DNA from: Arthrobacter alpinus
GTDB lineage: Bacteria; Actinomycetota; Actinomycetes; Actinomycetales; Micrococcaceae
Direction of reading: 5' to 3'
DNA length: 64,000 bases
Assembly: GCF_900105965.1 (NCBI RefSeq)
Contig: NZ_FNTV01000001.1
Span: 3,844,001-3,908,000 of the forward strand
In this document: positions 1-64,000 of the stretch, in pieces
How positions within the stretch are numbered: the first letter of the stretch is position 1
Layout of the letters: each line of letters starts with the position of its first letter
Position numbers and translations under genes: made by a program
Notes under the pieces: model-generated
Database searches by the model: none
What the model saw: only the letters and a program-made list of their open reading frames with translations
Told to the model about the DNA's origin: nothing

Positions 1-636
1 CGGCAACAATGCCTTGCCGCGCTGAACCAAGGTCACGGCCACCCCCATGATGGCGAGCATGGATGCAAATTCGCAGCCAATGTAGCCGCCACCGAGAATG
101 AGCAGACTCTCAGGAAGCTCGGCCAGCTCAAGGATCGTGGTGCTCGTTAAGGGTTGTGTGGCCCGGAGACCGGGAATGTCTGGAACCAGTGGCACCATCC
201 CCGTGTTAATCACAACTTTGGTGCCGCGCAGCGTGCGGTGAGTGCCGGCGTCGTCAGTCACCTCAACCGTGCGGGGTCCGGTGAACCGGGCCTCGCCAAT
301 CACCAATTCCATGCCCGAGGCCAGGAAAGATTTGCGTTGGCCAGCCACCATGGTGGCCACCACCGATTCTTTGTGGGCGCGCAACAAGGCGAGATCAATG
401 GCAGGGGTCCCGCCATCCAGGATGCCGAACTCGGCGGCCCGGCGCGCGGTAGCCAGAAGTCGTGCACTGTTGACAAGGGTTTTGGTGGGGATGCAGGCCA
501 CATTGATGCACGTGCCGCCGATCATGCCACGCTCAACCATGGCAACCCGTTGGCCGCCGGCCGCCGAATCCATGGCCAGCGACTTGCCAGCTTTCCCGCC
601 ACCAATCACCAGCAGATCAAATTCCTCCAGAGCCAT
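1..636 (-). CDS. Pyridine nucleotide-disulfide oxidoreductase, class I (partial, C-terminus outside window)
   Basis: The 212 visible codons read leftwards off the window edge. The N-terminus has an FAD-binding GGGKAG glycine motif (residues 12-17) and the redox-active pair in GGTCINVACIPTK (Cys43 and Cys48, spacing C-x4-C), the signature of dihydrolipoamide dehydrogenase, mercuric reductase and glutathione/mycothione reductase relatives. A second glycine motif, LGGGYIG, begins the NAD(P) domain near residue 180. The ATG is preceded by a good GGAAGGAA ribosome site. The dimerisation domain that separates the subfamilies is missing, so substrate cannot be fixed. The threonine in CIPTK and alanine before the second Cys differ slightly from classical Lpd (CxxxGCIPSK), which favours an Lpd-like family of unknown substrate over a pyruvate dehydrogenase E3. 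Confidence 0.85.
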   Translation of the reverse strand, partial: MALEEFDLLVIGGGKAGKSLAMDSAAGGQRVAMVERGMIGGTCINVACIPTKTLVNSARLLATARRAAEFGILDGGTPAIDLALLRAHKESVVATMVAGQRKSFLASGMELVIGEARFTGPRTVEVTDDAGTHRTLRGTKVVINTGMVPLVPDIPGLRATQPLTSTTILELAELPESLLILGGGYIGCEFASMLAIMGVAVTLVQRGKALLP

Positions 637-677
637 GGGCGTTCCTTCCCTTTATTCGCTTGAGGTTGTTCTTCAAG

Positions 678-1682
678 TTATCCCTGGACCGGGGCGGTTC
701 GGCGCAACTTGGACGTGCGGCGGTAGTTAATCAGCATGTCCACGATCAAGATGCTCAAGGCTACCCAGACAATCGAGAAGCCTATCCACCGTTCCACGCT
801 CATGTGCTCGCCCAGAAGATTGATGGCCACAAGGAACTGAATCAGCGGGGTCATGAACTGCAGCAAGCCTATTCCGGTCATGGACAACCGGCTGGCTGAG
901 GCGCCAAAGAACAACAGCGGAACGGCAGTGACAATGCCGGCAGAGGCCATGAGCCAGAAGTGGCCGGGGCCCAAGCCCGTCAACGTGGCCTGCCCCAGGA
1001 CGGTCACCACCACCATGGCGGCCACGGCAAACGGGGTTAGCACCGCGGTTTCAACGCTCAGGCTCGTGATGGCATCGACCTTGCCGCCCACACGGTTCTT
1101 TACGAATCCGTAGGTTCCGAAGCTTGCGGCCAACACCAGCGCAATCCATGGCAACTTGCCATAACTGAACGTCAAGACCACCACCGCCACGAAACCGATG
1201 CCCACGGCTACCCACTGCAGAGGCCGGAGCTTCTCCTTCAGCACGATGACCCCGATCAACACGGACACCAGGGGATTGATGAAGTAGCCAAGAGAGGCCT
1301 CGATGGCGTTGCCACTTGTTACGGCAAAGACATAGGTCAACCAGTTAATGACAATCAAAAACCCAGCAATTGTCAGCGTTCCCAGAATGCGACGGCTCTT
1401 GAACGCCGTCGCCATTTTCCCCCAACCGCGGCTGAGCGTAATGATCAGGGCGCAGAAGATCAGCGACCAGACCACTCGATTGGCAACAATTTCGATGCTG
1501 TTGGCCGGTAGGAGAAGCATGAAGTAGATGGGCATCATGCCCCACAGGCCATAGGCTCCAACGCCATAAAGGACGCCCGTCGCGGCTTCTGATCTTGCCG
1601 GCTTGGCGGTCTTCGGGTGGTTGGTGGGAATGCGGTCTGTCTTAGCTTGGCTGGGAGTCACAATCCCCATAACAACACTCAT
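678..1682 (-). CDS. rarD: EamA/RarD-type permease
   Basis: Predicted inner-membrane protein of 334 residues with about ten hydrophobic helices, the usual layout of the RarD branch of the drug/metabolite transporter superfamily. The start of the hydrophobic core (GVLYGVGAYGLWGMMPIYF) and the following helix ending in NRVVWS are typical of RarD. Family members are called chloramphenicol-sensitive proteins, but substrates are mostly unproven. About 35 polar residues precede helix 1, so Met5 or a later start is possible; no strong ribosome site precedes Met1. It is transcribed leftwards with the disulfide oxidoreductase 41 nt downstream, possibly as one unit. Confidence 0.85.
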   Translation of the reverse strand: MSVVMGIVTPSQAKTDRIPTNHPKTAKPARSEAATGVLYGVGAYGLWGMMPIYFMLLLPANSIEIVANRVVWSLIFCALIITLSRGWGKMATAFKSRRILGTLTIAGFLIVINWLTYVFAVTSGNAIEASLGYFINPLVSVLIGVIVLKEKLRPLQWVAVGIGFVAVVVLTFSYGKLPWIALVLAASFGTYGFVKNRVGGKVDAITSLSVETAVLTPFAVAAMVVVTVLGQATLTGLGPGHFWLMASAGIVTAVPLLFFGASASRLSMTGIGLLQFMTPLIQFLVAINLLGEHMSVERWIGFSIVWVALSILIVDMLINYRRTSKLRRTAPVQG

Positions 1683-1865
1683 GACGTTTATAGTCCACGG
1701 CCACTTGGCATTGATTGGACATGGCGGTAATGGAAAACGGCGCGATCAACGGGCCCTGCAACCCAAATGGCACAGGAACGGAGCGCAAAATTGGTGCCCG
1801 GGTGTGCAACAGTTGATCCAGTACTAGGCTGATGTTGCGCTTCACAGTTCGGAAGGACTCCTTTC

Positions 1866-3284
1866 TTGGCTACTCACCTCGCCCCTCGCCCGTTCCGCGT
1901 CGCCATTATTGGTTCCGGACCGGCCGGTGTCTATGCGGCCGACATCTTGACCAAGTCTCAAGAAGTATCCGGCGGCGACGTCCATGTCAGTATTGATCTA
2001 TTTGAGTCCCAGCCTGCCCCGTATGGCCTCATCCGCTACGGTGTTGCACCCGACCACCCGCGGATCAAGGGCATCATGAACGCCCTCCACAAGGTGCTGG
2101 ACCGTGGCGACATCCGTTTTTTCGGCAATGTCACGTACGGACGGGACGTGACATTGTCCGAGCTGCGTTCCTTCTATGACGCCATCATCTTCGCCACGGG
2201 CGCTACGAAGGACGCCGTGCTCGATATCCCCGGCATAGAGCTGGATGGCTCCTACGGTGGTGCAGACTTTGTCTCCTGGTACGACGGCCACCCGGATGTT
2301 TCCCGCGAATGGCCGCTGACCGCGAAGGAAATTGCCGTGATTGGCAATGGCAACGTGGCCCTGGATGTTGCACGCGTGTTGTCCAAACACGCTGATGATC
2401 TGCTGACCACCGAGATCCCGGACAATGTTTATGCCGGCCTGTTGGCCTCGCCCGTGACCGACGTGCATGTGTTCGGCCGCCGAGGCCCAGCACAGGTGAA
2501 GTTCACCCCTCTGGAACTGCGCGAACTCTCACATTCCCGCGACGTTGACATTGTCCTCTATGAGGAGGACTTTGATTTCGACGAAGCCTCGGACGCTGCC
2601 ATCAAGAGCAACAACCAGATCAAAATCATGGTCAATACACTCACCAACTGGCTGGTTGAGCAAGACGAGCGAGACTCCAAAACCCCTGCCTCACGCCGTC
2701 TACACCTACACTTCCTGCACACCCCGGTGGAGATTGTCGGCACGGAAGGCAAGGTCTCAGGCATCCGTTTTGAGCGTAATGAGCTTGACGGGACAGGAAA
2801 CGTTCGCGGCACGGGGGAGTTTATCGACTACCCGGTGCAGGCCGTGTATCGGGCCGTAGGCTACTTCGGTTCCGAACTCCCGGAGGTTGGCTTTGACGCC
2901 CGCCGCGGCATCATCCCTAACGACGGCGGGCGCGTGGTGGATGCCAACGGCACCCAGGTGCCAGGGCTGTATGCAACGGGGTGGATTAAGCGAGGTCCTG
3001 TTGGTCTCATTGGGCACACCAAAGGTGATGCCTTGGAAACCATCGGCTGCCTCCTGGAAGACAGGAGCGGACTTCCCGTTCCGGAACGGCCAGGTGAATC
3101 TGAAATCGTCAATTTGCTGGAATCCCGGGGCGTTGAGTACACAACGTGGGAGGGTTGGAGCAGGCTCGATGCCCATGAGAAAGACTTGGGTGCAAGCTTC
3201 ATCCCGGCGTCCGGCCTTGACATAGTTCGGGAGCGCGTCAAGGTTGTGGATCGCGATGAGATGGTGAAGATCTCCAGAACGTAG
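1866..3284 (+). CDS. fprA: FAD-dependent ferredoxin-NADP+ reductase (adrenodoxin reductase type)
   Basis: 472 residues, close to mycobacterial FprA (about 456). The enzyme moves electrons between NADPH and ferredoxin for P450 or other iron-sulfur partners in the cytoplasm. Visible motifs are GSGPAG (FAD, residues 16-21), the PAPYGLIRYGVAPDH segment, NADP-binding GNGNVALDVAR near residue 160, and the C-terminal GWIKRGPVGLIGHTKGDA block. These are characteristic of the adrenodoxin reductase/FprA branch rather than plant-type FNR. The start is TTG at 1866 with GGAAGGA 9-15 nt upstream. No ferredoxin or P450 gene lies beside it in this window. Confidence 0.92.
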   Translation: MATHLAPRPFRVAIIGSGPAGVYAADILTKSQEVSGGDVHVSIDLFESQPAPYGLIRYGVAPDHPRIKGIMNALHKVLDRGDIRFFGNVTYGRDVTLSELRSFYDAIIFATGATKDAVLDIPGIELDGSYGGADFVSWYDGHPDVSREWPLTAKEIAVIGNGNVALDVARVLSKHADDLLTTEIPDNVYAGLLASPVTDVHVFGRRGPAQVKFTPLELRELSHSRDVDIVLYEEDFDFDEASDAAIKSNNQIKIMVNTLTNWLVEQDERDSKTPASRRLHLHFLHTPVEIVGTEGKVSGIRFERNELDGTGNVRGTGEFIDYPVQAVYRAVGYFGSELPEVGFDARRGIIPNDGGRVVDANGTQVPGLYATGWIKRGPVGLIGHTKGDALETIGCLLEDRSGLPVPERPGESEIVNLLESRGVEYTTWEGWSRLDAHEKDLGASFIPASGLDIVRERVKVVDRDEMVKISRT

Positions 3285-3420
3285 ACGCCGCGCTCGCAGC
3301 CACCTCAACGTCCTTCAAAACTTTCGATCGTTTTTCTCGTCACGATTGCTCACGGCTCCACTCTCAATACATGACCAAACCGGAATTGCGGTTGGCATGA
3401 GGGAAAGCAGTGAGCTACAC

Positions 3421-5274
3421 ATGATGAGAAGAAACCTTTGGCGGGGACACAAAGTGGCGGGAGTCGTTGCGGCCGTGGCCGTTGCGGGCACGATGGCGGC
3501 AAGTGCTTTGCCGGCTATCGCAAGTCCCGATTCATCCTCCGTTGTGTCGGCAGCTGCCAGCGTGTCGCCCAACCCGGCGTTGCCGCAGAAATGTGGGCTG
3601 AATCTTGCCCTGGTTTTTGACCTTTCAAACTCCATGAGCGATTCCGATGTCAGCACGGTCAAGTCAGCCAGCGCTGAGGCAGTTGCGGCATTGTCCGGCA
3701 CGGGAACGACCATGGGTGTCTACAGCTTCGCAACTTTCGCCAAGCAGGAACTCACCGCCACCTCCTTGGCCTCGGAACAAGGCGCCGCAAGCGTAGTCAG
3801 CAGCATTAATGCCCTGACTCGCCCAGGCGATGCCAATACCTGGCACGGTGGCACCAACTGGCAGCAGGGTCTGAAGATTGTTCCCGAGGACACCTATGAC
3901 GGCGTGATCTTCTTTACCGACGGCGTGCCCACCTTCTACGGTGCAAATCCCCTGAACCAGAGTGGCAACGGAACCAATGGCACTGGTGGCACCGGAAACG
4001 ATTCGGCCGGCAACCCCGCTGAGTCGCTAAATGCGGCTATCCCAGAGGCGAATGTGCTCAAGGACTCCGGAACCCGAATCATCGGCGTGGGTGTCAGGGG
4101 CGCCGACGCCGATCGTCTGTCGCAGATCACCGGTCCCGTTCCCGATTCCGATTTCTACACCACCAACTATGACCAGTTGGCTGCGACCCTCAAGGACATC
4201 GCAACGGCCGGATGCACAGGAACGCTGAACATAAACAAGTCCGTTGAGGCCCACGATTCCACGGCCACGACACCCGGTGAAGGCTGGGTATTTGATGCTT
4301 TTGCCGATGGATCCGAGACGAAAACCCTCACCACCAACGTCAACGGTCAGGCCGGAATGAGCCTGAACTTCCCCGCACAGGAACCGGTCACCGTGACCAT
4401 CAAGGAACGGCAGCAGGACGGCTACACGGTTGTGCAGAAAAGCGGCTACAACGCTGTATGCACCCGAGATGGCCAGCCACTTGAGGTGGTCAACACCGGC
4501 GACGCCGGAAATGTCGGCTTTGCTATCACGGCCACAGCCGGCTCCATCACCTCGTGCACGGTTACCAACAAGGCGCCGGTCAAGTCCTGGACGATGGAGA
4601 AGTCCTCTGACACGGACGGCACCGTCAACCCAGGTGAAACCATCACCTACTCCGTAACAGCGAGCAACACGGGCGAACAGGCTGTAGACGGCATCTCCTT
4701 CCGCGATGACCTGACAGCTGTTTTGGAGCACGCCACCTACGTCACGGGTTCGGCGACCCTGGCCATCGGCGGAGCTGCTGGCACCGCTGTGTCAGATCCA
4801 TTGGCAGGCATTCTTTCGGCAGGCCCCCTCACCTTGGCAAAAGGGCAATCAGCTCTCCTGACTTACCAAGTCAAGGTCAACGGCGACGCCTTCAATGCAA
4901 CACTTATCAACGCCGTCACGGGTACCGGAGAGGTCCCGCCTTCCGCCTGTGTCCAGGAGCTCCCCTGCACCACCACGGACATTGTTCCGCCACAGCCCAC
5001 CGTGACACCGGAGCCGACTGAGACGCCGACCGTGACACCGGAGCCGGCTGAGACGCCGAGTCCCTCAGTAATTCCCTCCGCCCCGGGTACACCGAAAGCC
5101 TTGGTGGTGCCAGTAACTCCGGCTGCGCCTTCAACATCGATCGCGCCAGCATCGGCTGGAGATGACTTGGCTTACACAGGATCCTCCGCAGCACTGCCAG
5201 CAGTTCTTGGTGGCCTGTTGCTGATTGGTGGCTTGTTGCTCCTGGCTCTTCGACGAACTCGCCGGGCACACTAG
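3421..5274 (+). CDS. Von Willebrand factor A surface protein with DUF11-like domain and LAxTG sorting signal
   Basis: 617 residues from the ATG at 3421, which puts a positive N-terminus and hydrophobic signal peptide (about residues 12-34) in place. A longer frame from TTG 3346 exists but lacks a ribosome site. A vWA domain follows with a complete metal-ion-adhesion motif DLSNS (Asp67, Ser69, Ser71) and a later FFTDGVP strand. Next come a SpaA-like segment, a DUF11-type repeat (TITYSVTASNTGEQ) and a Thr/Pro/Glu stalk. The C-terminus has LAYTG, a hydrophobic helix and RRTRR, which is a sortase signal of the LAxTG type used by class E sortases of high-GC actinobacteria. It is therefore probably a wall-anchored adhesin. 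No sortase gene is in the window. The next gene encodes a tethered sigma factor with a similar stalk. Confidence 0.85.
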   Translation: MMRRNLWRGHKVAGVVAAVAVAGTMAASALPAIASPDSSSVVSAAASVSPNPALPQKCGLNLALVFDLSNSMSDSDVSTVKSASAEAVAALSGTGTTMGVYSFATFAKQELTATSLASEQGAASVVSSINALTRPGDANTWHGGTNWQQGLKIVPEDTYDGVIFFTDGVPTFYGANPLNQSGNGTNGTGGTGNDSAGNPAESLNAAIPEANVLKDSGTRIIGVGVRGADADRLSQITGPVPDSDFYTTNYDQLAATLKDIATAGCTGTLNINKSVEAHDSTATTPGEGWVFDAFADGSETKTLTTNVNGQAGMSLNFPAQEPVTVTIKERQQDGYTVVQKSGYNAVCTRDGQPLEVVNTGDAGNVGFAITATAGSITSCTVTNKAPVKSWTMEKSSDTDGTVNPGETITYSVTASNTGEQAVDGISFRDDLTAVLEHATYVTGSATLAIGGAAGTAVSDPLAGILSAGPLTLAKGQSALLTYQVKVNGDAFNATLINAVTGTGEVPPSACVQELPCTTTDIVPPQPTVTPEPTETPTVTPEPAETPSPSVIPSAPGTPKALVVPVTPAAPSTSIAPASAGDDLAYTGSSAALPAVLGGLLLIGGLLLLALRRTRRAH

Positions 5275-5300
5275 AGAACCATTGCACCAGTAAGTTGGCC

Positions 5301-5341
5301 GTCGCGGGCTGCCCAGAGAACTCCTCCGGGCAGCCCGCGAC
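5301..5341 (+). terminator. Hairpin terminator candidate after the vWA gene
   Basis: A perfect 14-bp inverted repeat (5301-5314 with 5328-5341) and 13-nt loop lies 26 nt after the vWA stop codon. There is no T-run, so it may act weakly or only as mRNA 3' end protection. Confidence 0.5.
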
Positions 5342-5500
5342 TTCGGCACTTAACAGCTCCTTGGGGTACCGAAAAAGTTTTCAAAAAGTTATCAATTTTC
5401 GCGTCATGATTTCGCCTTTTGCACTCACAGCTTGGTTCTGGCAGATAGGTAGAATAGCCATGGCTCGGGGGACAGCAGATCGACGAAGGAGTTGAACGCC

Positions 5501-7228
5501 TTGAATGACTTGGGCAAAGAGCTAGACGATGCCTGCACGGCGAACAGTGACGAGCGGTTGATTCAACGAGTCCGAGACGGTGACGCTGGGGCATATGCAG
5601 ATCTCTATGAACGGCATCGTGGCGCAGCCCTGGCCACAGCCCAAAGCTATGCCCGCAACTCAACGGACGCCTCCGATTTTGTTGCCGACGCCTTCGCCAA
5701 TGTCCTGGCGGCCATCCGCAATGGGAACGGTCCCACGGTTTTTTTCCGCGCTTACCTACTCACCACCCTGCGAAGGTTGGCTACTGCCAAGCGCACAGTT
5801 GATGGGCGGCAAGTTGAAGTAGACGATCTTGAATCGGTTATGGCGGTGGAACCGGTCCAAGACCCGGCCGTAGCCTCCTTTGAGCGGGACGTCGTGGGCC
5901 GCTCATTCAAGGACCTGCCGGAACGATGGCAAGCCGTGCTTTGGTACACAGAAGTGGATGGGCTTTCTCCAGCTGCCGTTTCACCCATGCTTGGAATTTC
6001 GGCGAACGCTGTGGCTGCCTTGGCCGTCCGGGCCAGGGAAGGGCTGAAGCAGGCTTATCTGCAGAACCATATTTCCTCCGCCCATGACGGTTGTGCCGAG
6101 TTTTCGAAGCGATTGGGGGCCTACGCCCGGGGTGGGCTAACGCGCGGACGTGCCACTAAAGTGGCGGACCACCTGGAGGGCTGCTTGAAGTGCACCTCCT
6201 TGCTGATGCACATCCAGGATGTCGGCGTTGGCATGAGAACTGTCATTTTTCCTGCAGTGGTGGGTCTTGCCGCGGCTGGGCAAACAAGTGGCTTGATCGC
6301 CGGAGTTGCTTCCGCGCCGCTGACCGGGACCCGAACGCTAGGGTCGGGCACGGCATCGATTGGTGGCGCAGTGATGGTGACAGCCTCCGCCGTTGCCCTG
6401 TCCGGTGCACTCGTGGCCGTTGCCTTGGTGCTTCCAGGAGGAGCCGGGCTTGACAATTCGGACCTTCTGGAGGACTTGTCTGCTGGCGGAGCCAGCGTCC
6501 CGGCGCCGCAATACTGGGCAGCTGCGCCTGAGACAAACCCGGGACAGGCAGTGGAGGGCGAGCTGCCCGGAGTCATTTTCACCACTGTCGCCCCATCAAG
6601 CCCTTCGGAAACAACGCCGGTCCAGGAGCCAACGCCGATTCCCATGCCTGCTGTCGAAATGACCGTCTCACCGGCGCCGGCCTCTCCCTCATCAGGCTCC
6701 GGCGAAACGCCGAATCCGAGGGAAACCCCTACGCAAACGCCCTCCGGGCTACCGACGCCCGCACAGACAACTGTTCCTGAAGTCACGCCGCCGGCGACTG
6801 CAGAGCCGACTCCCGAACCAACGCCGTCGGCCACTGCTGAACCAACGCCCTCACAGGGTCCAACGCCCTCACCGACGCCGTTCACTGCTAGGGGCAAGGT
6901 GCTTGCACAGAATGGTTCGCAGAGCAGGCTTCAAATCGACCTGGTGAATCATGGTCTCGATGTCACCAGCCCCGCCGTCACCTTTTCGATTCCAAGGCTT
7001 TGGGCCGGGCAGGCTGTTCCTGTGACGGCTCCCGTGGGCTGGACATGCGTAGATTCGTCCACCATTTTCACCGTGGGAAGTACTTGCACGGCACCGGCAT
7101 GGGCAGCCGCGGAGGCTCGATTTCTGGTCAGCGTGATGACTCCGATCGTCGCTGATGGGTATTTCGTGAAAATCGACGCATCAGCAGATGGCGCCGAAAA
7201 ATACACCGGGTGGCTGCGACCCAAATAG
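5501..7228 (+). CDS. ECF-like sigma factor fused to zinc-finger, transmembrane segment and extracellular Pro/Thr-rich tail
   Basis: 575 residues, about three times the length of a plain ECF sigma. Region 2 (roughly residues 20-95, with LYERHRG and a YARNSTDASDFVADAF stretch) and region 4 (about 135-190, LPERWQAVLWYTEVDGLSP) are clear. A Cys198...His224-x3-Cys228-x2-Cys231 set follows, the zinc-finger pattern of anti-sigma factors. A strong membrane helix lies near residues 288-314. Then comes about 150 residues of Pro/Thr/Glu-rich stalk and a roughly 100-residue C-terminal domain resembling DUF11 or a beta-sandwich. The inferred topology places the sigma part inside and the tail outside, so release probably needs proteolysis. 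TTG 5501 is preferred over TTG 5492 because AAGGAG (5486-5491) is then 9 nt away. It lies downstream of the vWA surface protein. Confidence 0.85.
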   Translation: MNDLGKELDDACTANSDERLIQRVRDGDAGAYADLYERHRGAALATAQSYARNSTDASDFVADAFANVLAAIRNGNGPTVFFRAYLLTTLRRLATAKRTVDGRQVEVDDLESVMAVEPVQDPAVASFERDVVGRSFKDLPERWQAVLWYTEVDGLSPAAVSPMLGISANAVAALAVRAREGLKQAYLQNHISSAHDGCAEFSKRLGAYARGGLTRGRATKVADHLEGCLKCTSLLMHIQDVGVGMRTVIFPAVVGLAAAGQTSGLIAGVASAPLTGTRTLGSGTASIGGAVMVTASAVALSGALVAVALVLPGGAGLDNSDLLEDLSAGGASVPAPQYWAAAPETNPGQAVEGELPGVIFTTVAPSSPSETTPVQEPTPIPMPAVEMTVSPAPASPSSGSGETPNPRETPTQTPSGLPTPAQTTVPEVTPPATAEPTPEPTPSATAEPTPSQGPTPSPTPFTARGKVLAQNGSQSRLQIDLVNHGLDVTSPAVTFSIPRLWAGQAVPVTAPVGWTCVDSSTIFTVGSTCTAPAWAAAEARFLVSVMTPIVADGYFVKIDASADGAEKYTGWLRPK

Positions 7229-7355
7229 CTCTGTGACAAAAGATGACAAGATCTTAGTCCCACAATGCGAGATGAAATCTGCCAAATACAATTATTCTGA
7301 TAGTGCTTCGCTATTGTTATTGGGTTCCAAAATACCTGAGGATTAAGCGATTTCC

Positions 7356-8864
7356 ATGAACCTGTTCAGAACCAAATCAATCGAGCATTCCCTCGCCGAT
7401 GCCAAAGAGCCCGGCCATGGTCTCAAGAGATCATTGACTACCTGGGATCTAATGATCATGGGTGTAGCTGTAGCCGTGGGTGCAGGAATCTTCTCGGTCG
7501 GCGCCAATGCGGCGGCGAACCATGCTGGACCTGCCGTGTCCATTTCGTTCATCCTGGCTGCCATCACCTGCGCCTTGGCGATCATGTGTTACGCAGAATT
7601 TGCCACGGCGATCCCTGTTGCCGGCAGTGCTTATGTGTTCACATACGCCACCGTTGGTGAGCTGTTGGCATGGATTATCGGCTGGAATTTGATCCTTGAA
7701 CTTCTCATGGCCGGGTCGGTGATTGCCAAATACTGGGGCATCTACCTGAGCAACTTCTTTGAAGCCGTGAACATAGACGTCCCCTCCAACTTCGCGCTGG
7801 GGCCGGTCACCGTGTTCTGGGGACCGCTGGTTGTAGTTGCCGTCTTCACCTTTGTTTTGGTGATGGGCACCAAGCTGGCGGCGCGTATCAATAACGTGTT
7901 TACGCTGATCAAGATCGGGATTGTCCTGTTCGTGATCGTCGTGGGCTTCTTCTACGTCAAGGCTGAGAACTACACACCGTTCGTGCCCCCGTCCCAACCC
8001 GGCGCAGTCACGGAGACCTCGTGGCAGCTGCAACCGTTCCTGTCTCTAATGACCGGGGCTGAGCCGTCGATCTACGGATTCGCAGGAATCGTCTCGGGCG
8101 CCGCCCTGGTGTTCTTTGCGTTTATTGGGTTCGACGTCGTGGCCACCAGCGCTGAGGAAGTCAAGAACCCGGCCAAGACACTGCCCCGAGGCATCTTTGC
8201 CGGTCTGGCCGTTGTGACGGTCCTGTACATCCTTGTCACCCTGGCGGTCACCGGAATGGTGTCATATGAGGATCTTGCGAAGGCAGATGATCCCTCACTG
8301 TCCACAGCATTCTCACTGGTGGGTGCAGACTGGGCCGTTGTGGTCATCTCCCTGGGGTCCCTGATTGGCCTGACAACTGTCATCATGGTGCTCCTTATGG
8401 GTCTTGCCCGCGTCATGATGGCCATGAGTCGTGACGGACTCCTGCCCCGTGGACTGAGCAAGACCTCGGAAAAGCATTCAACGCCTGCCCGCACCCAGAT
8501 CCTCAGCGGTATTTTCGTTGGAATTCTTGCTGGCTTCACCCCTGTTGAAGTGCTCAGTGAAATGATCAACATCGGTACTCTGAGCGCCTTCGTCATGGTC
8601 AGCATCGGCATCCTGGTCCTCCGCCACAAGCGGCCCGACCTCAAGCCTGCCTTCCGGGTTCCCTTCGGCCCTGTCATCCCTGTTCTTTCGGCACTGCTGT
8701 GCATCTACTTGATGTTGAACCTGGCCACACTGACTTGGGTGTTCTTTGCCATCTGGCTTGCTGTGGGACTCGTGTTCTACTTCAGCTACGGCTATTGGAA
8801 CTCCCGTTTGCGCCGTGAAGAAGCGGCCGGACTCGCGACCACGCAACCCAGCAACCTCGGCTAG
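7356..8864 (+). CDS. APC-superfamily amino acid permease (cationic amino acid transporter type)
   Basis: 502 residues with about 12-13 hydrophobic helices. The first helix carries GVAVAVGAGIFSVG, the substrate-binding GAGIF motif of the amino acid-polyamine-organocation superfamily, and the GFDVVATSAEEVKNP segment is the consensus helix 6-7 region of the CAT/YfnA branch. It probably imports amino acids by proton symport; the substrate cannot be told from sequence. The gene stands alone. The 127-nt upstream gap is AT-rich and shows no structure I recognise. No terminator is obvious downstream. Confidence 0.88.
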   Translation: MNLFRTKSIEHSLADAKEPGHGLKRSLTTWDLMIMGVAVAVGAGIFSVGANAAANHAGPAVSISFILAAITCALAIMCYAEFATAIPVAGSAYVFTYATVGELLAWIIGWNLILELLMAGSVIAKYWGIYLSNFFEAVNIDVPSNFALGPVTVFWGPLVVVAVFTFVLVMGTKLAARINNVFTLIKIGIVLFVIVVGFFYVKAENYTPFVPPSQPGAVTETSWQLQPFLSLMTGAEPSIYGFAGIVSGAALVFFAFIGFDVVATSAEEVKNPAKTLPRGIFAGLAVVTVLYILVTLAVTGMVSYEDLAKADDPSLSTAFSLVGADWAVVVISLGSLIGLTTVIMVLLMGLARVMMAMSRDGLLPRGLSKTSEKHSTPARTQILSGIFVGILAGFTPVEVLSEMINIGTLSAFVMVSIGILVLRHKRPDLKPAFRVPFGPVIPVLSALLCIYLMLNLATLTWVFFAIWLAVGLVFYFSYGYWNSRLRREEAAGLATTQPSNLG

Positions 8865-8920
8865 GGGCCGGCCAAGCGCGGGGCCTCGACGATAGTGAGG
8901 CTCCGCGTACGCTGGAACAT

Positions 8921-9721
8921 ATGAAGCATGAAACGACCAACGCCGCCACGGTGTTGAAAACCATAGCCGATATGGCCCCGGAAGCAGTTCTGTTGGCCGG
9001 CGCGGGCAGGGCGATCCTGCTCCAATTGGCCAACCCCGCCGTGGGCTACGGTGTGGCGGATCATTCGAGCTTTTCCGCCGATCCGCTGCGTCGCCTGCAC
9101 GGGACACTGAGCTACATCTACGCCCTGAGCAACGGCACGCCGGCACAGCGCAAAAGCGTGCAGCGGCAAGTCCAGCGCGCGCATCGGCCGGTCAGATCCG
9201 GAGGGTCCCCGGATGTCCCCGCCTACGATGCTTCAGATCCGCAGCAGCAGCTATGGGTTGCCGCTACCCTTTATGATTCAGCATGCCAGGTGCATGAACT
9301 TGTGTTCCCCGCCCTCGCGGACGATGATGCGGAGTCCGTGTATCAAAGCTACGCAGTCCTTGGAACTGCCCTGGGGATGCCCGCGAACCTTTGGCCCGCA
9401 TCCCGCGCAGAATTTGCAAGCTATTGGGACAAACAGCTTGCAACATTGAGCGTGGATCAAACGGTCGCGAACGTGGCGGCCCAACTATTGGCAGCTGCAA
9501 ACGCTCCGCGATGGGCCCGCGTGCTCATGCCGCTGGCCCGCTTCCTAACGGCGGGTTTGCTGCCTCCCCAAGTCCGGGACATGTACGGCTTTACCTGGAC
9601 ATCAGGGAAAGGGCGGATACTTACGAGCTTCTTCAAACTTGTCTCGGTGCTGGTCAAGATCACCCCCTGCGGAATCCGCCGGGCCCCCATGCGTTACTAC
9701 CTCCGGCGCATCCCGGAGTAG
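8921..9721 (+). CDS. Oxygenase MpaB family protein (DUF2236)
   Basis: 266 residues. The stretches LLAGAGRAILLQLANPAVG and DHSSFSADPLRRLHGTLSYIYAL match the conserved start of DUF2236, whose members include the fungal MpaB oxygenase and the rubber oxygenase Lcp. The conserved RRVQRAHRPV-like segment (here QRQVQRAHRPVR) and a Tyr/Trp-rich centre are present. Relatives bind b-type heme through a histidine and are proposed to use oxygen, but bacterial short members have no proven substrate. The ATG at 8921 has no strong ribosome site. It converges with the DUF2461 gene 29 nt downstream. Confidence 0.8.
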   Translation: MKHETTNAATVLKTIADMAPEAVLLAGAGRAILLQLANPAVGYGVADHSSFSADPLRRLHGTLSYIYALSNGTPAQRKSVQRQVQRAHRPVRSGGSPDVPAYDASDPQQQLWVAATLYDSACQVHELVFPALADDDAESVYQSYAVLGTALGMPANLWPASRAEFASYWDKQLATLSVDQTVANVAAQLLAAANAPRWARVLMPLARFLTAGLLPPQVRDMYGFTWTSGKGRILTSFFKLVSVLVKITPCGIRRAPMRYYLRRIPE

Positions 9722-9750
9722 CGTTTCAGGGGCTCGAGGGTGCCAGGCAA

Positions 9751-10386
9751 TTACGGCGCTGCGTAGCGAATGACCCAGTCAACAAGCGGGCGCAGCCGCT
9801 CCCAATACTCTTCGATGTGACCCTGAGCAGCCGCAGTCGCCAGCCAGTCAGGACTCCCCAGTGATAGCGAAGCGCTCAGTGTTTTGTGCTTTAGCAGCTC
9901 AGGGCGGGCGTGGTCCTTGGGGTAGCCGCGGGGGGTTGTCTTGAGCGTTTGCCCTTCAATGGTGAACCCCGCAGCCACGAGCCCAGCCATGATGGTTTCC
10001 AGCCCCTTGCCACTGGCCGAGGCATCCACGGCGGCCCGGTACCGTGCCAGCTGGGCCGGGGCAACAGAACGGTAGCCGCCTCCCACGAGTAGGCCATCGG
10101 CGCTGACTTGGAGGTAAAACCCCACGCCTTCATGGTTGGAAACAAACATGCCCTGAGCACTCTTGTAGGGCTCCTTGTTGGGGGAGAAGCGCACGTCCCG
10201 GTACGGGCGGAATATCTTGCCAGGACCAAAACGGGGTTCCAGCTCGCGCAGGAGGGCCGCAAGCGGGGCCTGCACAGCGCCGTCGTACTGGTCTTTGTGC
10301 TCCAGCCACCACTCGCGATTGTTGTTGTCTTCAAGGGCCGCATAAAAATCAAGGGCCGCCGTGGGAATGCCATTGAATGTCTCCAT
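9751..10386 (-). CDS. DUF2461 domain-containing protein
   Basis: 211 residues starting METFNGIPTAALDFYAALEDNNNREWW. The DFYAALEDNN-x-REWW opening, the RPYRDVRFSPNKEPYKSAQG block and GVGFYLQVSADGLLVGGGYR are hallmarks of DUF2461 (TIGR02453). The family is widespread in actinobacteria and plants, presumed cytoplasmic, and has no established biochemical role. It is full length and alone on its strand, converging with the MpaB-type gene and diverging from the Fur-type regulator. Confidence 0.88.
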   Translation of the reverse strand: METFNGIPTAALDFYAALEDNNNREWWLEHKDQYDGAVQAPLAALLRELEPRFGPGKIFRPYRDVRFSPNKEPYKSAQGMFVSNHEGVGFYLQVSADGLLVGGGYRSVAPAQLARYRAAVDASASGKGLETIMAGLVAAGFTIEGQTLKTTPRGYPKDHARPELLKHKTLSASLSLGSPDWLATAAAQGHIEEYWERLRPLVDWVIRYAAP

Positions 10387-10507
10387 GCCTCTAGAGCTTA
10401 TGGACAGCGCCGCGGCTGCGCCAGGGACTCTCCAGCAACTGTGGGTATCCGCCCGAGCAACCCCTGGTGTGGGGGAATCGGCGGCCGCGACTTAGGGACT
10501 CCTTACT

Positions 10508-10518
10508 GGACTGAGTCC
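10508..10518. promoter_or_regulatory. Candidate operator palindrome upstream of fur-catalase pair
   Basis: An 11-nt palindrome GGACTGAGTCC lies 23 nt before the Fur-type ATG, in a short AT-richer stretch that also holds a TTGACA close to the start codon. FurA-type regulators commonly autoregulate from such a position, but this is not a canonical Fur box and the assignment is positional only. Confidence 0.3.
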
Positions 10519-10541
10519 AAAAAAGGGTTCACAATTGACAC

Positions 10542-11009
10542 ATGGTCACCAAAGAGCACTACGAGGAAATGTTGCGTGCAGTCCCGCTGCGCGTCACGCG
10601 TCCCCGTGTTGCCGTGCTCGAGGCGGTCGGGATGCATCCGCATGCGGATGCAGACACCGTCATTGGTGCCGTGCGCGCGGAATTGGGCAGTGTATCCAAA
10701 CAGGCCGTCTATGACGTCCTGGGGGCACTGGTCGATGCCCATCTGGTGCGGCGCATTGAGCCTTCGGGTTCGCCTGCCCGCTATGAGAGCAGGGTGGGCG
10801 ACAACCACCACCACGTGGTGTGCCGCTCCTGCGGGGACATAGCCGACGTGGATTGCGCCCTGGGCGCGGCTCCTTGCCTGCATGCCTCAAATGACCACGG
10901 ATTCACCATTGATGAAGCCGAGGTCATTTACTGGGGCACGTGCCCTGCCTGCGCCGCCAAAAGACTTCTGAACGAACAAGAACCGACAACATCTAGGAGC
11001 GATAAGTAA
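10542..11009 (+). CDS. Fur-family transcriptional regulator of the adjacent catalase
   Basis: 155 residues. An N-terminal winged helix (residues 10-85, [14 protein letters not shown] and [22 protein letters not shown]) is followed by the Fur dimerisation domain with [20 protein letters not shown] and CPAC, giving the His cluster and two Cys-x2-Cys pairs for metal binding. The gene ends 2 nt before the catalase start, so the two are surely co-transcribed. This matches the FurA/CatR arrangement of actinobacteria, in which the regulator represses itself and a peroxidase or catalase until oxidised. Whether the sensing metal is iron or manganese cannot be read from the sequence. Confidence 0.9.
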
Positions 11010-11011
11010 AG

Positions 11012-12478
11012 ATGACTATCGAAAACACCGCCCCCCTGACCACGGCAGCCGGCGCACCTGTTGCCAACAACCAGGACAGCCTCACCGCCGGCCCCCGTGG
11101 CCCGATGCTGCTGCAGGACGTCTGGTTCCTTGAAAAACTGGCCCACTTCAGCCGTGAGGTCATCCCCGAGCGCCGCATGCACGCCAAGGGCTCCGGCGCC
11201 TTCGGCACGTTCACGGTCACGAACGACATCACCAAATACACCAAGGCTGACATTTTCTCCGAGATTGGCAAGCAGACGGAAATGTTTGCCCGCTTCTCCA
11301 CGGTTGCCGGTGAGCGCGGCGCTGCCGATGCCGAGCGCGACATCCGCGGCTTTTCCCTGAAGTTCTACACCGAAGAGGGCAACTGGGACCTGGTTGGCAA
11401 CAACACCCCCGTGTTCTTCTTCCGCGATCCGTTGAAGTTCCCCGACCTGAACCGCGCAGTGAAGCGCGATCCCCGCACCAACATGCGCAGCGCCGAGAAC
11501 AACTGGGACTTCTGGACCAACCTGCCCGAGTCCCTGCACCAGGTCACGATCGTCATGTCCGACCGCGGCATCCCGGCCAGCTACCGCCACATGCACGGCT
11601 TTGGCTCGCACACCTTCTCCCTCATCAACGCCGCAGGCGAGCGTTTCTGGGTCAAGTTCCACCACGTCACCCAGCAGGGCATCAAGAACCTGACCGACGC
11701 CGAAGCCGGCGCAGTGGTGGCCGCAGACCGCGAGTCCAGCCAGCGCGACCTCTTCGATTCCATCGAGAACGGTGACTTCCCGAAGTGGAAGCTCATGGTC
11801 CAGATCATGCCCGAGGCTGACGCTGACACCTACAAGTACCACCCCTTCGACCTCACCAAGGTCTGGTCCAAGAAGGACTACCCGCTGATCGAGGTTGGCG
11901 AGTGGGAACTGAACCGCAACTCCGAGAACTACTTCGCAGACGTTGAGCAGTCCGCCTTCACCCCGGCCAACGTTGTTCCCGGCATCAGCTTCTCCCCGGA
12001 CCGCATGCTTCAGGGCCGTCTGTTCTCCTACGGCGACGCCGCCCGCTACCGCCTGGGTGTCAACCACCACCAGATCCCTGTCAACGCCGCGCGCAACAGC
12101 GTCAACACGTACCACCGCGACGGCCAAGGCCGCGTTGATGGCAACCAGGGCCGCACCCCCGGCATCGAGCCGAACTCATACGGCCGCTGGCCCGAGCAGC
12201 CGGCCTACGCCGATCCGGCACAGGCCATTGGCGCCGTTGCTGACCGCTTCAACTTCCGCGAAGACGATGCCAACTACTTCGAGCAGCCCGGCATCTTGTT
12301 CCGCGAGAAGATGACGGACGAGCAGCGTCAGGTGCTCTTCGAGAACACCGCTCGCGCCATCGACGGTGCCTCACAGGCCACCATTGAGCGCCACATCTTC
12401 AACTGCACCCAGGCCGATCCCGCCTACGGTGAAGGTGTTCGCAAGGCCATCGAGGCCCACCAGGCGTCCAAGGCCTAG
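11012..12478 (+). CDS. katA: Monofunctional heme catalase (clade 3 type)
   Basis: 488 residues, normal for small-subunit catalases. It converts hydrogen peroxide to water and oxygen. The distal active-site histidine lies in [12 protein letters not shown] (His57), the catalytic Asn in the [17 protein letters not shown] region, and the proximal heme Tyr in [14 protein letters not shown] near 12020-12060. The [11 protein letters not shown] block is also conserved. It follows a Fur-type regulator by 2 nt with a GGAGCGAT ribosome site inside that gene's end. Codon use is strongly biased to C-ending codons compared with neighbours, which suggests high expression. A very strong palindromic terminator follows. 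Confidence 0.97.
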
Positions 12479-12489
12479 TCCTTAACGAC

Positions 12490-12547
12490 GTACGACGGCG
12501 GCGCTTGCCTTTCGCTTCACTGCGAAAGGCAAGCGCCGCCGTCGTAC
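12490..12547. terminator. Bidirectional terminator, 26-bp perfect palindrome
   Basis: Perfect inverted repeat of 26 bp (12490-12515 with 12522-12547) around the 6-nt loop TTCACT, starting 12 nt after the catalase stop and followed by TTTAAA. It sits between the convergent catalase and ankyrin genes, so it probably terminates both. Confidence 0.85.
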
Positions 12548-12574
12548 TTTAAAGGGCGTCGGTTGAGGGGTGCG

Positions 12575-12961
12575 TTAGCCGAGGAGGTGTTCGCGGCCAA
12601 ACATGGCTGCCGCTGCGCGGGCCGACGGGGTTCCGGCGTCGAGATCGGCTCCGGCGGCGACCAGCAGCGCGGCCACCGCATCCTCGCCCTTGAACAAGGC
12701 GCCGGCAATCGGGGATTGATCCCGGGCGTTGCGGATATCAACGTTGGCGCCGCGGCTGATCAACATGGACACGGCGTCGGCCTGGCCTTTGTAGGCGGCC
12801 AACATCAGCAGGGTGTTGCCTTCTGCATCCTGAACGTCAACGCTGATCCCGTGATCCAGAAAATCAGCCAGTTCGGCGGATTTTCCTTCTCGCGCCAAAT
12901 CCATGGCTAGGGCGATGACCTTGGCGGTCTGGTCTTCGGTGAGGGAGGAGTCATTGGTCAT
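12575..12961 (-). CDS. Ankyrin repeat protein
   Basis: 128 residues with about three ankyrin repeats: the GNTLLMLAAYKGQADAV and LISRGANVDIRNARDQSP segments are classical, with a more divergent final repeat. No signal peptide is visible, so it is likely cytoplasmic. It converges with the catalase gene. Ankyrin proteins beside catalases are known elsewhere; for example AnkB supports KatB activity in Pseudomonas aeruginosa. A catalase-supporting role here is only an inference from position. Confidence 0.85.
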   Translation of the reverse strand: MTNDSSLTEDQTAKVIALAMDLAREGKSAELADFLDHGISVDVQDAEGNTLLMLAAYKGQADAVSMLISRGANVDIRNARDQSPIAGALFKGEDAVAALLVAAGADLDAGTPSARAAAAMFGREHLLG

Positions 12962-13017
12962 TTCTCAAGCCTAGGCGATGCCCTGTGGAATTCCCCGAAG
13001 TTTCCGAACGGAGCTGC

Positions 13018-13836
13018 CTAGAGTTCCGGCACGTCCAATCCACCGTCAGCAACAAAGTTGGCTACGTGCTGGCGTTCGTCGCCGTGGCGGCGGGCAAAGA
13101 GATGAAATTCCACGGCCGATTCCCACTGATCCGTGACCCACACCGTGAGGCCTTGAATCGGGGGAGTTGCCTGCGTTGCCACATGGTCCATGGCCCCGGC
13201 CAGCTCAACGAGTGATTCTGCCTCGATATGGTCAATGGTTGTCGACGCGGTACGCGGGACCGCCATCCAATGTCCGTCGTTGAGGGTCGCAGGATTCACT
13301 GCTTCAAGTCGAAACACCGGTTCCGGGCCGGAAGGTGGGGAGTCGGTGAGGCCAGCCTCCAGAGCAGGCTCACCTGCCACCGAGTCCCGCCACAGTCGCA
13401 GCTGTTCGTCCAGATCCGCTGTGTCCTCGACGGCCACGCGTTGGTGGGCGGGGAGGCGGAGTGCGGCAGCCGCCGTCGTGCTGCCGGGGACGTTGAAGAA
13501 CACGTGCAGGGTGGGTGTAGAGGTTTCGGCCAGCGGTTCGCCCAGGGCATCACCCACGGGCTGCCAATTCTGGGCCATGTACAGTTGCGCGGCCGTGGCT
13601 CCGGACAGCTCGGTCATTGCGCGGCGCCAGGATCCGTAACAGTGCAAAAGATCGGCGGCAGACTCGGTGCTAAACGCCAAGGCCGGATCATTGAGGCGAA
13701 TGACGAAGTGGCCCAGAGACAAAGGGAACTTGGGCCTGCTGACACTCCAAAAAATGGAGGAGTACAGGTTGGTGCGAATCGGAACCAAAGCAATCCCCTC
13801 CCCATGGATCGGCGCAGCATGATGCACAGACAGCAT
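13018..13836 (-). CDS. Hypothetical protein, faintly HIT-like
   Basis: 272 residues; family not recognised with confidence. The N-terminal half contains LGHFVIRLNDPALAF, a helix with YGSWRRAMTEL, AQLYMAQNWQPVGDAL and TPTLHVFFNVPG. That order resembles a histidine-triad fold, but only one histidine of the HxHxH motif survives, so nucleotide hydrolase activity is unlikely. The C-terminal half (AVPRTASTTIDHIEAESL onward) has no motif I know. The protein is soluble and acidic with no signal peptide. It is divergent from the MFS gene, 36 nt apart. Confidence 0.55.
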   Translation of the reverse strand: MLSVHHAAPIHGEGIALVPIRTNLYSSIFWSVSRPKFPLSLGHFVIRLNDPALAFSTESAADLLHCYGSWRRAMTELSGATAAQLYMAQNWQPVGDALGEPLAETSTPTLHVFFNVPGSTTAAAALRLPAHQRVAVEDTADLDEQLRLWRDSVAGEPALEAGLTDSPPSGPEPVFRLEAVNPATLNDGHWMAVPRTASTTIDHIEAESLVELAGAMDHVATQATPPIQGLTVWVTDQWESAVEFHLFARRHGDERQHVANFVADGGLDVPEL

Positions 13837-13872
13837 AACTCACAGGCGTGGCGAGCGGACTAGGCTTGAGCC

Positions 13873-15153
13873 GTGCCAAGACTCCTTGCAGATATAACCC
13901 CGTTGAAGGAAAGCCCTGCTTTTAGGAGGCTCTGGTTTGGCAACGGACTCTCCTCGATTGGCACCCAACTGACAGTTGTGGCCGTCAGTCTTGAGGTGTA
14001 CGAGCTCACCGGATCCACCCTGTCAGTGGGCATGCTGGGATTGGCCGCCTTGATCCCGCTGGTCATCGCAGGTCTCTACGGCGGCGCCATCGTAGACACA
14101 CACGACCGCCGAAAAGTGGCGCTGGCCTCCTCAACGGTGCTGTGGCTCGTGACCGTCTGCATCGCGCTGCAGGCTTGGCTGGGTCTCGGCAATGTTGGCA
14201 TTCTCTACGGACTCATCGCGATCCAATCGGCGGCGGCAGGTGTCAACGGTTCAGCCCGCAGCGCCATTGTGCCCAGGTTGGTGCGCCCGGAACTGCTGCC
14301 CTCCGCCAATGCGCTGAGCATGATCGTCATGGGACTCGGCACCACCATAGGCCCGCTACTCGCCGGCATCCTGGTGGCCAACATCGGCTACGGCTGGACG
14401 TACACGGTGGATGTGTTGACGTTTACGGCCTCGCTGTGGGCGCTCTTCAAACTTCCACCGCTGCCGCCGTTGCCACGAGCCGGCGGCGTACAGCGTGCCG
14501 GCTTCAAATCGGTGTTGGAAGGATTCGCCTTCCTAGGCACCCGCAAAAATGTGCGTATGACGTTCCTGGTGGACATGTGCGCCATGGTCTTTGCCTTGCC
14601 GCGCGCGTTGTTGCCGGCCATCGGGGCGGTCTGGTTGGGCGGAGGCGAGCAAACGGCAGGCATCCTGCTGGCCTCCATTGCCGCCGGGTCCTTCCTCGGG
14701 GCCCTGTTCTCCGGCCCGCTGGGCAGTGTCCGGCGCCAGGGCCTGGCGGTGGTGTGGTCCATTTCCCTGTGGGGTGCGGCCATCGCTGCGCTGGGTGGTG
14801 CCGTTTTGGCCGGTGGACACACGAACGACGGCGGGACCTCACCGTGGATTGTTGGTGCGGTTGCCGCTTTGGTGGTGGCCGGAGTTGCGGACACCATCAG
14901 TTCCGTGTTCCGCTCCACGATTTTGCAATCGGCAACGCCGGACCATCTCCGCGGCAGGCTGCAGGGCATCTTTGTGGTTGTGGTGACCGGTGGGCCCAGG
15001 CTGGGTGACGTATTTTCAGGCTCCGTGGGGCAGTGGCGCGGGGAAGGCTGGGCGGCCGTGATCGGCGGCGCTCTCTGCATCGGCGCTGTGTGGGCCCTGG
15101 CATTCTGGCAACGCGGATTCTTGCGCTATGACGCCCGCCACCCGGAACCGTAA
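13873..15153 (+). CDS. MFS transporter (EntS-like exporter family)
   Basis: 426 residues, twelve predicted helices. The opening (SPAFRRLWFGNGLSSIGTQLTVVAVSLEVYELTGST) and the loop GGAIVDTHDRRKV are typical of the MFS group that includes the enterobactin exporter EntS and many unassigned actinobacterial exporters. The start is GTG at 13873, only 36 nt from the divergent hypothetical gene and with little room for a leader, so a leaderless transcript is possible. No siderophore biosynthesis genes are nearby, so substrate is open. Confidence 0.87.
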   Translation: MPRLLADITPLKESPAFRRLWFGNGLSSIGTQLTVVAVSLEVYELTGSTLSVGMLGLAALIPLVIAGLYGGAIVDTHDRRKVALASSTVLWLVTVCIALQAWLGLGNVGILYGLIAIQSAAAGVNGSARSAIVPRLVRPELLPSANALSMIVMGLGTTIGPLLAGILVANIGYGWTYTVDVLTFTASLWALFKLPPLPPLPRAGGVQRAGFKSVLEGFAFLGTRKNVRMTFLVDMCAMVFALPRALLPAIGAVWLGGGEQTAGILLASIAAGSFLGALFSGPLGSVRRQGLAVVWSISLWGAAIAALGGAVLAGGHTNDGGTSPWIVGAVAALVVAGVADTISSVFRSTILQSATPDHLRGRLQGIFVVVVTGGPRLGDVFSGSVGQWRGEGWAAVIGGALCIGAVWALAFWQRGFLRYDARHPEP

Positions 15154-15221
15154 ACGGGAACAAGCCGCCAGCACGGTACGTTTTTAGGTGTATGGAGCTA
15201 CTACTTTGAGGGGACGCACCG

Positions 15222-16091
15222 GTGCGCAGGAATTTTAACGGATTGAAGACCGCGGCACTTTTTGGCGTGCTGTGGGCCGTTCTGTTGGGTATTGGTGGCG
15301 TGATCTCCGCCGGGAGCGGTAGTGCGGCGCCGCTGTGGATCTTTGCCTTGATTGGGGTGGGGACCACTGCTTACGGCTACTGGAACAGTGACAAGATCGC
15401 AATCCGGTCCATGCAGGCCTATCCCGTGAGCGAGGCTCAGGCCCCCGGGATTTACCGGATTGTGCGGGAGCTGTCCACCAAGGCCAATCAGCCCATGCCA
15501 GCCATCTACGTTTCACCCACACAGGCACCCAACGCCTTCGCTACTGGACGCAACCCCAAGAACGCCGCCGTTTGCTGCACCGAGGGAATCTTGAACATTC
15601 TCGACGAGCGAGAACTGCGCGGCGTGCTGGGCCACGAACTCATGCACGTCTACAACCGCGACATCCTCACCTCCTCAGTGGCGGCCGCTGTGGCAGGGGT
15701 CATCACTTCCGTGGCGCAGATGATGATGTTCTTTGGCGGTGGCGACCGCCGCAATGCCAACCCCCTGGCCATGATTGCCATGGCCCTGCTGGCCCCGTTG
15801 GCTGCGTCCATGATACAGCTGGCCATCAGCCGCACGCGCGAATACGACGCCGACGAAGACGGCGCGCACCTCACGGACGATCCGCTGGCCTTGGCGTCTG
15901 CCCTGCGCAAACTTGAACGCGGCGTCCAGCTTGCCCCGTTGCCGCAGGATCAAAAGCTGGTTAACACCAGCCACCTTATGATCGCCAACCCCTTCAAGGC
16001 CGGTGGGGCGAAGAAACTCTTCGCTACACACCCGCCCATGGCCGAGCGCATTGCCCGGCTAGAGAAGATTGCCGGACGCCCGCTCCCGTAA
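15222..16091 (+). CDS. htpX: Membrane metalloprotease HtpX (M48 family)
   Basis: 289 residues. Two N-terminal helices (about residues 8-50) are followed by a cytosolic protease domain with HELMH (His138, Glu139, His142) as zinc site, and a third ligand expected in the EYDADEDGA block. Two further helices lie at about 155-210. HtpX degrades misfolded membrane proteins and complements FtsH-based quality control. The start is GTG at 15222 with GGGGACG upstream. It is a single gene, full length, in a normal actinobacterial form. Confidence 0.93.
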
Positions 16092-16121
16092 CCGGGGTGA
16101 TCTTTCCAGACGCTGCTGCGG

Positions 16122-17246
16122 CTAGGCGAAGCTGGCCAGCATCAACGCCACGTGGGACAGGGACTCGTGATCCGTGGTCGCGTGGGCCGAAAACCTGATC
16201 CGGTGCGCGCCATGAAGGGTTGCGGAGATGCCTGCACCCGCCAGCGCAGCGTGGGCCTGCGCCGCGTTGCCTTCGGGGAAACCGGCCACCACAATGCCGG
16301 CACGCTCCCCGTCCTCGCGTGGCGAAAGCACACTTACCCCGGAGTTCTCCAACTTCTCCGCCAGAACTGCGGTTGTGGCCAAGATGCGGTCGGCAATGAC
16401 GCCGAGCCCGGCTTCTTCAATGAGTTCCAGCGCGGAGGCAAACGACCCGGCCGCGAAGGGCGAAAGATTTGAAATACTGAACTTGCCGGCGTCCGTGCGC
16501 GGGGCATGCGCAACGCCGTCGTACAGCGAAGGATGCTCGACGCCGGTCCAGCCTCCCAGCGTCGGTGCGATCCGTTCCAGACCAACTGCGGAGAACGCCA
16601 TGGCTCCGGAACCCCACCCGCCACGAACCCACTTCTGGCTGCCCGTCACCACGGCATCGGCAACACTCCAATCCTGGTCAATGGCGCCAAACCCCTGAAT
16701 GCCATCCACCAGCAGCAATCGATCCGCCCCGATGACCTCGCGGATCCCGGCCAAATCGGCGCGGTATCCGGTTTGGAAGTCCACGGCGCTGACCGCCACT
16801 GCCGTGACGGACGGGGTGAGCGATTGTGCCACCAGCTCCGGTGTAACAAACGCCAGACTTTCGCCCATCAGGGCCACCTCGTTCAGACCTGCCTGCTGCG
16901 CCCGCAACCAGGGATACGTGTTGGCCGGGAACTCGCCGGCGCTGACCAGGACTTTCCCTTTCACACCAAAGGCGAGCTGAAACAGGCCGTAGGAGGTGGC
17001 CGGGAGGAGGGTGATGTTATCCGTGGCAAAGCCGGTCAAGCGGGATACCGTGGCGCGCGCCCGCCCGTCCTCGTTGTGGAGTCGCTCGCTAACGCCCGCA
17101 GCTCCCTCGGCGGCGTCGGCCATGAGCTGGCCTGATGCTGCCAGGACGGCCCGTGAGGGTGGGCCAAAGCTGGCAAAGTTTAAGTATCCGGACTGTTCAC
17201 TAAAGGCAGCGAGATAGTGGGCGGGAAGTTCGTTGGTGCGTTTCAT
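16122..17246 (-). CDS. Aminotransferase class V-fold PLP enzyme
   Basis: 374 residues from the ATG at 17246, chosen because AGGATC lies just upstream; the frame extends 16 codons further without support. The fold-type I PLP lysine sits in TGSQKWVRGG, followed by GSGAMAFS. LNFASFGPPSRAV and PATSYGLFQLAFG match class V aminotransferases and cysteine-desulfurase-like enzymes. The active-site cysteine loop of desulfurases is not evident, so a transaminase, lyase or epimerase role is likelier. Substrate is unknown and no pathway neighbour helps. Confidence 0.85.
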   Translation of the reverse strand: MKRTNELPAHYLAAFSEQSGYLNFASFGPPSRAVLAASGQLMADAAEGAAGVSERLHNEDGRARATVSRLTGFATDNITLLPATSYGLFQLAFGVKGKVLVSAGEFPANTYPWLRAQQAGLNEVALMGESLAFVTPELVAQSLTPSVTAVAVSAVDFQTGYRADLAGIREVIGADRLLLVDGIQGFGAIDQDWSVADAVVTGSQKWVRGGWGSGAMAFSAVGLERIAPTLGGWTGVEHPSLYDGVAHAPRTDAGKFSISNLSPFAAGSFASALELIEEAGLGVIADRILATTAVLAEKLENSGVSVLSPREDGERAGIVVAGFPEGNAAQAHAALAGAGISATLHGAHRIRFSAHATTDHESLSHVALMLASFA

Positions 17247-17391
17247 GAAGATCCTGACATGGGCGAAGGGGTCGATCGGGGCGGCGATGGCCAAGCATCG
17301 GCCATTCCAGTTGCAGAAAACGTTAGCTCATGGCGCACCTGCGCATTGAGTCTCCGCGACGATCAGGCTCGGCAAAGTCAGCCTCATTTCC

Positions 17392-17826
17392 ATGGACATC
17401 ATGGCTGCCGGGAGAACTTATGCATTTCCAGATAACCAGACTCTGGACGAAGCCCGTCCCTGGTGGATGGAGCAGTCGGCCGGGCAAACAGTGGTTGCGC
17501 TGGATGGGCAGGAAATCATCGAGTCGGCGAAGATGGGACCCAACCGCCCTGGACGCGGCCAGCACATCGCCACCGCCTCATTCCTGGTTCATCCGCAGCA
17601 TCAAGGACGCGGGGTTGGGCGGGCTTTCGGTGAATACGTGATCCATTGGGCGCGTCGCGAGGGCTACCGTGGCATACAGTTCAACGCCGTCGTGGGAGCC
17701 AACCATCCGGCGGCTTATCTGTGGCAGTCTCTTCGCTTGGAGATTATGGGTACTGTCCCGGAGGTCTTCGATCACCCGGATGAGGGGTTTGTCGGTCTGC
17801 ATGTCATGTATCAATGTCTGAGGTGA
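17392..17826 (+). CDS. GNAT acetyltransferase, N-terminus apparently frameshifted
   Basis: 144 residues in the open frame. The acetyl-CoA loop QGRGVGRAFG and the AKMGPNRPGRGQHIATASF and LWQSL-LEIMGTVPEVFDHP segments match a common GNAT N-acetyltransferase family of about 165 residues. The first strand and helix are missing from this frame. A start-like ATG at 17330 in another frame encodes MAHLRIES, and the main frame just before 17392 encodes ATIRLGKVSLISMDIM. Joining them needs one extra base near 17353-17358, which restores a 166-residue protein. Either a recent deletion inactivated the gene or the sequence has an error here. Confidence 0.75.
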   Translation: MDIMAAGRTYAFPDNQTLDEARPWWMEQSAGQTVVALDGQEIIESAKMGPNRPGRGQHIATASFLVHPQHQGRGVGRAFGEYVIHWARREGYRGIQFNAVVGANHPAAYLWQSLRLEIMGTVPEVFDHPDEGFVGLHVMYQCLR

Positions 17827-17875
17827 GCCCGTCCCCGCGGACCCGCCGATTCGCCAAGTGGTACAGAATGGAATC

Positions 17876-18592
17876 ATGCGACTCATCTTGATCAGGCACG
17901 GACAAACACCTAACAATGTGCGAAGTCTTTTGGACACCGCCATTCCAGGACCCGGGTTGACTCCCCTGGGGCAGTTGCAGGCGGCTGCAGTCCCCGGCGC
18001 GTTGGCCGGTCAGGACATCGAGTCGCTCTACATCTCGAACCTGACCCGTACGGCACTAACGGCCGCGCCACTGGCCGCGGATCGTGGCCTTGAACCGCTG
18101 GTCAGGGACGGCCTGCGAGAGATCAGCGCCGGCAGCCTTGAAATGAAGGGTGACCGGGCGTCGATTGAGGCGTATCTTCACGCTGTGAAGTCGTGGCTCA
18201 GCGGGGACCTGTCCGTGCGCATGCCCGGCGCCGATTCCGGATATGAGGTGCTGGAACGCTTTGACGCAGTGGTTGAAGAAGCTGCCTCAAAGGAATCCGC
18301 AGCAATTGTCAGCCACGGCGCCATGATCCGTTTCTGGGCAGGACACCGCGGAGCCAACATCGATTGGTCGGATGCCAAGTACCACGATCTCTCCAACACC
18401 GGCATTGTCATGATGGACGGCGAGCCTACGGGTAGCGACGCCCCGGGCGGGTGGCAGATCCACTCCTGGCAGGGCGCCCCTGCCGGCGGGTTGAGTGGGC
18501 TGGACGCCGACGGGCCCACAGCGGAAATCACCACTGAAGAAAACGGCGCTGCACAGGTCAGCGCCGGCTCCAGCAGGAATCACGACCATTAA
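17876..18592 (+). CDS. Histidine phosphatase family protein (phosphoglycerate mutase-like)
   Basis: 238 residues from ATG 17876 (an upstream in-frame GTG at 17858 is less likely). The catalytic RHG sits in LILIRHGQTPNN, the second active-site histidine in IVSHGAMIRFW, and SNLTRTALTAAPLA forms the expected arginine loop. Such proteins dephosphorylate small metabolites or sugars; the absence of the cofactor-dependent mutase insertion makes a mutase unlikely. The C-terminal 50 residues are Ser/Gly/Glu-rich and may be disordered. The stop is close to the sensor kinase gene, suggesting one transcript. Confidence 0.9.
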   Translation: MRLILIRHGQTPNNVRSLLDTAIPGPGLTPLGQLQAAAVPGALAGQDIESLYISNLTRTALTAAPLAADRGLEPLVRDGLREISAGSLEMKGDRASIEAYLHAVKSWLSGDLSVRMPGADSGYEVLERFDAVVEEAASKESAAIVSHGAMIRFWAGHRGANIDWSDAKYHDLSNTGIVMMDGEPTGSDAPGGWQIHSWQGAPAGGLSGLDADGPTAEITTEENGAAQVSAGSSRNHDH

Positions 18593-18686
18593 GAATCGTC
18601 CACTCCCAGGCGGACCGGAGACATCCGCCGCAACAGCTGGATCGGCGCACGCCCAGACACCCTTTAGCACGGTGAATTTGTGGCGG

Positions 18687-19928
18687 ATGAAAGGCATCAG
18701 CTGGGTGTGGCTGGGTACAGCCGCCGGTTGCATTGCGCTCCTTGCCGTGGGGGCGCCGCTGAACATGAGCCTGTACCAAATGGCACTGCCCTTTGCGCTG
18801 GGGCTGGCCATTTTGCATGCGGCCGCACTGGGCCTCACCGCCGCCCGTCCCTTGGCCGGCGTCTTGGTGTCCTTGATTCCGATGATCGTGTTGCCTTTGG
18901 TTTCAGACCCTGTGGGGGCTGCGCCGATGCCTTTCAGTGTGGTTGCCATCATCACGCAGGTTTTGGTGATCTGTGTGGCCGGGTTGCGTGCCTATTGGAT
19001 GGTTCCGGCCGCTGCGTGGCTTGCAAGCGTCATCATTGGGGTTTCCCTGAATTACGTGACCATGCCGCACGGGCAGAGCGAAGGCGCCCAGAATAACGTG
19101 GTCATCTTTGCCGCGGTATCCGGGGGGCTCATGGTGGCCGCCGTGGTTGCTCAACAGTGGCAGCATATGCGCACAGAGCTCGCCGCCGAGCGCACAGTCA
19201 GCGCCGAGGAGCAGTCCAGGCGGCGGCTGGCCGAGGAACGCACACGCATTGCCCGTGAGCTTCATGACGTGGTGGCCCACGGGATGTCCGTGGTGGTGGT
19301 TCAGGCAACCACCGCCAGCTACAGGCACCCTGGGCTTAGCGAGGAGCTGAAGAAAGAGTTTGATGACATTGCCGCGAACTCGCGCCGTGCCATGACTGAG
19401 ATGCGCAGCATGCTTGGCTCCCTCCGCAACGCGGACGCGGGGCGTCAACTGGGCCCCCAACCAACACTCGAGGACCTGCCCCAACTCCTTGCCTCGGCTC
19501 GCTCAGCCGGGGTGAATATTCCCGAACCCACGTTGTCCGGAGTGGAGCGTGAGGACATTAGTGAAGTCATTGCCTTGACCGCCTACCGCATTGTGCAGGA
19601 GGCGCTCAGCAATGTCATTCGGCATGCCCCCGGAGCAACCGTGAACGTGGATTTCACGGTGTCCGGTGGCAATCTGCGTGTCCAAGTAGTCAACTCCAGT
19701 TCCGACGTGGGTGCGCTGATGGCCCAGCTGGATAAGGGAGCGCACGTGGGGCAGGGTCTCATTGGCATGCGCGAACGCGCGGCCATCGTGGGTGGATCGG
19801 TGACCTGCATTCCAACGCTCGACGGCGGATTCTCGGTCTCAGCCCTGCTGCCGCTGGGTGCCAGCAAGAGTGCCGCGGGAAAATCAGGAACCACGAGCAA
19901 CAACAACGAGGGACGTGCCCAAGCATGA
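18687..19928 (+). CDS. NarL-type sensor histidine kinase (HisKA_3)
   Basis: 413 residues from ATG 18687; GTG 18672 and TTG 18678 are alternatives and no clear ribosome site decides. Five or six membrane helices (residues 5-155) precede a coiled linker (160-185) and a HisKA_3 box ELHDVVAHGMSV with phospho-His193. The ATPase domain carries GQGLIGMRERA near the C-terminus. The kinase autophosphorylates and passes phosphate to the response regulator whose ATG overlaps its stop. The membrane part has no sizeable extracellular loop, so it may sense membrane state or an intramembrane ligand. It resembles DesK/LiaS-like actinobacterial kinases. Confidence 0.92.
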   Translation: MKGISWVWLGTAAGCIALLAVGAPLNMSLYQMALPFALGLAILHAAALGLTAARPLAGVLVSLIPMIVLPLVSDPVGAAPMPFSVVAIITQVLVICVAGLRAYWMVPAAAWLASVIIGVSLNYVTMPHGQSEGAQNNVVIFAAVSGGLMVAAVVAQQWQHMRTELAAERTVSAEEQSRRRLAEERTRIARELHDVVAHGMSVVVVQATTASYRHPGLSEELKKEFDDIAANSRRAMTEMRSMLGSLRNADAGRQLGPQPTLEDLPQLLASARSAGVNIPEPTLSGVEREDISEVIALTAYRIVQEALSNVIRHAPGATVNVDFTVSGGNLRVQVVNSSSDVGALMAQLDKGAHVGQGLIGMRERAAIVGGSVTCIPTLDGGFSVSALLPLGASKSAAGKSGTTSNNNEGRAQA

Positions 19929-20593
19929 GTATTCGAGTGCTGGTCGTAGACGATCAGGCGATGGTGCGAGAAGGATTTGCTGCCTTGCTTGGCGCCCAGG
20001 AAGATATCGAAGTTGTGGGGCAGGCTGAGAACGGTGCCGTTGCGGTGGAACTGGCCGCCGCCCATCGCCCGGACGTGGTCTTGATGGATGTGCGCATGCC
20101 TGTCATGGACGGGTTGGAGGCGGCCCGGCAAATTCTTGCTGATGCACCCGGCCCGGACTCCACACACGTTTTGATGCTGACAACTTTTGACGTCGATGAC
20201 TATGTTTACGATGCCCTGAGAATTGGTGCGAGCGGATTCCTGCTCAAGGACGCGCTTGCTGATGAATTGGTCGCGGCTGTGCGGATCGTAGCCTCCGGTG
20301 AGGCGCTGCTGGCACCCTCCGTGACGAAGCGGATGATCGAGCAATTCGCGGTATCGCGGGCCAGGCCGGCGCTTTCGCGTGACCGGCTTGCCGGGCTCAC
20401 CGACCGTGAACTGGAGGTGATGACCTTGATTGGCAGAGGACACTCCAACCAGGAAATCGCGGCCCAACTCTTCATTGCCCAGCAAACCGTCAAAACCCAT
20501 GTCAGCAAGATTCTGGCCAAGCTGGAACTGCGCGATCGAGTTCAGGCCGTGGTCTTGGCGTATGACACGGGATTGGTTGAACCCGGTAGCTGA
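19925..20593 (+). CDS. NarL/LuxR-family response regulator
   Basis: 222 residues. A receiver domain with acidic pair Asp9-Asp10 and phospho-acceptor Asp55 (VVLMDVRMP), a switch Thr in LMLTTFD and Lys in FLLKD is followed by a LuxR HTH (LTDRELEVMTLIGRGHSNQEIA...TVKTHVSKIL). Its ATG overlaps the kinase TGA by 4 bp, so the two are translationally coupled partners. No target gene next door is evident; the following gene is on the opposite strand. Confidence 0.95.
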   Translation: MSIRVLVVDDQAMVREGFAALLGAQEDIEVVGQAENGAVAVELAAAHRPDVVLMDVRMPVMDGLEAARQILADAPGPDSTHVLMLTTFDVDDYVYDALRIGASGFLLKDALADELVAAVRIVASGEALLAPSVTKRMIEQFAVSRARPALSRDRLAGLTDRELEVMTLIGRGHSNQEIAAQLFIAQQTVKTHVSKILAKLELRDRVQAVVLAYDTGLVEPGS

Positions 20594-20607
20594 CATTAAA
20601 CGCTGAT

Positions 20608-20669
20608 GGGGGAGGTGTTGGGATTCGCGCCTGGCTGACCAGATGCGACTCCCAACAACCACCCCCCCC
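20608..20669. terminator. Bidirectional terminator between convergent genes
   Basis: An imperfect stem (20608-20623 with 20650-20669, with a perfect GTTGGGA/TCCCAAC core next to the loop) lies between the response regulator and VOC gene, which converge. Confidence 0.5.
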
Positions 20670-20688
20670 GCAGCCACGATGCTGTCGG

Positions 20689-21465
20689 CTAGGCTGGCGG
20701 CTGGACCAGCTTGAACATGGCGCCCGTGCAATCGGTCAGCCCGGCAATGCGGCCGTAGGGCGAATCTTCGGCGGCGTTGATGACCGTGGCACCCAAGGTG
20801 AGTGCTTTCGCAACGGTGGCATCGACGTCGTCCGTCTGGAAGTAGATCTGCCAGCTGGAGGGGACCTCGTCAGGCAGGAACGCTGCGGCATCCATGATGC
20901 CTGCCAGCTCCTTGTCGCCATCGATAAGGTTCGTGTAACGGAACTCGGGGGAATCGCTCATGACCGAGGTTTGCAGGCCAAAAACGTTCTTGTAGAAGTC
21001 AACCGTGGCGGGGTAGTTCTTGCTGTGGAGCTCGTGCCAAGCGGCTGCTCCCGCCTCCTCGTGGGCCTGAAAACCTGTGTGCCCGCCAAATTCCCACATG
21101 CCAATGGACGCTCCGCCGGGATCGCCAATCATGGCCATCTTGCCCTGCTCCGGAACGTCCATGGGCTCCATGTAGGGGATGGCGCCAGCATTCTTGGCCG
21201 TGTCCATGGTGCTTTCAATGTCATCCACGCGCAGGTACGTCGACCACATGTCCGGGTAACCCTCACCGTCCGTCTGGCTCTGCATGAGCCCGGCCACGGA
21301 CTTTCCGTCCTTGTACGCCATGGTGTAGCCGCCGTACTTTTCTGCGTCACCTGCCTCATAGCTCCAACCAAACAAGGCAGCATAAAACTCTTGCGACCTG
21401 GCCATGTCCGAGGTCATCAAATCGATCCAGCACGGGGCACCTGCGGGAATTCCCTGAGGGTTCAT
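20689..21465 (-). CDS. VOC family protein with two glyoxalase-like domains
   Basis: 258 residues forming two similar halves (about 10-120 and 135-255). Each has the vicinal-oxygen-chelate opening: CWIDLMTSDMARSQEFYAALFGW and WHELHSKNYPATVDFYKNVFGL. The family includes glyoxalase I, extradiol dioxygenases and antibiotic-binding proteins. Similar two-domain actinobacterial proteins are often named after hydroxylase CFP32, without proven function. The metal ligands are not fully conserved by eye. It stands alone between two terminators. Confidence 0.87.
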   Translation of the reverse strand: MNPQGIPAGAPCWIDLMTSDMARSQEFYAALFGWSYEAGDAEKYGGYTMAYKDGKSVAGLMQSQTDGEGYPDMWSTYLRVDDIESTMDTAKNAGAIPYMEPMDVPEQGKMAMIGDPGGASIGMWEFGGHTGFQAHEEAGAAAWHELHSKNYPATVDFYKNVFGLQTSVMSDSPEFRYTNLIDGDKELAGIMDAAAFLPDEVPSSWQIYFQTDDVDATVAKALTLGATVINAAEDSPYGRIAGLTDCTGAMFKLVQPPA

Positions 21466-21576
21466 TGCGGCTCCAAACTACGCTCAAGTGGGGGAAGAAG
21501 TCATGCGGACAATGATCTTCGGCATATTTCTTCGGGCAAGGGAAGACTATGCCCCACACGGGGCCGCGGGCAATAG

Positions 21577-21643
21577 CAAAAAGCGCCTGCCACAAGGAAC
21601 CGGCGCCCCTCCTGGGGTGTGATTGCATGGCAGGCGCTTTTTG
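21577..21643. terminator. Terminator hairpin downstream of yajQ
   Basis: Perfect 16-bp inverted repeat (21577-21592 with 21628-21643), with A5 and T5 tracts at the stem base and a 35-nt GC-rich loop, directly after the YajQ stop on the minus strand. The A/T tracts allow termination in both directions. Confidence 0.7.
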
Positions 21644-21653
21644 GGTGTTGCTG

Positions 21654-22142
21654 TTAGCGCATGTTGACGAACTGCAGGTCCGCATCCTCAAACTTGCGCA
21701 GGAGCCCCATGACTTCCTGGAGATCGTCACGGCTCTTGGAACTGACGCGGAGTTCGTCGCCCTGGATGGTTGACTTGACGCCCTTGGGGCCCTCATCACG
21801 GATCAACTTGTTGATCTTCTTGGCGATGTCTTGGGCGATGCCCTCAACGATCTCGGCTTCCAGGCGGTACTCCTTGCCTGAGGCGTAGGGCTCGCCGGCG
21901 TCCAAGGACTTCAGGGAGATGCCGCGCTTGATCAGCTTGGACTCGAAGACGTCCATGATGGCCATGACGCGTTCTTCGGAGTTGGCCTTGATCAGGATCT
22001 TCTCGCCGCTGAAATCGATCTCGGCGCCAACACCCTTGAAGTCGTAGCGCTGGACTACTTCCTTCTGGGCCTGGTGCAGGGCGTTGGCAACCTCTTGCTT
22101 GTCGACCTTGCTGACGACGTCGAACGTTGATTCACTAGCCAT
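21654..22142 (-). CDS. yajQ: YajQ/DUF520 family nucleotide-binding protein
   Basis: 162 residues, exactly the family length. The start MASESTFDVVSKVDKQEV, the RYDFKG motif and the C-terminal QGDELRVSSKSRDDLQ are diagnostic. YajQ has two ferredoxin-like folds that bind nucleotides; members bind cyclic di-GMP in Xanthomonas and Pseudomonas, where they act as transcription co-factors. Whether this actinobacterial copy binds cyclic di-GMP is unknown. ATG 22142 is preferred over an upstream frame extension because GGAGG lies 5 nt ahead. Confidence 0.95.
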   Translation of the reverse strand: MASESTFDVVSKVDKQEVANALHQAQKEVVQRYDFKGVGAEIDFSGEKILIKANSEERVMAIMDVFESKLIKRGISLKSLDAGEPYASGKEYRLEAEIVEGIAQDIAKKINKLIRDEGPKGVKSTIQGDELRVSSKSRDDLQEVMGLLRKFEDADLQFVNMR

Positions 22143-22340
22143 GGTTTCCTCCACATGTTCACAAAAAATAATTGGTTGATTTGCCACCAAGCTTAGCGCC
22201 CGGGGGCCCCTCTCGGGAGCGGGTGGGGAGAAGCGAGGTTTGGGAGGTGCTCACAGACTCTTCAAAGGAATCCATGGGGGAGTGCACATCTGAGCCGGGC
22301 AGAGTAGTTGGTGATGAAACAAAGTGCATCAGGAGGACGC

Positions 22341-22652
22341 ATGAGCCAGGACAAAAGCACCGACCCCATACCTGCCACTCGGAGCAGGGTTGCCAAGAAG
22401 ACCGTGGGAACCACCATGGCTGCCGTCACTTTGGCGGCTGCAGCGGTCCTGGCCGGTCCGGGAATTGCCGGAGCCTCGGCGTCGAGCCTTGATCCGGACA
22501 GCATCATCGGGTCACCGCCCAACTCCGCCTCGAGCAGGATCGCCGGTGTTCAGCAGGACCTGGACCGCGCCGTGGCCTTGCACCAGGTCACCGCTGAGCA
22601 GGCAGCCTTCCTGCAGCGGCAATTGGTCAAGAGAATTCAGGATGGCGTGTAG
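22341..22652 (+). CDS. Small exported hypothetical protein
   Basis: 103 residues starting at ATG 22341, which has a strong AGGAGG ribosome site. A basic N-region (RSRVAKK) and a long Ala/Val/Leu core (about residues 25-45) ending IAGASA make a signal peptide. The mature part is only about 55 residues and contains a helix DLDRAVALHQVTAEQAAFLQRQL, a pattern resembling short helical repeats in exported actinobacterial proteins that often sit near metal or envelope-stress genes. No catalytic motif. Function unknown. It is just upstream of the tRNA gene. Confidence 0.7.
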   Translation: MSQDKSTDPIPATRSRVAKKTVGTTMAAVTLAAAAVLAGPGIAGASASSLDPDSIIGSPPNSASSRIAGVQQDLDRAVALHQVTAEQAAFLQRQLVKRIQDGV

Positions 22653-22815
22653 TGCTCCACACACCTCATAAGGGCGGTTTCTAGGGGATTTCGTCGTTTT
22701 TTTGGACAGCCGGAGATCTCGATTCGATTATTGGGCAAATACCTTGTATTGTTTTAGTGCTTCCACTTCGTGGGGGCACAAGCCAGGGCTGATGATATCG
22801 GCAATGGCAGGCCAT

Positions 22816-22897
22816 GGCAGATTACCCGAGCGGCCAAAGGGGGCTGACTGTAAATCAGCTGGCAACGCCTTCACTGGTTCGAATCCAGTATCTGCCA
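22816..22897 (+). tRNA. tRNA-Tyr (anticodon GTA)
   Basis: 82 nt with a perfect 7-bp acceptor stem (22816-22822 with 22890-22896) and discriminator A at 22897. The anticodon stem GCTGA/TCAGC encloses CTGTAAA with anticodon GTA at 22850-22852. A long variable arm and a GGTTCGAATCC T-arm are present, as expected for bacterial class II tRNA-Tyr. CCA is not encoded. A terminator follows 11 nt later. Confidence 0.97.
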
Positions 22898-22908
22898 CAC
22901 TCGGGAAA

Positions 22909-22948
22909 CCCGGGACCAAGCACCTAGTGCTTTGGTTCCGGGTTTTTT
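22909..22948 (+). terminator. Rho-independent terminator after tRNA-Tyr
   Basis: GC-rich hairpin starting CCCGGGACC and ending GGTTCCGGG, followed by a T6 run at 22943-22948; a textbook intrinsic terminator. Confidence 0.9.
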
Positions 22949-22994
22949 GTTGCCCGGGTGTTTGGAGGGACGTGCGGCAAACTACAGTTAAGGT

Positions 22995-23657
22995 ATGGAA
23001 TACGTCGTGCCCCTGATTATTGTGCTGGTCATCGTCATTGCCGTGGTCGTTGGCTCCAAGGTCCTCAAACGGCGCAGCCGGCCCGTGCAGGAATCGGGGC
23101 TCGGCGCGGACGGCCTGGGGCACAAACAGGCTAAGGGAAACCGCGAAATTTCCCGCGAAAATGCCGAGGCGGCCAGTGCCCGGCTGAATCCGGTGACACA
23201 CCAGCGCGTTTACTCCATGATTGCCCAACGCCAGGTGCTCAACGCGGTGAAGGAATACCGTTCGGCGACGGGCATGAGTTTGGGGGATTCGGCGGCAGCT
23301 GTTGCAGCTCTGGCCCAGTTCCCGCAGCCCACCCCTGAGGCGAAGCCGGCCCCGGTCATCAAAGAGGGGCCGTTGACAGTTGATGACATCATCAAGGCGG
23401 CGCCGGAGGAAGTAAAACCGGAGCCTGCTGTCCGGAACACGGTGCCCAGCGCCTATCGCTACCGCGCCATCGTGTCCCAAGGTGGTGACGTTCGCGAGGT
23501 TGCCAGCACGCGGCTGAACGAACAGATTTTCCGGCAGATCCGTGATCTGGCCCAGTCCGGAAATTACGACGGCGCGGCTCGCCTCTTGCGCAGCCACGCC
23601 GACATTGGCGAGGGCGAAGCGCGGGAATTCGTCTCGATGATTGGCCCCGAAGACTAG
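22995..23657 (+). CDS. Membrane-anchored protein with ribosomal L7/L12 C-terminal-like segments
   Basis: 220 residues. One N-terminal helix (residues 4-22) is followed by RRSRR, giving a type Ib topology with the rest in the cytoplasm. Two segments, near residues 73-110 (VLNAVKEYRSATGMSLGDSA) and 180-215 (AARLLRSHADIGEGEAREFV), follow the pattern of the L7/L12 C-terminal domain helix (K-x2-R-x2-TG-x2-L-x2-A). Between them is a Pro/Lys-rich linker. L7/L12-like proteins outside the ribosome are common in actinobacteria but functionally uncharacterised. It lies directly after tRNA-Tyr with its own start. Confidence 0.7.
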   Translation: MEYVVPLIIVLVIVIAVVVGSKVLKRRSRPVQESGLGADGLGHKQAKGNREISRENAEAASARLNPVTHQRVYSMIAQRQVLNAVKEYRSATGMSLGDSAAAVAALAQFPQPTPEAKPAPVIKEGPLTVDDIIKAAPEEVKPEPAVRNTVPSAYRYRAIVSQGGDVREVASTRLNEQIFRQIRDLAQSGNYDGAARLLRSHADIGEGEAREFVSMIGPED

Positions 23658-23672
23658 GCTCCGAAATGCAAC

Positions 23673-23712
23673 AAGAAGTGCCCGGCTCCCGCGAAGGGAC
23701 CGGGCAATTCTT
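23673..23712. terminator. Terminator hairpin between convergent genes
   Basis: Imperfect stem AAGAAGTGCCCGG.../...CCGGGCAATTCTT with loop GCGA. It lies 16 nt after the membrane-anchored protein stop and 19 nt from the stop of the opposing small gene. Confidence 0.65.
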
Positions 23713-23730
23713 ATTGCGTGAGCGTGTCTG

Positions 23731-23967
23731 TTACGAAGCGTCTTGGTCCAGGACGAAGCCGTCCTGATGGTGGATCAGCTGGCGTCCCATGCCTGAGTCG
23801 AGCTGAATCCACAGACACTGTCGGTCGTGGGAGAGTGTCTCCACACGGCCTTCCAAGCGCCAGCCGCGCTCATTGACCAGCGCCACGGGCTCGTCCCGGG
23901 CCATGACCGGCCAGACCTCATTGTTGTCGGGGTTGATGAAAGTGCGGTGGTGAATTCGGCGGGTCAT
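23731..23967 (-). CDS. Small hypothetical protein
   Basis: 78 residues from ATG 23967, chosen because AAGGAG lies 6 nt upstream; the longer frame start at 23991 lacks one. The sequence (TRRIHHRTFINPDNNEVWPV, a WRLEGRVETL strand and an acidic tail) has no motif I recognise and no signal peptide. It resembles small soluble beta-rich proteins conserved in Micrococcaceae, but that is only an impression. Confidence 0.6.
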   Translation of the reverse strand: MTRRIHHRTFINPDNNEVWPVMARDEPVALVNERGWRLEGRVETLSHDRQCLWIQLDSGMGRQLIHHQDGFVLDQDAS

Positions 23968-24194
23968 GGGTTCTCCTTGCGTGAAAGTCATCGCTGCTTC
24001 CTTAAAATTGAGTTAACACCGCCATCATGCGCTGGCCAGATTAACCAGCTGTGAACTTGGTGTGTCTTTCCGCCCAAAACCCCGTGAAACCGTCCATTAC
24101 CTGGGCGTCCCTTCCATCGCCTGCCAACCACCCCCGCTCACGCGCTGAGCGAAATGACTGGCCACGGTTCCTCCCGTTCACGTACCGTAGGAGC

Positions 24195-24575
24195 ATGGCT
24201 ACAGTTGAAATCACCACGGAATCCTTCGGCACCACCATCGAAGACAACGACATTGTGATCGTTGATTTTTGGGCTTCCTGGTGCCAGCCCTGCGTGCGCT
24301 TTGCACCCACCTTTGAGGCTGCCTCGCAAAAGCACGACGACATTGTCTTCGGCAAGGTTGATACCGAAGCACAGCAGCAGCTCGCCGCGGAAGCTAATAT
24401 CACCTCAATTCCCACGCTCATGGCGTTCCGCGAAAAGGTCCTGGTTTTCGCCCAGCCTGGCGCGCTCAATGGTACCCAGCTTGATTCCGTCATCGACGCC
24501 GTCAAGGCTCTGGACATGACGGAGGTCCATGCGGCCGTGGCTGCCAAGCAGGCCGAAAGCCCCGCCGCCGAGTAA
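24195..24575 (+). CDS. Thioredoxin family protein with WCQPC active site
   Basis: 126 residues from ATG 24195, preceded by TAGGAG. The thioredoxin fold is complete: VIVDFWASWCQPC with Cys30 and Cys33, cis-Pro in TSIPTLMAFR, and a C-terminal helix. The active site is Gln-Pro rather than the Gly-Pro of TrxA, which should shift redox potential. About 20 extra C-terminal residues (VHAAVAAKQAES...) extend past the normal fold. It is likely a cytoplasmic reductase or redox chaperone. A perfect terminator follows. Confidence 0.92.
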   Translation: MATVEITTESFGTTIEDNDIVIVDFWASWCQPCVRFAPTFEAASQKHDDIVFGKVDTEAQQQLAAEANITSIPTLMAFREKVLVFAQPGALNGTQLDSVIDAVKALDMTEVHAAVAAKQAESPAAE

Positions 24576-24591
24576 CTTCAAGAACTTAGAC

Positions 24592-24634
24592 AGTTGTGGC
24601 CCCCAAAAACGTAGCGTTTTTGGGGGCCACAACT
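24592..24634. terminator. Terminator, 20-bp perfect palindrome
   Basis: Perfect 20-bp inverted repeat (24592-24611 with 24615-24634) with the 3-nt loop TAG. It lies between the convergent thioredoxin and ABM genes, and its A5/T5 tracts sit next to the loop. Confidence 0.8.
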
Positions 24635-24651
24635 AGTGAATCTGTGAGTGC

Positions 24652-24930
24652 TTAGGACCGGTCCAGTTTGACGGGTTCTGCCAACAAGGCGCTCAAGGAC
24701 TCGTTGAGATCCTGTACGGCGATGCCCTTGCTGTGCTTGTCCAGGTCTTCCTCCGAAGCCCACTGCTCCGTCAGCACGATCTTTTCTTCCGATTCCTCGG
24801 TGATTTCATACTGGATGCAGCCGGTCTCTTCAACGACCTGCTCGACGGCAATGTCGAGGGCGAGCTTCACGCGGAAGAATTCGCCCTCATTGGGGATGAA
24901 TGTGGCCTGTAGGTTGATGATCTCGCTCAT
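24652..24930 (-). CDS. Putative quinol monooxygenase (ABM domain)
   Basis: 92 residues, one antibiotic-biosynthesis-monooxygenase dimeric alpha-beta barrel. The pattern FFRVKLALDIAVEQVVEETGCIQYEI...EKIVLTEQWASEEDLDKHSKG is characteristic of YgiN-like proteins, which oxidise quinols or remove reactive aldehydes without a cofactor. No pathway neighbours. It is separated from the polyol cluster by 86 nt and is transcribed in the same direction, so weak read-through from the cluster is possible. Confidence 0.85.
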   Translation of the reverse strand: MSEIINLQATFIPNEGEFFRVKLALDIAVEQVVEETGCIQYEITEESEEKIVLTEQWASEEDLDKHSKGIAVQDLNESLSALLAEPVKLDRS

Positions 24931-25016
24931 AACCCAAGCCTAGGGGATAGACAGCAACCCAGGAGAAGTCATTCCGCACTATGGGACCGGCCCCGAAAAT
25001 CTCGGGCCGGGCACAG

Positions 25017-25760
25017 CTAAATGCTGGAGTATCCGCCGTCGATCAAGATGTTTTCACCGGTGATCATGCCCGCGTCTTCGCCCGCCAAGTAGGCGATCAG
25101 CGAGGCCACTTCCTCCGGCTGCGCAAACCGGCCGGTGGGGATCTGCTTCTTCAGCGCCTCGCCTTTCTCGCCGGCCCAGGCCAGCTTCCCGAGCGGCGTC
25201 TCGACGACGGTTGGAGACACGGCGTTGACGGTGACGCCATGCGGTGCCCACTCCATGGAAAGGACCTTGGTCATGCCCACGATTCCGGCCTTGCTGGCGC
25301 AGTAGGCGACGTGTTCGTCCAAGCCGATCACGCTTGCCTGTGAGGCGAGGTTGATGATGCGGCCGTAGCCAGCCTTAGTCATGACCTTGCCGACGGCCTG
25401 CGCCATCTTGAAGCTGGCGCTCAGGTTCACGGCGAGCGTGGCTTCCCATTTTTGTTCGCTCAACTCAAGCGCCTTGTCCAGAAGGACAATGCCAGCAGAG
25501 TTCACCAGGATGTCCACTTTGCCCGCCGCGGCCACCACCTGGTCAACGATTTCGCCACTGGCGCCGGGCGCCGTCAGGTCCTTGGCAATGCCCTGATGCC
25601 CGCCGCCGGGGAACTTTGCGATCTCCGTATGAACTGAATCATTGAGGTCGACGCCGAACACGTGGGCGCCGCGGTCGGCAAAGTAGCGTGCCACGGAGTT
25701 TCCGATGCCACTGGCCGCTCCGGTGACAACAACTGTCCGTCCCTTAAAGTCGCTGCCCAC
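25017..25760 (-). CDS. dthD: SDR dehydrogenase, likely D-threitol dehydrogenase
   Basis: 247 residues, classical short-chain dehydrogenase: TGAASGIG cofactor motif (about residues 14-21), NSAG near 87, catalytic Ser in INLASQASV, and YCASK with Tyr and Lys. The Asp in FGVDLND after strand 2 predicts NAD over NADP. It is the last gene of the polyol operon, 2 nt after the isomerase stop. In mycobacteria a homologous SDR (DthD) oxidises D-threitol to D-erythrulose, the substrate expected for the kinase upstream. Specificity is inferred from operon context; other polyols such as xylitol or arabitol are possible. Confidence 0.82.
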   Translation of the reverse strand: MGSDFKGRTVVVTGAASGIGNSVARYFADRGAHVFGVDLNDSVHTEIAKFPGGGHQGIAKDLTAPGASGEIVDQVVAAAGKVDILVNSAGIVLLDKALELSEQKWEATLAVNLSASFKMAQAVGKVMTKAGYGRIINLASQASVIGLDEHVAYCASKAGIVGMTKVLSMEWAPHGVTVNAVSPTVVETPLGKLAWAGEKGEALKKQIPTGRFAQPEEVASLIAYLAGEDAGMITGENILIDGGYSSI

Positions 25761-25762
25761 GC

Positions 25763-26221
25763 CTACGCCTCGTATCCGCTGATGGCGCAGACCTTTTCGG
25801 CCGAGGCGCTGGCCTCATCGAAGGTGTATGCCAGCCATTCGCCAGCCAGTCGGCGGGCAAGCTCCACCCCGATGACACGTTGGCCCATGCACAGGACCTG
25901 GGCGTTGTTGCTCAGAACTGAGCGCTCCACGGAGAACGAGTCATGTGCCGTGACGGCGCGGATGCCCTTGACCTTGTTGGCGGCAATGGCAACGCCGAGG
26001 CCGGTTCCGCAGAACAGGATGGCCCTGTCTGCGGATCCGTCGGCAACAAGCTTCGCGGCGTTGACTGCAATGTGGGGATACGCGGTCGTGTCGTTTGGGT
26101 CCACGCCCACATCAATGACTTCGCCGACGAGGCCATTGGCGGCCAGGTCTTTCTTGAGGATTTCCTTGTATTCCACACCGGCTTCGTCGCAGCCGATGAC
26201 TACACGCAATTTCTGGTTCAT
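25763..26221 (-). CDS. derI: RpiB/LacA-type sugar-phosphate isomerase, likely D-erythrulose-4-phosphate isomerase
   Basis: 152 residues from ATG 26221 (AAGGA ribosome site); the frame opens 39 codons earlier without support. RpiB motifs are GCDEAG (residues 10-15, Asp12) and FCGTGLG with catalytic Cys71, plus a His in [11 protein letters not shown]. RpiB-type enzymes interconvert aldose and ketose phosphates. In the mycobacterial threitol/erythritol route DerI, of this family, turns D-erythrulose 4-phosphate into D-erythrose 4-phosphate. The genes before (kinase) and after (dehydrogenase) support that role over housekeeping ribose-5-phosphate isomerase. Confidence 0.82.
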
Positions 26222-26252
26222 GGTTGATTCCTTACCTGGGAGGTTCAAAAGA

Positions 26253-27977
26253 TCAGTACAGTCGGGCCGGGGTGGGCAGGCTGGCCAGTGCAGTGACCAG
26301 CAGTGCCAGGGAGGTTGCCCCTGCATCGGGGGTGCCAACGGACTTCGCGGCGAGCGGTCGTGCGCGTCCCAGCTTGGGGCTCAGTGCGGCGGTTGCGGTC
26401 GCCTGCTCGGTGGCAACGGCGGCAGCACCCTGCCAGGCTGCGGCGAAGTCCCGGCCGCTGGCCACGGAGCCCGCCAGGGACTCGGTGAAGGGCAGCATCG
26501 CATCGACGAGCGTCTTGTCGCCAATGGTGGCGCGGCCAAGCTCCAAGATGGCGTCGGCAAAGGCATGTGCCGCTGCCACGTAGTCACTTGGGCTGTAGCG
26601 GGAGCGGTCATTTTCCAGCGAGGTTCCCGCGGCTTCCAAGGCTGCTCCCCACAGAACACCGGACGTGCCACCGGCCTTTTCTGCCCAGGCCTGCCCTGCG
26701 CGCTGCAGCACCCAGGCAGCGCCTGCGCCGCCTTCGGATGCCGAGGTTGCCGCCTGCAGTGCTGCATCGATGCCCTTGACCATTCCGCGGCCGTGGTCGC
26801 CGTCGCCTGCCACAGCATCAATTTCGCCCAGGCGCTGTTCATGCTGGTGCAGTGTGGCGGCCATGATTTTCAGTCCGGCCACTACAGCCCCGGCAAGTTG
26901 TGCGGATGCTTCGGAGAAGGTGGGGGCCGCAGCGGTTTCCTGCTCGGCCTCGGCGCCGTCCTGGCCGAACGCCTCAAGCGCTGCGACGGGAGCAGCCTGC
27001 TTGCGGTAGGCCGGGGTGTAGGCGTCCGCCTTCCAGAAGGCTTCCAATTCCTCATCGAGCCACATGAGCGTCAACGACGTGCCTCCCATGTCCAGGCTGG
27101 TCACCAGTTCGCCCACTTCGACGTCGACCAGTTCCAGGCCGGCGTTGCGCAGGCGCTTGGCGACCGGGGCCCACAGCAGGAACAGTTCCTCGTACTTGGT
27201 GGTGCCCAGGCCGTTGAGGACCACGCCGACCTTTTTTCCGGCGCCAACCGGGGCAGATTTCAGCAGTTTCTCCACCAGCATCTCCGAAAGTGCCGAGGCA
27301 GTTGGCATCGCCTCGTCGCTGATGCCAGGTTCCCCGTGGATGCCCAGCCCAAGGCCAAGGTGTCCTTCCGGAACTTCAAACAGCGGCTTGTCGGCGCCGG
27401 GCATGGTGCAGCCTGAGAACGCAACACCCAGAGTGCGGGTGGCTTGGTTGGCGGAACGTCCGGCGCGTTCCACTCCGTCCAGGTCGAGGCCGGCGGCAGC
27501 CGCCGCACCCATGACCTTGAAGACGGTGAAGTCGCCGGCAATTCCGCGGCGCTTTTCCTCGTCGTCCGAAGAGGCGATGTCGTCGGTGACAACCACAATG
27601 CGGGTGTCGATGCCTTCCTTGCGGAGGCGCTCGGCGGCAATGCCGAAGTTCATGTTGTCACCGGCGTAGTTGCCGAAGCTGAGCACCACACCGAGTCCCT
27701 GGTTGGCGGCCTTGGCCACCGAGTAGACCTGGGCTGCAGACGGGGAGGTGAAGATGTTTCCCACGACGGCGCCTGTGGCGAAGCCGGTGCCCACGAGCCC
27801 GGCGAATGCCGGATAGTGGCCGGAGCCGCCGCCAATGACCACAGCCACCTGTGGCACCCCGGTGCGAAGCGCCACGGCGCCGCCGGCAACCCCGCGCAGG
27901 CGGTCCGAGTAGATGTCCAGGAAACCCTCGAACTGGTCATCCGAAAAATCTGCTGGTGAATTGAATATCTTAGTCAT
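26253..27977 (-). CDS. derK: DhaK-DhaL fused kinase, likely erythrulose kinase
   Basis: 574 residues. The DhaK domain (1-330) has [10 protein letters not shown] (His54) and GLGIHGEPG with His214, the residue that holds the ketose covalently. The DhaL domain (about 360-574) has the GDGDHGRGM metal/ATP motif. ATP-dependent two-domain enzymes phosphorylate dihydroxyacetone or longer ketoses. The classical GHEP of dihydroxyacetone kinases is GHYP here, which may reflect a larger substrate. Between the permease and the isomerase the expected reaction is D- or L-erythrulose phosphorylation. GGAGC precedes the ATG. Confidence 0.85.
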
Positions 27978-28009
27978 TGCTGCTCCAGAATTTTGTAGCG
28001 AGGGGTTTC

Positions 28010-29314
28010 TTAGTGTTGGTGGCCGCGGGAAGAGTCCTCGGGCACCTTAAGGAATTTGGTCAGGGCGAAGGCCACGCCATACAGGGCGACGAATGCCCAA
28101 ACGACGCCGGTGTTCCCGCCCCAGGGCAGTACCACTGCGACGACGGCGGCGCCCAGGAAGGCGGCGCCTCCGGCTGCGGTGGTGTACATGGCCATGTCCG
28201 CGCCCTGGTGGGTGGGAGTGAGTGCCGGCATGATGGCTCCCATGGGTACGAAGCCGGCCAGCAGGATGCCGAAGATCACGCCGGCAAGGACTGAGAGCCA
28301 GTAGCCCCAGTCGGAGCCAGGTGCCACCATGTGCGGCACGTACCACCAGGCGAGCAGGCCCAGCGCGGAACCTGCGATGCCGAACCAGCGGACAGTGCGC
28401 AACCAGCCCCACTTGTCACCGATGGCGCCAAAGACCGCATTGAAGGCGATATTGGAGGCAAACACAATGACTGTCATCATGAGCCACTGGGTTTGTGACC
28501 ATCCGAGCTCGCCGCCGATGACGGCGGGCAGGATGACGAACATGCCGTATTGGGGTGCCGTGTTGATCAGGCGGACCACAAAGCCCGCCAGGACGCGGGG
28601 CTCCTTGGCCAGGAGCCGGACGCCGCCAGTAAGCACCTGTGCCGTGCTTTCATTCGCCGGGGCTTGGCGCTTGGAGCCTCCCGGTTCCCTTACACCGAAC
28701 CAGACGATGGCGAAGCCGATGGTCACCAGGGCGATCGAGGCCCACAGGGTCTTGGTTTCGCCTGAGGCGCCGCCTCCGAAGCCGGGGATGGCGATCAAGG
28801 CGAAGAGTGATCCAAAGGTGGGCAGTCCGCCCGTGAACATGACATAGAACCAGCCGACGGCGGTGCCCTTGCGTTTGACGGGCACCACCTTGTTGACCCA
28901 CACCAGGAAGGCAAAGGCGAACAAGGGGTAGCCCAGGCCGCGGAAGAAGTAGGTGGCGAAGATTGCCGCTGCTGAGCCTGTGCCAAGGCTCAGCAGGAAG
29001 AGGACCTCAAAGACCACCCAGAGAACGAAGCCCAGGGCCATGACCTTGCGCGGCCCAACCAGGTCCGACAGGGCCCCTGAAAGATAAGAAGCAACCATGA
29101 CGGCCACCCCATACACGGTGATGATGGTGGGAACCAACGCAGCCCGGCTGCCGAGGGCCTCGGCCATGTGCGGGGCGATGAAGTTGGATTCAACGCCGTT
29201 GCCTGCCATGAAGACCAGAACCGCGATGAAACCCCAGCGCAGCACATGCGGGATGCCGATCCGGTCGAGCCAAGTTTCCGGAGCCACTTGGGGCCGGGTG
29301 CTAAGTGCTGTCAT
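28010..29314 (-). CDS. MFS polyol permease (RbtT/DalT/CsbX family)
   Basis: 434 residues and twelve helices. The segments LRWGFIAVLVFMAGNGVESNFIAPHM, FFRGLGYPLFAFAFLVWVN and FYVMFTGGLPTFGS match the ribitol/D-arabinitol permease family. It should import a polyol by proton symport. It lies between the alcohol dehydrogenase and the kinase in the operon, so the likely substrate is erythritol or threitol. In the mycobacterial counterpart uptake uses an ABC transporter, so this cluster has swapped transporter type. Confidence 0.87.
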   Translation of the reverse strand: MTALSTRPQVAPETWLDRIGIPHVLRWGFIAVLVFMAGNGVESNFIAPHMAEALGSRAALVPTIITVYGVAVMVASYLSGALSDLVGPRKVMALGFVLWVVFEVLFLLSLGTGSAAAIFATYFFRGLGYPLFAFAFLVWVNKVVPVKRKGTAVGWFYVMFTGGLPTFGSLFALIAIPGFGGGASGETKTLWASIALVTIGFAIVWFGVREPGGSKRQAPANESTAQVLTGGVRLLAKEPRVLAGFVVRLINTAPQYGMFVILPAVIGGELGWSQTQWLMMTVIVFASNIAFNAVFGAIGDKWGWLRTVRWFGIAGSALGLLAWWYVPHMVAPGSDWGYWLSVLAGVIFGILLAGFVPMGAIMPALTPTHQGADMAMYTTAAGGAAFLGAAVVAVVLPWGGNTGVVWAFVALYGVAFALTKFLKVPEDSSRGHQH

Positions 29315-29381
29315 GAGAAAACGCCTTTGTTTTAGGGGATTGACGGACGTGGGAGGTGAAGCCTGAAGGTTGCTTCGCGGG

Positions 29382-30497
29382 TCAGGGGAGGATGGAGACC
29401 TTCACGGACGCGCCGGCGGTGTCGCCGACGAGGTCAAGTGCGTCCTGGAACCTGTCCAGGGGGAACTGGTCGGTGCAGATTTCGTCCAGTGGCAGGATGC
29501 CTGATTCGATCATCTTGATGGCAGCGGGCCAGCAGTGCGGGCCGAGGTGCGCGCCGCGGACATCGAGTTCCTTGTCGTCGCTGATGATCGACCAGTCGAC
29601 TGTGACATCCGAGCCAAAGACCGAGTACTCAACGTAGGTGCCGAGCTTGGCCAGCAGGTTCAGGCCCTGGCCAACAGCCGAAGGGTGGCCGGTGCCTTCG
29701 ATGTAGACGTCGGCTCCGTAGCCGCCTGTCAGGTCCTTGATGATCTGGACGGCATCTTCACGGCCAACGTTGATGACCATGTCGGCCCCGCACTTGGTGG
29801 CGAGGGCGAGCTTGTTGTCCGACATGTCCAAGGCAATGACCTTCATGGGGTTCTTGGCCTTGGCTCCGGCAACCATGCCCAGGCCGATCGGGCCGCAGCC
29901 TGCGATGACGACGACGTCGTTGAACTTGATCTCTGCGCGCTCAACTGCGTGCAGTGAGCAGGAGAGAGGTTCGGCGAATGCGGCGTGTGCCGGGGCGAGA
30001 TCCTTGGAAACCTTGTGGGTGAGGGCCTTGAGGGGCACCAGCACGTATTCGGCCATGGCGCCGTTGTAGTTGCGGAAACCGAACATGTCGTGGGGGCCGC
30101 ACATCCAGTACTGGCCGCGGACACAGTAGCGGCACTCGCCACAGGGCACGATCTGTTCGCAGGCGATCCGGTCGCCCATGTCCAGGCCGTGGTGGGACAG
30201 CCCTTTTGCGTCGCCGAGAACAACTGTCCCAATGAACTCGTGACCCGGGGTGACGCCGGCCTGCGCCCATGCGGGGCGGTTCTCGTCTCCCCAGAACTTC
30301 GGTGCACCGTGGTAGCACTTGAGATCGCTGGCACAGACGCCGACAGCCTCGACCTTGATCAGCAATTCACCCGGTCCGGGGACGGGAATCGGAAGGGTTT
30401 CCAACACGTAGTTTTCGGGTCCGTGGACGATGACGGCCTGCATGGTTGCAGGTACGGCAGTGGATGTGGCAACAGTTTCAGCAGCGGTGGTGGTCAT
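29382..30497 (-). CDS. eltD: Zinc alcohol dehydrogenase, likely erythritol/L-threitol dehydrogenase
   Basis: 371 residues from ATG 30497, which follows GGAGG; the longer upstream frame crosses the operator region. It is a medium-chain dehydrogenase with catalytic zinc ligands in GVCASDLKCYHG (Cys) and GHEFIG (His), structural-zinc cysteines in CGECRYCVRGQYWMC, and a GCGPIGLG Rossmann motif. The insertion KCYHGAPKFWGDENRP resembles enzymes named erythritol/L-threitol dehydrogenase (EltD), which produce L-erythrulose. It is the first gene of the leftward operon, divergent from the SorC-type regulator. Confidence 0.85.
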   Translation of the reverse strand: MTTTAAETVATSTAVPATMQAVIVHGPENYVLETLPIPVPGPGELLIKVEAVGVCASDLKCYHGAPKFWGDENRPAWAQAGVTPGHEFIGTVVLGDAKGLSHHGLDMGDRIACEQIVPCGECRYCVRGQYWMCGPHDMFGFRNYNGAMAEYVLVPLKALTHKVSKDLAPAHAAFAEPLSCSLHAVERAEIKFNDVVVIAGCGPIGLGMVAGAKAKNPMKVIALDMSDNKLALATKCGADMVINVGREDAVQIIKDLTGGYGADVYIEGTGHPSAVGQGLNLLAKLGTYVEYSVFGSDVTVDWSIISDDKELDVRGAHLGPHCWPAAIKMIESGILPLDEICTDQFPLDRFQDALDLVGDTAGASVKVSILP

Positions 30498-30552
30498 TGT
30501 TTCCTCCATGAAAAATGTGATGTAGCTCAATGGTTCAAGTGTGGAGTCACCC

Positions 30553-30607
30553 TGAACAAATGTCAAGAACATAATTTCTGAACATGGAATCTGAGAAATT
30601 TTGTTCA
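30553..30607. promoter_or_regulatory. Candidate operator of the polyol regulator
   Basis: In the 190-nt divergent spacer, TGAACAAA (30553-30560) and its inverted partner TTTGTTCA (30600-30607) flank another TGAACA (30579-30584) and an AGAACA at 30566. Repeated TGAACA half-sites of both orientations near the eltD start suit binding by the adjacent SorC/DeoR-type regulator. Inference only. Confidence 0.5.
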
Positions 30608-30687
30608 CAGCAGCCCTGTTTCGGGCTACCATGAAGACAGCCCAGCCCGCGCGCAGGCCGTGAAATGAACCAGGGGAGAATGAGCAA

Positions 30688-31665
30688 TTGCCGACTGAAA
30701 CGGCCGCCGCCGAAGGCGGAAACTTGAGCAGGTTTCCGGTGGAAACGCTGTATCAAGCCGCGCGCATGTACTACCTGGAAGATGTGAATCAGGCCCAAAT
30801 TGCTGAAAATATGAAGGTTTCACGCCCCACTGTCAGCAGGTTGCTGACGGAAGCGCGGCGTATTGGGATGGTCAAAATTGAGGTTGTACACCCATCAATG
30901 GCTGTGACGGACTCGCTCGCCGCAGAGCTGGCTGAAGCCCTGGGGTTGGAAAAGGTGTACCTCGCCGATGCCGACCAGTCCGGCCGGTTGGGAGCAGGCC
31001 TTGCACCCGCGGTGGGTGAAGCTATCCGGGACATGGGGCTGGCGCCTGGGGACATCTTGTTGGCCTCGTCCGGCCGAACTATTTACGAGCTGGCAGGGGC
31101 GCCGCTGCCCAAATTGCCCGGAGTGATAGTCGTCCCCACCGTTGGCGGCCAGACGGAGCCCGAGCCCTGGTACCAGACCAATGAGATTGCACGCTCGATT
31201 GCAGAGCAGACAGGTGCCCGCCCGGCCTTCCTGTGGACCCAAGCATTGCCCGCTCCGGAAATGTTTGCGCTGCTCCAGCACGACCCCGACTTTCAGCGGA
31301 TTCAGCGGCTGTGGGAGTCGGCGAAAGGGGCCTTGTTGGGCATCGGTGCCCCGCCGACCACGCGAAGCTCGATCTCCCGCTTTATCCCCAAAGATGACGA
31401 CTCGCTGTCCCGGGCGGCCGGGGACATATCCCTGAATTTCTTTGACGCTGACGGGGCGGAAATACATTTTCCAGGCAGCGGGAACATGATCACCACGCCC
31501 CCGGCCCTGTTGCGTTCAATTCCCTGTGCCGTTGGCGTCGCGGTGGGTGCGGAAAAGGTTCGAAGCATCATTGGCGGGGCCAACACCAAATACTTCCGCC
31601 GTCTGGTCACGGACGTCCAGACGGCCAAGGCAATTCTCGACGTGGTGCACTCGGCGACGGCCTAG
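30688..31665 (+). CDS. Sugar-binding transcriptional regulator (SorC/DeoR type) of the polyol cluster
   Basis: 325 residues. The N-terminal HTH (residues 20-65, YYLEDVNQAQIAENMKVSRPTVSRLLTEARRIG) is that of SorC-family proteins, followed by a sugar-phosphate-binding domain with the GDILLASSGRTIYEL and VVPTVGGQ segments and an end-piece GGANTKYFRRLVTD. The start is TTG at 30688, with CAGGGGAG upstream. It diverges from the polyol operon and converges with the FGGY kinase. SorC proteins usually respond to a phosphorylated pathway intermediate, so an erythrulose or erythrose phosphate is a plausible inducer. Confidence 0.88.
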   Translation: MPTETAAAEGGNLSRFPVETLYQAARMYYLEDVNQAQIAENMKVSRPTVSRLLTEARRIGMVKIEVVHPSMAVTDSLAAELAEALGLEKVYLADADQSGRLGAGLAPAVGEAIRDMGLAPGDILLASSGRTIYELAGAPLPKLPGVIVVPTVGGQTEPEPWYQTNEIARSIAEQTGARPAFLWTQALPAPEMFALLQHDPDFQRIQRLWESAKGALLGIGAPPTTRSSISRFIPKDDDSLSRAAGDISLNFFDADGAEIHFPGSGNMITTPPALLRSIPCAVGVAVGAEKVRSIIGGANTKYFRRLVTDVQTAKAILDVVHSATA

Positions 31666-31691
31666 GGCCCGGCCCGGAATCAGGCAGTGTT

Positions 31692-33200
31692 TCAGGCGCC
31701 GCCCCGCTGGATCTTGGCCAAGGCGTGCATGTGCCCGGCGGTGGCCGGATACAGCTGGCAGTACTTCTCATACAGGAAGTCGTACTGTTGCGCCGACGCC
31801 GGATCCGGCTCAACCACGCGCGCCATGCGCGTCCAGTCGGTCTCCGGCGGGACTGCCCCGGTTGCAATCGCGGCCATGAGAGCATCCCCGTAACTGGCGC
31901 CAATTGTTTGTTCGGGGATGATTTGGGTGCGCCCCAGAATATCGCTGACCAGTTGTGTCCAGAGCGTCCCTTGGGTGCCGCCGCCCACTGCCAGGATTCG
32001 CTGGATGGGCTGACCGGAACTTTCAAAAAGCTCCAAGCTCTGGCGCAGGCCGAAACAGATGCCTTCCAGAGCCGCCCGGACCAGATGCCCACGGCCGTGT
32101 CGTAGGGTCAGCCCGATGATCGTGCCCCGGGCGTCGGGGTCTAGGATCGGCGAGCGTTCGCCCGCGAAATACGGCAACACCAGCAGGCCGTCTGCGCCGG
32201 GGCCGGCATCCAGTGCCTCCGCCATGAGCGTTTCCATGGGGGCATCGCCGAACAAGTGTGCCAGCCAGGTGATGAGGATTCCGGAGGTCGACATTCCTCC
32301 TGCGAGGGTCAGCGTTCCCTGCTCCACCCCCGCGGTGGTCCACAGCTGTCGGTGCGCGTGAAAATCGGCCAGCACTTGAACGAAAAACATGGTGGAGCCG
32401 TACATCAGCATGAGGTCGCCGGGTATGCGGACCCCGGCGCTGAATCCTTCCGCCCAGGCGTCGACAGTGCCGGCGCAGACCGGCGTCCCCGCCGGGATTC
32501 CCGTCAACGCGGAGGCGGAATCGGTGACGGTGCCAACGATGTCGGTTGACCATGCCAGCGCAGGCATGGGGATGTGCCCGGCGATGGCGTCCGCCCGCTC
32601 CGGAATCCAGTCCTGCCGGTGGACGGCATACAGCGGGTCGCACTGGCTTGCCGTGTGGTGATCCAGGATGTATTCGCCGGTGAGCTTGGCGGTGAGGTAG
32701 GAACTGCAGCTGAACCAGTGGCGGGCCGCGGCGAAAACTTCCGGTTCCTGGTCTGCAAGCCAGCGGAGCTTGGGTCCCACCGCCTGGGACGACAGGACCT
32801 TGCCGCCGGTGGAGTAGATGGCATCCTCGCCAAATTCCCGGTTCAGGTCTTCGATCTGCTGTTCCGCCCGGGTGTCAATGCCATAGAGGATCGCGGGGCG
32901 AAGTGGCGTGTAGTCGGCATCGGTGACGACCAGGCAGGGCCCCATCCCGCTGATGGAGACTCCGGCAACTCTGGTTGGATCGTTCCTGGCGAACAGTTCG
33001 CCGCACAGGCCGATGACCTCGGCCCACCACGTATTTTCCGCATCAAACTCCGCCCAGCCCGGACGGGGGAGGGATACCTGGTGTGTGATGGTGGCTGTGT
33101 CTAGAATTGCGCCGTCCGAGTTCGTCAGGACGGCTTTGCTGCTTCCGGTGCCTAGGTCAATACCGAGGAACATGTGGATCCGCCTCTGTGATCGGGTCAT
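31692..33200 (-). CDS. FGGY-family carbohydrate kinase
   Basis: 502 residues from ATG 33200, which has GGAAGGGA upstream; ATG 33173 (MFLGIDLGTGSSK) is a possible alternative. The N-terminal phosphate-binding DLGTGSSKAV, the FGGY-type AGTVDAWAEGFSAGV loop with catalytic Asp, and C-terminal GGGTQGTLWTQLVSDILG are all visible. Family members phosphorylate xylulose, ribulose, glycerol, erythritol and others. It is convergent with the regulator and has its own promoter. Location suggests a tetritol or pentitol/ketose substrate beside the DhaK-type kinase; Brucella erythritol kinase EryA is also FGGY. Confidence 0.85.
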   Translation of the reverse strand: MTRSQRRIHMFLGIDLGTGSSKAVLTNSDGAILDTATITHQVSLPRPGWAEFDAENTWWAEVIGLCGELFARNDPTRVAGVSISGMGPCLVVTDADYTPLRPAILYGIDTRAEQQIEDLNREFGEDAIYSTGGKVLSSQAVGPKLRWLADQEPEVFAAARHWFSCSSYLTAKLTGEYILDHHTASQCDPLYAVHRQDWIPERADAIAGHIPMPALAWSTDIVGTVTDSASALTGIPAGTPVCAGTVDAWAEGFSAGVRIPGDLMLMYGSTMFFVQVLADFHAHRQLWTTAGVEQGTLTLAGGMSTSGILITWLAHLFGDAPMETLMAEALDAGPGADGLLVLPYFAGERSPILDPDARGTIIGLTLRHGRGHLVRAALEGICFGLRQSLELFESSGQPIQRILAVGGGTQGTLWTQLVSDILGRTQIIPEQTIGASYGDALMAAIATGAVPPETDWTRMARVVEPDPASAQQYDFLYEKYCQLYPATAGHMHALAKIQRGGA

Positions 33201-33289
33201 TGGTGCGTCCCTTCCAGGCTGCCGCTGCCAATGGTGAATGTCTCCATTATGTGGTGAATCTGCGACTGGCGCCGGGAGGGCGTGCGTTC

Positions 33290-34243
33290 TCAGTGTCCGC
33301 GGTGGTCCTGGATGCTCATCCTCGGCCCGAACGACGGCTTGCGGAAACCGCTCAGGTACAGCATCCGCACCACCCGCTGCCTGTGCCCGCGCCACGGTTC
33401 GAGAAGTTCCAACATGCCCGCGTCATCCACGGGCTTGCCTGCCAAGGCCCAGCCAACGTAAGCGGCCAGATGAAAATCGCCCACCGCCACTTGGTCAGGA
33501 TCGCCGTGAGTTCGTTGGGTGACCTCAGCGGCCGTCCATGCGCCGATGCCCGGGATGCTTTGCAACTTTGTGCCAGCTTCTGCTGCCGGCAACTTCGCCA
33601 AACGATCCAGGGCCGACGCCGAACGCAGCATCCGCATGATGGTTGCCGAACGCTGGGGTCCAACACCTGCCTTGTGCCACTCCCAGGAGGGAATAGCCGC
33701 CCACTGTTGCGCCGTGGGGGCAACCAATAAATCCGCCGGAATCTGCGCGTGTTCGCGCGCTCCGGGCGCTTGCGTGCCAAATTTTCGCAACAACGTCGCG
33801 TACCCGCGGTGGGCCTCGACGGTGGTGACCTTTTGCTCGAGGATGGCCGGCACCAGCGAATCAACCACCCGCCCTGTGGCGGGCAGGCGCAGCGCCGGGT
33901 ACCGGCGTCGTGCTTCCTTGATGCGAGGGGGCAGGGACTGGATGAAATCTGGTGCGTCAAAAGTGGACCAGTCATCCTGCGCGCCAAGCAGTGCAGGAAC
34001 GGTGGAGAGTGCGTGTTCGGCGCCGGGACCCCAGGTGCGGGCGTGCAACTCGGTGCCGTGTTGGTTGATGCCCAGAGTCGCGGGGCCATCCGGGGTGTTG
34101 AAGGCGAGCCAGGCGGCGTCAGGGGTCATCCGGATCGTAGGGTCGCCGGGGCCGCGCCCGATGATGCCCAGCGTCTGGTGCAAATTGAACGGACGGCCGG
34201 CATCCCAGACCACGGCGGGCCCTGAAAACATGGTGGCGGTCAT
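33290..34243 (-). CDS. DNA-3-methyladenine glycosylase 2 family protein
   Basis: 317 residues. The HhH-GPD base-excision motif is SIPGIGAWTAAEV followed by VGDFHL with the catalytic Asp; the RVVDSLVPAILEQKVTTVEAHRGY segment precedes it as in AlkA relatives. It excises alkylated purines. There is no Ada-type methyltransferase domain and no iron-sulfur cysteine loop. Transcribed alone, 46 nt downstream of the divergently oriented end of the permease gene on the same strand. Confidence 0.88.
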   Translation of the reverse strand: MTATMFSGPAVVWDAGRPFNLHQTLGIIGRGPGDPTIRMTPDAAWLAFNTPDGPATLGINQHGTELHARTWGPGAEHALSTVPALLGAQDDWSTFDAPDFIQSLPPRIKEARRRYPALRLPATGRVVDSLVPAILEQKVTTVEAHRGYATLLRKFGTQAPGAREHAQIPADLLVAPTAQQWAAIPSWEWHKAGVGPQRSATIMRMLRSASALDRLAKLPAAEAGTKLQSIPGIGAWTAAEVTQRTHGDPDQVAVGDFHLAAYVGWALAGKPVDDAGMLELLEPWRGHRQRVVRMLYLSGFRKPSFGPRMSIQDHRGH

Positions 34244-34284
34244 GAGTTCATCCTCGCACGGGTGGACGCTGGAAGGCAGTCAAA

Positions 34285-35484
34285 CTAGCTGGGCATCCCG
34301 GCGCTCAACCACAATGCCAACACCGCAGCCGGGATTAAGACAACAACAAGACACAACCCGGCCAGGACAAAACGGCTCCACGAGATGGTGATTCCCATGG
34401 ATTTGAGCCGCGCATGCCACAACAGGGTTGCCAACGATGCCCAAGGACTGATGAGTGGGCCAAGGTTGACGCCAATTAGAAGCGCGGCCAGCCTTACAGA
34501 GGAGTCTGCCTGGGTTTCGAGAGCCAAGTAGGCCGGCAGATTGTTGATCGTGTTGGCACTGACGGCGCCGGCGGTGGCGAGTTGAAGCAGACTGGGAAGG
34601 CTGTCCCCAGATCCGGCGACCCTAGCCAGCGCAGTGCCCAGGCCATGGTCATGCAACGTTGCAACCACAAGAAACAAACCCAGGGTGAGCAGCAACGGTT
34701 GGACCGGCACCATGGCCCATTTCACGGCGGACCGCCTTCGAATCAGAAAAACCAGCAACAAAAACGCGGCAGCGATGCTGGCGGGGATGGCAACGGGGAT
34801 TCCTGTAACGAGGGCGGGCAACAGGAGTGCAAGTGTGACAGCACTGATCCACAGGAGCGCTCTATCCCTCACCTGGTGAGCTGGCGGGGATTGGTAGCGG
34901 CCGCGCAGATCCTTGCGGAAGATCAAGGCCAGAAATGCCAGTGGCACCACGACGCCCACTAGGGCAGGTGCCCACAGCAGGCCGAAGAATCCCAGCGGAG
35001 TGGTATCCAACTGATGTTGAGCCAGGAGATTGGTCAAATTGGATACCGGCAAAAACATCGATGCCGTATTGGCCAGCCATGCCGTGGTCAAGGCGAACGC
35101 CAAAGGGGGAATTCGCGCATGGCGTGCCAATTGCACAACCAACGGGGTGACGAGCACCGCCGTGGTGTCCAGGGAGAGGAAAACGGTGCTCAGGGTTGCC
35201 AAGGCAACAACCAGCAGCCACAAGATCATGATCCGGCCCGTGCTCACGGGACCCGGTACGCGCGGCGTGCCCCATCGGGCCAAGCGCGAGGTTAGGAAAT
35301 TGAACAAGCCGGCATTGTCGGCAAGCTCGGTCACGACCGTCATGGCAAGGACAAACAAGAGTATAGGAAGTGTGCGGCCCGCCAGCGCTAGAGCTGATTC
35401 GCGGCTGAGCAGGCCAGTACCCCACAGAATCAGCCCGACGGCGAAGATCCCGGCAGGCAAACCCGATGCCAAATATTTCTTCAT
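34285..35484 (-). CDS. Ion-transporter-superfamily permease (SLC13/ArsB-like)
   Basis: 399 residues from ATG 35484, about eleven helices. TELADNAGLFNFLTSRLARWG, FLSLDTTAVLVTPLVVQLA and LANTASMFLPVSNLTNLL are the conserved repeats of the IT superfamily that includes ArsB arsenite pumps, NhaD and SLC13 anion carriers. No arsenic genes are adjacent, so arsenite is not favoured. The ribosome site is poor (AGGA about 14 nt upstream), and a start at 35535 is possible. It diverges from the riboswitch-controlled transporter operon, which could hint at an anion such as sulfate, but this is weak. Confidence 0.78.
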   Translation of the reverse strand: MKKYLASGLPAGIFAVGLILWGTGLLSRESALALAGRTLPILLFVLAMTVVTELADNAGLFNFLTSRLARWGTPRVPGPVSTGRIMILWLLVVALATLSTVFLSLDTTAVLVTPLVVQLARHARIPPLAFALTTAWLANTASMFLPVSNLTNLLAQHQLDTTPLGFFGLLWAPALVGVVVPLAFLALIFRKDLRGRYQSPPAHQVRDRALLWISAVTLALLLPALVTGIPVAIPASIAAAFLLLVFLIRRRSAVKWAMVPVQPLLLTLGLFLVVATLHDHGLGTALARVAGSGDSLPSLLQLATAGAVSANTINNLPAYLALETQADSSVRLAALLIGVNLGPLISPWASLATLLWHARLKSMGITISWSRFVLAGLCLVVVLIPAAVLALWLSAGMPS

Positions 35485-35658
35485 GCGGGTGCCGGTTCCT
35501 GCCGGGCTGCTGCGGTCATGGTTCCATGTTCGCACGACGAATTGAATACTCGCCGTCTCCCGTCACGCGCCACGCGAGCGGAGGATTGTTACGGCTCACT
35601 AACTGCCCTAGTGCCCCAAATTTTCGCCCATCCGCAGGAACCCCTAGGCTGGTGCTGA

Positions 35659-35765
35659 CCATCCCGAGCGGCCGAGAGATCTGGCTCAATGACGCCGCAG
35701 CAACCCTGGTCGACGCCACCACAAAGGCGCCGATGCTGGCAGGGTGCTACCGCCAGAACCGATGG
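35659..35765 (+). promoter_or_regulatory. SAM riboswitch (S-box core, SAM-I/IV-like)
   Basis: The S-box core is visible: GAGCGGCCGAGAGAT, GGCTCAATGACGCC and GCAGCAACCC in order, with a closing P1 of CCATC (35659-35663) and GATGG (35761-35765) and an ACCCTG/CAGGGT stem inside. The 3' side of P1 runs directly into the Shine-Dalgarno GGAG (35764-35767) of the ABC ATPase gene at 35774. Binding of S-adenosylmethionine should stabilise P1 and hide the ribosome site, so control is probably translational. No intrinsic terminator is present, which agrees. Confidence 0.85.
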
Positions 35766-35773
35766 AGTGCCGC

Positions 35774-36598
35774 ATGACCGATTTACTTTCCACGCCTATT
35801 TCCGGACCGTCTGCCGAACCGCAGGGCACTGCGGCCATGCCGGTCTCATTCCACAACCTTGGCCGCACATTTGGCACTGGCACGGCCGCGCACACGGTGC
35901 TTCGAGACGTCTCCTTTGAGGTTAAAGCAGGGGAGATTGTGGCGCTCCTTGGCCCCTCCGGTTGCGGCAAGTCCACACTCCTGCGCGCCGTGGCCGGGCT
36001 CGATGCGCCCAGCTCTGGGACTGTCAGCATTGACGGAACCCCGGTTACTGGCATAGATCCACGCTGCGCCGTGGCGTTTCAGGAACCCCGTTTGCTGCCG
36101 TGGAAATCAGTCTCCGGGAACGTGGCAATCGGGGTTCCAGCCGGCTTCGACGCAGCCAAGCGCAACGCAGCAGTTGAAAAGTTGGTGGGTCTCGTGGGGC
36201 TTTCCAAGTTTGCCGGACACCGGCCGCGGGAGGTCTCCGGCGGTATGGCTCAACGAGCATCGTTGGCCCGCGCCCTGGCCAGAAACCCCGGAGTCTTGCT
36301 GCTCGATGAGCCCTTCGGAGCCCTGGACGCCCTGACCCGAATCACCATGCAGGACCTGCTGCTGGACATTCATGCAGCCGAACCCACCACGGTTCTGCTG
36401 GTGACCCACGATGTTGATGAGGCCCTGCAACTTGCCGACCACATCATCTTGTTGGGTCCCGATGGCAGCGACCTTCCCGGCGCAACTATTGTGCGCACCG
36501 TTGAAGTTCCAGGCCCTCGCCCCCGTGACCGGGCATCGACTGCCTTGGCCGGCCTGCGCAGCTCCCTGCTCGCCAGTCTCGGCGTCGACGGCCACTAG
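35774..36598 (+). CDS. ssuB: ABC transporter ATP-binding protein, sulfonate/taurine type
   Basis: 274 residues from ATG 35774; an earlier in-frame ATG lies inside the riboswitch and is discounted. Walker A is GPSGCGKST, the signature REVSGGMAQRASLARAL, Walker B VLLLDEPFGALDALTR, and the switch His is in VTHDVDEALQLAD. FGALD-type Walker B and the short C-terminus are typical of the nitrate/sulfonate/taurine ABC subfamily. It energises uptake through the permease encoded two genes downstream. SAM-riboswitch control indicates a sulfur source such as an alkanesulfonate or a methionine-related compound. Confidence 0.87.
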   Translation: MTDLLSTPISGPSAEPQGTAAMPVSFHNLGRTFGTGTAAHTVLRDVSFEVKAGEIVALLGPSGCGKSTLLRAVAGLDAPSSGTVSIDGTPVTGIDPRCAVAFQEPRLLPWKSVSGNVAIGVPAGFDAAKRNAAVEKLVGLVGLSKFAGHRPREVSGGMAQRASLARALARNPGVLLLDEPFGALDALTRITMQDLLLDIHAAEPTTVLLVTHDVDEALQLADHIILLGPDGSDLPGATIVRTVEVPGPRPRDRASTALAGLRSSLLASLGVDGH

Positions 36599-36664
36599 GA
36601 CCACACGCCTTCACCGTCTTGTCTGTTCCTTCTTTTCTGAACCGCAACCATTTTGAGGATCATC

Positions 36665-37699
36665 ATGTCTTTTTCTCCCACTGTCAGCCGCCGTTCCTTC
36701 TTGGGCGCAGCCGCCGCCATCTCCGCGCTGGCCATGGCCGGATGCGCGGGCGAAAACGCCACAACTGATGGTGCCGCTCAACAAGGTGGCACGTTGAACA
36801 TCGACTTCGCCACATACAACCCGTTGAGCCTGGTCATCAAGGAAAAGGGCTGGCTTGAGGCAACCTTGGCTGATCAGGGCGTCACGGTGAACTGGCTGCA
36901 GTCAGCCGGTTCCAACAAGGCCAACGAAGCGCTGCGGGCCGGTGCCATTGACGTTGGTTCCACGGCCGGATCGGCAGCACTTTTGGCTCGATCAAACAAG
37001 TCTCCCATCAAGGCGATCTCCATTTTCTCCCAGCCAGAATGGGCGGCATTGGTGACAGCCAAGGGCTCAACCATCACTTCCGTGGCGGCTCTAAAGGGTA
37101 AATCCGTTGCGGCAACCAAGGGTACAGATCCATACTTCTTCCTGGTCCAGGCCCTGGCCGAGGCCGGTCTGAGCACGAAGGACGTGACCGTCGAGAACCT
37201 CCAACATGCCGATGGCCGTGCCGCCCTGGCCAACGGTTCCGTTGATGCCTGGTCAGGCCTGGATCCCATTATGGCCAGTGCCGAGCAAGACGGTGCGTCG
37301 CTGTTTTACCGAAACCTGAACTTCAACACCTATGGTTTCCTCAATGCCACCGAGTCGTTCTTGAAGGAGAAGCCGGAACTGGCCCAGACCGTGGTTGACG
37401 CGTATGAAAAGGCTCGGGTCTGGGCCTCGGAAAACCCCGAAGAGACGGCTCAGATCTTGGCCTCAGCCGCTGGTCTCAAGCCGGAAGTCGCCAACACTGT
37501 CATCCTGGAACGCAGCAATCTAGGGGTCTCCGGCGTCCCCGGCGAAAAGCAGCAGGCCGTGCTGGCCAAGATCGGGCCCACCTTCGTGGAGCTTGGCGAC
37601 GTGAAGACCCAGGGAGAAGTTGATGACGCGCTGGCGAGCTTGCTGGATGACTCCTTTGCCACGAAGGCCAATCCGGCAAACATCAAGGAAGCATCATGA
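36665..37699 (+). CDS. ssuA: ABC transporter substrate-binding lipoprotein, SsuA/TauA type
   Basis: 344 residues from ATG 36665 (GAGGA 5 nt upstream). The N-terminus has a twin-arginine motif SRRSFLG and a lipobox LAMAGC with the lipidated Cys at about residue 27. The mature part has the SsuA/NrtA fold: GSNKANEALRAGAIDVGSTAGSAALLA and ATKGTDPYFFLVQALAEAGL. It captures the substrate outside the cell and hands it to the permease, whose ATG overlaps its TGA by 4 bp. The TAT-type lipoprotein signal suggests export in folded form. Confidence 0.9.
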   Translation: MSFSPTVSRRSFLGAAAAISALAMAGCAGENATTDGAAQQGGTLNIDFATYNPLSLVIKEKGWLEATLADQGVTVNWLQSAGSNKANEALRAGAIDVGSTAGSAALLARSNKSPIKAISIFSQPEWAALVTAKGSTITSVAALKGKSVAATKGTDPYFFLVQALAEAGLSTKDVTVENLQHADGRAALANGSVDAWSGLDPIMASAEQDGASLFYRNLNFNTYGFLNATESFLKEKPELAQTVVDAYEKARVWASENPEETAQILASAAGLKPEVANTVILERSNLGVSGVPGEKQQAVLAKIGPTFVELGDVKTQGEVDDALASLLDDSFATKANPANIKEAS

Positions 37700-38517
37700 C
37701 GGTAAGAGCAGGCGCCGCCACGAAATCGCCCGGGCGCACGGCACCCTCGGGCAAGGCTCTGCTCTCAAACGGATGGGCCAAGCTTGGCTTGGGTTTGATC
37801 TTGCCCGTGCTGATCTTGCTGGCCTGGCACTTGAGCACGGCGGCCGGAATCTTCTCCCCGGTTCAGTTGCCGGCACCTCGCACGGTGTTAGAGGCCGCCG
37901 GAGAGCTGATTTCACGCAATGAACTGTTCAACCACGTTGCCATCTCCACTCAGCGGGTGTTGCTCGGATTTGTGGTTGGTGCTGCGCTGGGTATTTCGCT
38001 TGGGGCGCTGGTGGGCTTGTCCAAGATTGCTGAGGTGGTGCTGGGACCAACCATCGGCGCGCTGCGGGCTGTCCCTTCACTGGCCTGGGTGCCCCTGTTG
38101 ATCCTGTGGATGAAGATTGGGGAGGATTCCAAGGTCACCTTGATAGTAATTGGTGCGTTCTTCCCCGTGTTCACCACGGTGTCATTGGCGCTGCGTCACG
38201 TGGATAAAAACCTCGTGGAGGCTGCACGGGCCTTTGGCCTCAAGGGTGTGAAACTGCTGACGACGGTCCAGCTGCCGGCCGTTGTCCCGGCCATTTTTTC
38301 CGGCCTGCGGCTGGCTCTGGCCCAAGCCTGGTTGTTCCTGGTTGCCGCGGAACTCATTGCCTCGTCCATGGGTCTGGGCTTCCTCCTGACAGATTCTCAA
38401 TCCAATGGCCGCACCGACAGGCTGCTGTTGGCCATCATCCTGCTGGCCATTCTCGGTAAGATCACGGATGCCTTGCTGGGGCTGGCCGAGAAGTGGGCTG
38501 TACGCCGCTGGTCTTGA
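37696..38517 (+). CDS. ssuC: ABC transporter permease, SsuC/TauC type
   Basis: 273 residues with about six helices. The coupling-helix EAA-like loop is VEAARAFGLKGVKLLTTVQLPAVVPAIFSGLRLAL, and GALRAVPSLAWVPLLILWMKIGEDSKV is the conserved BPD_transp_1 segment of sulfonate/nitrate/taurine permeases. It is translationally coupled to the binding-protein gene. There is no FMN monooxygenase gene (ssuD/tauD type) in this operon, so desulfonation must be encoded elsewhere if the substrate is a sulfonate. Confidence 0.88.
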   Translation: MTVRAGAATKSPGRTAPSGKALLSNGWAKLGLGLILPVLILLAWHLSTAAGIFSPVQLPAPRTVLEAAGELISRNELFNHVAISTQRVLLGFVVGAALGISLGALVGLSKIAEVVLGPTIGALRAVPSLAWVPLLILWMKIGEDSKVTLIVIGAFFPVFTTVSLALRHVDKNLVEAARAFGLKGVKLLTTVQLPAVVPAIFSGLRLALAQAWLFLVAAELIASSMGLGFLLTDSQSNGRTDRLLLAIILLAILGKITDALLGLAEKWAVRRWS

Positions 38518-38610
38518 GCGGTTGCCGCCCGCAGTAGCAAAGTAGTGTCCGCCCCAGTAGGGTGGCACCAATACTTCGGCAGATGAATCGAGAAGTGAAT
38601 TGGGGACGCC

Positions 38611-39204
38611 ATGAGGTTTGCTCAAGGGTCTGGATGGTGCATCAGCATGGATGCCTCGTGGCCGCTTTCGGTAGCACTGTACGTTCGTGATGCTTTGGGC
38701 CTTGCAGCGACCAAGCCGTTCTTTGTGCCTCCGGTAGTTCCGGAAGTGCCCGAGCAGATACCCGCAACAGGACCCCTCAGTGACGTTGTCTTGGCCGGCG
38801 AGTGGGCGCACTGGTTTGCCGATTTGGTTCGAACCCGCAACGGCATCCGTTCCCTGGACGAGCTGTTGCTTGAAGACCGCCACCCCGAGCTTCAGGACTC
38901 CGTGCAGCAACACTTCATCGCAGCCCAGAGCGCCGCGGAACTATTCAAGGTCTCGTACCACGACGAGCTCATGCGTGCGGGAAAGAACCACGGTGCCATC
39001 CCTTCCCGGCTGGTGCACACCATTGAAAAGGAGTTGGGCCGCCGCGCGTCCCCCTTTGAATTGGCGGTCAGGGTTGTTCCGGTTCAGGGTCAATGGCTTC
39101 ACCGGCCCTTCCCCAAGCTGGTTCTCATGAGCAGTGCCGCGCAATTTGATTCCGATGCGCAGTTCCGCCTGCTGGGCCCCATACTCAGGGAACTGGCCAG
39201 CTAA
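38611..39204 (+). CDS. Conserved hypothetical protein
   Basis: 197 residues, soluble; start ATG 38611 with TGGGGACG upstream. The N-terminal half has WPLSVALYVRDALGL and a Pro/Val-rich linker, the C-terminal half a helix-rich segment and FELAVRVVPVQGQWLHRP. I recognise no catalytic motif. Its stop overlaps the convergent LysR gene end by 4 bp. It seems complete, with codon use like its neighbours. Confidence 0.65.
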   Translation: MRFAQGSGWCISMDASWPLSVALYVRDALGLAATKPFFVPPVVPEVPEQIPATGPLSDVVLAGEWAHWFADLVRTRNGIRSLDELLLEDRHPELQDSVQQHFIAAQSAAELFKVSYHDELMRAGKNHGAIPSRLVHTIEKELGRRASPFELAVRVVPVQGQWLHRPFPKLVLMSSAAQFDSDAQFRLLGPILRELAS

Positions 39205-40163
39205 ACCCGGCCCTCCGGCGTCGAACTTTCCCCGGACAAACCCTCAGCCGCCACCTGCAGGATTTCCCGGCAGGCCAAAATAGCCGGACGACGGCGGCTG
39301 GCCCGGCGCGCGGCCGTGAACACTGTACGACGGGGGAGCCCAGGCAGATCGATCAGGGTTAGTGCCGGTTCCCGCCCCGTCCACATCAGATCCGGCATCA
39401 AGGCCACGGCATGCCCGGATTCAATGAGACGTACCTGGGCCTGGAGATCGGCCGTTTCAAAACGCACATCCGGTTCAAAACCAGCTTGCCGGCACGCCTG
39501 TTCGGCCCAGTGCCGCGAGGCTGCGCCGCGCGGCTCCATGACCCATGGCAGCCCGGCGGTGTCCTCAAGATGCGTGATGGGCTCGGCGCGCAGCCTGGCC
39601 ACGGTTCCTTCCACGCCGGGGGAGGGGACTGCCAGTCGGATGGCATCGGTGGTCAGGACCACGCGGTCCAACTCCGGATGCCGTGGCGCGGCGTGTCCGG
39701 GGTATTGCTCGGCCACAACCATGTCGAAATCGCGCGCCCACGTCTCGTACAACGCCGTTTCCGGCTCGCGCTGGGTCATTTCGATGCGCACGTCCGGGTA
39801 GTTCTGCGACATCGCCGTGAGCAACTCCGGCAGCAGGGCCAAGGCTGCGGATTGGAAGACGGCCAGTTTTACCGTCCCTGCCACGGTTGTCAGCGAGGCC
39901 GCCATGTCCGCTTCGGCGCGCTCGAGGGATTCCACGATCTCCGCCGTGTGGGCCACCAAAATCTCCGCCTGTGCGGTTAGCTGCACGCGTCGGCCTACTT
40001 TGCGGAGCAGTTTCACCCCGGCTTCCTTCTCCAAAAGAGCCAGTTGCTGGGACACCGCAGACGGGCTGTATTGCAGGGCCAGGGCCACATCGGCCAGGGT
40101 TCCGCGGATGTGCAATTCACGCAGCAGCCGCAGGCGTTTTACGTCCAGCACGAGACTCTCCAA
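39201..40163 (-). CDS. LysR-family transcriptional regulator, probable regulator of putA
   Basis: 320 residues. The N-terminal HTH (LRLLRELHIRGTLADVALALQYSPSAVSQQLALLEKEAGVKLL) is followed by a PBP2-type effector domain. It diverges from putA with a 165-nt spacer carrying nested palindromes. In actinobacteria LysR-type regulators next to putA respond to proline. PutA in this window lacks the N-terminal ribbon-helix-helix of enterobacterial self-regulating PutA, so a separate regulator is needed and this gene is the obvious candidate. Confidence 0.88.
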   Translation of the reverse strand: MESLVLDVKRLRLLRELHIRGTLADVALALQYSPSAVSQQLALLEKEAGVKLLRKVGRRVQLTAQAEILVAHTAEIVESLERAEADMAASLTTVAGTVKLAVFQSAALALLPELLTAMSQNYPDVRIEMTQREPETALYETWARDFDMVVAEQYPGHAAPRHPELDRVVLTTDAIRLAVPSPGVEGTVARLRAEPITHLEDTAGLPWVMEPRGAASRHWAEQACRQAGFEPDVRFETADLQAQVRLIESGHAVALMPDLMWTGREPALTLIDLPGLPRRTVFTAARRASRRRPAILACREILQVAAEGLSGESSTPEGRV

Positions 40164-40169
40164 ATAGTT

Positions 40170-40225
40170 AAGTAAAACTGACTAATATTCGTCAAAAAAC
40201 ACCACTTTTACTTATTGAATATTAG
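40170..40225. promoter_or_regulatory. Nested palindromes in the LysR-putA spacer
   Basis: Two inverted repeats interlock: AAGTAAAA (40170-40177) with TTTTACTT (40206-40213), and CTAATATTC (40182-40190) with GAATATTAG (40217-40225). The stretch is AT-rich between two GC-rich genes. It begins 6 nt from the LysR start. This is a likely binding region of the LysR protein and promoter for both genes. Confidence 0.55.
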
Positions 40226-40328
40226 CTCCATACTGGACTCAATGGGAACCCGGCGGGCGTCTTTGGGCGATGTCGCCAGTGGGCCCACTAGCAATCGATC
40301 ACCAGCAGAAAAGAACCCACCAGACACC

Positions 40329-43300
40329 ATGACAAGCACCGTCCCTGCGGCCACCGCCGCGAACATCCCGGTCCCTGGCAACGACCTTGCCGAGGAGACC
40401 ATCGCATTGGTCCGGCACTGGCTCGGCGAAGCTGCCACATTCCCCGCCGACGTCTCGGCACAGCGACTGGCTGGCGTCCTGAAGGACCCCAACGGCCTTG
40501 ACTTCACAGTTGGCTTCGTTGACGGCGTGATCCGCCCCGAAGACCTCGCCGTGGCCGCCCGCAACCTGGCCGCACTGGCCCCCAAGGTTCCGGCGTTCCT
40601 GCCCTGGTACATGCGCGGCGCAGTCCGCCTCGGTGGCGTCATGGCCCCCATCCTGCCGGGCATTGTCATCCCGATCGCCCGCAGGGTTCTCCGGGACATG
40701 GTGGGCCACCTGATCGTGGACGCCACCGACGCCAAGCTGGGCCCGGCCATCGCCAAGATCCGCAAGGGCGGCGTTGACCTGAACATCAACCTGCTCGGCG
40801 AAGCCGTGCTGGGCGACAACGAAGCCGCCCGCCGCCTGCAGGGGACACTGGACCTGCTGGCGCGCGACGACGTGGACTACGTCTCCATCAAGGAATCCTC
40901 CACCGTTGCACCGCACTCCCCGTGGGCCTTTGACGACGCCGTCAACCACATCGTGGAAAAGCTCACGCCGCTGTACACGCTGGCCAACTCCTTCGCCAAG
41001 CCCAAGTTCATCAACCTGGACATGGAGGAGTACAAGGACCTCACCATGACCATCGCCGTGTTCAAGCGCATCCTGGACAAGCCCGAGTTCAAGAACCTCG
41101 AGGCCGGCATCGTGCTCCAGGCCTACCTGCCGGACACCCTGGCCGCCATGATCGAGCTGCAGGAGTGGGCAGCCGCCCGCCGCACCGAGGGCGGCGCCGC
41201 CGTCAAGGTTCGCATCGTCAAGGGCGCCAACCTGCCCATGGAACAGGTCCAGGCTTCCGTCTTCGGCTGGCCGCTGGCCACCTGGGGCACCAAGCAGGAC
41301 TCCGACACCAACTACAAGCGCATCGTGAACTACGCGCTGACCCCCGAGCACATCAACAACGTGCACATCGGCGTGGCCGGGCACAACCTGTTCGATGTTG
41401 CACACGCATGGCTGCTGGCCAAGCAGCGCGGCATTGACACCGCCTCCGGCCAGCTGGAATTTGAGATGCTGCTGGGCATGGCCACTGGCCAGGCCGAGGC
41501 CGTCCGCAAGGACGTTGGCTCGCTTCTGCTCTACACACCCGTGGTCCACCCGGGCGAATTCGACGTCGCCATCGCCTACCTCATCCGCCGGTTGGAAGAG
41601 GGCGCAAGCCAGGACAACTTCATGTCCGCCGTGTTTGAGCTCTCCGAAAACGAGGCCCTGTTCGAGCGCGAAACCAACCGCTTCCTGGCCTCCCTCCAGG
41701 ACCTGGACACCTCCGTCCCGCCCACGAACCGCGTGCAGGACCGCAACCAGCCGGCCACCCCGGCGCCTGCCGAGGGCTTCGCGAACACCCCGGACACCGA
41801 CCCGTCGCTGGTGCCCAACCACGCCTGGGGCCGCGACATCCTGGCCCGCATCCCCGGCTCGGAGCTGGGTGACGACATCGTCGCCGCGACCACCGTCACG
41901 GAACTGGACGAGCTGAATCGCATCGTGGCCACCGCCGTCGACGCAGCCTCTGCCTGGGGTGCCATGACCGGCGCCGAGCGCGCCGCCATCCTGCACAAGG
42001 CCGGCGACATGCTGGACGCCCGCCGCGCCGACTTCATGGAGGTCATGGCCTCCGAGACCGGCAAGACGCTGGACCAGTCGGACCCGGAGATCAGCGAAGC
42101 CGTGGACTTTGCCCACTACTACGCCGAGCGCGCCAAGGACCTGGAAACCGTCGACGGCGCCACGTTCGTCCCGGCCAAGCTCACCGTGGTGACCCCGCCG
42201 TGGAACTTCCCCGTTGCCATCCCGGCCGGCTCCACCCTCTCGGCACTCGCCGCCGGCTCCGCCGTCGTCATCAAGCCGGCACCGCAGGCACAGCGCAGCG
42301 GCTCCCTCATGGTCCAGGCCCTGTGGGACGCCGGAGTGCCGCGCGATGTCCTGGCCCTGGTGCAACTGGGTGAAAACGAGCTGGGCCAGGCCCTCGTGGC
42401 ACACCCCGCCGTCGACCGACTGATCCTGACCGGCGGCTACGAAACAGCCGAGCTGTTCCGCAGCTTCCGCAACGACCTGCCCATGCTGGCGGAGACCTCC
42501 GGCAAGAACGCCATCATCGTAACCCCCAGCGCCGACCTGGACCTGGCGGCCAAGGATGTTGTGCAGTCAGCGTTCGGCCACGCCGGGCAGAAGTGCTCCG
42601 CCGCGTCGCTGGTCATCATGGTCGGTTCCGTGGCCAAGTCCAACCGCTTCCGCAACCAGCTGCTCGACGCCGCTGCGAGCCTGAGCGTTGGCTACCCGGA
42701 AACCGCCACCACGCAGATGGGCCCGGTCATTGAGCCGGCCGCCGGCAAGCTGCTGGGCGCCCTGACCACCCTGGATGCCGGCGAGGCCTGGGCCATCGAG
42801 CCCAAGCAGCTGGACGAAACCGGGCGCCTCTGGTCCCCGGGTGTGCGCACCGGCGTTGCCGCGGGATCCAACTTCCACCTGACCGAATTCTTCGGCCCCG
42901 TGCTGGGCGTCATGCAGGCAGAGACGCTCGAGGAGGCCATCTCCATGGTCAACGCGATCGACTACGGTCTGACCACCGGCCTGCACTCCCTGGATTCCGC
43001 GGAGATTGGCCTCTGGCTGGACACCGTCCAGGCCGGAAACCTGTACGTGAACCGCGGCATCACCGGTGCCATTGTGCAGCGTCAGCCCTTCGGTGGCTGG
43101 AAGAAGTCGGCCGTTGGTGCGGGCACCAAGGCCGGCGGCCCCAACTACCTCATGGGCCTGGGGTCCTGGGTCCCCGCTACGGCCACGGCCACCGCGCCCC
43201 TGGGCGACGCCGCGACGAAGCTGCTGTCGGCTGCGTCCTCCCTGTCCGCTGATGAGCAGGCGTTCCTGACCCGCTCGCTGCAGAGTGACGCCGCCGCCTG

Positions 43301-43781
43301 GGCCAATGAATTCGGCGCCGCCAAGGACGTGTCCGGGCTGTGGGCCGAGCGCAACGTATTCCGCTACGTGGCACTGAACCCGCTGGTCCGCCTGGCCGAA
43401 GGGGAATCCACCGCCAAGCTGCTGCGCGTGCTTGCGGCAGGAATCCTGGCCGGGGCAGCCCCTGAAGTCTCCTCCGCCGTCGAGCTTCCCAGCGAAGTGG
43501 CAGCCCTGCTGCTGAGCCTGCGCATCAATGTGTCAGTGGAGAACGACGCCGACTGGCTCACCCGCGCGCAGCGCTTCGGTGCCGGCCGCATCCGCCTCAT
43601 CGGCGGTGACGCCACAGCCGTTTACGCGGCCACCGGCGGACGCCCCGACCTGGCGATCTACCACGGTGAGGTCACCGAGGCCGGCCGTGTGGAGATGCTG
43701 CCGTTCCTGCACGAGCAGGCCGTCAGCATCACGGCGCACCGCTTCGGCACCCCGAACCACCTCTCGGACGGTCTGATCTAG
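40329..43781 (+). CDS. putA: Bifunctional proline dehydrogenase / L-glutamate gamma-semialdehyde dehydrogenase
   Basis: 1150 residues from ATG 40329; the frame opens at TTG 40215 within the operator region, and no strong ribosome site decides. The flavin-dependent proline dehydrogenase barrel (about 100-450) includes KVRIVKGANLPME, and the NAD-dependent aldehyde dehydrogenase (about 530-1000) has PPWNFPVAIPAGS, ETSGKNA with catalytic Glu and GQKCSAAS with catalytic Cys. It oxidises proline to glutamate in two steps with channelled intermediate. There is a roughly 140-residue C-terminal tail and no DNA-binding domain at the N-terminus. Codon use is extremely C-biased, like catalase, implying high expression. 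Confidence 0.95.
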   Translation: MTSTVPAATAANIPVPGNDLAEETIALVRHWLGEAATFPADVSAQRLAGVLKDPNGLDFTVGFVDGVIRPEDLAVAARNLAALAPKVPAFLPWYMRGAVRLGGVMAPILPGIVIPIARRVLRDMVGHLIVDATDAKLGPAIAKIRKGGVDLNINLLGEAVLGDNEAARRLQGTLDLLARDDVDYVSIKESSTVAPHSPWAFDDAVNHIVEKLTPLYTLANSFAKPKFINLDMEEYKDLTMTIAVFKRILDKPEFKNLEAGIVLQAYLPDTLAAMIELQEWAAARRTEGGAAVKVRIVKGANLPMEQVQASVFGWPLATWGTKQDSDTNYKRIVNYALTPEHINNVHIGVAGHNLFDVAHAWLLAKQRGIDTASGQLEFEMLLGMATGQAEAVRKDVGSLLLYTPVVHPGEFDVAIAYLIRRLEEGASQDNFMSAVFELSENEALFERETNRFLASLQDLDTSVPPTNRVQDRNQPATPAPAEGFANTPDTDPSLVPNHAWGRDILARIPGSELGDDIVAATTVTELDELNRIVATAVDAASAWGAMTGAERAAILHKAGDMLDARRADFMEVMASETGKTLDQSDPEISEAVDFAHYYAERAKDLETVDGATFVPAKLTVVTPPWNFPVAIPAGSTLSALAAGSAVVIKPAPQAQRSGSLMVQALWDAGVPRDVLALVQLGENELGQALVAHPAVDRLILTGGYETAELFRSFRNDLPMLAETSGKNAIIVTPSADLDLAAKDVVQSAFGHAGQKCSAASLVIMVGSVAKSNRFRNQLLDAAASLSVGYPETATTQMGPVIEPAAGKLLGALTTLDAGEAWAIEPKQLDETGRLWSPGVRTGVAAGSNFHLTEFFGPVLGVMQAETLEEAISMVNAIDYGLTTGLHSLDSAEIGLWLDTVQAGNLYVNRGITGAIVQRQPFGGWKKSAVGAGTKAGGPNYLMGLGSWVPATATATAPLGDAATKLLSAASSLSADEQAFLTRSLQSDAAAWANEFGAAKDVSGLWAERNVFRYVALNPLVRLAEGESTAKLLRVLAAGILAGAAPEVSSAVELPSEVAALLLSLRINVSVENDADWLTRAQRFGAGRIRLIGGDATAVYAATGGRPDLAIYHGEVTEAGRVEMLPFLHEQAVSITAHRFGTPNHLSDGLI

Positions 43782-43810
43782 CACCCTCCGCAGTGACTGG
43801 CCGATTTCCG

Positions 43811-43864
43811 CGCCCGTCCCCATAAATGCGCCTTGTCTACAGGGCGCATTTATGGGGGACGGGC
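43811..43864. repeat. Palindromic repeat copy A (left of the AbiEi-like gene)
   Basis: A near-perfect inverted repeat of about 22 bp encloses TTGTCTACA. The stem contains CCCATAAATGCGCC-type sequence and is flanked by ATTTCCGC before and GGGCGCATTTTTTG after. The trailing T-run suggests it also terminates putA. It is very similar to copy B at 45003-45054. Confidence 0.8.
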
Positions 43865-43882
43865 GCATTTTTTGTGGGCCTG

Positions 43883-44887
43883 CTATTTTTGCGGGATTCC
43901 GGCCTGACGAAGCAGCCGCTCGAAGCCGCGAAGGTCCATCATTTCCGGCCATGTCCACCGGAAGAAGCCAACGCCCTGCGCCCGGATTTGATCTTCGCGG
44001 TCCTTTTCCTCGATGATCCGTTGTTCGATGGACTTTCCGCCGGCCCAATCCTGCCTCAAGTACTTGGCCCGGCCGTCAAATTCCCCGGCCTTGCGCTGGC
44101 GCGCGAACCAGAAGTCGACGAACGCGTCCCTGCCGTCGCGGAGGGTGAAGCAATGCTGCAGTTCCGGGGCGGCGAATCCCAGCTGGGCCATTCTGACCCG
44201 GCTGATGGATTCGCCCGCGGAACCGGAGAGTCCGGATGCGAACTCAACCACTGCCACGGCCCTGTTGTAGGCCGCCTTTGAAGGCAAGGAGTCTGCGGCG
44301 TCCAGGAGCTCGGACTTGAGCAGCGGCAAGCCCTGCGGCTCATCGTTGTTCCACACAGGATCTTGTTCGGAGGCTGCAGCATCCACGGGCAAGAAGACGT
44401 TGCCGGGCCCGGGATACCTGCGCTCATGCAGGCTGGAATCGCACACGGTCACAGCCTGCTCAAATTTCAGCCGCGTGATCAGTCCCAGCGTGGTGGTGAG
44501 TTTGTCCGTCAGCAGCAATGGACCGCAACGCACCACTCCACCGTCCAAACGCCCAAAGTGCCGGATGATGTCCCCTCGGCTGCGGCCGCCGCCCGCCTGA
44601 TCCGTCAAAACGTACAGCTTCTCCGGTGTTCCGCAGATCCACAAGCCCCAAAGGAGTGCGGCCGTGGACAAGCAAAATATGGGCGGGTCCTTGGTAGCCA
44701 GCGTGAATGCCGCAGCGCGCAGGCCGTACTGGGAGAACTCATCCAGGGCGTGCCACTCGGTGGCCTCTGCGTACACGCTGCGGCGGACACGAAAGTACCT
44801 GCCGCTGTTGCAAAGCCTGGCGAGCAGGCGTGAATCCTGGCCTGCCAGCTCCAGGTCCGAGGGAAGAATCAACCGTGGTGTGCCCAT
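43883..44887 (-). CDS. AbiEi-like / DUF559-type endonuclease-like protein
   Basis: 334 residues from ATG 44887; the longer frame to 45040 runs through the flanking palindrome. The N-terminal half (RLCNSGRYFRVRRSVYAEATEW...STAALLWGLWICG) resembles the type IV toxin-antitoxin AbiEi antitoxin domain. The C-terminal half has a PD-(D/E)xK-like pattern: Asp in VDFWF, EFD then GRAK, and a last strand FFRWTWPEM, as in DUF559 (Vsr-like) proteins. Such proteins are frequent in Micrococcales and their function is unproven. No partner AbiEii toxin gene is adjacent. It is bracketed by two palindromes. Confidence 0.7.
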   Translation of the reverse strand: MGTPRLILPSDLELAGQDSRLLARLCNSGRYFRVRRSVYAEATEWHALDEFSQYGLRAAAFTLATKDPPIFCLSTAALLWGLWICGTPEKLYVLTDQAGGGRSRGDIIRHFGRLDGGVVRCGPLLLTDKLTTTLGLITRLKFEQAVTVCDSSLHERRYPGPGNVFLPVDAAASEQDPVWNNDEPQGLPLLKSELLDAADSLPSKAAYNRAVAVVEFASGLSGSAGESISRVRMAQLGFAAPELQHCFTLRDGRDAFVDFWFARQRKAGEFDGRAKYLRQDWAGGKSIEQRIIEEKDREDQIRAQGVGFFRWTWPEMMDLRGFERLLRQAGIPQK

Positions 44888-45002
44888 GCCACCAAGCGTT
44901 CCAGACCTCTGGGCACCATGTAAGTGGGGTTCCTCGATCCTGTGGATAAGTCCGGAGAGCATGAAACTGATGTCACCCGAGGATCCGCGCGCCATTTCCG
45001 CA

Positions 45003-45054
45003 CCCGCCTCCCATAAATGCGCCCCGTAGTAGGGGCGCATTTATGGGAGGCGGG
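45003..45054. repeat. Palindromic repeat copy B (right of the AbiEi-like gene)
   Basis: A perfect 23-bp inverted repeat (45003-45025 with 45032-45054) and loop GTAGTA, flanked by ATTTCCGC and GGGCGCATTTCTC as in copy A. Differences from copy A inside the stem occur in pairs, so base pairing is kept. Confidence 0.8.
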
Positions 45055-45070
45055 CGCATTTCTCGCCAGC

Positions 45071-45472
45071 TCAGGCCTGGGAAACGCGGACCATGTTTCC
45101 GGAGGGGTCGCGGAAGGCGCAGTCGCGCGGGCCCCACGGCTGATCCACGGGTTCCTGGAGCACCTCGGCGCCGGCGGTCACGGCCTGATCAAAGGTGGCG
45201 TCAAGATCGGAGGCGCTGAAATTGATCATGGGCAGCACCCCCTTGGCGAGCAGCTCGGCCATGGCGTCGCCGTCTTCCTGGGAGCGCCCCGCGTGCGGTT
45301 CGGACAGGACGATTCCCAGGCCCGGCTGTGAGAGCGTGCCCATCGTGACCCAGCGGAAATCGCCATTGCTGACATCGTTTTGAACCTCAAGGCCCAGTGC
45401 ATCACGGTAGAAGGCGATGGCCTCATCGGGGTTGGTTACTGTCATGTGCGTATATTGCAGTGAAATAGTCAT
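45071..45472 (-). CDS. VOC family protein (glyoxalase/bleomycin-resistance-like)
   Basis: 133 residues, one vicinal-oxygen-chelate module: LQYTHMTVTNPDEAIAFYRDALGLEVQND at the start and a C-terminal PWGPRDCAFRDPSGNMVRVSQ, the usual end of the fold. It is the second gene after AraC in a minus-strand group, 10 nt downstream of the AraC stop. AraC plus VOC pairs are common in actinobacteria; function unknown. The ATG at 45472 has no evident ribosome site, so translation may depend on coupling. Confidence 0.87.
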   Translation of the reverse strand: MTISLQYTHMTVTNPDEAIAFYRDALGLEVQNDVSNGDFRWVTMGTLSQPGLGIVLSEPHAGRSQEDGDAMAELLAKGVLPMINFSASDLDATFDQAVTAGAEVLQEPVDQPWGPRDCAFRDPSGNMVRVSQA

Positions 45473-45482
45473 GACACTTACG

Positions 45483-45932
45483 CTATGACGCCGTGGCCGC
45501 GGGTGCTTCTTCATTTCTGCTCGACTTGCCCGAACCATCGCGCGCCGGCCGGGTGGTCACCCTGACAAAGCACGGCGGCATGGCCTCTATGGCCTTGTGG
45601 TCGCGGCTCTTGTAGTTGCTGGGGGTCTCGCCCATGATTTCGGTGAAGCGGGTGCTAAAAGAGCCCAGCGAGGTGGCGCCCACGGCCATGCACGCATCGG
45701 TGACTGAATAGCCGGCACGCAGCAATGCTGAGGCCCTCTCAATCCGCCGTGTCATGAGGTAGCTGTAGGGCGTTTCACCATAGGCAGCCCGGAACTTGCG
45801 GGAAAAATGCGCTGGCGACATGAACGCCTTGGCAGCGATGGTGGGCACGTCCAACGGCTCCGCGTAGTCCCGGTCGATCATGTCTCGGGCCTTGCGCAGC
45901 AGCGTGAGCGTTGCCAATTCCTCCGGCATCAT
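45483..45932 (-). CDS. AraC-family transcriptional regulator (HTH only)
   Basis: 149 residues from ATG 45932. It starts almost directly in the two AraC helix-turn-helix units (PLDVPTIAAKAFMSPAHFSRKFRAAYGETPYSYLMTRRIERA and SVTDACMAVGATSLGSFSTRFTEIMGETPSNY). There is no sensory domain, so it may respond by abundance or through a partner. The ATG overlaps the TGA of the upstream P-loop gene by 4 bp, which fixes the start and shows coupling. The VOC gene follows. Confidence 0.9.
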   Translation of the reverse strand: MMPEELATLTLLRKARDMIDRDYAEPLDVPTIAAKAFMSPAHFSRKFRAAYGETPYSYLMTRRIERASALLRAGYSVTDACMAVGATSLGSFSTRFTEIMGETPSNYKSRDHKAIEAMPPCFVRVTTRPARDGSGKSSRNEEAPAATAS

Positions 45933-46510
45933 GGTTGAAGCTGCTCGCCGGAGGCAACACGGCGTTCGAGCATACCTATCCACACCTCAACATCTTTGGG
46001 CCTGGAGAGCCGCACTACCTGAAGCCCGGGATGCTCGTGTTCCAACTCCGGCACAACCTTTCTTAGTGAATTGCGGGTGCGCCAGCCCCAACGGATGATG
46101 TGGTCGGGGTTGTTGAAAATGCTCCATAGCGGACCTTCAAAGTTGCCGTTCCACAGCTCCACGCGTCGCAGCCGGCGCTGGACTGTGCGCCGGATGAGCC
46201 GCCCCATGGATACCGGCATGGGGAAATCCAGCCACAACAGAGTGTCGGCGCGTTGGGCCAACAATGGCCGCATTGCCGAATATTGCCACTCGGTAGCCCA
46301 GCTCGGCGCAGCGGTGAGACGTTCGACGTCGGCCGCGAAGTCCGCGCGCGGCTCCCAGTTCGGGCCGTGGAAAAGACTGTCGAGCTCGGTGTACGGGATG
46401 CCCAGTAAGGCGGCCGTCCGTCCTGCCAATGAGGTTTTGCCCGAACCGGAGACTCCGGCAACCAGCATGCGTCTGGGCAGGCGGGGCAGGGGATCGGTGG
46501 AGGAGAGCAT
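45929..46510 (-). CDS. P-loop NTPase, adenylate-kinase-like (topology modulation family)
   Basis: 193 residues from ATG 46510; upstream codons in frame lack support. Walker A is GVSGSGKTS (about residues 19-27). Then come YTELDSLFHGPNWEPR and a central DTLLWLDFPM strand, as in shikimate- or adenylate-kinase-like proteins called topology modulation proteins. RRVELWNGN and IFNNPDHIIRWGW are conserved in that group. Substrate unknown. It is translationally coupled to the AraC gene. Confidence 0.8.
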   Translation of the reverse strand: MLSSTDPLPRLPRRMLVAGVSGSGKTSLAGRTAALLGIPYTELDSLFHGPNWEPRADFAADVERLTAAPSWATEWQYSAMRPLLAQRADTLLWLDFPMPVSMGRLIRRTVQRRLRRVELWNGNFEGPLWSIFNNPDHIIRWGWRTRNSLRKVVPELEHEHPGLQVVRLSRPKDVEVWIGMLERRVASGEQLQP

Positions 46511-46572
46511 CCTTGATTCTAAAACGTAGCCACTGACTGTTGCCACGCCCCGGGGCAAAGCTGACCAGATGG

Positions 46573-47016
46573 TCAGCTTTGCGGGTTGGATTCGGCGAAC
46601 TTCTTGAACGCCTCCATGGTCTTCAGGGTTTCCTTCCGGAAGGTGAAGCCAAATAGCAGCCCGATCACCTTCATGAAGCCCTTCAGCTCGAAGATGTTGT
46701 GGGCCACCCACTTTGTAGCGGTGCCGTCCAGATCAATGAACTGGTTGTTGCTGATGTTGTGCACACCGTTGGCATCGTAGCTGCCATCAAAATGATCCGG
46801 CAATTGGCGCCGGAGAATGGTTTCCACCATTTCCAAGGTGCCGCGGCCGCGTTTGTAGACGAGCTTCGAGGTTGCGCCGTTTTGTCCGGGGACACCCGTC
46901 AATGGCTCAAAGGAAAGCAGCCCCTTTTGCCAGTGTGACATGAGGCTCGGGTTGTCGAACAGCTCGAGGAAGCGATCCCGGGGAACATTGACAACAATCT
47001 CTTGGGTGTATTCCAT
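46573..47016 (-). CDS. SRPBCC family protein
   Basis: 147 residues. The START/Bet v1-like fold begins EYTQEIVVNVPRDRFLELFDNPSLMSHWQKGL and ends with a long helix (KETLKTMEAFKKFAESN). The cavity fold binds hydrophobic ligands; no catalytic motif is visible. It is divergent from the cystathionine beta-synthase gene and separated from the P-loop gene by 62 nt. Confidence 0.85.
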   Translation of the reverse strand: MEYTQEIVVNVPRDRFLELFDNPSLMSHWQKGLLSFEPLTGVPGQNGATSKLVYKRGRGTLEMVETILRRQLPDHFDGSYDANGVHNISNNQFIDLDGTATKWVAHNIFELKGFMKVIGLLFGFTFRKETLKTMEAFKKFAESNPQS

Positions 47017-47127
47017 GGGCGTATCTTATACCGGATTTGGCGCGAGACCCGGATGAAAGCTCGGATCAAGCACTACGGCGTCATGGCCGGTAGTCACCAG
47101 CCCGGCCGGGGCAGTACGTTTGAGTAT

Positions 47128-48513
47128 ATGAAGTATGCGAACTCCGTCCTGGACCTCATTGGCAACACTCCCTTGGTGAAATTGAACAAGGTGACCGAGG
47201 GAATCCAGGCCACCGTGCTGGTGAAACTTGAATACATGAATCCGGGTGGTTCCGCCAAGGACCGCATTGCCGTGAAGATGCTGGATGAGGCTGCCAAGGA
47301 AGGCAAAATCAAGCCCGGCGGTACGGTGGTGGAACCCACCAGCGGCAACACCGGCGTCGCCATGGCCATGGTGGCCCAGGCTCGCGGCTACAAGTGTGTT
47401 TTTGTGGTCCCGGACAAGGTGGGTGAAGACAAGCGCGCCGTCCTGCAGGCCTACGGTGCCGAGGTGGTGGTGACCCCCACTGCGGTCGCCGCGGACAGCC
47501 CGCAGTCCTATTACGGTGTCTCCGACCGGCTCGTCAAGGAAATTCCCGGCGCCTACAAGCCCGATCAGTTCTCCAACCAAAACGGGCCGCTGAGCCACTA
47601 CGAATCGACCGGGCCCGAGATTTGGCGCGATACCGAAGGCAAGGTCACCCACTTTGTTGCTGGTGTGGGCACCGGCGGCACCATTTCCGGCACGGGTCGC
47701 TTCCTGCGTGAGGTCTCCGCTGACCGTCCCGAGGCCGACGGCGGCGAGGTCCAGATCATCGGTGCCGACCCGGAAGGCTCCGTTTACTCCGGCGGCACCG
47801 GCCGTCCGTACCTGGTGGAAGGCGTGGGCGAGGACATCTGGCCCCCGTCCTACGATAAAAACGTTCCGCACCAGATCATCGCCGTCACGGACAATGACAG
47901 CTTCGCCATGACCCGCCGCCTGGCCCGCGAGGAGGGCCTGCTTGTGGGAGGTTCCTCCGGCATGGCCGTGGTGGCCGCACTGGAAGCCGCCAAGGATCTC
48001 GGGCCGGAAGCCGTCGTCGTCGTTCTTCTGCCTGACAGCGGGCGTGGCTACCTGGCCAAGATCTTTGATGACAAGTGGATGCAGTCGTACGGTTTCCTGA
48101 AGGTCACCGACGAGCCCGCAATCGGCGACGTACTCAAGGCCAAGACCGGGCGGCTGCCGGATTTGGTGCACATCCACCCGAACGAGACCGTGCGCGACGT
48201 CATCAACCTGATGGCCGAGTACGGTGTCTCCCAAATTCCCGTGCTTTCCGCCGAGCCGCCTGTGGTGATGGGTGAGGTCATTGGCTCGGTCGATGAACGC
48301 ACCCTGACGGGCAAGTTGTTCCGCCACGAGGCCAAGCTGACGGACAAGATCACCGAACACATGCAGCCGCTGCTGCCCATCATCGGTTCGCTGGAACCGA
48401 TCTCCGCCGCGCGCACCAAATTGCAGGACGTGGACGCGCTCATGGTGACGTTTGTGGGGGCGCCCGTTGGCGTCCTGACGCGCCACGACCTGCTGACCTA
48501 CCTCAACGACTGA
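47128..48513 (+). CDS. cbs: Cystathionine beta-synthase
   Basis: 461 residues from ATG 47128; an upstream open frame to 47002 overlaps the divergent SRPBCC promoter region and lacks a ribosome site. The PLP lysine is Lys44 in NPGGSAKDR. TSGNTG binds the carboxylate, and GTGGTISG the phosphate. Two CBS regulatory modules occupy roughly 330-461 (VHIHPNETVRDVINLMAEYGVSQIPVL). It condenses serine and homocysteine to cystathionine. The next gene handles cystathionine, so the pair can form a reverse transsulfuration route to cysteine. Confidence 0.93.
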   Translation: MKYANSVLDLIGNTPLVKLNKVTEGIQATVLVKLEYMNPGGSAKDRIAVKMLDEAAKEGKIKPGGTVVEPTSGNTGVAMAMVAQARGYKCVFVVPDKVGEDKRAVLQAYGAEVVVTPTAVAADSPQSYYGVSDRLVKEIPGAYKPDQFSNQNGPLSHYESTGPEIWRDTEGKVTHFVAGVGTGGTISGTGRFLREVSADRPEADGGEVQIIGADPEGSVYSGGTGRPYLVEGVGEDIWPPSYDKNVPHQIIAVTDNDSFAMTRRLAREEGLLVGGSSGMAVVAALEAAKDLGPEAVVVVLLPDSGRGYLAKIFDDKWMQSYGFLKVTDEPAIGDVLKAKTGRLPDLVHIHPNETVRDVINLMAEYGVSQIPVLSAEPPVVMGEVIGSVDERTLTGKLFRHEAKLTDKITEHMQPLLPIIGSLEPISAARTKLQDVDALMVTFVGAPVGVLTRHDLLTYLND

Positions 48514-48539
48514 CCGTTTCCAGACGAAGGAACAAAACC

Positions 48540-49703
48540 ATGACTGAAGGCTTCAACACCCGGGCCGTCCACGCCGGACAAACCCCCGATCCCACCACCG
48601 GCTCCGTGATCCCGCCGCTGTACCAAACCACAACGTTCGCCCAGGACGGGATTGGCAAGCTGCGCAACGGCTACGAATACGGCCGCGGCACCAACCCCAC
48701 CCGCGACGGCCTCCAGGCTCAGCTCGCGGCACTTGAAGGCGGCGAATTCGCGTTCAGCTTCGCCTCAGGCCTGGCTGCCGAGGACGCCCTGATCCGTGCA
48801 CTGCTGCTCCCTGGCGATCACATCATCATGGGCAACGACGTCTACGGCGGCACGTACCGGCTCATCAACAGGGTCCTCTCGGTCTGGGGCATCAGCAACG
48901 CTGCCGTTGACATGAACGACGCCGACGCGCTGGCCGCCGCTGTTGCTGCGGGCGGGCCGGAAGGCAAGACGAAGATGGTGTGGGTGGAGACGCCGTCGAA
49001 CCCCATGATGAAGATTACCGACATTGCCGCGCTGGCCGAGGTGGCGCATGCGGCCGGTGCGCTCTTGGTTGTGGACAACACCTTCGCTTCGCCGTACCTG
49101 CAGAACCCCCTGGCCCTGGGCGCCGACGTGGTGGTCCATTCCACCACCAAGTACATTGGCGGTCACTCCGATGCCTCCGGCGGCGCCATCATTTTGTCCG
49201 ACGCCGAGGCTGCCGAGAAGATCGGCTTCGTCCAGTTCGCCGTGGGTGCCGTTTCAGCCCCCATGGAAGCCTGGCTGACCACGCGCGGGCTCAAGACCCT
49301 GGGCGTGCGCATGGACCGGCACTGCAGCAACGCGCAGCAGATCGCCGAGTGGCTGCTGACCCGGCCCGAGGTTGAGAAGGTCTTGTACCCGGGCCTGCCC
49401 GACCACCCCGGGCACGAACTGGCCGCCAAGCAGATGCGTGGTTTCGGCGGCATGATCTCGGTGCAGTTCAAGGGTGGCGAGGCTGCTGCGCGCAAGGTAG
49501 CCGAGTCCACCCACCTATTCACGTTGGCCGAGTCGTTGGGCGGCATTGAATCACTCATGAACTACCCGTCTGAGATGACACACGCCTCCGTCAAGGGCAC
49601 CGAGCTGGCCGTGCCGGAAAACCTCATCCGGTTGTCCGTGGGCATTGAGGACATCGCTGACCTCATTGCGGATCTGGACCAGGCGCTCAACACCCTGGGC
49701 TAA
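48540..49703 (+). CDS. metB: Cystathionine gamma-synthase/lyase
   Basis: 387 residues, fold-type I PLP enzyme of the Cys/Met metabolism family: substrate loop YEYGRGTNPTR, SFASGLAAEDALIR, and HSTTKYIGGHSD with PLP Lys204. The ATG follows GAAGGAAC by 6 nt and the gene lies 26 nt after cbs. By sequence alone the synthase (O-acyl-homoserine plus cysteine) and lyase (cystathionine to cysteine) activities cannot be separated; the cbs neighbour argues for the lyase direction. A strong terminator follows. Confidence 0.92.
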   Translation: MTEGFNTRAVHAGQTPDPTTGSVIPPLYQTTTFAQDGIGKLRNGYEYGRGTNPTRDGLQAQLAALEGGEFAFSFASGLAAEDALIRALLLPGDHIIMGNDVYGGTYRLINRVLSVWGISNAAVDMNDADALAAAVAAGGPEGKTKMVWVETPSNPMMKITDIAALAEVAHAAGALLVVDNTFASPYLQNPLALGADVVVHSTTKYIGGHSDASGGAIILSDAEAAEKIGFVQFAVGAVSAPMEAWLTTRGLKTLGVRMDRHCSNAQQIAEWLLTRPEVEKVLYPGLPDHPGHELAAKQMRGFGGMISVQFKGGEAAARKVAESTHLFTLAESLGGIESLMNYPSEMTHASVKGTELAVPENLIRLSVGIEDIADLIADLDQALNTLG

Positions 49704-50766
<1,063 letters not shown>

Positions 50767-50792
50767 TCCCCACGCCCTCCCCCACCTCGTTC

Positions 50793-50887
50793 CTCGGCCG
50801 GGGCCCCTCGGGCGCGTGGGCCCACCACGCCGACTTTCATCTCGCAAGCTCGGCCGGGGCCCCTCGGGCGCGTGGGCCTACCACGCC
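50793..50887. repeat. Direct repeat, two 39-nt copies
   Basis: Copies at 50793-50831 and 50849-50887 differ at one base and are separated by 17 nt. Each is GC-rich, starts CTCGGCCGGGGCCCC and ends CCACGCC, and contains an internal CGGCCGGGGCCC palindrome. They lie between the rpf stop and the downstream terminator. Confidence 0.75.
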
Positions 50888-50921
50888 CACCACCAAACGC
50901 GACATCACTTAACGGCCGTAA

Positions 50922-50963
50922 AACGCAAACGCTCCAGCACTGACTGCTGGAGCGTTTGGCGTT
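50922..50963. terminator. Terminator between rpf and amidohydrolase
   Basis: A near-perfect 18-bp stem (50922-50939 with 50945-50963, one bulged base) with loop CTGAC lies 29 nt before the convergent amidohydrolase stop. Confidence 0.75.
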
Positions 50964-50992
50964 AATGGACGTTAAAAGACGCGGCGTTGAGG

Positions 50993-52402
50993 TTAGACGC
51001 GGGAAGCCGCGGCACCTACCCGGGTGTCGGCGTCGTACGTGTAAACCTGCTTGCCGCCGATGAACACCGTCAGCGCGCTCTGCATGACGTCCAGGGGATC
51101 CCCGCTCCACAGCACCAGATCGGCGTCCTTGCCTACCTTGAGCGAACCGATTCGATCAGCCAAGCCCAGTACCTTGGCCGGGTTGATGGTGATGGCGCGC
51201 AAGGCCACGTCCTTGTCCAGGCCTTCCTTCACAGCAAAGGTTGCCTGGTGGACCAGGAAGTTGATGGGCACAACCGGGTGGTCGGTGATTATGGAAATCT
51301 CCACTCCGGCGGCCGCCAATTTGCCCGGGTTGGCAATGGAACGGCCACGCAGTTCCGGCTTCGACTTGGTGGTGAATAGCGGGCCAATCAGCACCGGCGT
51401 GCCGCGTTTGGCCAGCACATCGCCGAGAATGTGGGCCTCCGTGCCGTGATCAATGACCAGTTCGTAGCCGAATTCGTCGGCCAGACGCATGGCCGTGGCG
51501 ATGTCGTCGGCCCGGTGGCAGTGCTGGCGCCACGGGATCTCCCGACGCAGCACCATGGCCAGCGCCTCCATCTGGGCATCGCGCGGCCGCGGTTCGGGCA
51601 GCGCCATCCAGTTCTGTGCAGCCATGAAGGCCTGACGAATAATAAGCGCCGTGCCCAGCCGGGTGGAGGGCGTTTTCTTTTTCTCGCCATAAACATTCTT
51701 GGGATTCTCACCCAGCGCGGATTTCACGCCGCTGGGCGAGCGCAGCACCATCTCGTCGATGTAGCGCCCGTGCGTGTGCATGGCCACGGCCTGCCCTCCG
51801 ATGGGGTTTCCGGAACCCGGGTTCACATTGACCACTGTGATACCGCCAGCCAGGGCATCATTGAAGCCCGGGTCAAAAGGGTCGACGGCGTCAATGGCGC
51901 GCACCGCAGCCATGACGGGATCGGTCATTTCGTTGACGTCACTCGTGGATCCCACCTCTCCCTCGGGGTGCATGCCCAGGTGGACATGGGCGTCGATAAA
52001 GCCGGGCAGCAGCCACTGGCCTTTCGCATCAAGAACATCTGCACCGTCAGGGATCTGAATGGATGCGCCAAGACCAAGAATCTTGCCGCCTTCAACCAGC
52101 ACGGTGCCGTCAAAGGGTTCACCTTCCACCGGCACCACATGGGCGTTGGTGATGGCCAAAACGCGCCTCTTGGCGACGGCGGCAGCCTCACGAATGGCCG
52201 CGCTGATCGAGGCCGTATTGGCCGCAGGCTTCACCGGCACAGCCTTGCCGGACTTTTTACCGGGCTTGGCAGTGGCGGATTTGGCCACGAGGAGACCACC
52301 TGGTTTTCCTGCTGGCGCGGCCGCCCGGCGGGTGACCCGACCTGGCACAAAGGCGCCCTCTGACGTTCCGCCGGGCTTCGGGGTGGGTGCTGAGGGTGTC
52401 AT
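50993..52402 (-). CDS. Amidohydrolase with long basic N-terminal extension
   Basis: 469 residues. The metal-dependent hydrolase core starts near residue 80 (VLAITNAHVVPVEGEPFDGTVLVEGGKILGLG). It has GFIDAHVHLG (metal His pair), HCHRADD and VIDHGTEAH histidines, and ITDHPVVP with the catalytic Asp, resembling imidazolonepropionase-like amidohydrolases. The first 75 residues are Ala/Pro/Lys-rich and likely disordered, unusual for the family. No signal peptide is evident. An internal start could remove part of the extension. Substrate unknown. Confidence 0.8.
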   Translation of the reverse strand: MTPSAPTPKPGGTSEGAFVPGRVTRRAAAPAGKPGGLLVAKSATAKPGKKSGKAVPVKPAANTASISAAIREAAAVAKRRVLAITNAHVVPVEGEPFDGTVLVEGGKILGLGASIQIPDGADVLDAKGQWLLPGFIDAHVHLGMHPEGEVGSTSDVNEMTDPVMAAVRAIDAVDPFDPGFNDALAGGITVVNVNPGSGNPIGGQAVAMHTHGRYIDEMVLRSPSGVKSALGENPKNVYGEKKKTPSTRLGTALIIRQAFMAAQNWMALPEPRPRDAQMEALAMVLRREIPWRQHCHRADDIATAMRLADEFGYELVIDHGTEAHILGDVLAKRGTPVLIGPLFTTKSKPELRGRSIANPGKLAAAGVEISIITDHPVVPINFLVHQATFAVKEGLDKDVALRAITINPAKVLGLADRIGSLKVGKDADLVLWSGDPLDVMQSALTVFIGGKQVYTYDADTRVGAAASRV

Positions 52403-52505
52403 GACGGCCTTTCGTTTGCCAATGGTGAACTATTCCAAGCTACAACGTTTACTCCTGCACGGGGCCACTGCGGGAGGCATGCCAAACGGTGCCCCACTTT
52501 CTTAT

Positions 52506-52626
52506 ATGCGCTGAACTCGGCGTGAGTTATGCGCATAGGGGGCGGTCCACTTTCTGTATGCGATGAACCCGCGGTGAGTTTTGCGCCCGTGGTCAAGATG
52601 CGCTGGACTCGCCATGAGTTTTGCGC
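52506..52626. repeat. Three imperfect 29-nt repeats upstream of the SDR gene
   Basis: Copies at 52506-52534, 52558-52586 and 52598-52626 share ATGCG at the start, a central TGA/GGA-C-CG core, TGAGTT and terminal TGCGC. The ends ATGCGC/TTGCGC make each a weak palindrome. They lie in the 257-nt spacer between two divergent genes. Confidence 0.7.
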
Positions 52627-52659
52627 AGAATGGTTCACCTGCACGCTTAGGCTGGGGCG

Positions 52660-53409
52660 ATGTATACAAAGACTGCCCTGATCACGGGCGTTGGCCGCAC
52701 GGTGGGTATTGGCGCAGCCGTTGCCCGCACGCTCGCCGCTGACGGCTGGAACCTTGTCCTGAATTATTGGCAGGCCTATGACGAACGCATGCCCTGGGGC
52801 GTTCAGCCGGAGGACATCGACACGCTCACGGCCGAGCTTGAGGCAGCCGGTGCGCGGGTGTGGGCCCTGCCGGCAGACCTGGGCGACCCGTCCGCCGTCG
52901 AACGTCTCATGGAACAGATCGCCACGAAAGCCGGGCCGCTGACGGGCATGGTGATGTCACATTGCGAATCGATCGATTCGGGGGTTCTGGACACCTCGCT
53001 GGAGAGTTTCGAGCGCCACTTCGCCGTCAATACCCGCGCCAACTGGCAGCTGATTGCTGCTTTTGCCCGGCAGGCAACGGACGACGGCGGAGCCTTGGTT
53101 GCGCTGACAAGTGACCACACAGCTTTCAACCTTCCGTACGGTGCCTCCAAGGGTGCGCTGGACAGGATCGTGATTGCCGCCGCGCGCGAACTCGGCGGGC
53201 AGGGCATCAGCGCCAATGTGCTCAACCCGGGCCCGGTGGATACCGGCTGGATGGATGAGGGGACGCGAACCGCCATGACGGCATTGCAACCGGGCGGACG
53301 GCTGGGTACCCCGGCCGATGTTGCCCCCACCGTTGCTTTCCTCCTGTCCCCGGGTGGGCGCTGGGTCAGCGGCCAGCTGATCAAGGCCGACGGCGGTTTC
53401 TCGGCCTAG
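52660..53409 (+). CDS. SDR family oxidoreductase
   Basis: 249 residues. It resembles actinobacterial atypical short-chain dehydrogenases: cofactor loop TGVGRTVGIGAAV in place of TGxxxGIG, a catalytic Tyr/Lys candidate in YGASKGALDRI, and C-terminal SPGGRWVSGQLIKADGG. The second active-site motif is HCES instead of NNAG. NAD(P) preference and substrate are unknown. The start ATG 52660 has only a weak GGGGCG site. A 29-nt repeat array precedes it. Confidence 0.82.
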   Translation: MYTKTALITGVGRTVGIGAAVARTLAADGWNLVLNYWQAYDERMPWGVQPEDIDTLTAELEAAGARVWALPADLGDPSAVERLMEQIATKAGPLTGMVMSHCESIDSGVLDTSLESFERHFAVNTRANWQLIAAFARQATDDGGALVALTSDHTAFNLPYGASKGALDRIVIAAARELGGQGISANVLNPGPVDTGWMDEGTRTAMTALQPGGRLGTPADVAPTVAFLLSPGGRWVSGQLIKADGGFSA

Positions 53410-53499
53410 CGCCGTTGCCGCATCACCGCATCGGCTGCAGTTTCGATTCATGCCGCCTTATGTATCACCCCTAGCAACGGGAACAAGTAGAGGCGGCGT

Positions 53500-53548
53500 G
53501 TCAGGAAGCCGTCAAGATTGACCGGTCCCGCGTAAGGAACCCGTAAAA
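53500..53548 (+). promoter_or_regulatory. kdp: Candidate KdpE operator: phased GTCAAG/GTAAGG motifs
   Basis: GTCAGG (53500), GTCAAG (53511), GTAAGG (53532) and GTAAAA (53543) are spaced 11, 21 and 11 nt apart. This is the direct-repeat phasing used by OmpR/KdpE-type regulators, about 75-120 nt before kdpF. Inference from spacing only. Confidence 0.5.
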
Positions 53549-53622
53549 ACAAGCTCCAAACCCACGCCCCGGGTGTGCGATTGAGTCAAGACATCAACGC
53601 ACATTGGGAAAGTAGGATTGCT

Positions 53623-53715
53623 GTGGTTTTAGCGACGTGGTTAATTTTGGGGCTGGTGGGGCTGGCCTTGCTGGTCTACCTGCTGGCTGCCCTCATCCGC
53701 CCCGAGAAGTGGTGA
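53623..53715 (+). CDS. kdpF: KdpF, small stabilising subunit of K+-transporting ATPase
   Basis: 30 residues from GTG 53623, one hydrophobic helix (LILGLVGLALLVYLLAALI) ending RPEKW, which matches the family. It stabilises the KdpFABC complex in the membrane. It is the first gene of the operon, 9 nt before kdpA. Confidence 0.88.
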   Translation: MVLATWLILGLVGLALLVYLLAALIRPEKW

Positions 53716-53724
53716 CCGGGCACC

Positions 53725-55380
53725 ATGGACCTCAACGTTTTCTCGTTGGCCACCCAGCTGGCCGTATTGATCGTGGTGCTGGCTGCCCTGCACCAGCCCC
53801 TGGGCAAATATCTCGCCGCAACGTTCACCAGCCACAAGCACTTGGCAGTGGAACGCGGGCTGTACAAGCTCTCAGGCATTGACGCCAAGGCAGACCAGCA
53901 CTGGAAGGTATACCTGCGCTCGCTGCTGGCATTTAGCATCGTCTCCATCGTGGTGCTGTTCCTGGCCCAGCTGCTGCAAGGAATCCTGCCCTTCAACCAG
54001 GGGCTGGGGGCCGTTGACCCGTGGGTTGCCATGAACACGGCAGTCTCCTTTGTCACCAACACCAACTGGCAAACCTACGTCCCGGAGACAACCCTGGGCT
54101 TCGGCATCCAGATGATGCTGCTCGCTGTGCAGAACTTCCTCAGCGCGGCCGTGGGGCTCGCAGTTGTGGTGGCCCTGATTCGCGGACTCACCAGGGCCCA
54201 AACCAACAACTTAGGCAATTTCTGGGTCGACCTGACTCGCGGCACCCTGCGCGTCCTGCTGCCCATGGCCGTTATTGGCGCCGTGGTCCTGATTGTCACC
54301 GGCGTCATCCAGAACTGGGGCGGCACCAACATCCACACCCTGGTCACCGGTGCCCAGCAAACAGTCCCCGGCGGACCGGTGGCCTCTCAGGAGGCCATCA
54401 AGCTCCTGGGCACCAACGGCGGCGGCTACTTCAATGCCAACTCCGCCCACCCGTTCGAAAACCCCACCGCATTCAGCAGCCTGTTTGAGGTGTTCCTGAT
54501 CCTTCTCATCCCGTTCTCCCTGCCAGCCATGTACGGACGCATGGTGGGCGACAAACGCCAGGGCTACACGGTACTCACCGTGATGTTGGCATTCTGGCTG
54601 GCGTCCACCACATTGATGGCATGGGCCATTGCCGCCTTCACCGGCAGCGGCACCAGCGTGGGAGAAGGGTTCGAGCAGCGCCTCGGGATTGCCCCCAGCG
54701 CCCTGTTCGCCACAGCAACCACCCTGACCTCAACCGGGGCCGTCAACGTGGCCCACGATTCCCTGCCACCCCTGGCCGGCGGGCTCGCCATGCTGAACAT
54801 GATGCTGGGTGAGATTGCTCCAGGGGGAGTGGGCTCGGGCCTCTACGGGATGCTGATCCTGGCTGTGGTGGCCGTGTTCATTGGCGGACTCATGGTGGGA
54901 CGCACCCCAGAGTTCCTGGGCAAGAAGATTGGCGCACCCCAGATGAAGCTCGTGGCCCTGTACATTCTGGTCACGCCCACCTTGGCGCTGCTGGGCACAG
55001 GCATCACCGTCGCAACGCCGGCGCTCGCAGCGGCTGCACCCGCCGGGGGCCCGCACGGTTTCAGTGAAATCCTTTACGCCTTCACGTCAGCCGCGAACAA
55101 CAACGGCTCGGCCTTTGGTGGCATCACCAGCTCCGGTCCCGGACTGGCCACCCTGTTGGCGCTGGCCATGTTCATCGGCCGTTTCCTGCCCATCGCGCTG
55201 GTATTGGCGCTCGCAGGCTCCCTGGCGAAGCAACGCAAAATCCCCGCAACCACGGGAACACTCGCCACGCACGGACCGCTCTTCGCCGTGCTCTTGGGCG
55301 GCATCTCCCTGATCCTGACCGCACTCACCTACTTCCCCGCGCTCGCCCTGGGCCCGGCTGCTGAAGGACTGCTCAAATGA
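53725..55380 (+). CDS. kdpA: Potassium-transporting ATPase subunit A
   Basis: 551 residues, normal length. It forms the K+-selective channel-like subunit related to Ktr/Trk transporters. Selectivity-filter-like loops include [41 protein letters not shown] and [11 protein letters not shown]. Ten helices are expected. It starts ATG 53725 and overlaps kdpB by 4 bp. Confidence 0.97.
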
Positions 55381-57491
55381 ACCTCAACAACACACTTGCG
55401 GCGCTTCCCCTGGCCTTCCGCAAGCTCAATCCCCGCCAGATGATCCATTCGCCAGTCATGTTCACAGTGCTGATCGGCTCCGTTGTCTGCACCGCCGTGA
55501 GTATTCAGCAGCTGGCCATTGCCTCCGATTCGGCAGTATTTTCCATCATCGTCACGGTGTGGCTTTGGTTGACGGTGCTGTTTGGCAACTTGTCCGAGGC
55601 CATCGCCGAGGGCCGTGGCAAGGCCCAAGCTGACAGTCTCCGTGCCGCCAGGACCTCCGTTATGGCACGACGCCGGACCCGCGCCTTGGTGCCAGCCGGT
55701 GCGTCAGGCGCAGGCCAAGACGTCAACGACGACGGCTATGAAGAGGAAAGGGTCCCCGGCACCGACCTCAAGGTGGGTGACATTGTCATCTGCGAGGCAG
55801 GGGACCTCATCCCCAGCGACGGCGACGTCATCGAGGGCCTGGCCAGCGTGGACGAATCCGCCATTACCGGAGAATCGGCACCCGTCATCCGCGAATCCGG
55901 TGGCGACAGAAGCTCCGTCACGGGCGGCACCATGGTGCTCTCGGACAGGATCGTCATCCGCATCACGGCAGCCAGCGGCAAGACGTTCCTGGACAGGATG
56001 ATCTCCCTGGTGGAAGGTGCCACCCGGCAGAAGACGCCCAATGAAATCGCGTTGAACGTGCTGCTGGCCTCGCTGACAATCGTGTTCGTGGTCGCCGTCA
56101 TGACGCTGGCCCCCATGGCCAACTTCGCCAACGCACTGCCCACCCCCGTGGTGTTGGTGGCGCTGCTGGTCTGCCTGATCCCCACCACCATCGGCGCCCT
56201 GGTTCCTGCCATCGGCATCGCCGGCATGGACAGGCTCATCCAGCGCAACGTCCTGGCCACCTCCGGCCGGGCCGTGGAAACCGCCGGCGACATCACCACC
56301 CTCCTGCTCGACAAGACGGGCACCATCACCTACGGCAACCGCCGCGCCGTTGCTTTCATAGCGGCCGACGGCGTGAACCAGCAGCTGCTTGTCGATTCGG
56401 CACGCTTGTCCTCGCTGGCAGACGAAACACCCGAGGGCCGCTCCATTGTGGAACTGGCCCAGAAGGACGGAACGCCGCAGGACCCAACGGCAACGCTCAC
56501 CCCGGACGTCGAGGTCATTGAGTTCAGCGCCGTCACCCGCATGAGCGGGCTCAACCTGCCCGTGGGGCATCCTGCCAACCCGGGCCCAACAAACCTGAAG
56601 GTGCGCAAGGGGGCGGCGTCCGCCGTCGAACACTATGCCAAGGAACGCGGCGGGAGCCTGCCGCAGGAACTTCAAGATGCGGTCCTGAAGATTTCCGGGA
56701 CTGGCGGCACCCCGCTGCTCGTGGCCACGCATAGCGGCGAGCGCGCGCAGATTCTTGGCGTCATTCACCTGGCCGACGTGGTCAAACCAGGCATGAAGGA
56801 ACGGTTCGCCGAGCTGCGGGCCATGGGAATCAAGACCATCATGATCACCGGCGACAACAAGATCACGGCCGCCGCGATTGCCGCCGAGGCCGGGGTGGAT
56901 GACTTTGTTGCCGAGGCCACCCCGGAGGACAAATTGGCTGTCATCAAGGCCGAACAGGAGGCGGGGAGATTGGTGGCCATGACGGGGGACGGCACCAATG
57001 ACGCCCCGGCGCTGGCTGCGGCGGATGTGGGTGTGGCCATGAATTCGGGCACCAGTGCGGCCAAGGAAGCTGCCAACATGGTGGATTTGGATTCGGACCC
57101 CACCAAGCTCATTGACATTGTGGGCATTGGCAAGCAGTTGCTGATCACGCGCGGTTCGCTGACCACTTTTTCGGTGGCGAACGACGTGGCCAAGTACTTT
57201 GCCATTGTGCCGGCCCTGTTTGCGGCGACGTTCCCCGGGCTGGGGCTGCTGAACATCATGGGGCTGTCGTCCCCCGAGAGTGCCATCCTGTCGGCCGTCA
57301 TCTTCAACGCCCTGGTCATTGTTGCGCTGGTGCCGCTGGCGCTGCGTGGCGTGAAGTACCGGGCCGTCTCGGCGGCCAAGGCGCTGTCCCGGAACCTGCT
57401 CATCTTTGGCCTGGGCGGCGTCATCGCCCCGTTCATCGGCATCAAGCTCATAGACCTGCTGGTCTCCCTCATCCCCACGATTGGTCACTAA
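55377..57491 (+). CDS. kdpB: Potassium-transporting ATPase subunit B (P-type ATPase)
   Basis: 704 residues. P-type ATPase motifs are complete: TGES (164-167), phosphorylated Asp312 in [14 protein letters not shown] and [10 protein letters not shown]. It drives K+ uptake by ATP hydrolysis within KdpFABC. The ATG overlaps the kdpA stop, and the stop lies 1 nt before kdpC. A slightly long loop precedes the actuator domain (about 100-130). Confidence 0.97.
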
Positions 57492-57492
57492 T

Positions 57493-58089
57493 ATGAACGC
57501 CTACGGACGCCAACTACTCACGGCCCTGCGGTTCCTGCTGTGCGCCACCCTGCTGCTGGGCCTGGCGTACCCCGTGCTGGTCTTCGGGGCCGGGCAGCTC
57601 ATCGCCCCCGCCCAGGCCAACGGCTCCATCATCAGCAACGGCGGCAAGGCAGTCGGTTCGTCACTGCTGGCCCAGCCGGTCACCGGCACGGCGTACTTCT
57701 TCCCGCGGCCCTCGGCTGTGGGCTGGGACCCGGCGACGTCGTCGGCCACAAACCTTGGGCCCAATCAGGCGGCGTTGGTGGAGGCCATCGCCACCAACAG
57801 GGGAGAGGTGGCTGCACGGGAGAAGGTATCGCCGGCGGAGGTTCCGATCGACGCCGTCACAGCCAGCGGCTCAGGGCTGGACCCGGATATTTCCCCGGCC
57901 TACGCAGCCCTGCAAGTGTCACGGGTGGCGGCCGCCAACGGGCTCAGCGAGGCGGCCGTGAAGGACCTGGTGGAGCAAAACACGAGCGCCGGGGTGAACG
58001 CCTTTCTGGGGCAGCCCTCGGTCAACACCACCACCTTGAATGCTGCCCTTAAAGCTGTGCAGAAAACCCCAACAGGCCTGCGAGAATAA
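57493..58089 (+). CDS. kdpC: Potassium-transporting ATPase subunit C
   Basis: 198 residues. One N-terminal helix (about 12-35, LLLGLAYPVLVFGAGQLI) is followed by an extracytoplasmic domain with YFFPRPSAVGWDPATSSATNLGP and VTASGSGLDPDISPAYA, the family signature. It is thought to help substrate affinity of KdpFABC. ATG 57493 directly follows the kdpB stop; earlier codons in frame belong to kdpB. Confidence 0.95.
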   Translation: MNAYGRQLLTALRFLLCATLLLGLAYPVLVFGAGQLIAPAQANGSIISNGGKAVGSSLLAQPVTGTAYFFPRPSAVGWDPATSSATNLGPNQAALVEAIATNRGEVAAREKVSPAEVPIDAVTASGSGLDPDISPAYAALQVSRVAAANGLSEAAVKDLVEQNTSAGVNAFLGQPSVNTTTLNAALKAVQKTPTGLRE

Positions 58090-58092
58090 ACT

Positions 58093-60630
58093 ATGACGCG
58101 CGGCATATTGCGAATCTTTCTCGGTGCAGCCCCCGGTGTAGGCAAGACCTACTCCATGCTGGAGGAAGGTCATGCCCAAGCCGCGGCCGGTGTTGATGTG
58201 GTGGCGGGAATTGTTCTTGACCACGGGCGGGAACAAACCCGCGCGCAACTAGACGGCCTGGAGTCCATAGCCGTCAGGACCGTCAACTACCGGGGCAGCG
58301 ATTTTGAAGAATTGGACGTTGCGGCCCTGCTAGCGCGTAAACCGGCTCTGGCCCTGGTGGATGAGTACGCCCACTCCAACATTCCCGGGGCCGGCAACGC
58401 CAAGCGTTGGCAGGACGTGGAGGAGCTCCTGGCCGCTGGCATCGATGTGTATTCCACTGTCAACGTCCAGCACCTGGCCTCGCTGGGGGACGTGGTGGAG
58501 ACCATTACCGGTGTTCGCCAGCAGGAGACGGTGCCCGATGACATTGTTCGCCGGGCAGACCAGATAGAACTCGTGGACATCCCGCCTGAACTGCTGCGTC
58601 AACGGCTCAGCACAGGCCATGTCTATGCGGCCGACAAGGTCGACGCCGCGCTGGCCAACTATTTCAGGTTGGGAAACCTCACGGCACTGCGCGAACTGGC
58701 CTTGTTGTGGCTGGCCGACAGGGTGGAAGAGGGCGTGGCCGCTTATAGGGAAAGCCACGGCATCGCCACCAGCTGGCCAACTCGCGAAAGGGTCGTAGTG
58801 GGGCTGCCGGGTGGGCCGGAGGGCGAGGTGCTGTTGCGCCGTGCGGCCCGCATCCTTAGCCGGGTCAGCGGCGGGGAGTTGCTCGCCGTGCACGTGCCCA
58901 GATCCGACGGCGTCGCCGGGGACGCGCCGTCGGCCCTTGAAGGGCAGCGGCAACTCGTCACCGATTTGGGCGGCACCTACCACTTTGTAGGCGGGGCGGA
59001 CCCGGCGCAGGCGCTGCTGGATTTTGCCAAGAATGCCGGAGCGACCCAAATCGTGATTGGTTCATCGCGGCGCAAGCCCCGCCTTGGCTTCCTGTTTGGC
59101 CCGGGTGTTGGTGCCAGGGTTGTGCGCGACGCCGGTGACATGGACGTGCACATGGTGCCGCACCCCCTGAGTGGCTCCGGGCGTGCCGTGCGCAACCGCA
59201 GTGAGCTGAACAGAACTCGCGTAGTTGTTGGATTCGTCCTTGCTGTGACTCTGCCCGTCCTGGTCCAGCTGTGCACGGGTCCGTTGAGCCTGCAAACCAT
59301 CATGGTGGTCCAACTGGCGGCAACCATCGCTGTTGCCTTGGTGGGGGGCCTCTGGCCTGCGGTGTTGGCTGCCGTATGGGGAATCTTGATACTGAACTTT
59401 TATTCGGCACCACCGTTGGGCACTCTCCACATCAACGATCCCGAAAATCTTCTGACGCTGCTGGTGTTTTTGCTCGTCGCTGTTGCGGTTGCACTGGCAG
59501 TGGACAAATCTGCCCGCCGTTCGCGGGAAGCCCTGCGGGCCGGCGCGGAGGCAGCCACACTGAGTGAGCTGGCCCGCGGCATCCTGGCCTCGCAGGACAC
59601 CGTGCAGGTGCTCCTGGAACAGGTTCGGGACCATTTCGCCATGCGCTCGGTAGTGCTTTTCCGCAGTGCGCGGGACGGCAATGGCTGGAGCCTGGAAGCC
59701 TCTGTAGGGGATGATCCGCCGCAGAACCCTGAACAGGCGGACACCCTTGAGGAAGTTTCCGAGCATTGGATGCTTGGCCTGGCAGGACGGATTTTGCCGT
59801 CGAGCGACAGGCGCCTGCTCAGTGCCTTTGGTGCGCACCTGCTGGCCTTGGAACAGCGCGAGGCATTGAGCGAGACCCAGCGCGAGAACGTGCAATTGAG
59901 CCAGGACAACAACATTAGAACCTCAGTTCTGCGGGCCGTCTCCCATGACCTGCGCACACCGTTGGCAGGGATCAAGCTAGCCGTCAGCAGCCTGCGCCAG
60001 AGCGAGGTAACCTTCAGCCCCGAGGACGAAGCCGAGCTGCTGGGCACCATTGAGCACTACTCGGACAGGATGGACGCCCTGGTGGGCAACTTGTTGGACA
60101 TGTCCCGCCTCAGCGCCCAGATGGTGAGCCCCGTTGTGGGGCCAGTGAGCTGGCAAGAGGTGTTGCCGGCTGCCTTGCACGGGGTCCCCGCCGGCCGCGT
60201 GCGCCGCGAGCTGCCCCCGAACATGCCGCCCATTGAGGCCGATCCCGGACTGCTCGAGCGGGTTATCGCCAACATCGTGGAAAACGCCGTGAAGTATGCC
60301 CCGGACTCGGAAATCCTGGTGGTCGGTTCCATCGGCGGAAGCGGCAGTGCCACCATCAACGGCCGCCCCGCCAGCGAATTGCGCGTGGTGGATCATGGCA
60401 AGGGCGTCCCCGCGGCCGAGGTCATGGCCATGTTCAGGCCTTTTCAAAGGCTCGACGACGTCTCTTACGGCCCGCGCGGCGGCACCGGCGTGGGACTGGG
60501 GCTGGCTGTTGCCAAGGGATTCACCGAGATTATGGGCGGGATGCTCGAGGCTGCTCAAACACCCGGCGGTGGGTTGACCATGATCATTCGCATACCGCTG
60601 TCCACCGGAATTGTAAGGACCCTGCCATGA
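58093..60630 (+). CDS. kdpD: Osmosensitive K+ sensor histidine kinase KdpD
   Basis: 845 residues. The N-terminal KdpD domain has Walker A GAAPGVGKT (11-19) and the VDEYAHSN block. A universal-stress-like domain (about 235-365, VIGSSRRKPRLGFLFG) is the site where c-di-AMP binds in some firmicute homologues. Four membrane helices lie near 380-475. The kinase core has SHDLRTP with the phospho-His, an N box and GVGLGLAV G box. It senses low K+ or osmotic state and phosphorylates KdpE. It is in the same operon as kdpFABC, 3 nt after kdpC. Confidence 0.97.
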   Translation: MTRGILRIFLGAAPGVGKTYSMLEEGHAQAAAGVDVVAGIVLDHGREQTRAQLDGLESIAVRTVNYRGSDFEELDVAALLARKPALALVDEYAHSNIPGAGNAKRWQDVEELLAAGIDVYSTVNVQHLASLGDVVETITGVRQQETVPDDIVRRADQIELVDIPPELLRQRLSTGHVYAADKVDAALANYFRLGNLTALRELALLWLADRVEEGVAAYRESHGIATSWPTRERVVVGLPGGPEGEVLLRRAARILSRVSGGELLAVHVPRSDGVAGDAPSALEGQRQLVTDLGGTYHFVGGADPAQALLDFAKNAGATQIVIGSSRRKPRLGFLFGPGVGARVVRDAGDMDVHMVPHPLSGSGRAVRNRSELNRTRVVVGFVLAVTLPVLVQLCTGPLSLQTIMVVQLAATIAVALVGGLWPAVLAAVWGILILNFYSAPPLGTLHINDPENLLTLLVFLLVAVAVALAVDKSARRSREALRAGAEAATLSELARGILASQDTVQVLLEQVRDHFAMRSVVLFRSARDGNGWSLEASVGDDPPQNPEQADTLEEVSEHWMLGLAGRILPSSDRRLLSAFGAHLLALEQREALSETQRENVQLSQDNNIRTSVLRAVSHDLRTPLAGIKLAVSSLRQSEVTFSPEDEAELLGTIEHYSDRMDALVGNLLDMSRLSAQMVSPVVGPVSWQEVLPAALHGVPAGRVRRELPPNMPPIEADPGLLERVIANIVENAVKYAPDSEILVVGSIGGSGSATINGRPASELRVVDHGKGVPAAEVMAMFRPFQRLDDVSYGPRGGTGVGLGLAVAKGFTEIMGGMLEAAQTPGGGLTMIIRIPLSTGIVRTLP

Positions 60631-61301
60631 CAACAGTTTTAGTGGTTGATGACGAACCTCAGATCCTGCGTGCCCTGCAGATCAACCTGCACGCGCACGG
60701 CTACACGGTGGTTGCGGCGCACAACGGAACCACGGCGCTGGCCGCCGCACAGGCTCACGTGATCGACGTCGTCGTACTTGACCTTGGGCTGCCCGACATG
60801 GACGGAATGGACGTGATAGCCGGGTTGCGCGGCTGGAGCGAGGTGCCCATCATTGTGCTCTCGGCCCGGCACGGTTCGCATGACAAAGTTGAGGCGCTCG
60901 ATGCCGGAGCCGACGACTACGTGACCAAGCCGTTTGGGCTGGATGAGCTGCTGGCCAGGCTCCGGGCGGCAACGCGACGCTCCGGACCGCAGGTGGCCGA
61001 GCCGTGCGTGGAAACGGCCGAATTCACGGTGGACCTGGCCAATAAGCAGGTGTTCCGCCACGACCAACCGGTGCGGATGACGCCCACCGAATGGAGCGTT
61101 CTGGAGCTGTTGGTGCGCAATCCGGGCCGGCTCGTGAGCCAGCAGCAAATCCTGACCGATGTATGGGGGCCCGCGTATGCCAAGGAAACCCATTATCTGC
61201 GCGTGTACATGGCTCAGCTGCGCAGGAAATTGGAGAGCGATCCCGCCGCACCGGTGCACCTGCTCACGGAAGCCGGTATGGGGTACCGGTTCGCGCCGTA
61301 G
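60627..61301 (+). CDS. kdpE: KdpE response regulator (OmpR family)
   Basis: 224 residues. The receiver has phospho-Asp52 in VVVLDLGLPDMDG and a conserved Lys in DYVTKPF. The C-terminal OmpR winged helix (MTPTEWSVLELLVRNPGRLVSQQQIL...HYLRVYMAQLRRKLE) binds DNA. The ATG overlaps kdpD by 4 bp. It should activate kdpFABC; phased GTnAnG repeats upstream of kdpF are candidate sites. Confidence 0.97.
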   Translation: MTTVLVVDDEPQILRALQINLHAHGYTVVAAHNGTTALAAAQAHVIDVVVLDLGLPDMDGMDVIAGLRGWSEVPIIVLSARHGSHDKVEALDAGADDYVTKPFGLDELLARLRAATRRSGPQVAEPCVETAEFTVDLANKQVFRHDQPVRMTPTEWSVLELLVRNPGRLVSQQQILTDVWGPAYAKETHYLRVYMAQLRRKLESDPAAPVHLLTEAGMGYRFAP

Positions 61302-61339
61302 CCCGTACGCAGCTTCGTAAATAAGGTGGCAGAATTGCA

Positions 61340-61379
61340 GGGCGCCACCGGCTTGTCAGTCCAGGGTGGCTGCCCTTTT
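61340..61379 (+). terminator. Terminator candidate after kdpE
   Basis: A GGGCGCCACC / GGTGGCTGCCC stem with one bulge, followed by TTTT, lies 38 nt after the kdpE stop. Confidence 0.6.
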
Positions 61380-61402
61380 CAGACACCTCTTGCAAGGAAT
61401 TC

Positions 61403-62869
61403 ATGAAGACCTCAGCACCACCCATTGGGCGGGCACGCTCCATTGCCTTGATTTCACTGTTCCTAGCCTCCTTCATGGAGCTCTTGGACGCCACAATTGT
61501 CAACGTGGCCCTGCCCGATATTGAACGTGCACTGGGTGCCCAGAATGCCGAATTGCAGTGGATGGTTGCCTCCTACACGCTGGCACTGGCCATCGGCCTC
61601 ATCACAGGATCCCGGCTGGGCGATATATTCGGTCGCAAAAAGGTCTTCATCATCGGCCTGGTGGCCTTCACCGTGGCCTCCGTGCTGTGCGGTGCCGCGA
61701 TGAACCCGGAGATGCTAATTGCCTCCCGCGCCCTGCAGGGTTTTGCCTCTGCGGCCATGATTCCCCAGGTTCTTTCCAGCCTTCAGGTCATGTACAAGCC
61801 GTCCGAACGCGCTGGCGCCATGGCCGGGTTCTCCGCATTGGCTGGTGTTGCTGCCGTGTCCGGACCCATCCTGGGCGCCGTGCTGACCAACGCGGACATC
61901 TTCGGTTGGGGCTGGCGCACCATCTTCTTCGTCAACATCCCCGTTGGTATCTTCGCCGTCATCTGCGCCATCAAATTTGTTCCCGAATCCAAGGCGCCGG
62001 TGCGGCACAAGCTTGACCTGTCCGGCGTCGTCATTCTTGCCGTGGGCATGATGGCCATCCTGTACCCGCTCACGATGGGACGCGAGGAAGGCTGGCCGCT
62101 GTGGACCTACCTCTCCATGGTGTTCGGCCTGCTGGTGTTGACCGGTTTTGTGCTGCTGCAGCACAGGGAGGAAAAGCGCGGTGGAGAACCATTGGTGGCT
62201 GTGTCGCTCTTCAAGAGCCGGCCGTTTGCCGCCGGCATTGTCATGATGTTCCTGTTCTTCATCCCCATGAACGGCTTCTTCCTGATCCAGACACTGTTCC
62301 TGCAGATCGGCCTTGAATACCCCATTCTGAAGGCCGGCCTGACCATGATCCCGTTCTCCATCATGGTGCCGGTGCTCGCCGGCATTTCGGCCGCGATCCT
62401 CGCCAAGAAGATTGGCCGTGTGGTGCTGCAGCTGGGCCCGTTGGTCATCGCCGCAGGCTTTGTGGTCCTGATCCTGACGGTTCAGTCCGTGGGCGGAACC
62501 GTCACCCCGTGGCACCTGCTGGCCGGGTTGGCCCTGAGCGGCGCCGGCTTCGGCATGGTCGTGGCACCCGTGGGAATCTTTGTCCTTTCTGAAGTCCCCA
62601 CCAAATTCGCCGGCAGCGCCTCTGGCCTGTTCAACACCACCAGCCAGCTCGCCGGAGCCTTGGGTGTTGCCATCATCGGCACCATCTACTTCAACTCGCT
62701 GGAGTCCAGCACAGGCACCAGCCAGTCGGCCGTGTTCATTGATGGCTTCACCTTCACCATGTGGATCATGGCCGGCGGCATGGTCTTGGCCTCGATCGCG
62801 GCAACGTTCCTGCCGCGCTGGGCCAGCGAGTCCGATGTCTCCGGGGCCGTTGAACTGGTTGACGCTTAA
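61403..62869 (+). CDS. DHA2-family drug efflux MFS transporter
   Basis: 488 residues with fourteen predicted helices. The opening FLASFMELLDATIVNVALPDIERALG (motif D1 of the 14-TM DHA2 group), LITGSRLGDIFGRKKVF (motif A) and the SALAGVAAVSGPILGAVL antiporter motif C are all present. It is a proton-driven exporter of drugs or toxic metabolites. The ATG follows CAAGGAATTC. No regulator gene is adjacent. Confidence 0.92.
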   Translation: MKTSAPPIGRARSIALISLFLASFMELLDATIVNVALPDIERALGAQNAELQWMVASYTLALAIGLITGSRLGDIFGRKKVFIIGLVAFTVASVLCGAAMNPEMLIASRALQGFASAAMIPQVLSSLQVMYKPSERAGAMAGFSALAGVAAVSGPILGAVLTNADIFGWGWRTIFFVNIPVGIFAVICAIKFVPESKAPVRHKLDLSGVVILAVGMMAILYPLTMGREEGWPLWTYLSMVFGLLVLTGFVLLQHREEKRGGEPLVAVSLFKSRPFAAGIVMMFLFFIPMNGFFLIQTLFLQIGLEYPILKAGLTMIPFSIMVPVLAGISAAILAKKIGRVVLQLGPLVIAAGFVVLILTVQSVGGTVTPWHLLAGLALSGAGFGMVVAPVGIFVLSEVPTKFAGSASGLFNTTSQLAGALGVAIIGTIYFNSLESSTGTSQSAVFIDGFTFTMWIMAGGMVLASIAATFLPRWASESDVSGAVELVDA

Positions 62870-62931
62870 GAAATACGACGTGTAGGTCCCCGACATGGGT
62901 GGGCCCGGCACCTCTGGATTAGGGTTAAACC

Positions 62932-63594
62932 ATGACTTCCTTGCTCCCGCCGAGCGCTTCCGTACTGGCAATTTGCCGGGTCCACCAACTGATCACCACA
63001 AAAACCGGTTTTGGTGTCACGGCCATCGACAAACGCGCCGTTGACGGACCAGTCAACCTGCGCCGGTTCGGTGTGTTTGGGGACGTGCAGGCAGACTCGG
63101 AACACCACGGCGGGCCGGATCAAGCCGTCTATGCCTATTCTCAGGAAGATGCCGACTACTGGAATGCCGAGCTGGGACGCCCCATTCCGCCCGGATTGTT
63201 CGGCGAGAATCTGCGTACTCACGGCGTGGCCACAACCGAGGCTGTGATCGGCACGAGGTGGCGGATCGGCAAGGCCCTGCTGGAGGTGACCTCCCCACGT
63301 GTTCCTTGTGCAACCTTTGGTGAGCGGATGGACGAGCCCCAGTGGGTCAAGAGGTTCACCCAGGCCGGGCGCGTGGGCACCTACCTGCGGGTGTTGGAGA
63401 CGGGCAAGGCCCAAGCCGGTGACGCCGTCGTCGTTGAACACGTGCCGGAGCACGGAATAACGGTGGGCAAGTTCTTCGGCGACCCCACAGTAGAAGACGT
63501 TCATACGCTTCAAGCCCTGCATGATTCCGGCGCGCTCGCGCTGGGAAATCACTACTGGCCGTACTTCCGCAAGATCCTCGCGAACGCCATCTAG
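62932..63594 (+). CDS. MOSC domain-containing protein (YiiM type)
   Basis: 220 residues. KRAVDGPVNLRRFGVFGDVQADSEHHGG and PGLFGENLRT are YiiM/MOSC motifs, and the conserved Cys is in SPRVPCATFGERM. MOSC proteins bind molybdenum cofactor or reduce N-hydroxylated compounds. Start ATG 62932 with only a weak ribosome site. It is 62 nt downstream of the exporter and could share its transcript. Confidence 0.9.
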   Translation: MTSLLPPSASVLAICRVHQLITTKTGFGVTAIDKRAVDGPVNLRRFGVFGDVQADSEHHGGPDQAVYAYSQEDADYWNAELGRPIPPGLFGENLRTHGVATTEAVIGTRWRIGKALLEVTSPRVPCATFGERMDEPQWVKRFTQAGRVGTYLRVLETGKAQAGDAVVVEHVPEHGITVGKFFGDPTVEDVHTLQALHDSGALALGNHYWPYFRKILANAI

Positions 63595-63951
63595 GCAAGG
63601 GTGTGCCGAACCTCACGGGCCGGCATCGACTTTCTCTATACCGCAGCGGTAAGGTATGCCCTACAATTTAAATATCCCCCACTCCGGTATCTCCTTTTAT
63701 TTTCTGCCCAATTTTTGAGGCAGGAGCCTGAAGTGTTTGGGGCCCGCAACGTTAATGTGCGGGCAAGTAGCGTTCATAGGGGATTGCCGGCAAAGAAACG
63801 CCATGCAGCATTGGTTTTATTGCAATGCTGGCGGCCGTAGCAACGGTCGTAAAGATGGCGCGAGATCCTGCCCGGGATGCCGAGTAGCGGCTGGATTTCT
63901 GCAATGCGGCGTTCCTCGCCGCTTGGCCCTATGAATGAGGACATTTTGACC
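63595..63951 (+). other. 357-nt gene-free leader before the last gene
   Basis: The first half is AT-rich and promoter-like (CTACAATTTAAATATCC near 63660-63680). The second half is GC-rich with short hairpins, including TACCGCAGCGGTA (63639-63651) and CAGCATTG/CAATGCTG (63806-63813 with 63823-63830). No riboswitch family is recognised. It looks like a long untranslated leader such as those in front of cold-shock or RNA-helicase genes, but the downstream gene is not identifiable here. Confidence 0.5.
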
Positions 63952-64000
63952 ATGCCCGAAAACTTGACAGAAACTTCCCCGGAGACCGAGGAAGAAATCG
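63952..64000 (+). CDS. Start of an unidentified protein (partial, 3' end outside window)
   Basis: An open frame runs off the right edge. ATG 63952 is preferred because GAGGA (63936-63940) precedes it; ATG 63931 in the same frame would add seven residues. Only 16 codons (MPENLTETSPETEEEI) are visible, acidic and without motif. Function cannot be given. Confidence 0.5.
   Translation, partial: MPENLTETSPETEEEI

What the first reader, a model, noticed from the sequence alone, without database searches (positions are those of the whole stretch)
5501..7228. Sigma factor fused to its own anti-sigma-like zinc finger, membrane anchor and extracellular tail
One polypeptide carries sigma regions 2 and 4, a C...H-x3-C-x2-C zinc-finger pattern, a transmembrane helix, a long Pro/Thr stalk and a beta-rich C-terminal domain. 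This would keep a sigma factor at the membrane until a signal or protease frees it. Sigma factors with C-terminal extensions of this type are known in actinobacteria, but ligand and release mechanism are mostly unknown.
Basis: partly seen in the sequence, partly recalled or inferred. Interest (0 to 1): 0.7.

Follow-up and report, generated by a model that had tools for sequence, protein, structure and literature searches.

The report
Membrane-anchored sigma factor beside surface-protein gene
An actinobacterium makes a transcription factor that is built into the cell membrane together with its own likely inhibitor and an outside sensor; DNA signals suggest that it switches on itself and the neighbouring cell-surface protein gene, and a few relatives carry a pilus protein as the sensor.

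Summary
Window 5501-7228 (+) encodes one 575-aa protein: sigma regions 2 and 4, a zf-HC2 anti-sigma zinc motif, one TM helix, a Pro/Thr stalk and a beta-rich C-terminal domain. It is not a frameshift product: orthologues are single ORFs. The architecture is published (actinobacterial ECF52/ECF53; S. coelicolor SCO4117), but no carbohydrate-binding domain, part of the ECF52 definition, was found here.

Three things look new. (1) A promoter-like motif, CGTCAYGA-N14/15-CTCWCA, lies before this gene (5402-5429) and before the adjacent sortase-anchored VWA surface-protein gene (3338-3366); both sites recur in close relatives. A matrix built only from sites before a different gene in other genera finds the surface-gene site here. 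So the fused sigma probably transcribes itself and that surface protein. (2) Relatives keep the sigma/zinc/TM chassis but swap tails; in three genomes the tail is a sortase-type backbone pilin, 79-84% identical to the pilin encoded downstream. (3) Many relatives (65 of 80 named loci) carry an adjacent degenerate-GGDEF partner gene, not found in this genome.

Ligand and release mechanism remain untested. Verdict: new variant of a known kind.

The parts
5501..7228 (+). sigma - zinc finger - TM - stalk - beta-domain fusion protein, 575 aa, TTG start
5486..5491 (+). ribosome-binding site AAGGAG for the start at 5501
   Evidence: read directly
5603..5782 (+). sigma region 2 (residues 35-94)
   Evidence: Pfam Sigma70_r2 E 4.8e-8
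5915..6040 (+). sigma region 4 (residues 139-180)
   Evidence: Pfam Sigma70_r4_2 E 3e-4, below gathering score here; supported by NCBIfam sigma70-ECF 4.7e-14 over 34-188 in 578-aa numbering
6092..6193 (+). anti-sigma-type zinc motif C198-x25-H224-x3-C228-x2-C231
   Evidence: zf-HC2 E 6.5e-6; all four ligands in 191 of 193 chassis
6377..6433 (+). transmembrane helix (residues 293-311), inferred N-inside
   Evidence: hydrophobicity, charge bias in the family
6434..6880 (+). Pro/Thr-rich stalk, extracytoplasmic by inference
6881..7225 (+). C-terminal beta domain with conserved GWxC...C; no convincing Pfam or PDB sequence match
5402..5429 (+). promoter-like site CGTCATGA-N14-CTCACA before the sigma gene
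   Evidence: like sites before the L013-L016 and L018 sigma genes
3338..3366 (+). promoter-like site CGTCACGA-N15-CTCTCA before the surface-protein gene
   Evidence: 17.2 bits with a matrix trained on other genera
3346..5274 (+). adjacent surface-protein gene (VWA, DUF7927/DUF11, LAYTG sorting signal, 642-aa ORF); probable true start ATG 3421, downstream of the promoter-like site
   Evidence: start inferred by comparison with L014/L015
5301..5341 (.). perfect 14-bp inverted repeat between the two genes, possible terminator
   Evidence: read directly; no T-run, and not in the list

Best explanation
It is a membrane-anchored ECF sigma factor fused to its own class-I-type (zinc) anti-sigma domain and to an extracytoplasmic sensor. 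Shown by sequence: the domains, the single ORF, the zinc ligands, the TM, and the shared promoter-like motif before this gene and before the neighbouring LAYTG surface-protein gene. Inferred: (a) the zinc domain holds sigma regions 2 and 4 inactive at the membrane; (b) an event at the outside beta domain, probably linked to the state of the cell surface or its sortase-anchored proteins, breaks this hold, most likely by regulated proteolysis; (c) the freed or opened sigma reads CGTCAYGA-N14/15-CTCWCA, raising its own synthesis and that of the adjacent VWA surface protein. The circuit would couple transcription of one surface protein to what happens at the surface.
For: Domains. Zinc ligands in 191 of 193. 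Topology. The strict motif has 22 unique sites in five same-genus genomes. Ten of the 22 lie just before the fused sigma gene or its neighbouring surface gene, two per genome in all five; in G007 the search led to the VWA gene at the end of another contig. In G016 the neighbour is a different, 2159-aa SdrD_B/SpaA protein, yet the site is there. A matrix trained on 18 unique sites before the partner gene of relatives, none from the window's clade, scores the window surface-gene site 17.2 bits and finds 9 of 22 neighbouring LPXTG genes at >10 bits, against 1 on the opposite strand and 0 in reversed controls. By a home-made sorting-signal rule, LPXTG-like genes lie within 1.5 kb of the fused sigma in 19 of 72 family loci, 8.9 per 100 kb against 2 in 374 kb of 20 control loci (p 4e-7, not corrected for relatedness). 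This state changes at least 17 times on the tree. Three sigma-pilin fusions sit before pilin genes, with a relaxed-motif site before the next gene in two of the three. A truncated SCO4117 without zinc finger, TM and carbohydrate module shows raised SCO4117 expression (PMC5826349, passage).
Against: No expression, binding or protease data. Genome-wide the strict motif is no commoner than its reversed control in the window's own genome (6 against 8; 22 unique sites against 15 over five genomes); only its positions are remarkable. The site before the sigma gene has a 1-nt shorter spacer and CTCACA, and the fixed-length matrix misses it. Both patterns were shaped on sites already seen, the relaxed one after more of them. 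Only 31 of 195 other loci have a relaxed-motif site within 1.5 kb of or in the sigma gene. The two own-genome paralogues have no strict site near them; their neighbouring LPXTG genes score 8.8 (L020) and 11.3 bits (L021). Five Streptomyces-like loci of the ECF52-type tail group (NPCBM confirmed in L119; same group by BLAST) lack it in the sigma upstream region. LPXTG neighbours are rare outside the family: 2 of 44 class loci and 1 of 80 named loci. Of 20 pilin loci picked by pilin similarity only 3 carry a fused sigma. The window protein has no sorting signal of its own, and its tail shows no similarity to the neighbour.
Confidence: 0.6

Rival explanations
1. It is an ordinary ECF52/53-like sensor of envelope or carbohydrate state with a broad regulon; the neighbouring surface gene is incidental.
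For: Same architecture as SCO4117, which affects many genes (PMC5826349, passages). Relatives of the chassis carry ricin-B, NPCBM, Ig or DUF11 tails.
Against: Two of the six strict-motif sites in the genome fall exactly before this gene and its neighbour; LPXTG adjacency is enriched in the family and recurs on the tree.
Confidence: 0.15
2. The motif is read by another regulator, or by a different sigma factor, that controls both genes; the fused sigma has other targets.
For: No direct link between sigma and motif was measured; the ECF52-type loci tested lack it; CGTCAYGA is not the common ECF GGAAC-type -35 (recalled).
Against: The motif points at the gene it precedes and keeps a near-fixed length, as a promoter does. 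Relaxed sites cluster at fused-sigma genes: 43 of 49 within 1.5 kb or inside, 0 in 20 control loci. It persists at loci that lack the partner gene, in a genome where no partner was found.
Confidence: 0.15
3. The sigma factor is never released: it works in place at the membrane, opened by a conformational change passed through the TM.
For: Pinto and Mascher, as cited in PMC5826349, allow a conformational route; no cleavage site was looked for or identified here.
Against: A fused membrane sigma with known biology, IutY, is released by Prc and RseP (PMC8999054, passage).
Confidence: 0.15

Closest known systems
ECF52 sigma factors (SCO4117, Streptomyces coelicolor)
   Same: Sigma domains, zf-HC2, TM, Pro-rich stalk, outside C-terminal domain; window chassis 43-44% identical to Streptomyces-like chassis of the NPCBM-tail group. 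SCO4117 itself was not compared.
   Different: Tail is an unannotated GWxC...C beta domain; no carbohydrate-binding module found. The inferred promoter motif is absent upstream of the five NPCBM-group loci tested.
ECF53 and ECF48 sigma factors
   Same: C-terminal fusions with zinc finger and one or two TM helices, expected to be activated by proteolysis (PMC8999054 passage).
   Different: Group models are not on hand; membership could not be tested.
IutY (ECF243), Pseudomonas putida
   Same: Sigma factor fused to a membrane anti-sigma part; released by proteolysis (passage).
   Different: Iron/siderophore cell-surface signalling; no sequence comparison was made.
Class I anti-sigma domains (ASDI)
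   Same: Hx3Cx2C motif in a helical region (PMC7406223 passages).
   Different: Here in the same chain as the sigma factor; the model draws one long helix 229-262 where ASDIs have helix 3, a linker and helix 4; binding to sigma 2 and 4 is not shown.

Membership tests
ECF sigma factor | sigma-70 regions 2 and 4 (and, recalled, no region 3) | tested here: met
   region 4 is below the Pfam gathering score in this sequence alone; no region 3 family was listed
ECF52 | zinc finger, TM and proline-rich C-terminal extension | tested here: met
   definition from PMC5826349
ECF52 | carbohydrate-binding domain in the C-terminal extension | tested here: not met
   no Pfam family at E<=1 for the window tail; Streptomyces-like relative L119 has NPCBM 3.2e-27
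ECF52 | placement in the published phylogenetic group | not testable with these tools
   group models not on hand; classification paper not held
ECF53 | placement in the published phylogenetic group | not testable with these tools
   as above
Class I anti-sigma domain | Hx3Cx2C zinc motif | tested here: met
   H224-x3-C228-x2-C231
Class I anti-sigma domain | binds sigma 2 and sigma 4 and blocks core polymerase | not testable with these tools
   no complex or assay; AF2 pTM 0.29
Sortase-anchored protein (for the fusion itself) | C-terminal sorting signal | tested here: not met
   none in the window protein; among sigma ORFs of the 196 loci held then only L177 has one, and later L228, L229

The most novel reading that the evidence does not exclude
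A widespread actinobacterial family of membrane-tethered sigma factors is, in one branch, wired into sortase-assembled surface structures: each reads its own promoter class to make a neighbouring surface protein or pilus, and senses that structure through an exchangeable tail. In three genomes of this bacterial family the sensor is a copy of the pilin itself, with a sorting signal, so sortase could link the sigma factor's outside part covalently to the pilus or wall and report assembly to RNA polymerase.
Probability: 0.35. Interest if true: 0.85.

Novelty: new variant of a known kind. Interest (0 to 1): 0.6.

Why it matters
In the papers I could see, signal, promoter and targets of fused membrane sigma factors are open; the first ECF52 member characterised has two differing theoretical motifs (PMC5826349, passage). 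This case gives a concrete promoter candidate, a two-gene target set and a natural experiment, sigma factors fused to pilins, that make the question 'what do they sense and switch on' directly testable. If true, it is a one-protein route from surface-structure assembly to transcription.

Tried and rejected
Rejected: frameshift or mis-joined genes (orthologues are single ORFs). Rejected: two membrane passes with an inside tail; the conserved IFPAVVGLA segment is hydrophobic (median KD19 1.49 in the family) but charge bias puts the C-terminal side outside, AF2 draws that segment as the end of a long helix 229-262, and some relatives carry lectin or LPXTG-pilin tails. Rejected: similarity between the window tail and its VWA neighbour (hhalign probability 0.2%). 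Weak: the reverse test, that pilus loci in general carry a fused sigma, gave 3 of 20. The orphan intergenic strict-motif site at G000:C1:3703217 has no convincing downstream gene; the other three non-locus sites in G000 lie inside or at the edge of ORFs. sigma-70 promoter scan: no match at either site. The p values ignore relatedness and, for the motif, that it was defined on some of the same sites; I do not rely on those for the motif.

Papers: PMC8999054, PMC5826349 and PMC7406223 seen as passages; all others only as search listings. 'Not found in print' rests in one open-access library that lacks most subscription papers; the main ECF classification paper is not held. The common ECF -35 type is recalled.

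Full report
WHAT IS THERE. The window gene is a single open frame of 575 codons from TTG 5501, with AAGGAG nine bases upstream. Pfam finds Sigma70_r2, zf-HC2 (both above their gathering scores) and Sigma70_r4_2 (E 3e-4, below its gathering score); NCBIfam's general ECF model covers both sigma regions (E 4.7e-14). The zinc pattern is C198-x25-H224-x3-C228-x2-C231. One TM helix, residues 293-311, is followed by a stalk that is 56% P/T/S/E and by a C-terminal beta domain. AlphaFold2 on 16 sequences gave mean pLDDT 65, pTM 0.29; most of the sigma part and the C-terminal domain are confident, the TM and most of the stalk are not, so domain arrangement is not shown.

FAMILY. A profile of the sigma-to-zinc chassis (16 sequences) matches at E<=1e-25 in 50 of 149 genomes of the same family and 95 of 246 of the class; some class matches are sigma-only partial hits (for example G239), so these counts overstate fused proteins, and the class list was cut. 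I took loci around chassis matches, a part of those lists: 116 with the window, plus 80 titled loci, the best of 581 in a capped scan; a few loci occur in both sets (for example L019 and L148). All four zinc ligands are present in 191 of 193 distinct chassis; the set was chosen by the profile, so it leans that way. Tails are very diverse: those of the 116 loci fall into 69 groups at BLAST E 1e-6 over 60 aa or more, a few of them cut-off or very short tails. They include Ricin_B (own-genome paralogue L020, E 9.7e-24), a weak Big_6 match (own-genome paralogue L021), NPCBM (L119), Ig plus ricin (L115) and DUF11 (L024). The window's GWxC...C domain, by iterated search, occurs in fused sigmas of 59 of 196 loci and in 2 other ORFs of the loci held, one of them just after a fused sigma; no Pfam or PDB sequence family matches it convincingly.

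NEIGHBOURS. The gene upstream of the window's sigma encodes a VWA/DUF7927 protein with a LAYTG sorting signal. By a home-made rule for sorting signals, LPXTG-like genes lie within 1.5 kb of the fused sigma in 19 of 72 family loci and 2 of 44 class loci, and 1 of 80 titled loci. Density is 8.9 per 100 kb in family loci against 2 genes in 374 kb of 20 control loci from the same family. The rule misses some: the tip-pilin-like 955-aa protein of L022 was not called. The state changes at least 17 times on a FastTree tree of 193 chassis (21 rows with it). The own-genome paralogue on the second contig (L021) is divergent from pilin-like genes and a sortase.

SIGMA-PILIN FUSIONS. In Arthrobacter alkaliphilus (L177) the tail is a full backbone pilin (GramPos_pilinD1 2.5e-26, SpaA 3.6e-21) with its own LPTTG signal. 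The tail pilin is 79%, 80% and 84% identical to the separate pilin encoded downstream; a sortase gene follows in L228 and L229, while L177's locus ends before that point. A search with that pilin in 395 family genomes found matches in 41. Of 20 of those loci then inspected, 3 carry a chassis sigma, two of them these fusions; three more (G000, G006, G081) were known beforehand as chassis loci and left out; the rest were not inspected.

PROMOTER-LIKE MOTIF. Alignment of upstream regions in the window's clade showed CGTCAYGA-N14/15-CTCWCA before the sigma gene and before the surface gene. In five whole genomes the strict pattern gives 22 unique sites; 10 are these, two per genome; the reversed pattern gives 15. 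In the window's genome alone it is 6 against 8. L016 has both sites although its neighbour is a different protein from the VWA one; L017 and L019 have a site before a 161-aa gene that lies upstream of sigma, and none before sigma. A word-pair count over 193 upstream regions found, among its top pairs, the same two boxes on the opposite strand: in other genera the motif points at a divergent partner gene. A matrix from 18 unique partner-gene sites scores >10 bits before 50 of 111 partner genes, training sites included (5 on the opposite strand, 2 reversed), and before 9 of 22 adjacent LPXTG genes (1, 0). A relaxed pattern, drawn after seeing these sites, has 43 matches in 1.52 Mb of 84 loci and 0 reversed. 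Over 195 loci, excluding the window, 43 of 49 matches lie within 1.5 kb of or inside a fused sigma gene, in 31 loci; 20 random loci have none, 18 pilin loci have 1. It lies before the large gene that follows the sigma-pilin fusions L177 and L228, not in L229. Five Streptomyces-like NPCBM-group loci lack the motif upstream of sigma.

PARTNER GENE. A protein of about 250 aa is encoded next to the fused sigma, mostly divergent, in 45 of 116 loci (in two of them farther off or downstream) and 65 of 80 titled loci, against 0 of 20 control loci. Its profile matches GGDEF structures (7e6g E 6.8e-8, FimX 2.9e-5); 2 of 25 members match Pfam GGDEF_2, and the catalytic motif looks degenerate (by eye). 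A profile search finds none in the window's genome nor in six of seven same-genus genomes; G006 has one far from its locus, and both genomes included as positive controls gave hits. Here the surface gene stands where others have the partner.

MECHANISM. Shown: domains, conservation, motif positions. Inferred: inhibition by the zinc domain, activation from outside, release by proteolysis (published proposal for ECF52), and transcription of the two genes. A perfect 14-bp inverted repeat at 5301-5341 suggests that the two genes are separate units, each with its own site.

JUDGEMENT. The architecture is known. The specific tail, the deduced promoter and target pair, the sortase link and the sigma-pilin fusions were not found in the library searched, which is incomplete.

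Noticed in passing
L024:7194-7982 (-), L026:9252-10022 (+), L205:6061-6822 (-) and others: Degenerate-GGDEF partner gene, mostly divergent from the fused sigma gene in many genera, with the same promoter-like motif pointing at it in 50 of 111 cases; no Pfam match for most members tested.
   Followed up: partly
L177:6947-9541, L228:6774-9365, L229:6729-9362 (+): Sigma - zinc finger - TM fused to a whole backbone pilin with its own sorting signal, upstream of a gene for a pilin 79-84% identical to the tail.
   Followed up: partly
G000:C1:2711052 (L020) and G000:C2:342668 (L021): Two further fused sigma paralogues in the window's genome, one with a ricin-B tail beside an 874-aa LAYTG protein, one beside sortase and pilin-like genes.
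   Followed up: partly
window 1866-3284 and 11012-12478; L028, L029, L030, L034, L044, L073, L079: Genes that look like a ferredoxin-NADP reductase and a catalase (named from sequence, recalled) lie on one or both sides of the fused sigma gene in several genera.
   Followed up: no
G156: One 3.2-Mb genome holds nine chassis matches.
   Followed up: no
L148 / G013:C12: Contig titled Sporosarcina beigongshangi has the same length (403572) as a contig of a genome classed in the window's own genus; the record's name looks wrong.
   Followed up: no
L035:10733-10761, L036:10608-10636, L161:8654-8682: Motif sites also lie just after the sigma gene; in L035 and L036 the genes that follow include an ATP-grasp-like enzyme (named from sequence).
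   Followed up: no
G000:C1:3703217-3703245: Strict intergenic motif site with no clear downstream gene.
   Followed up: partly
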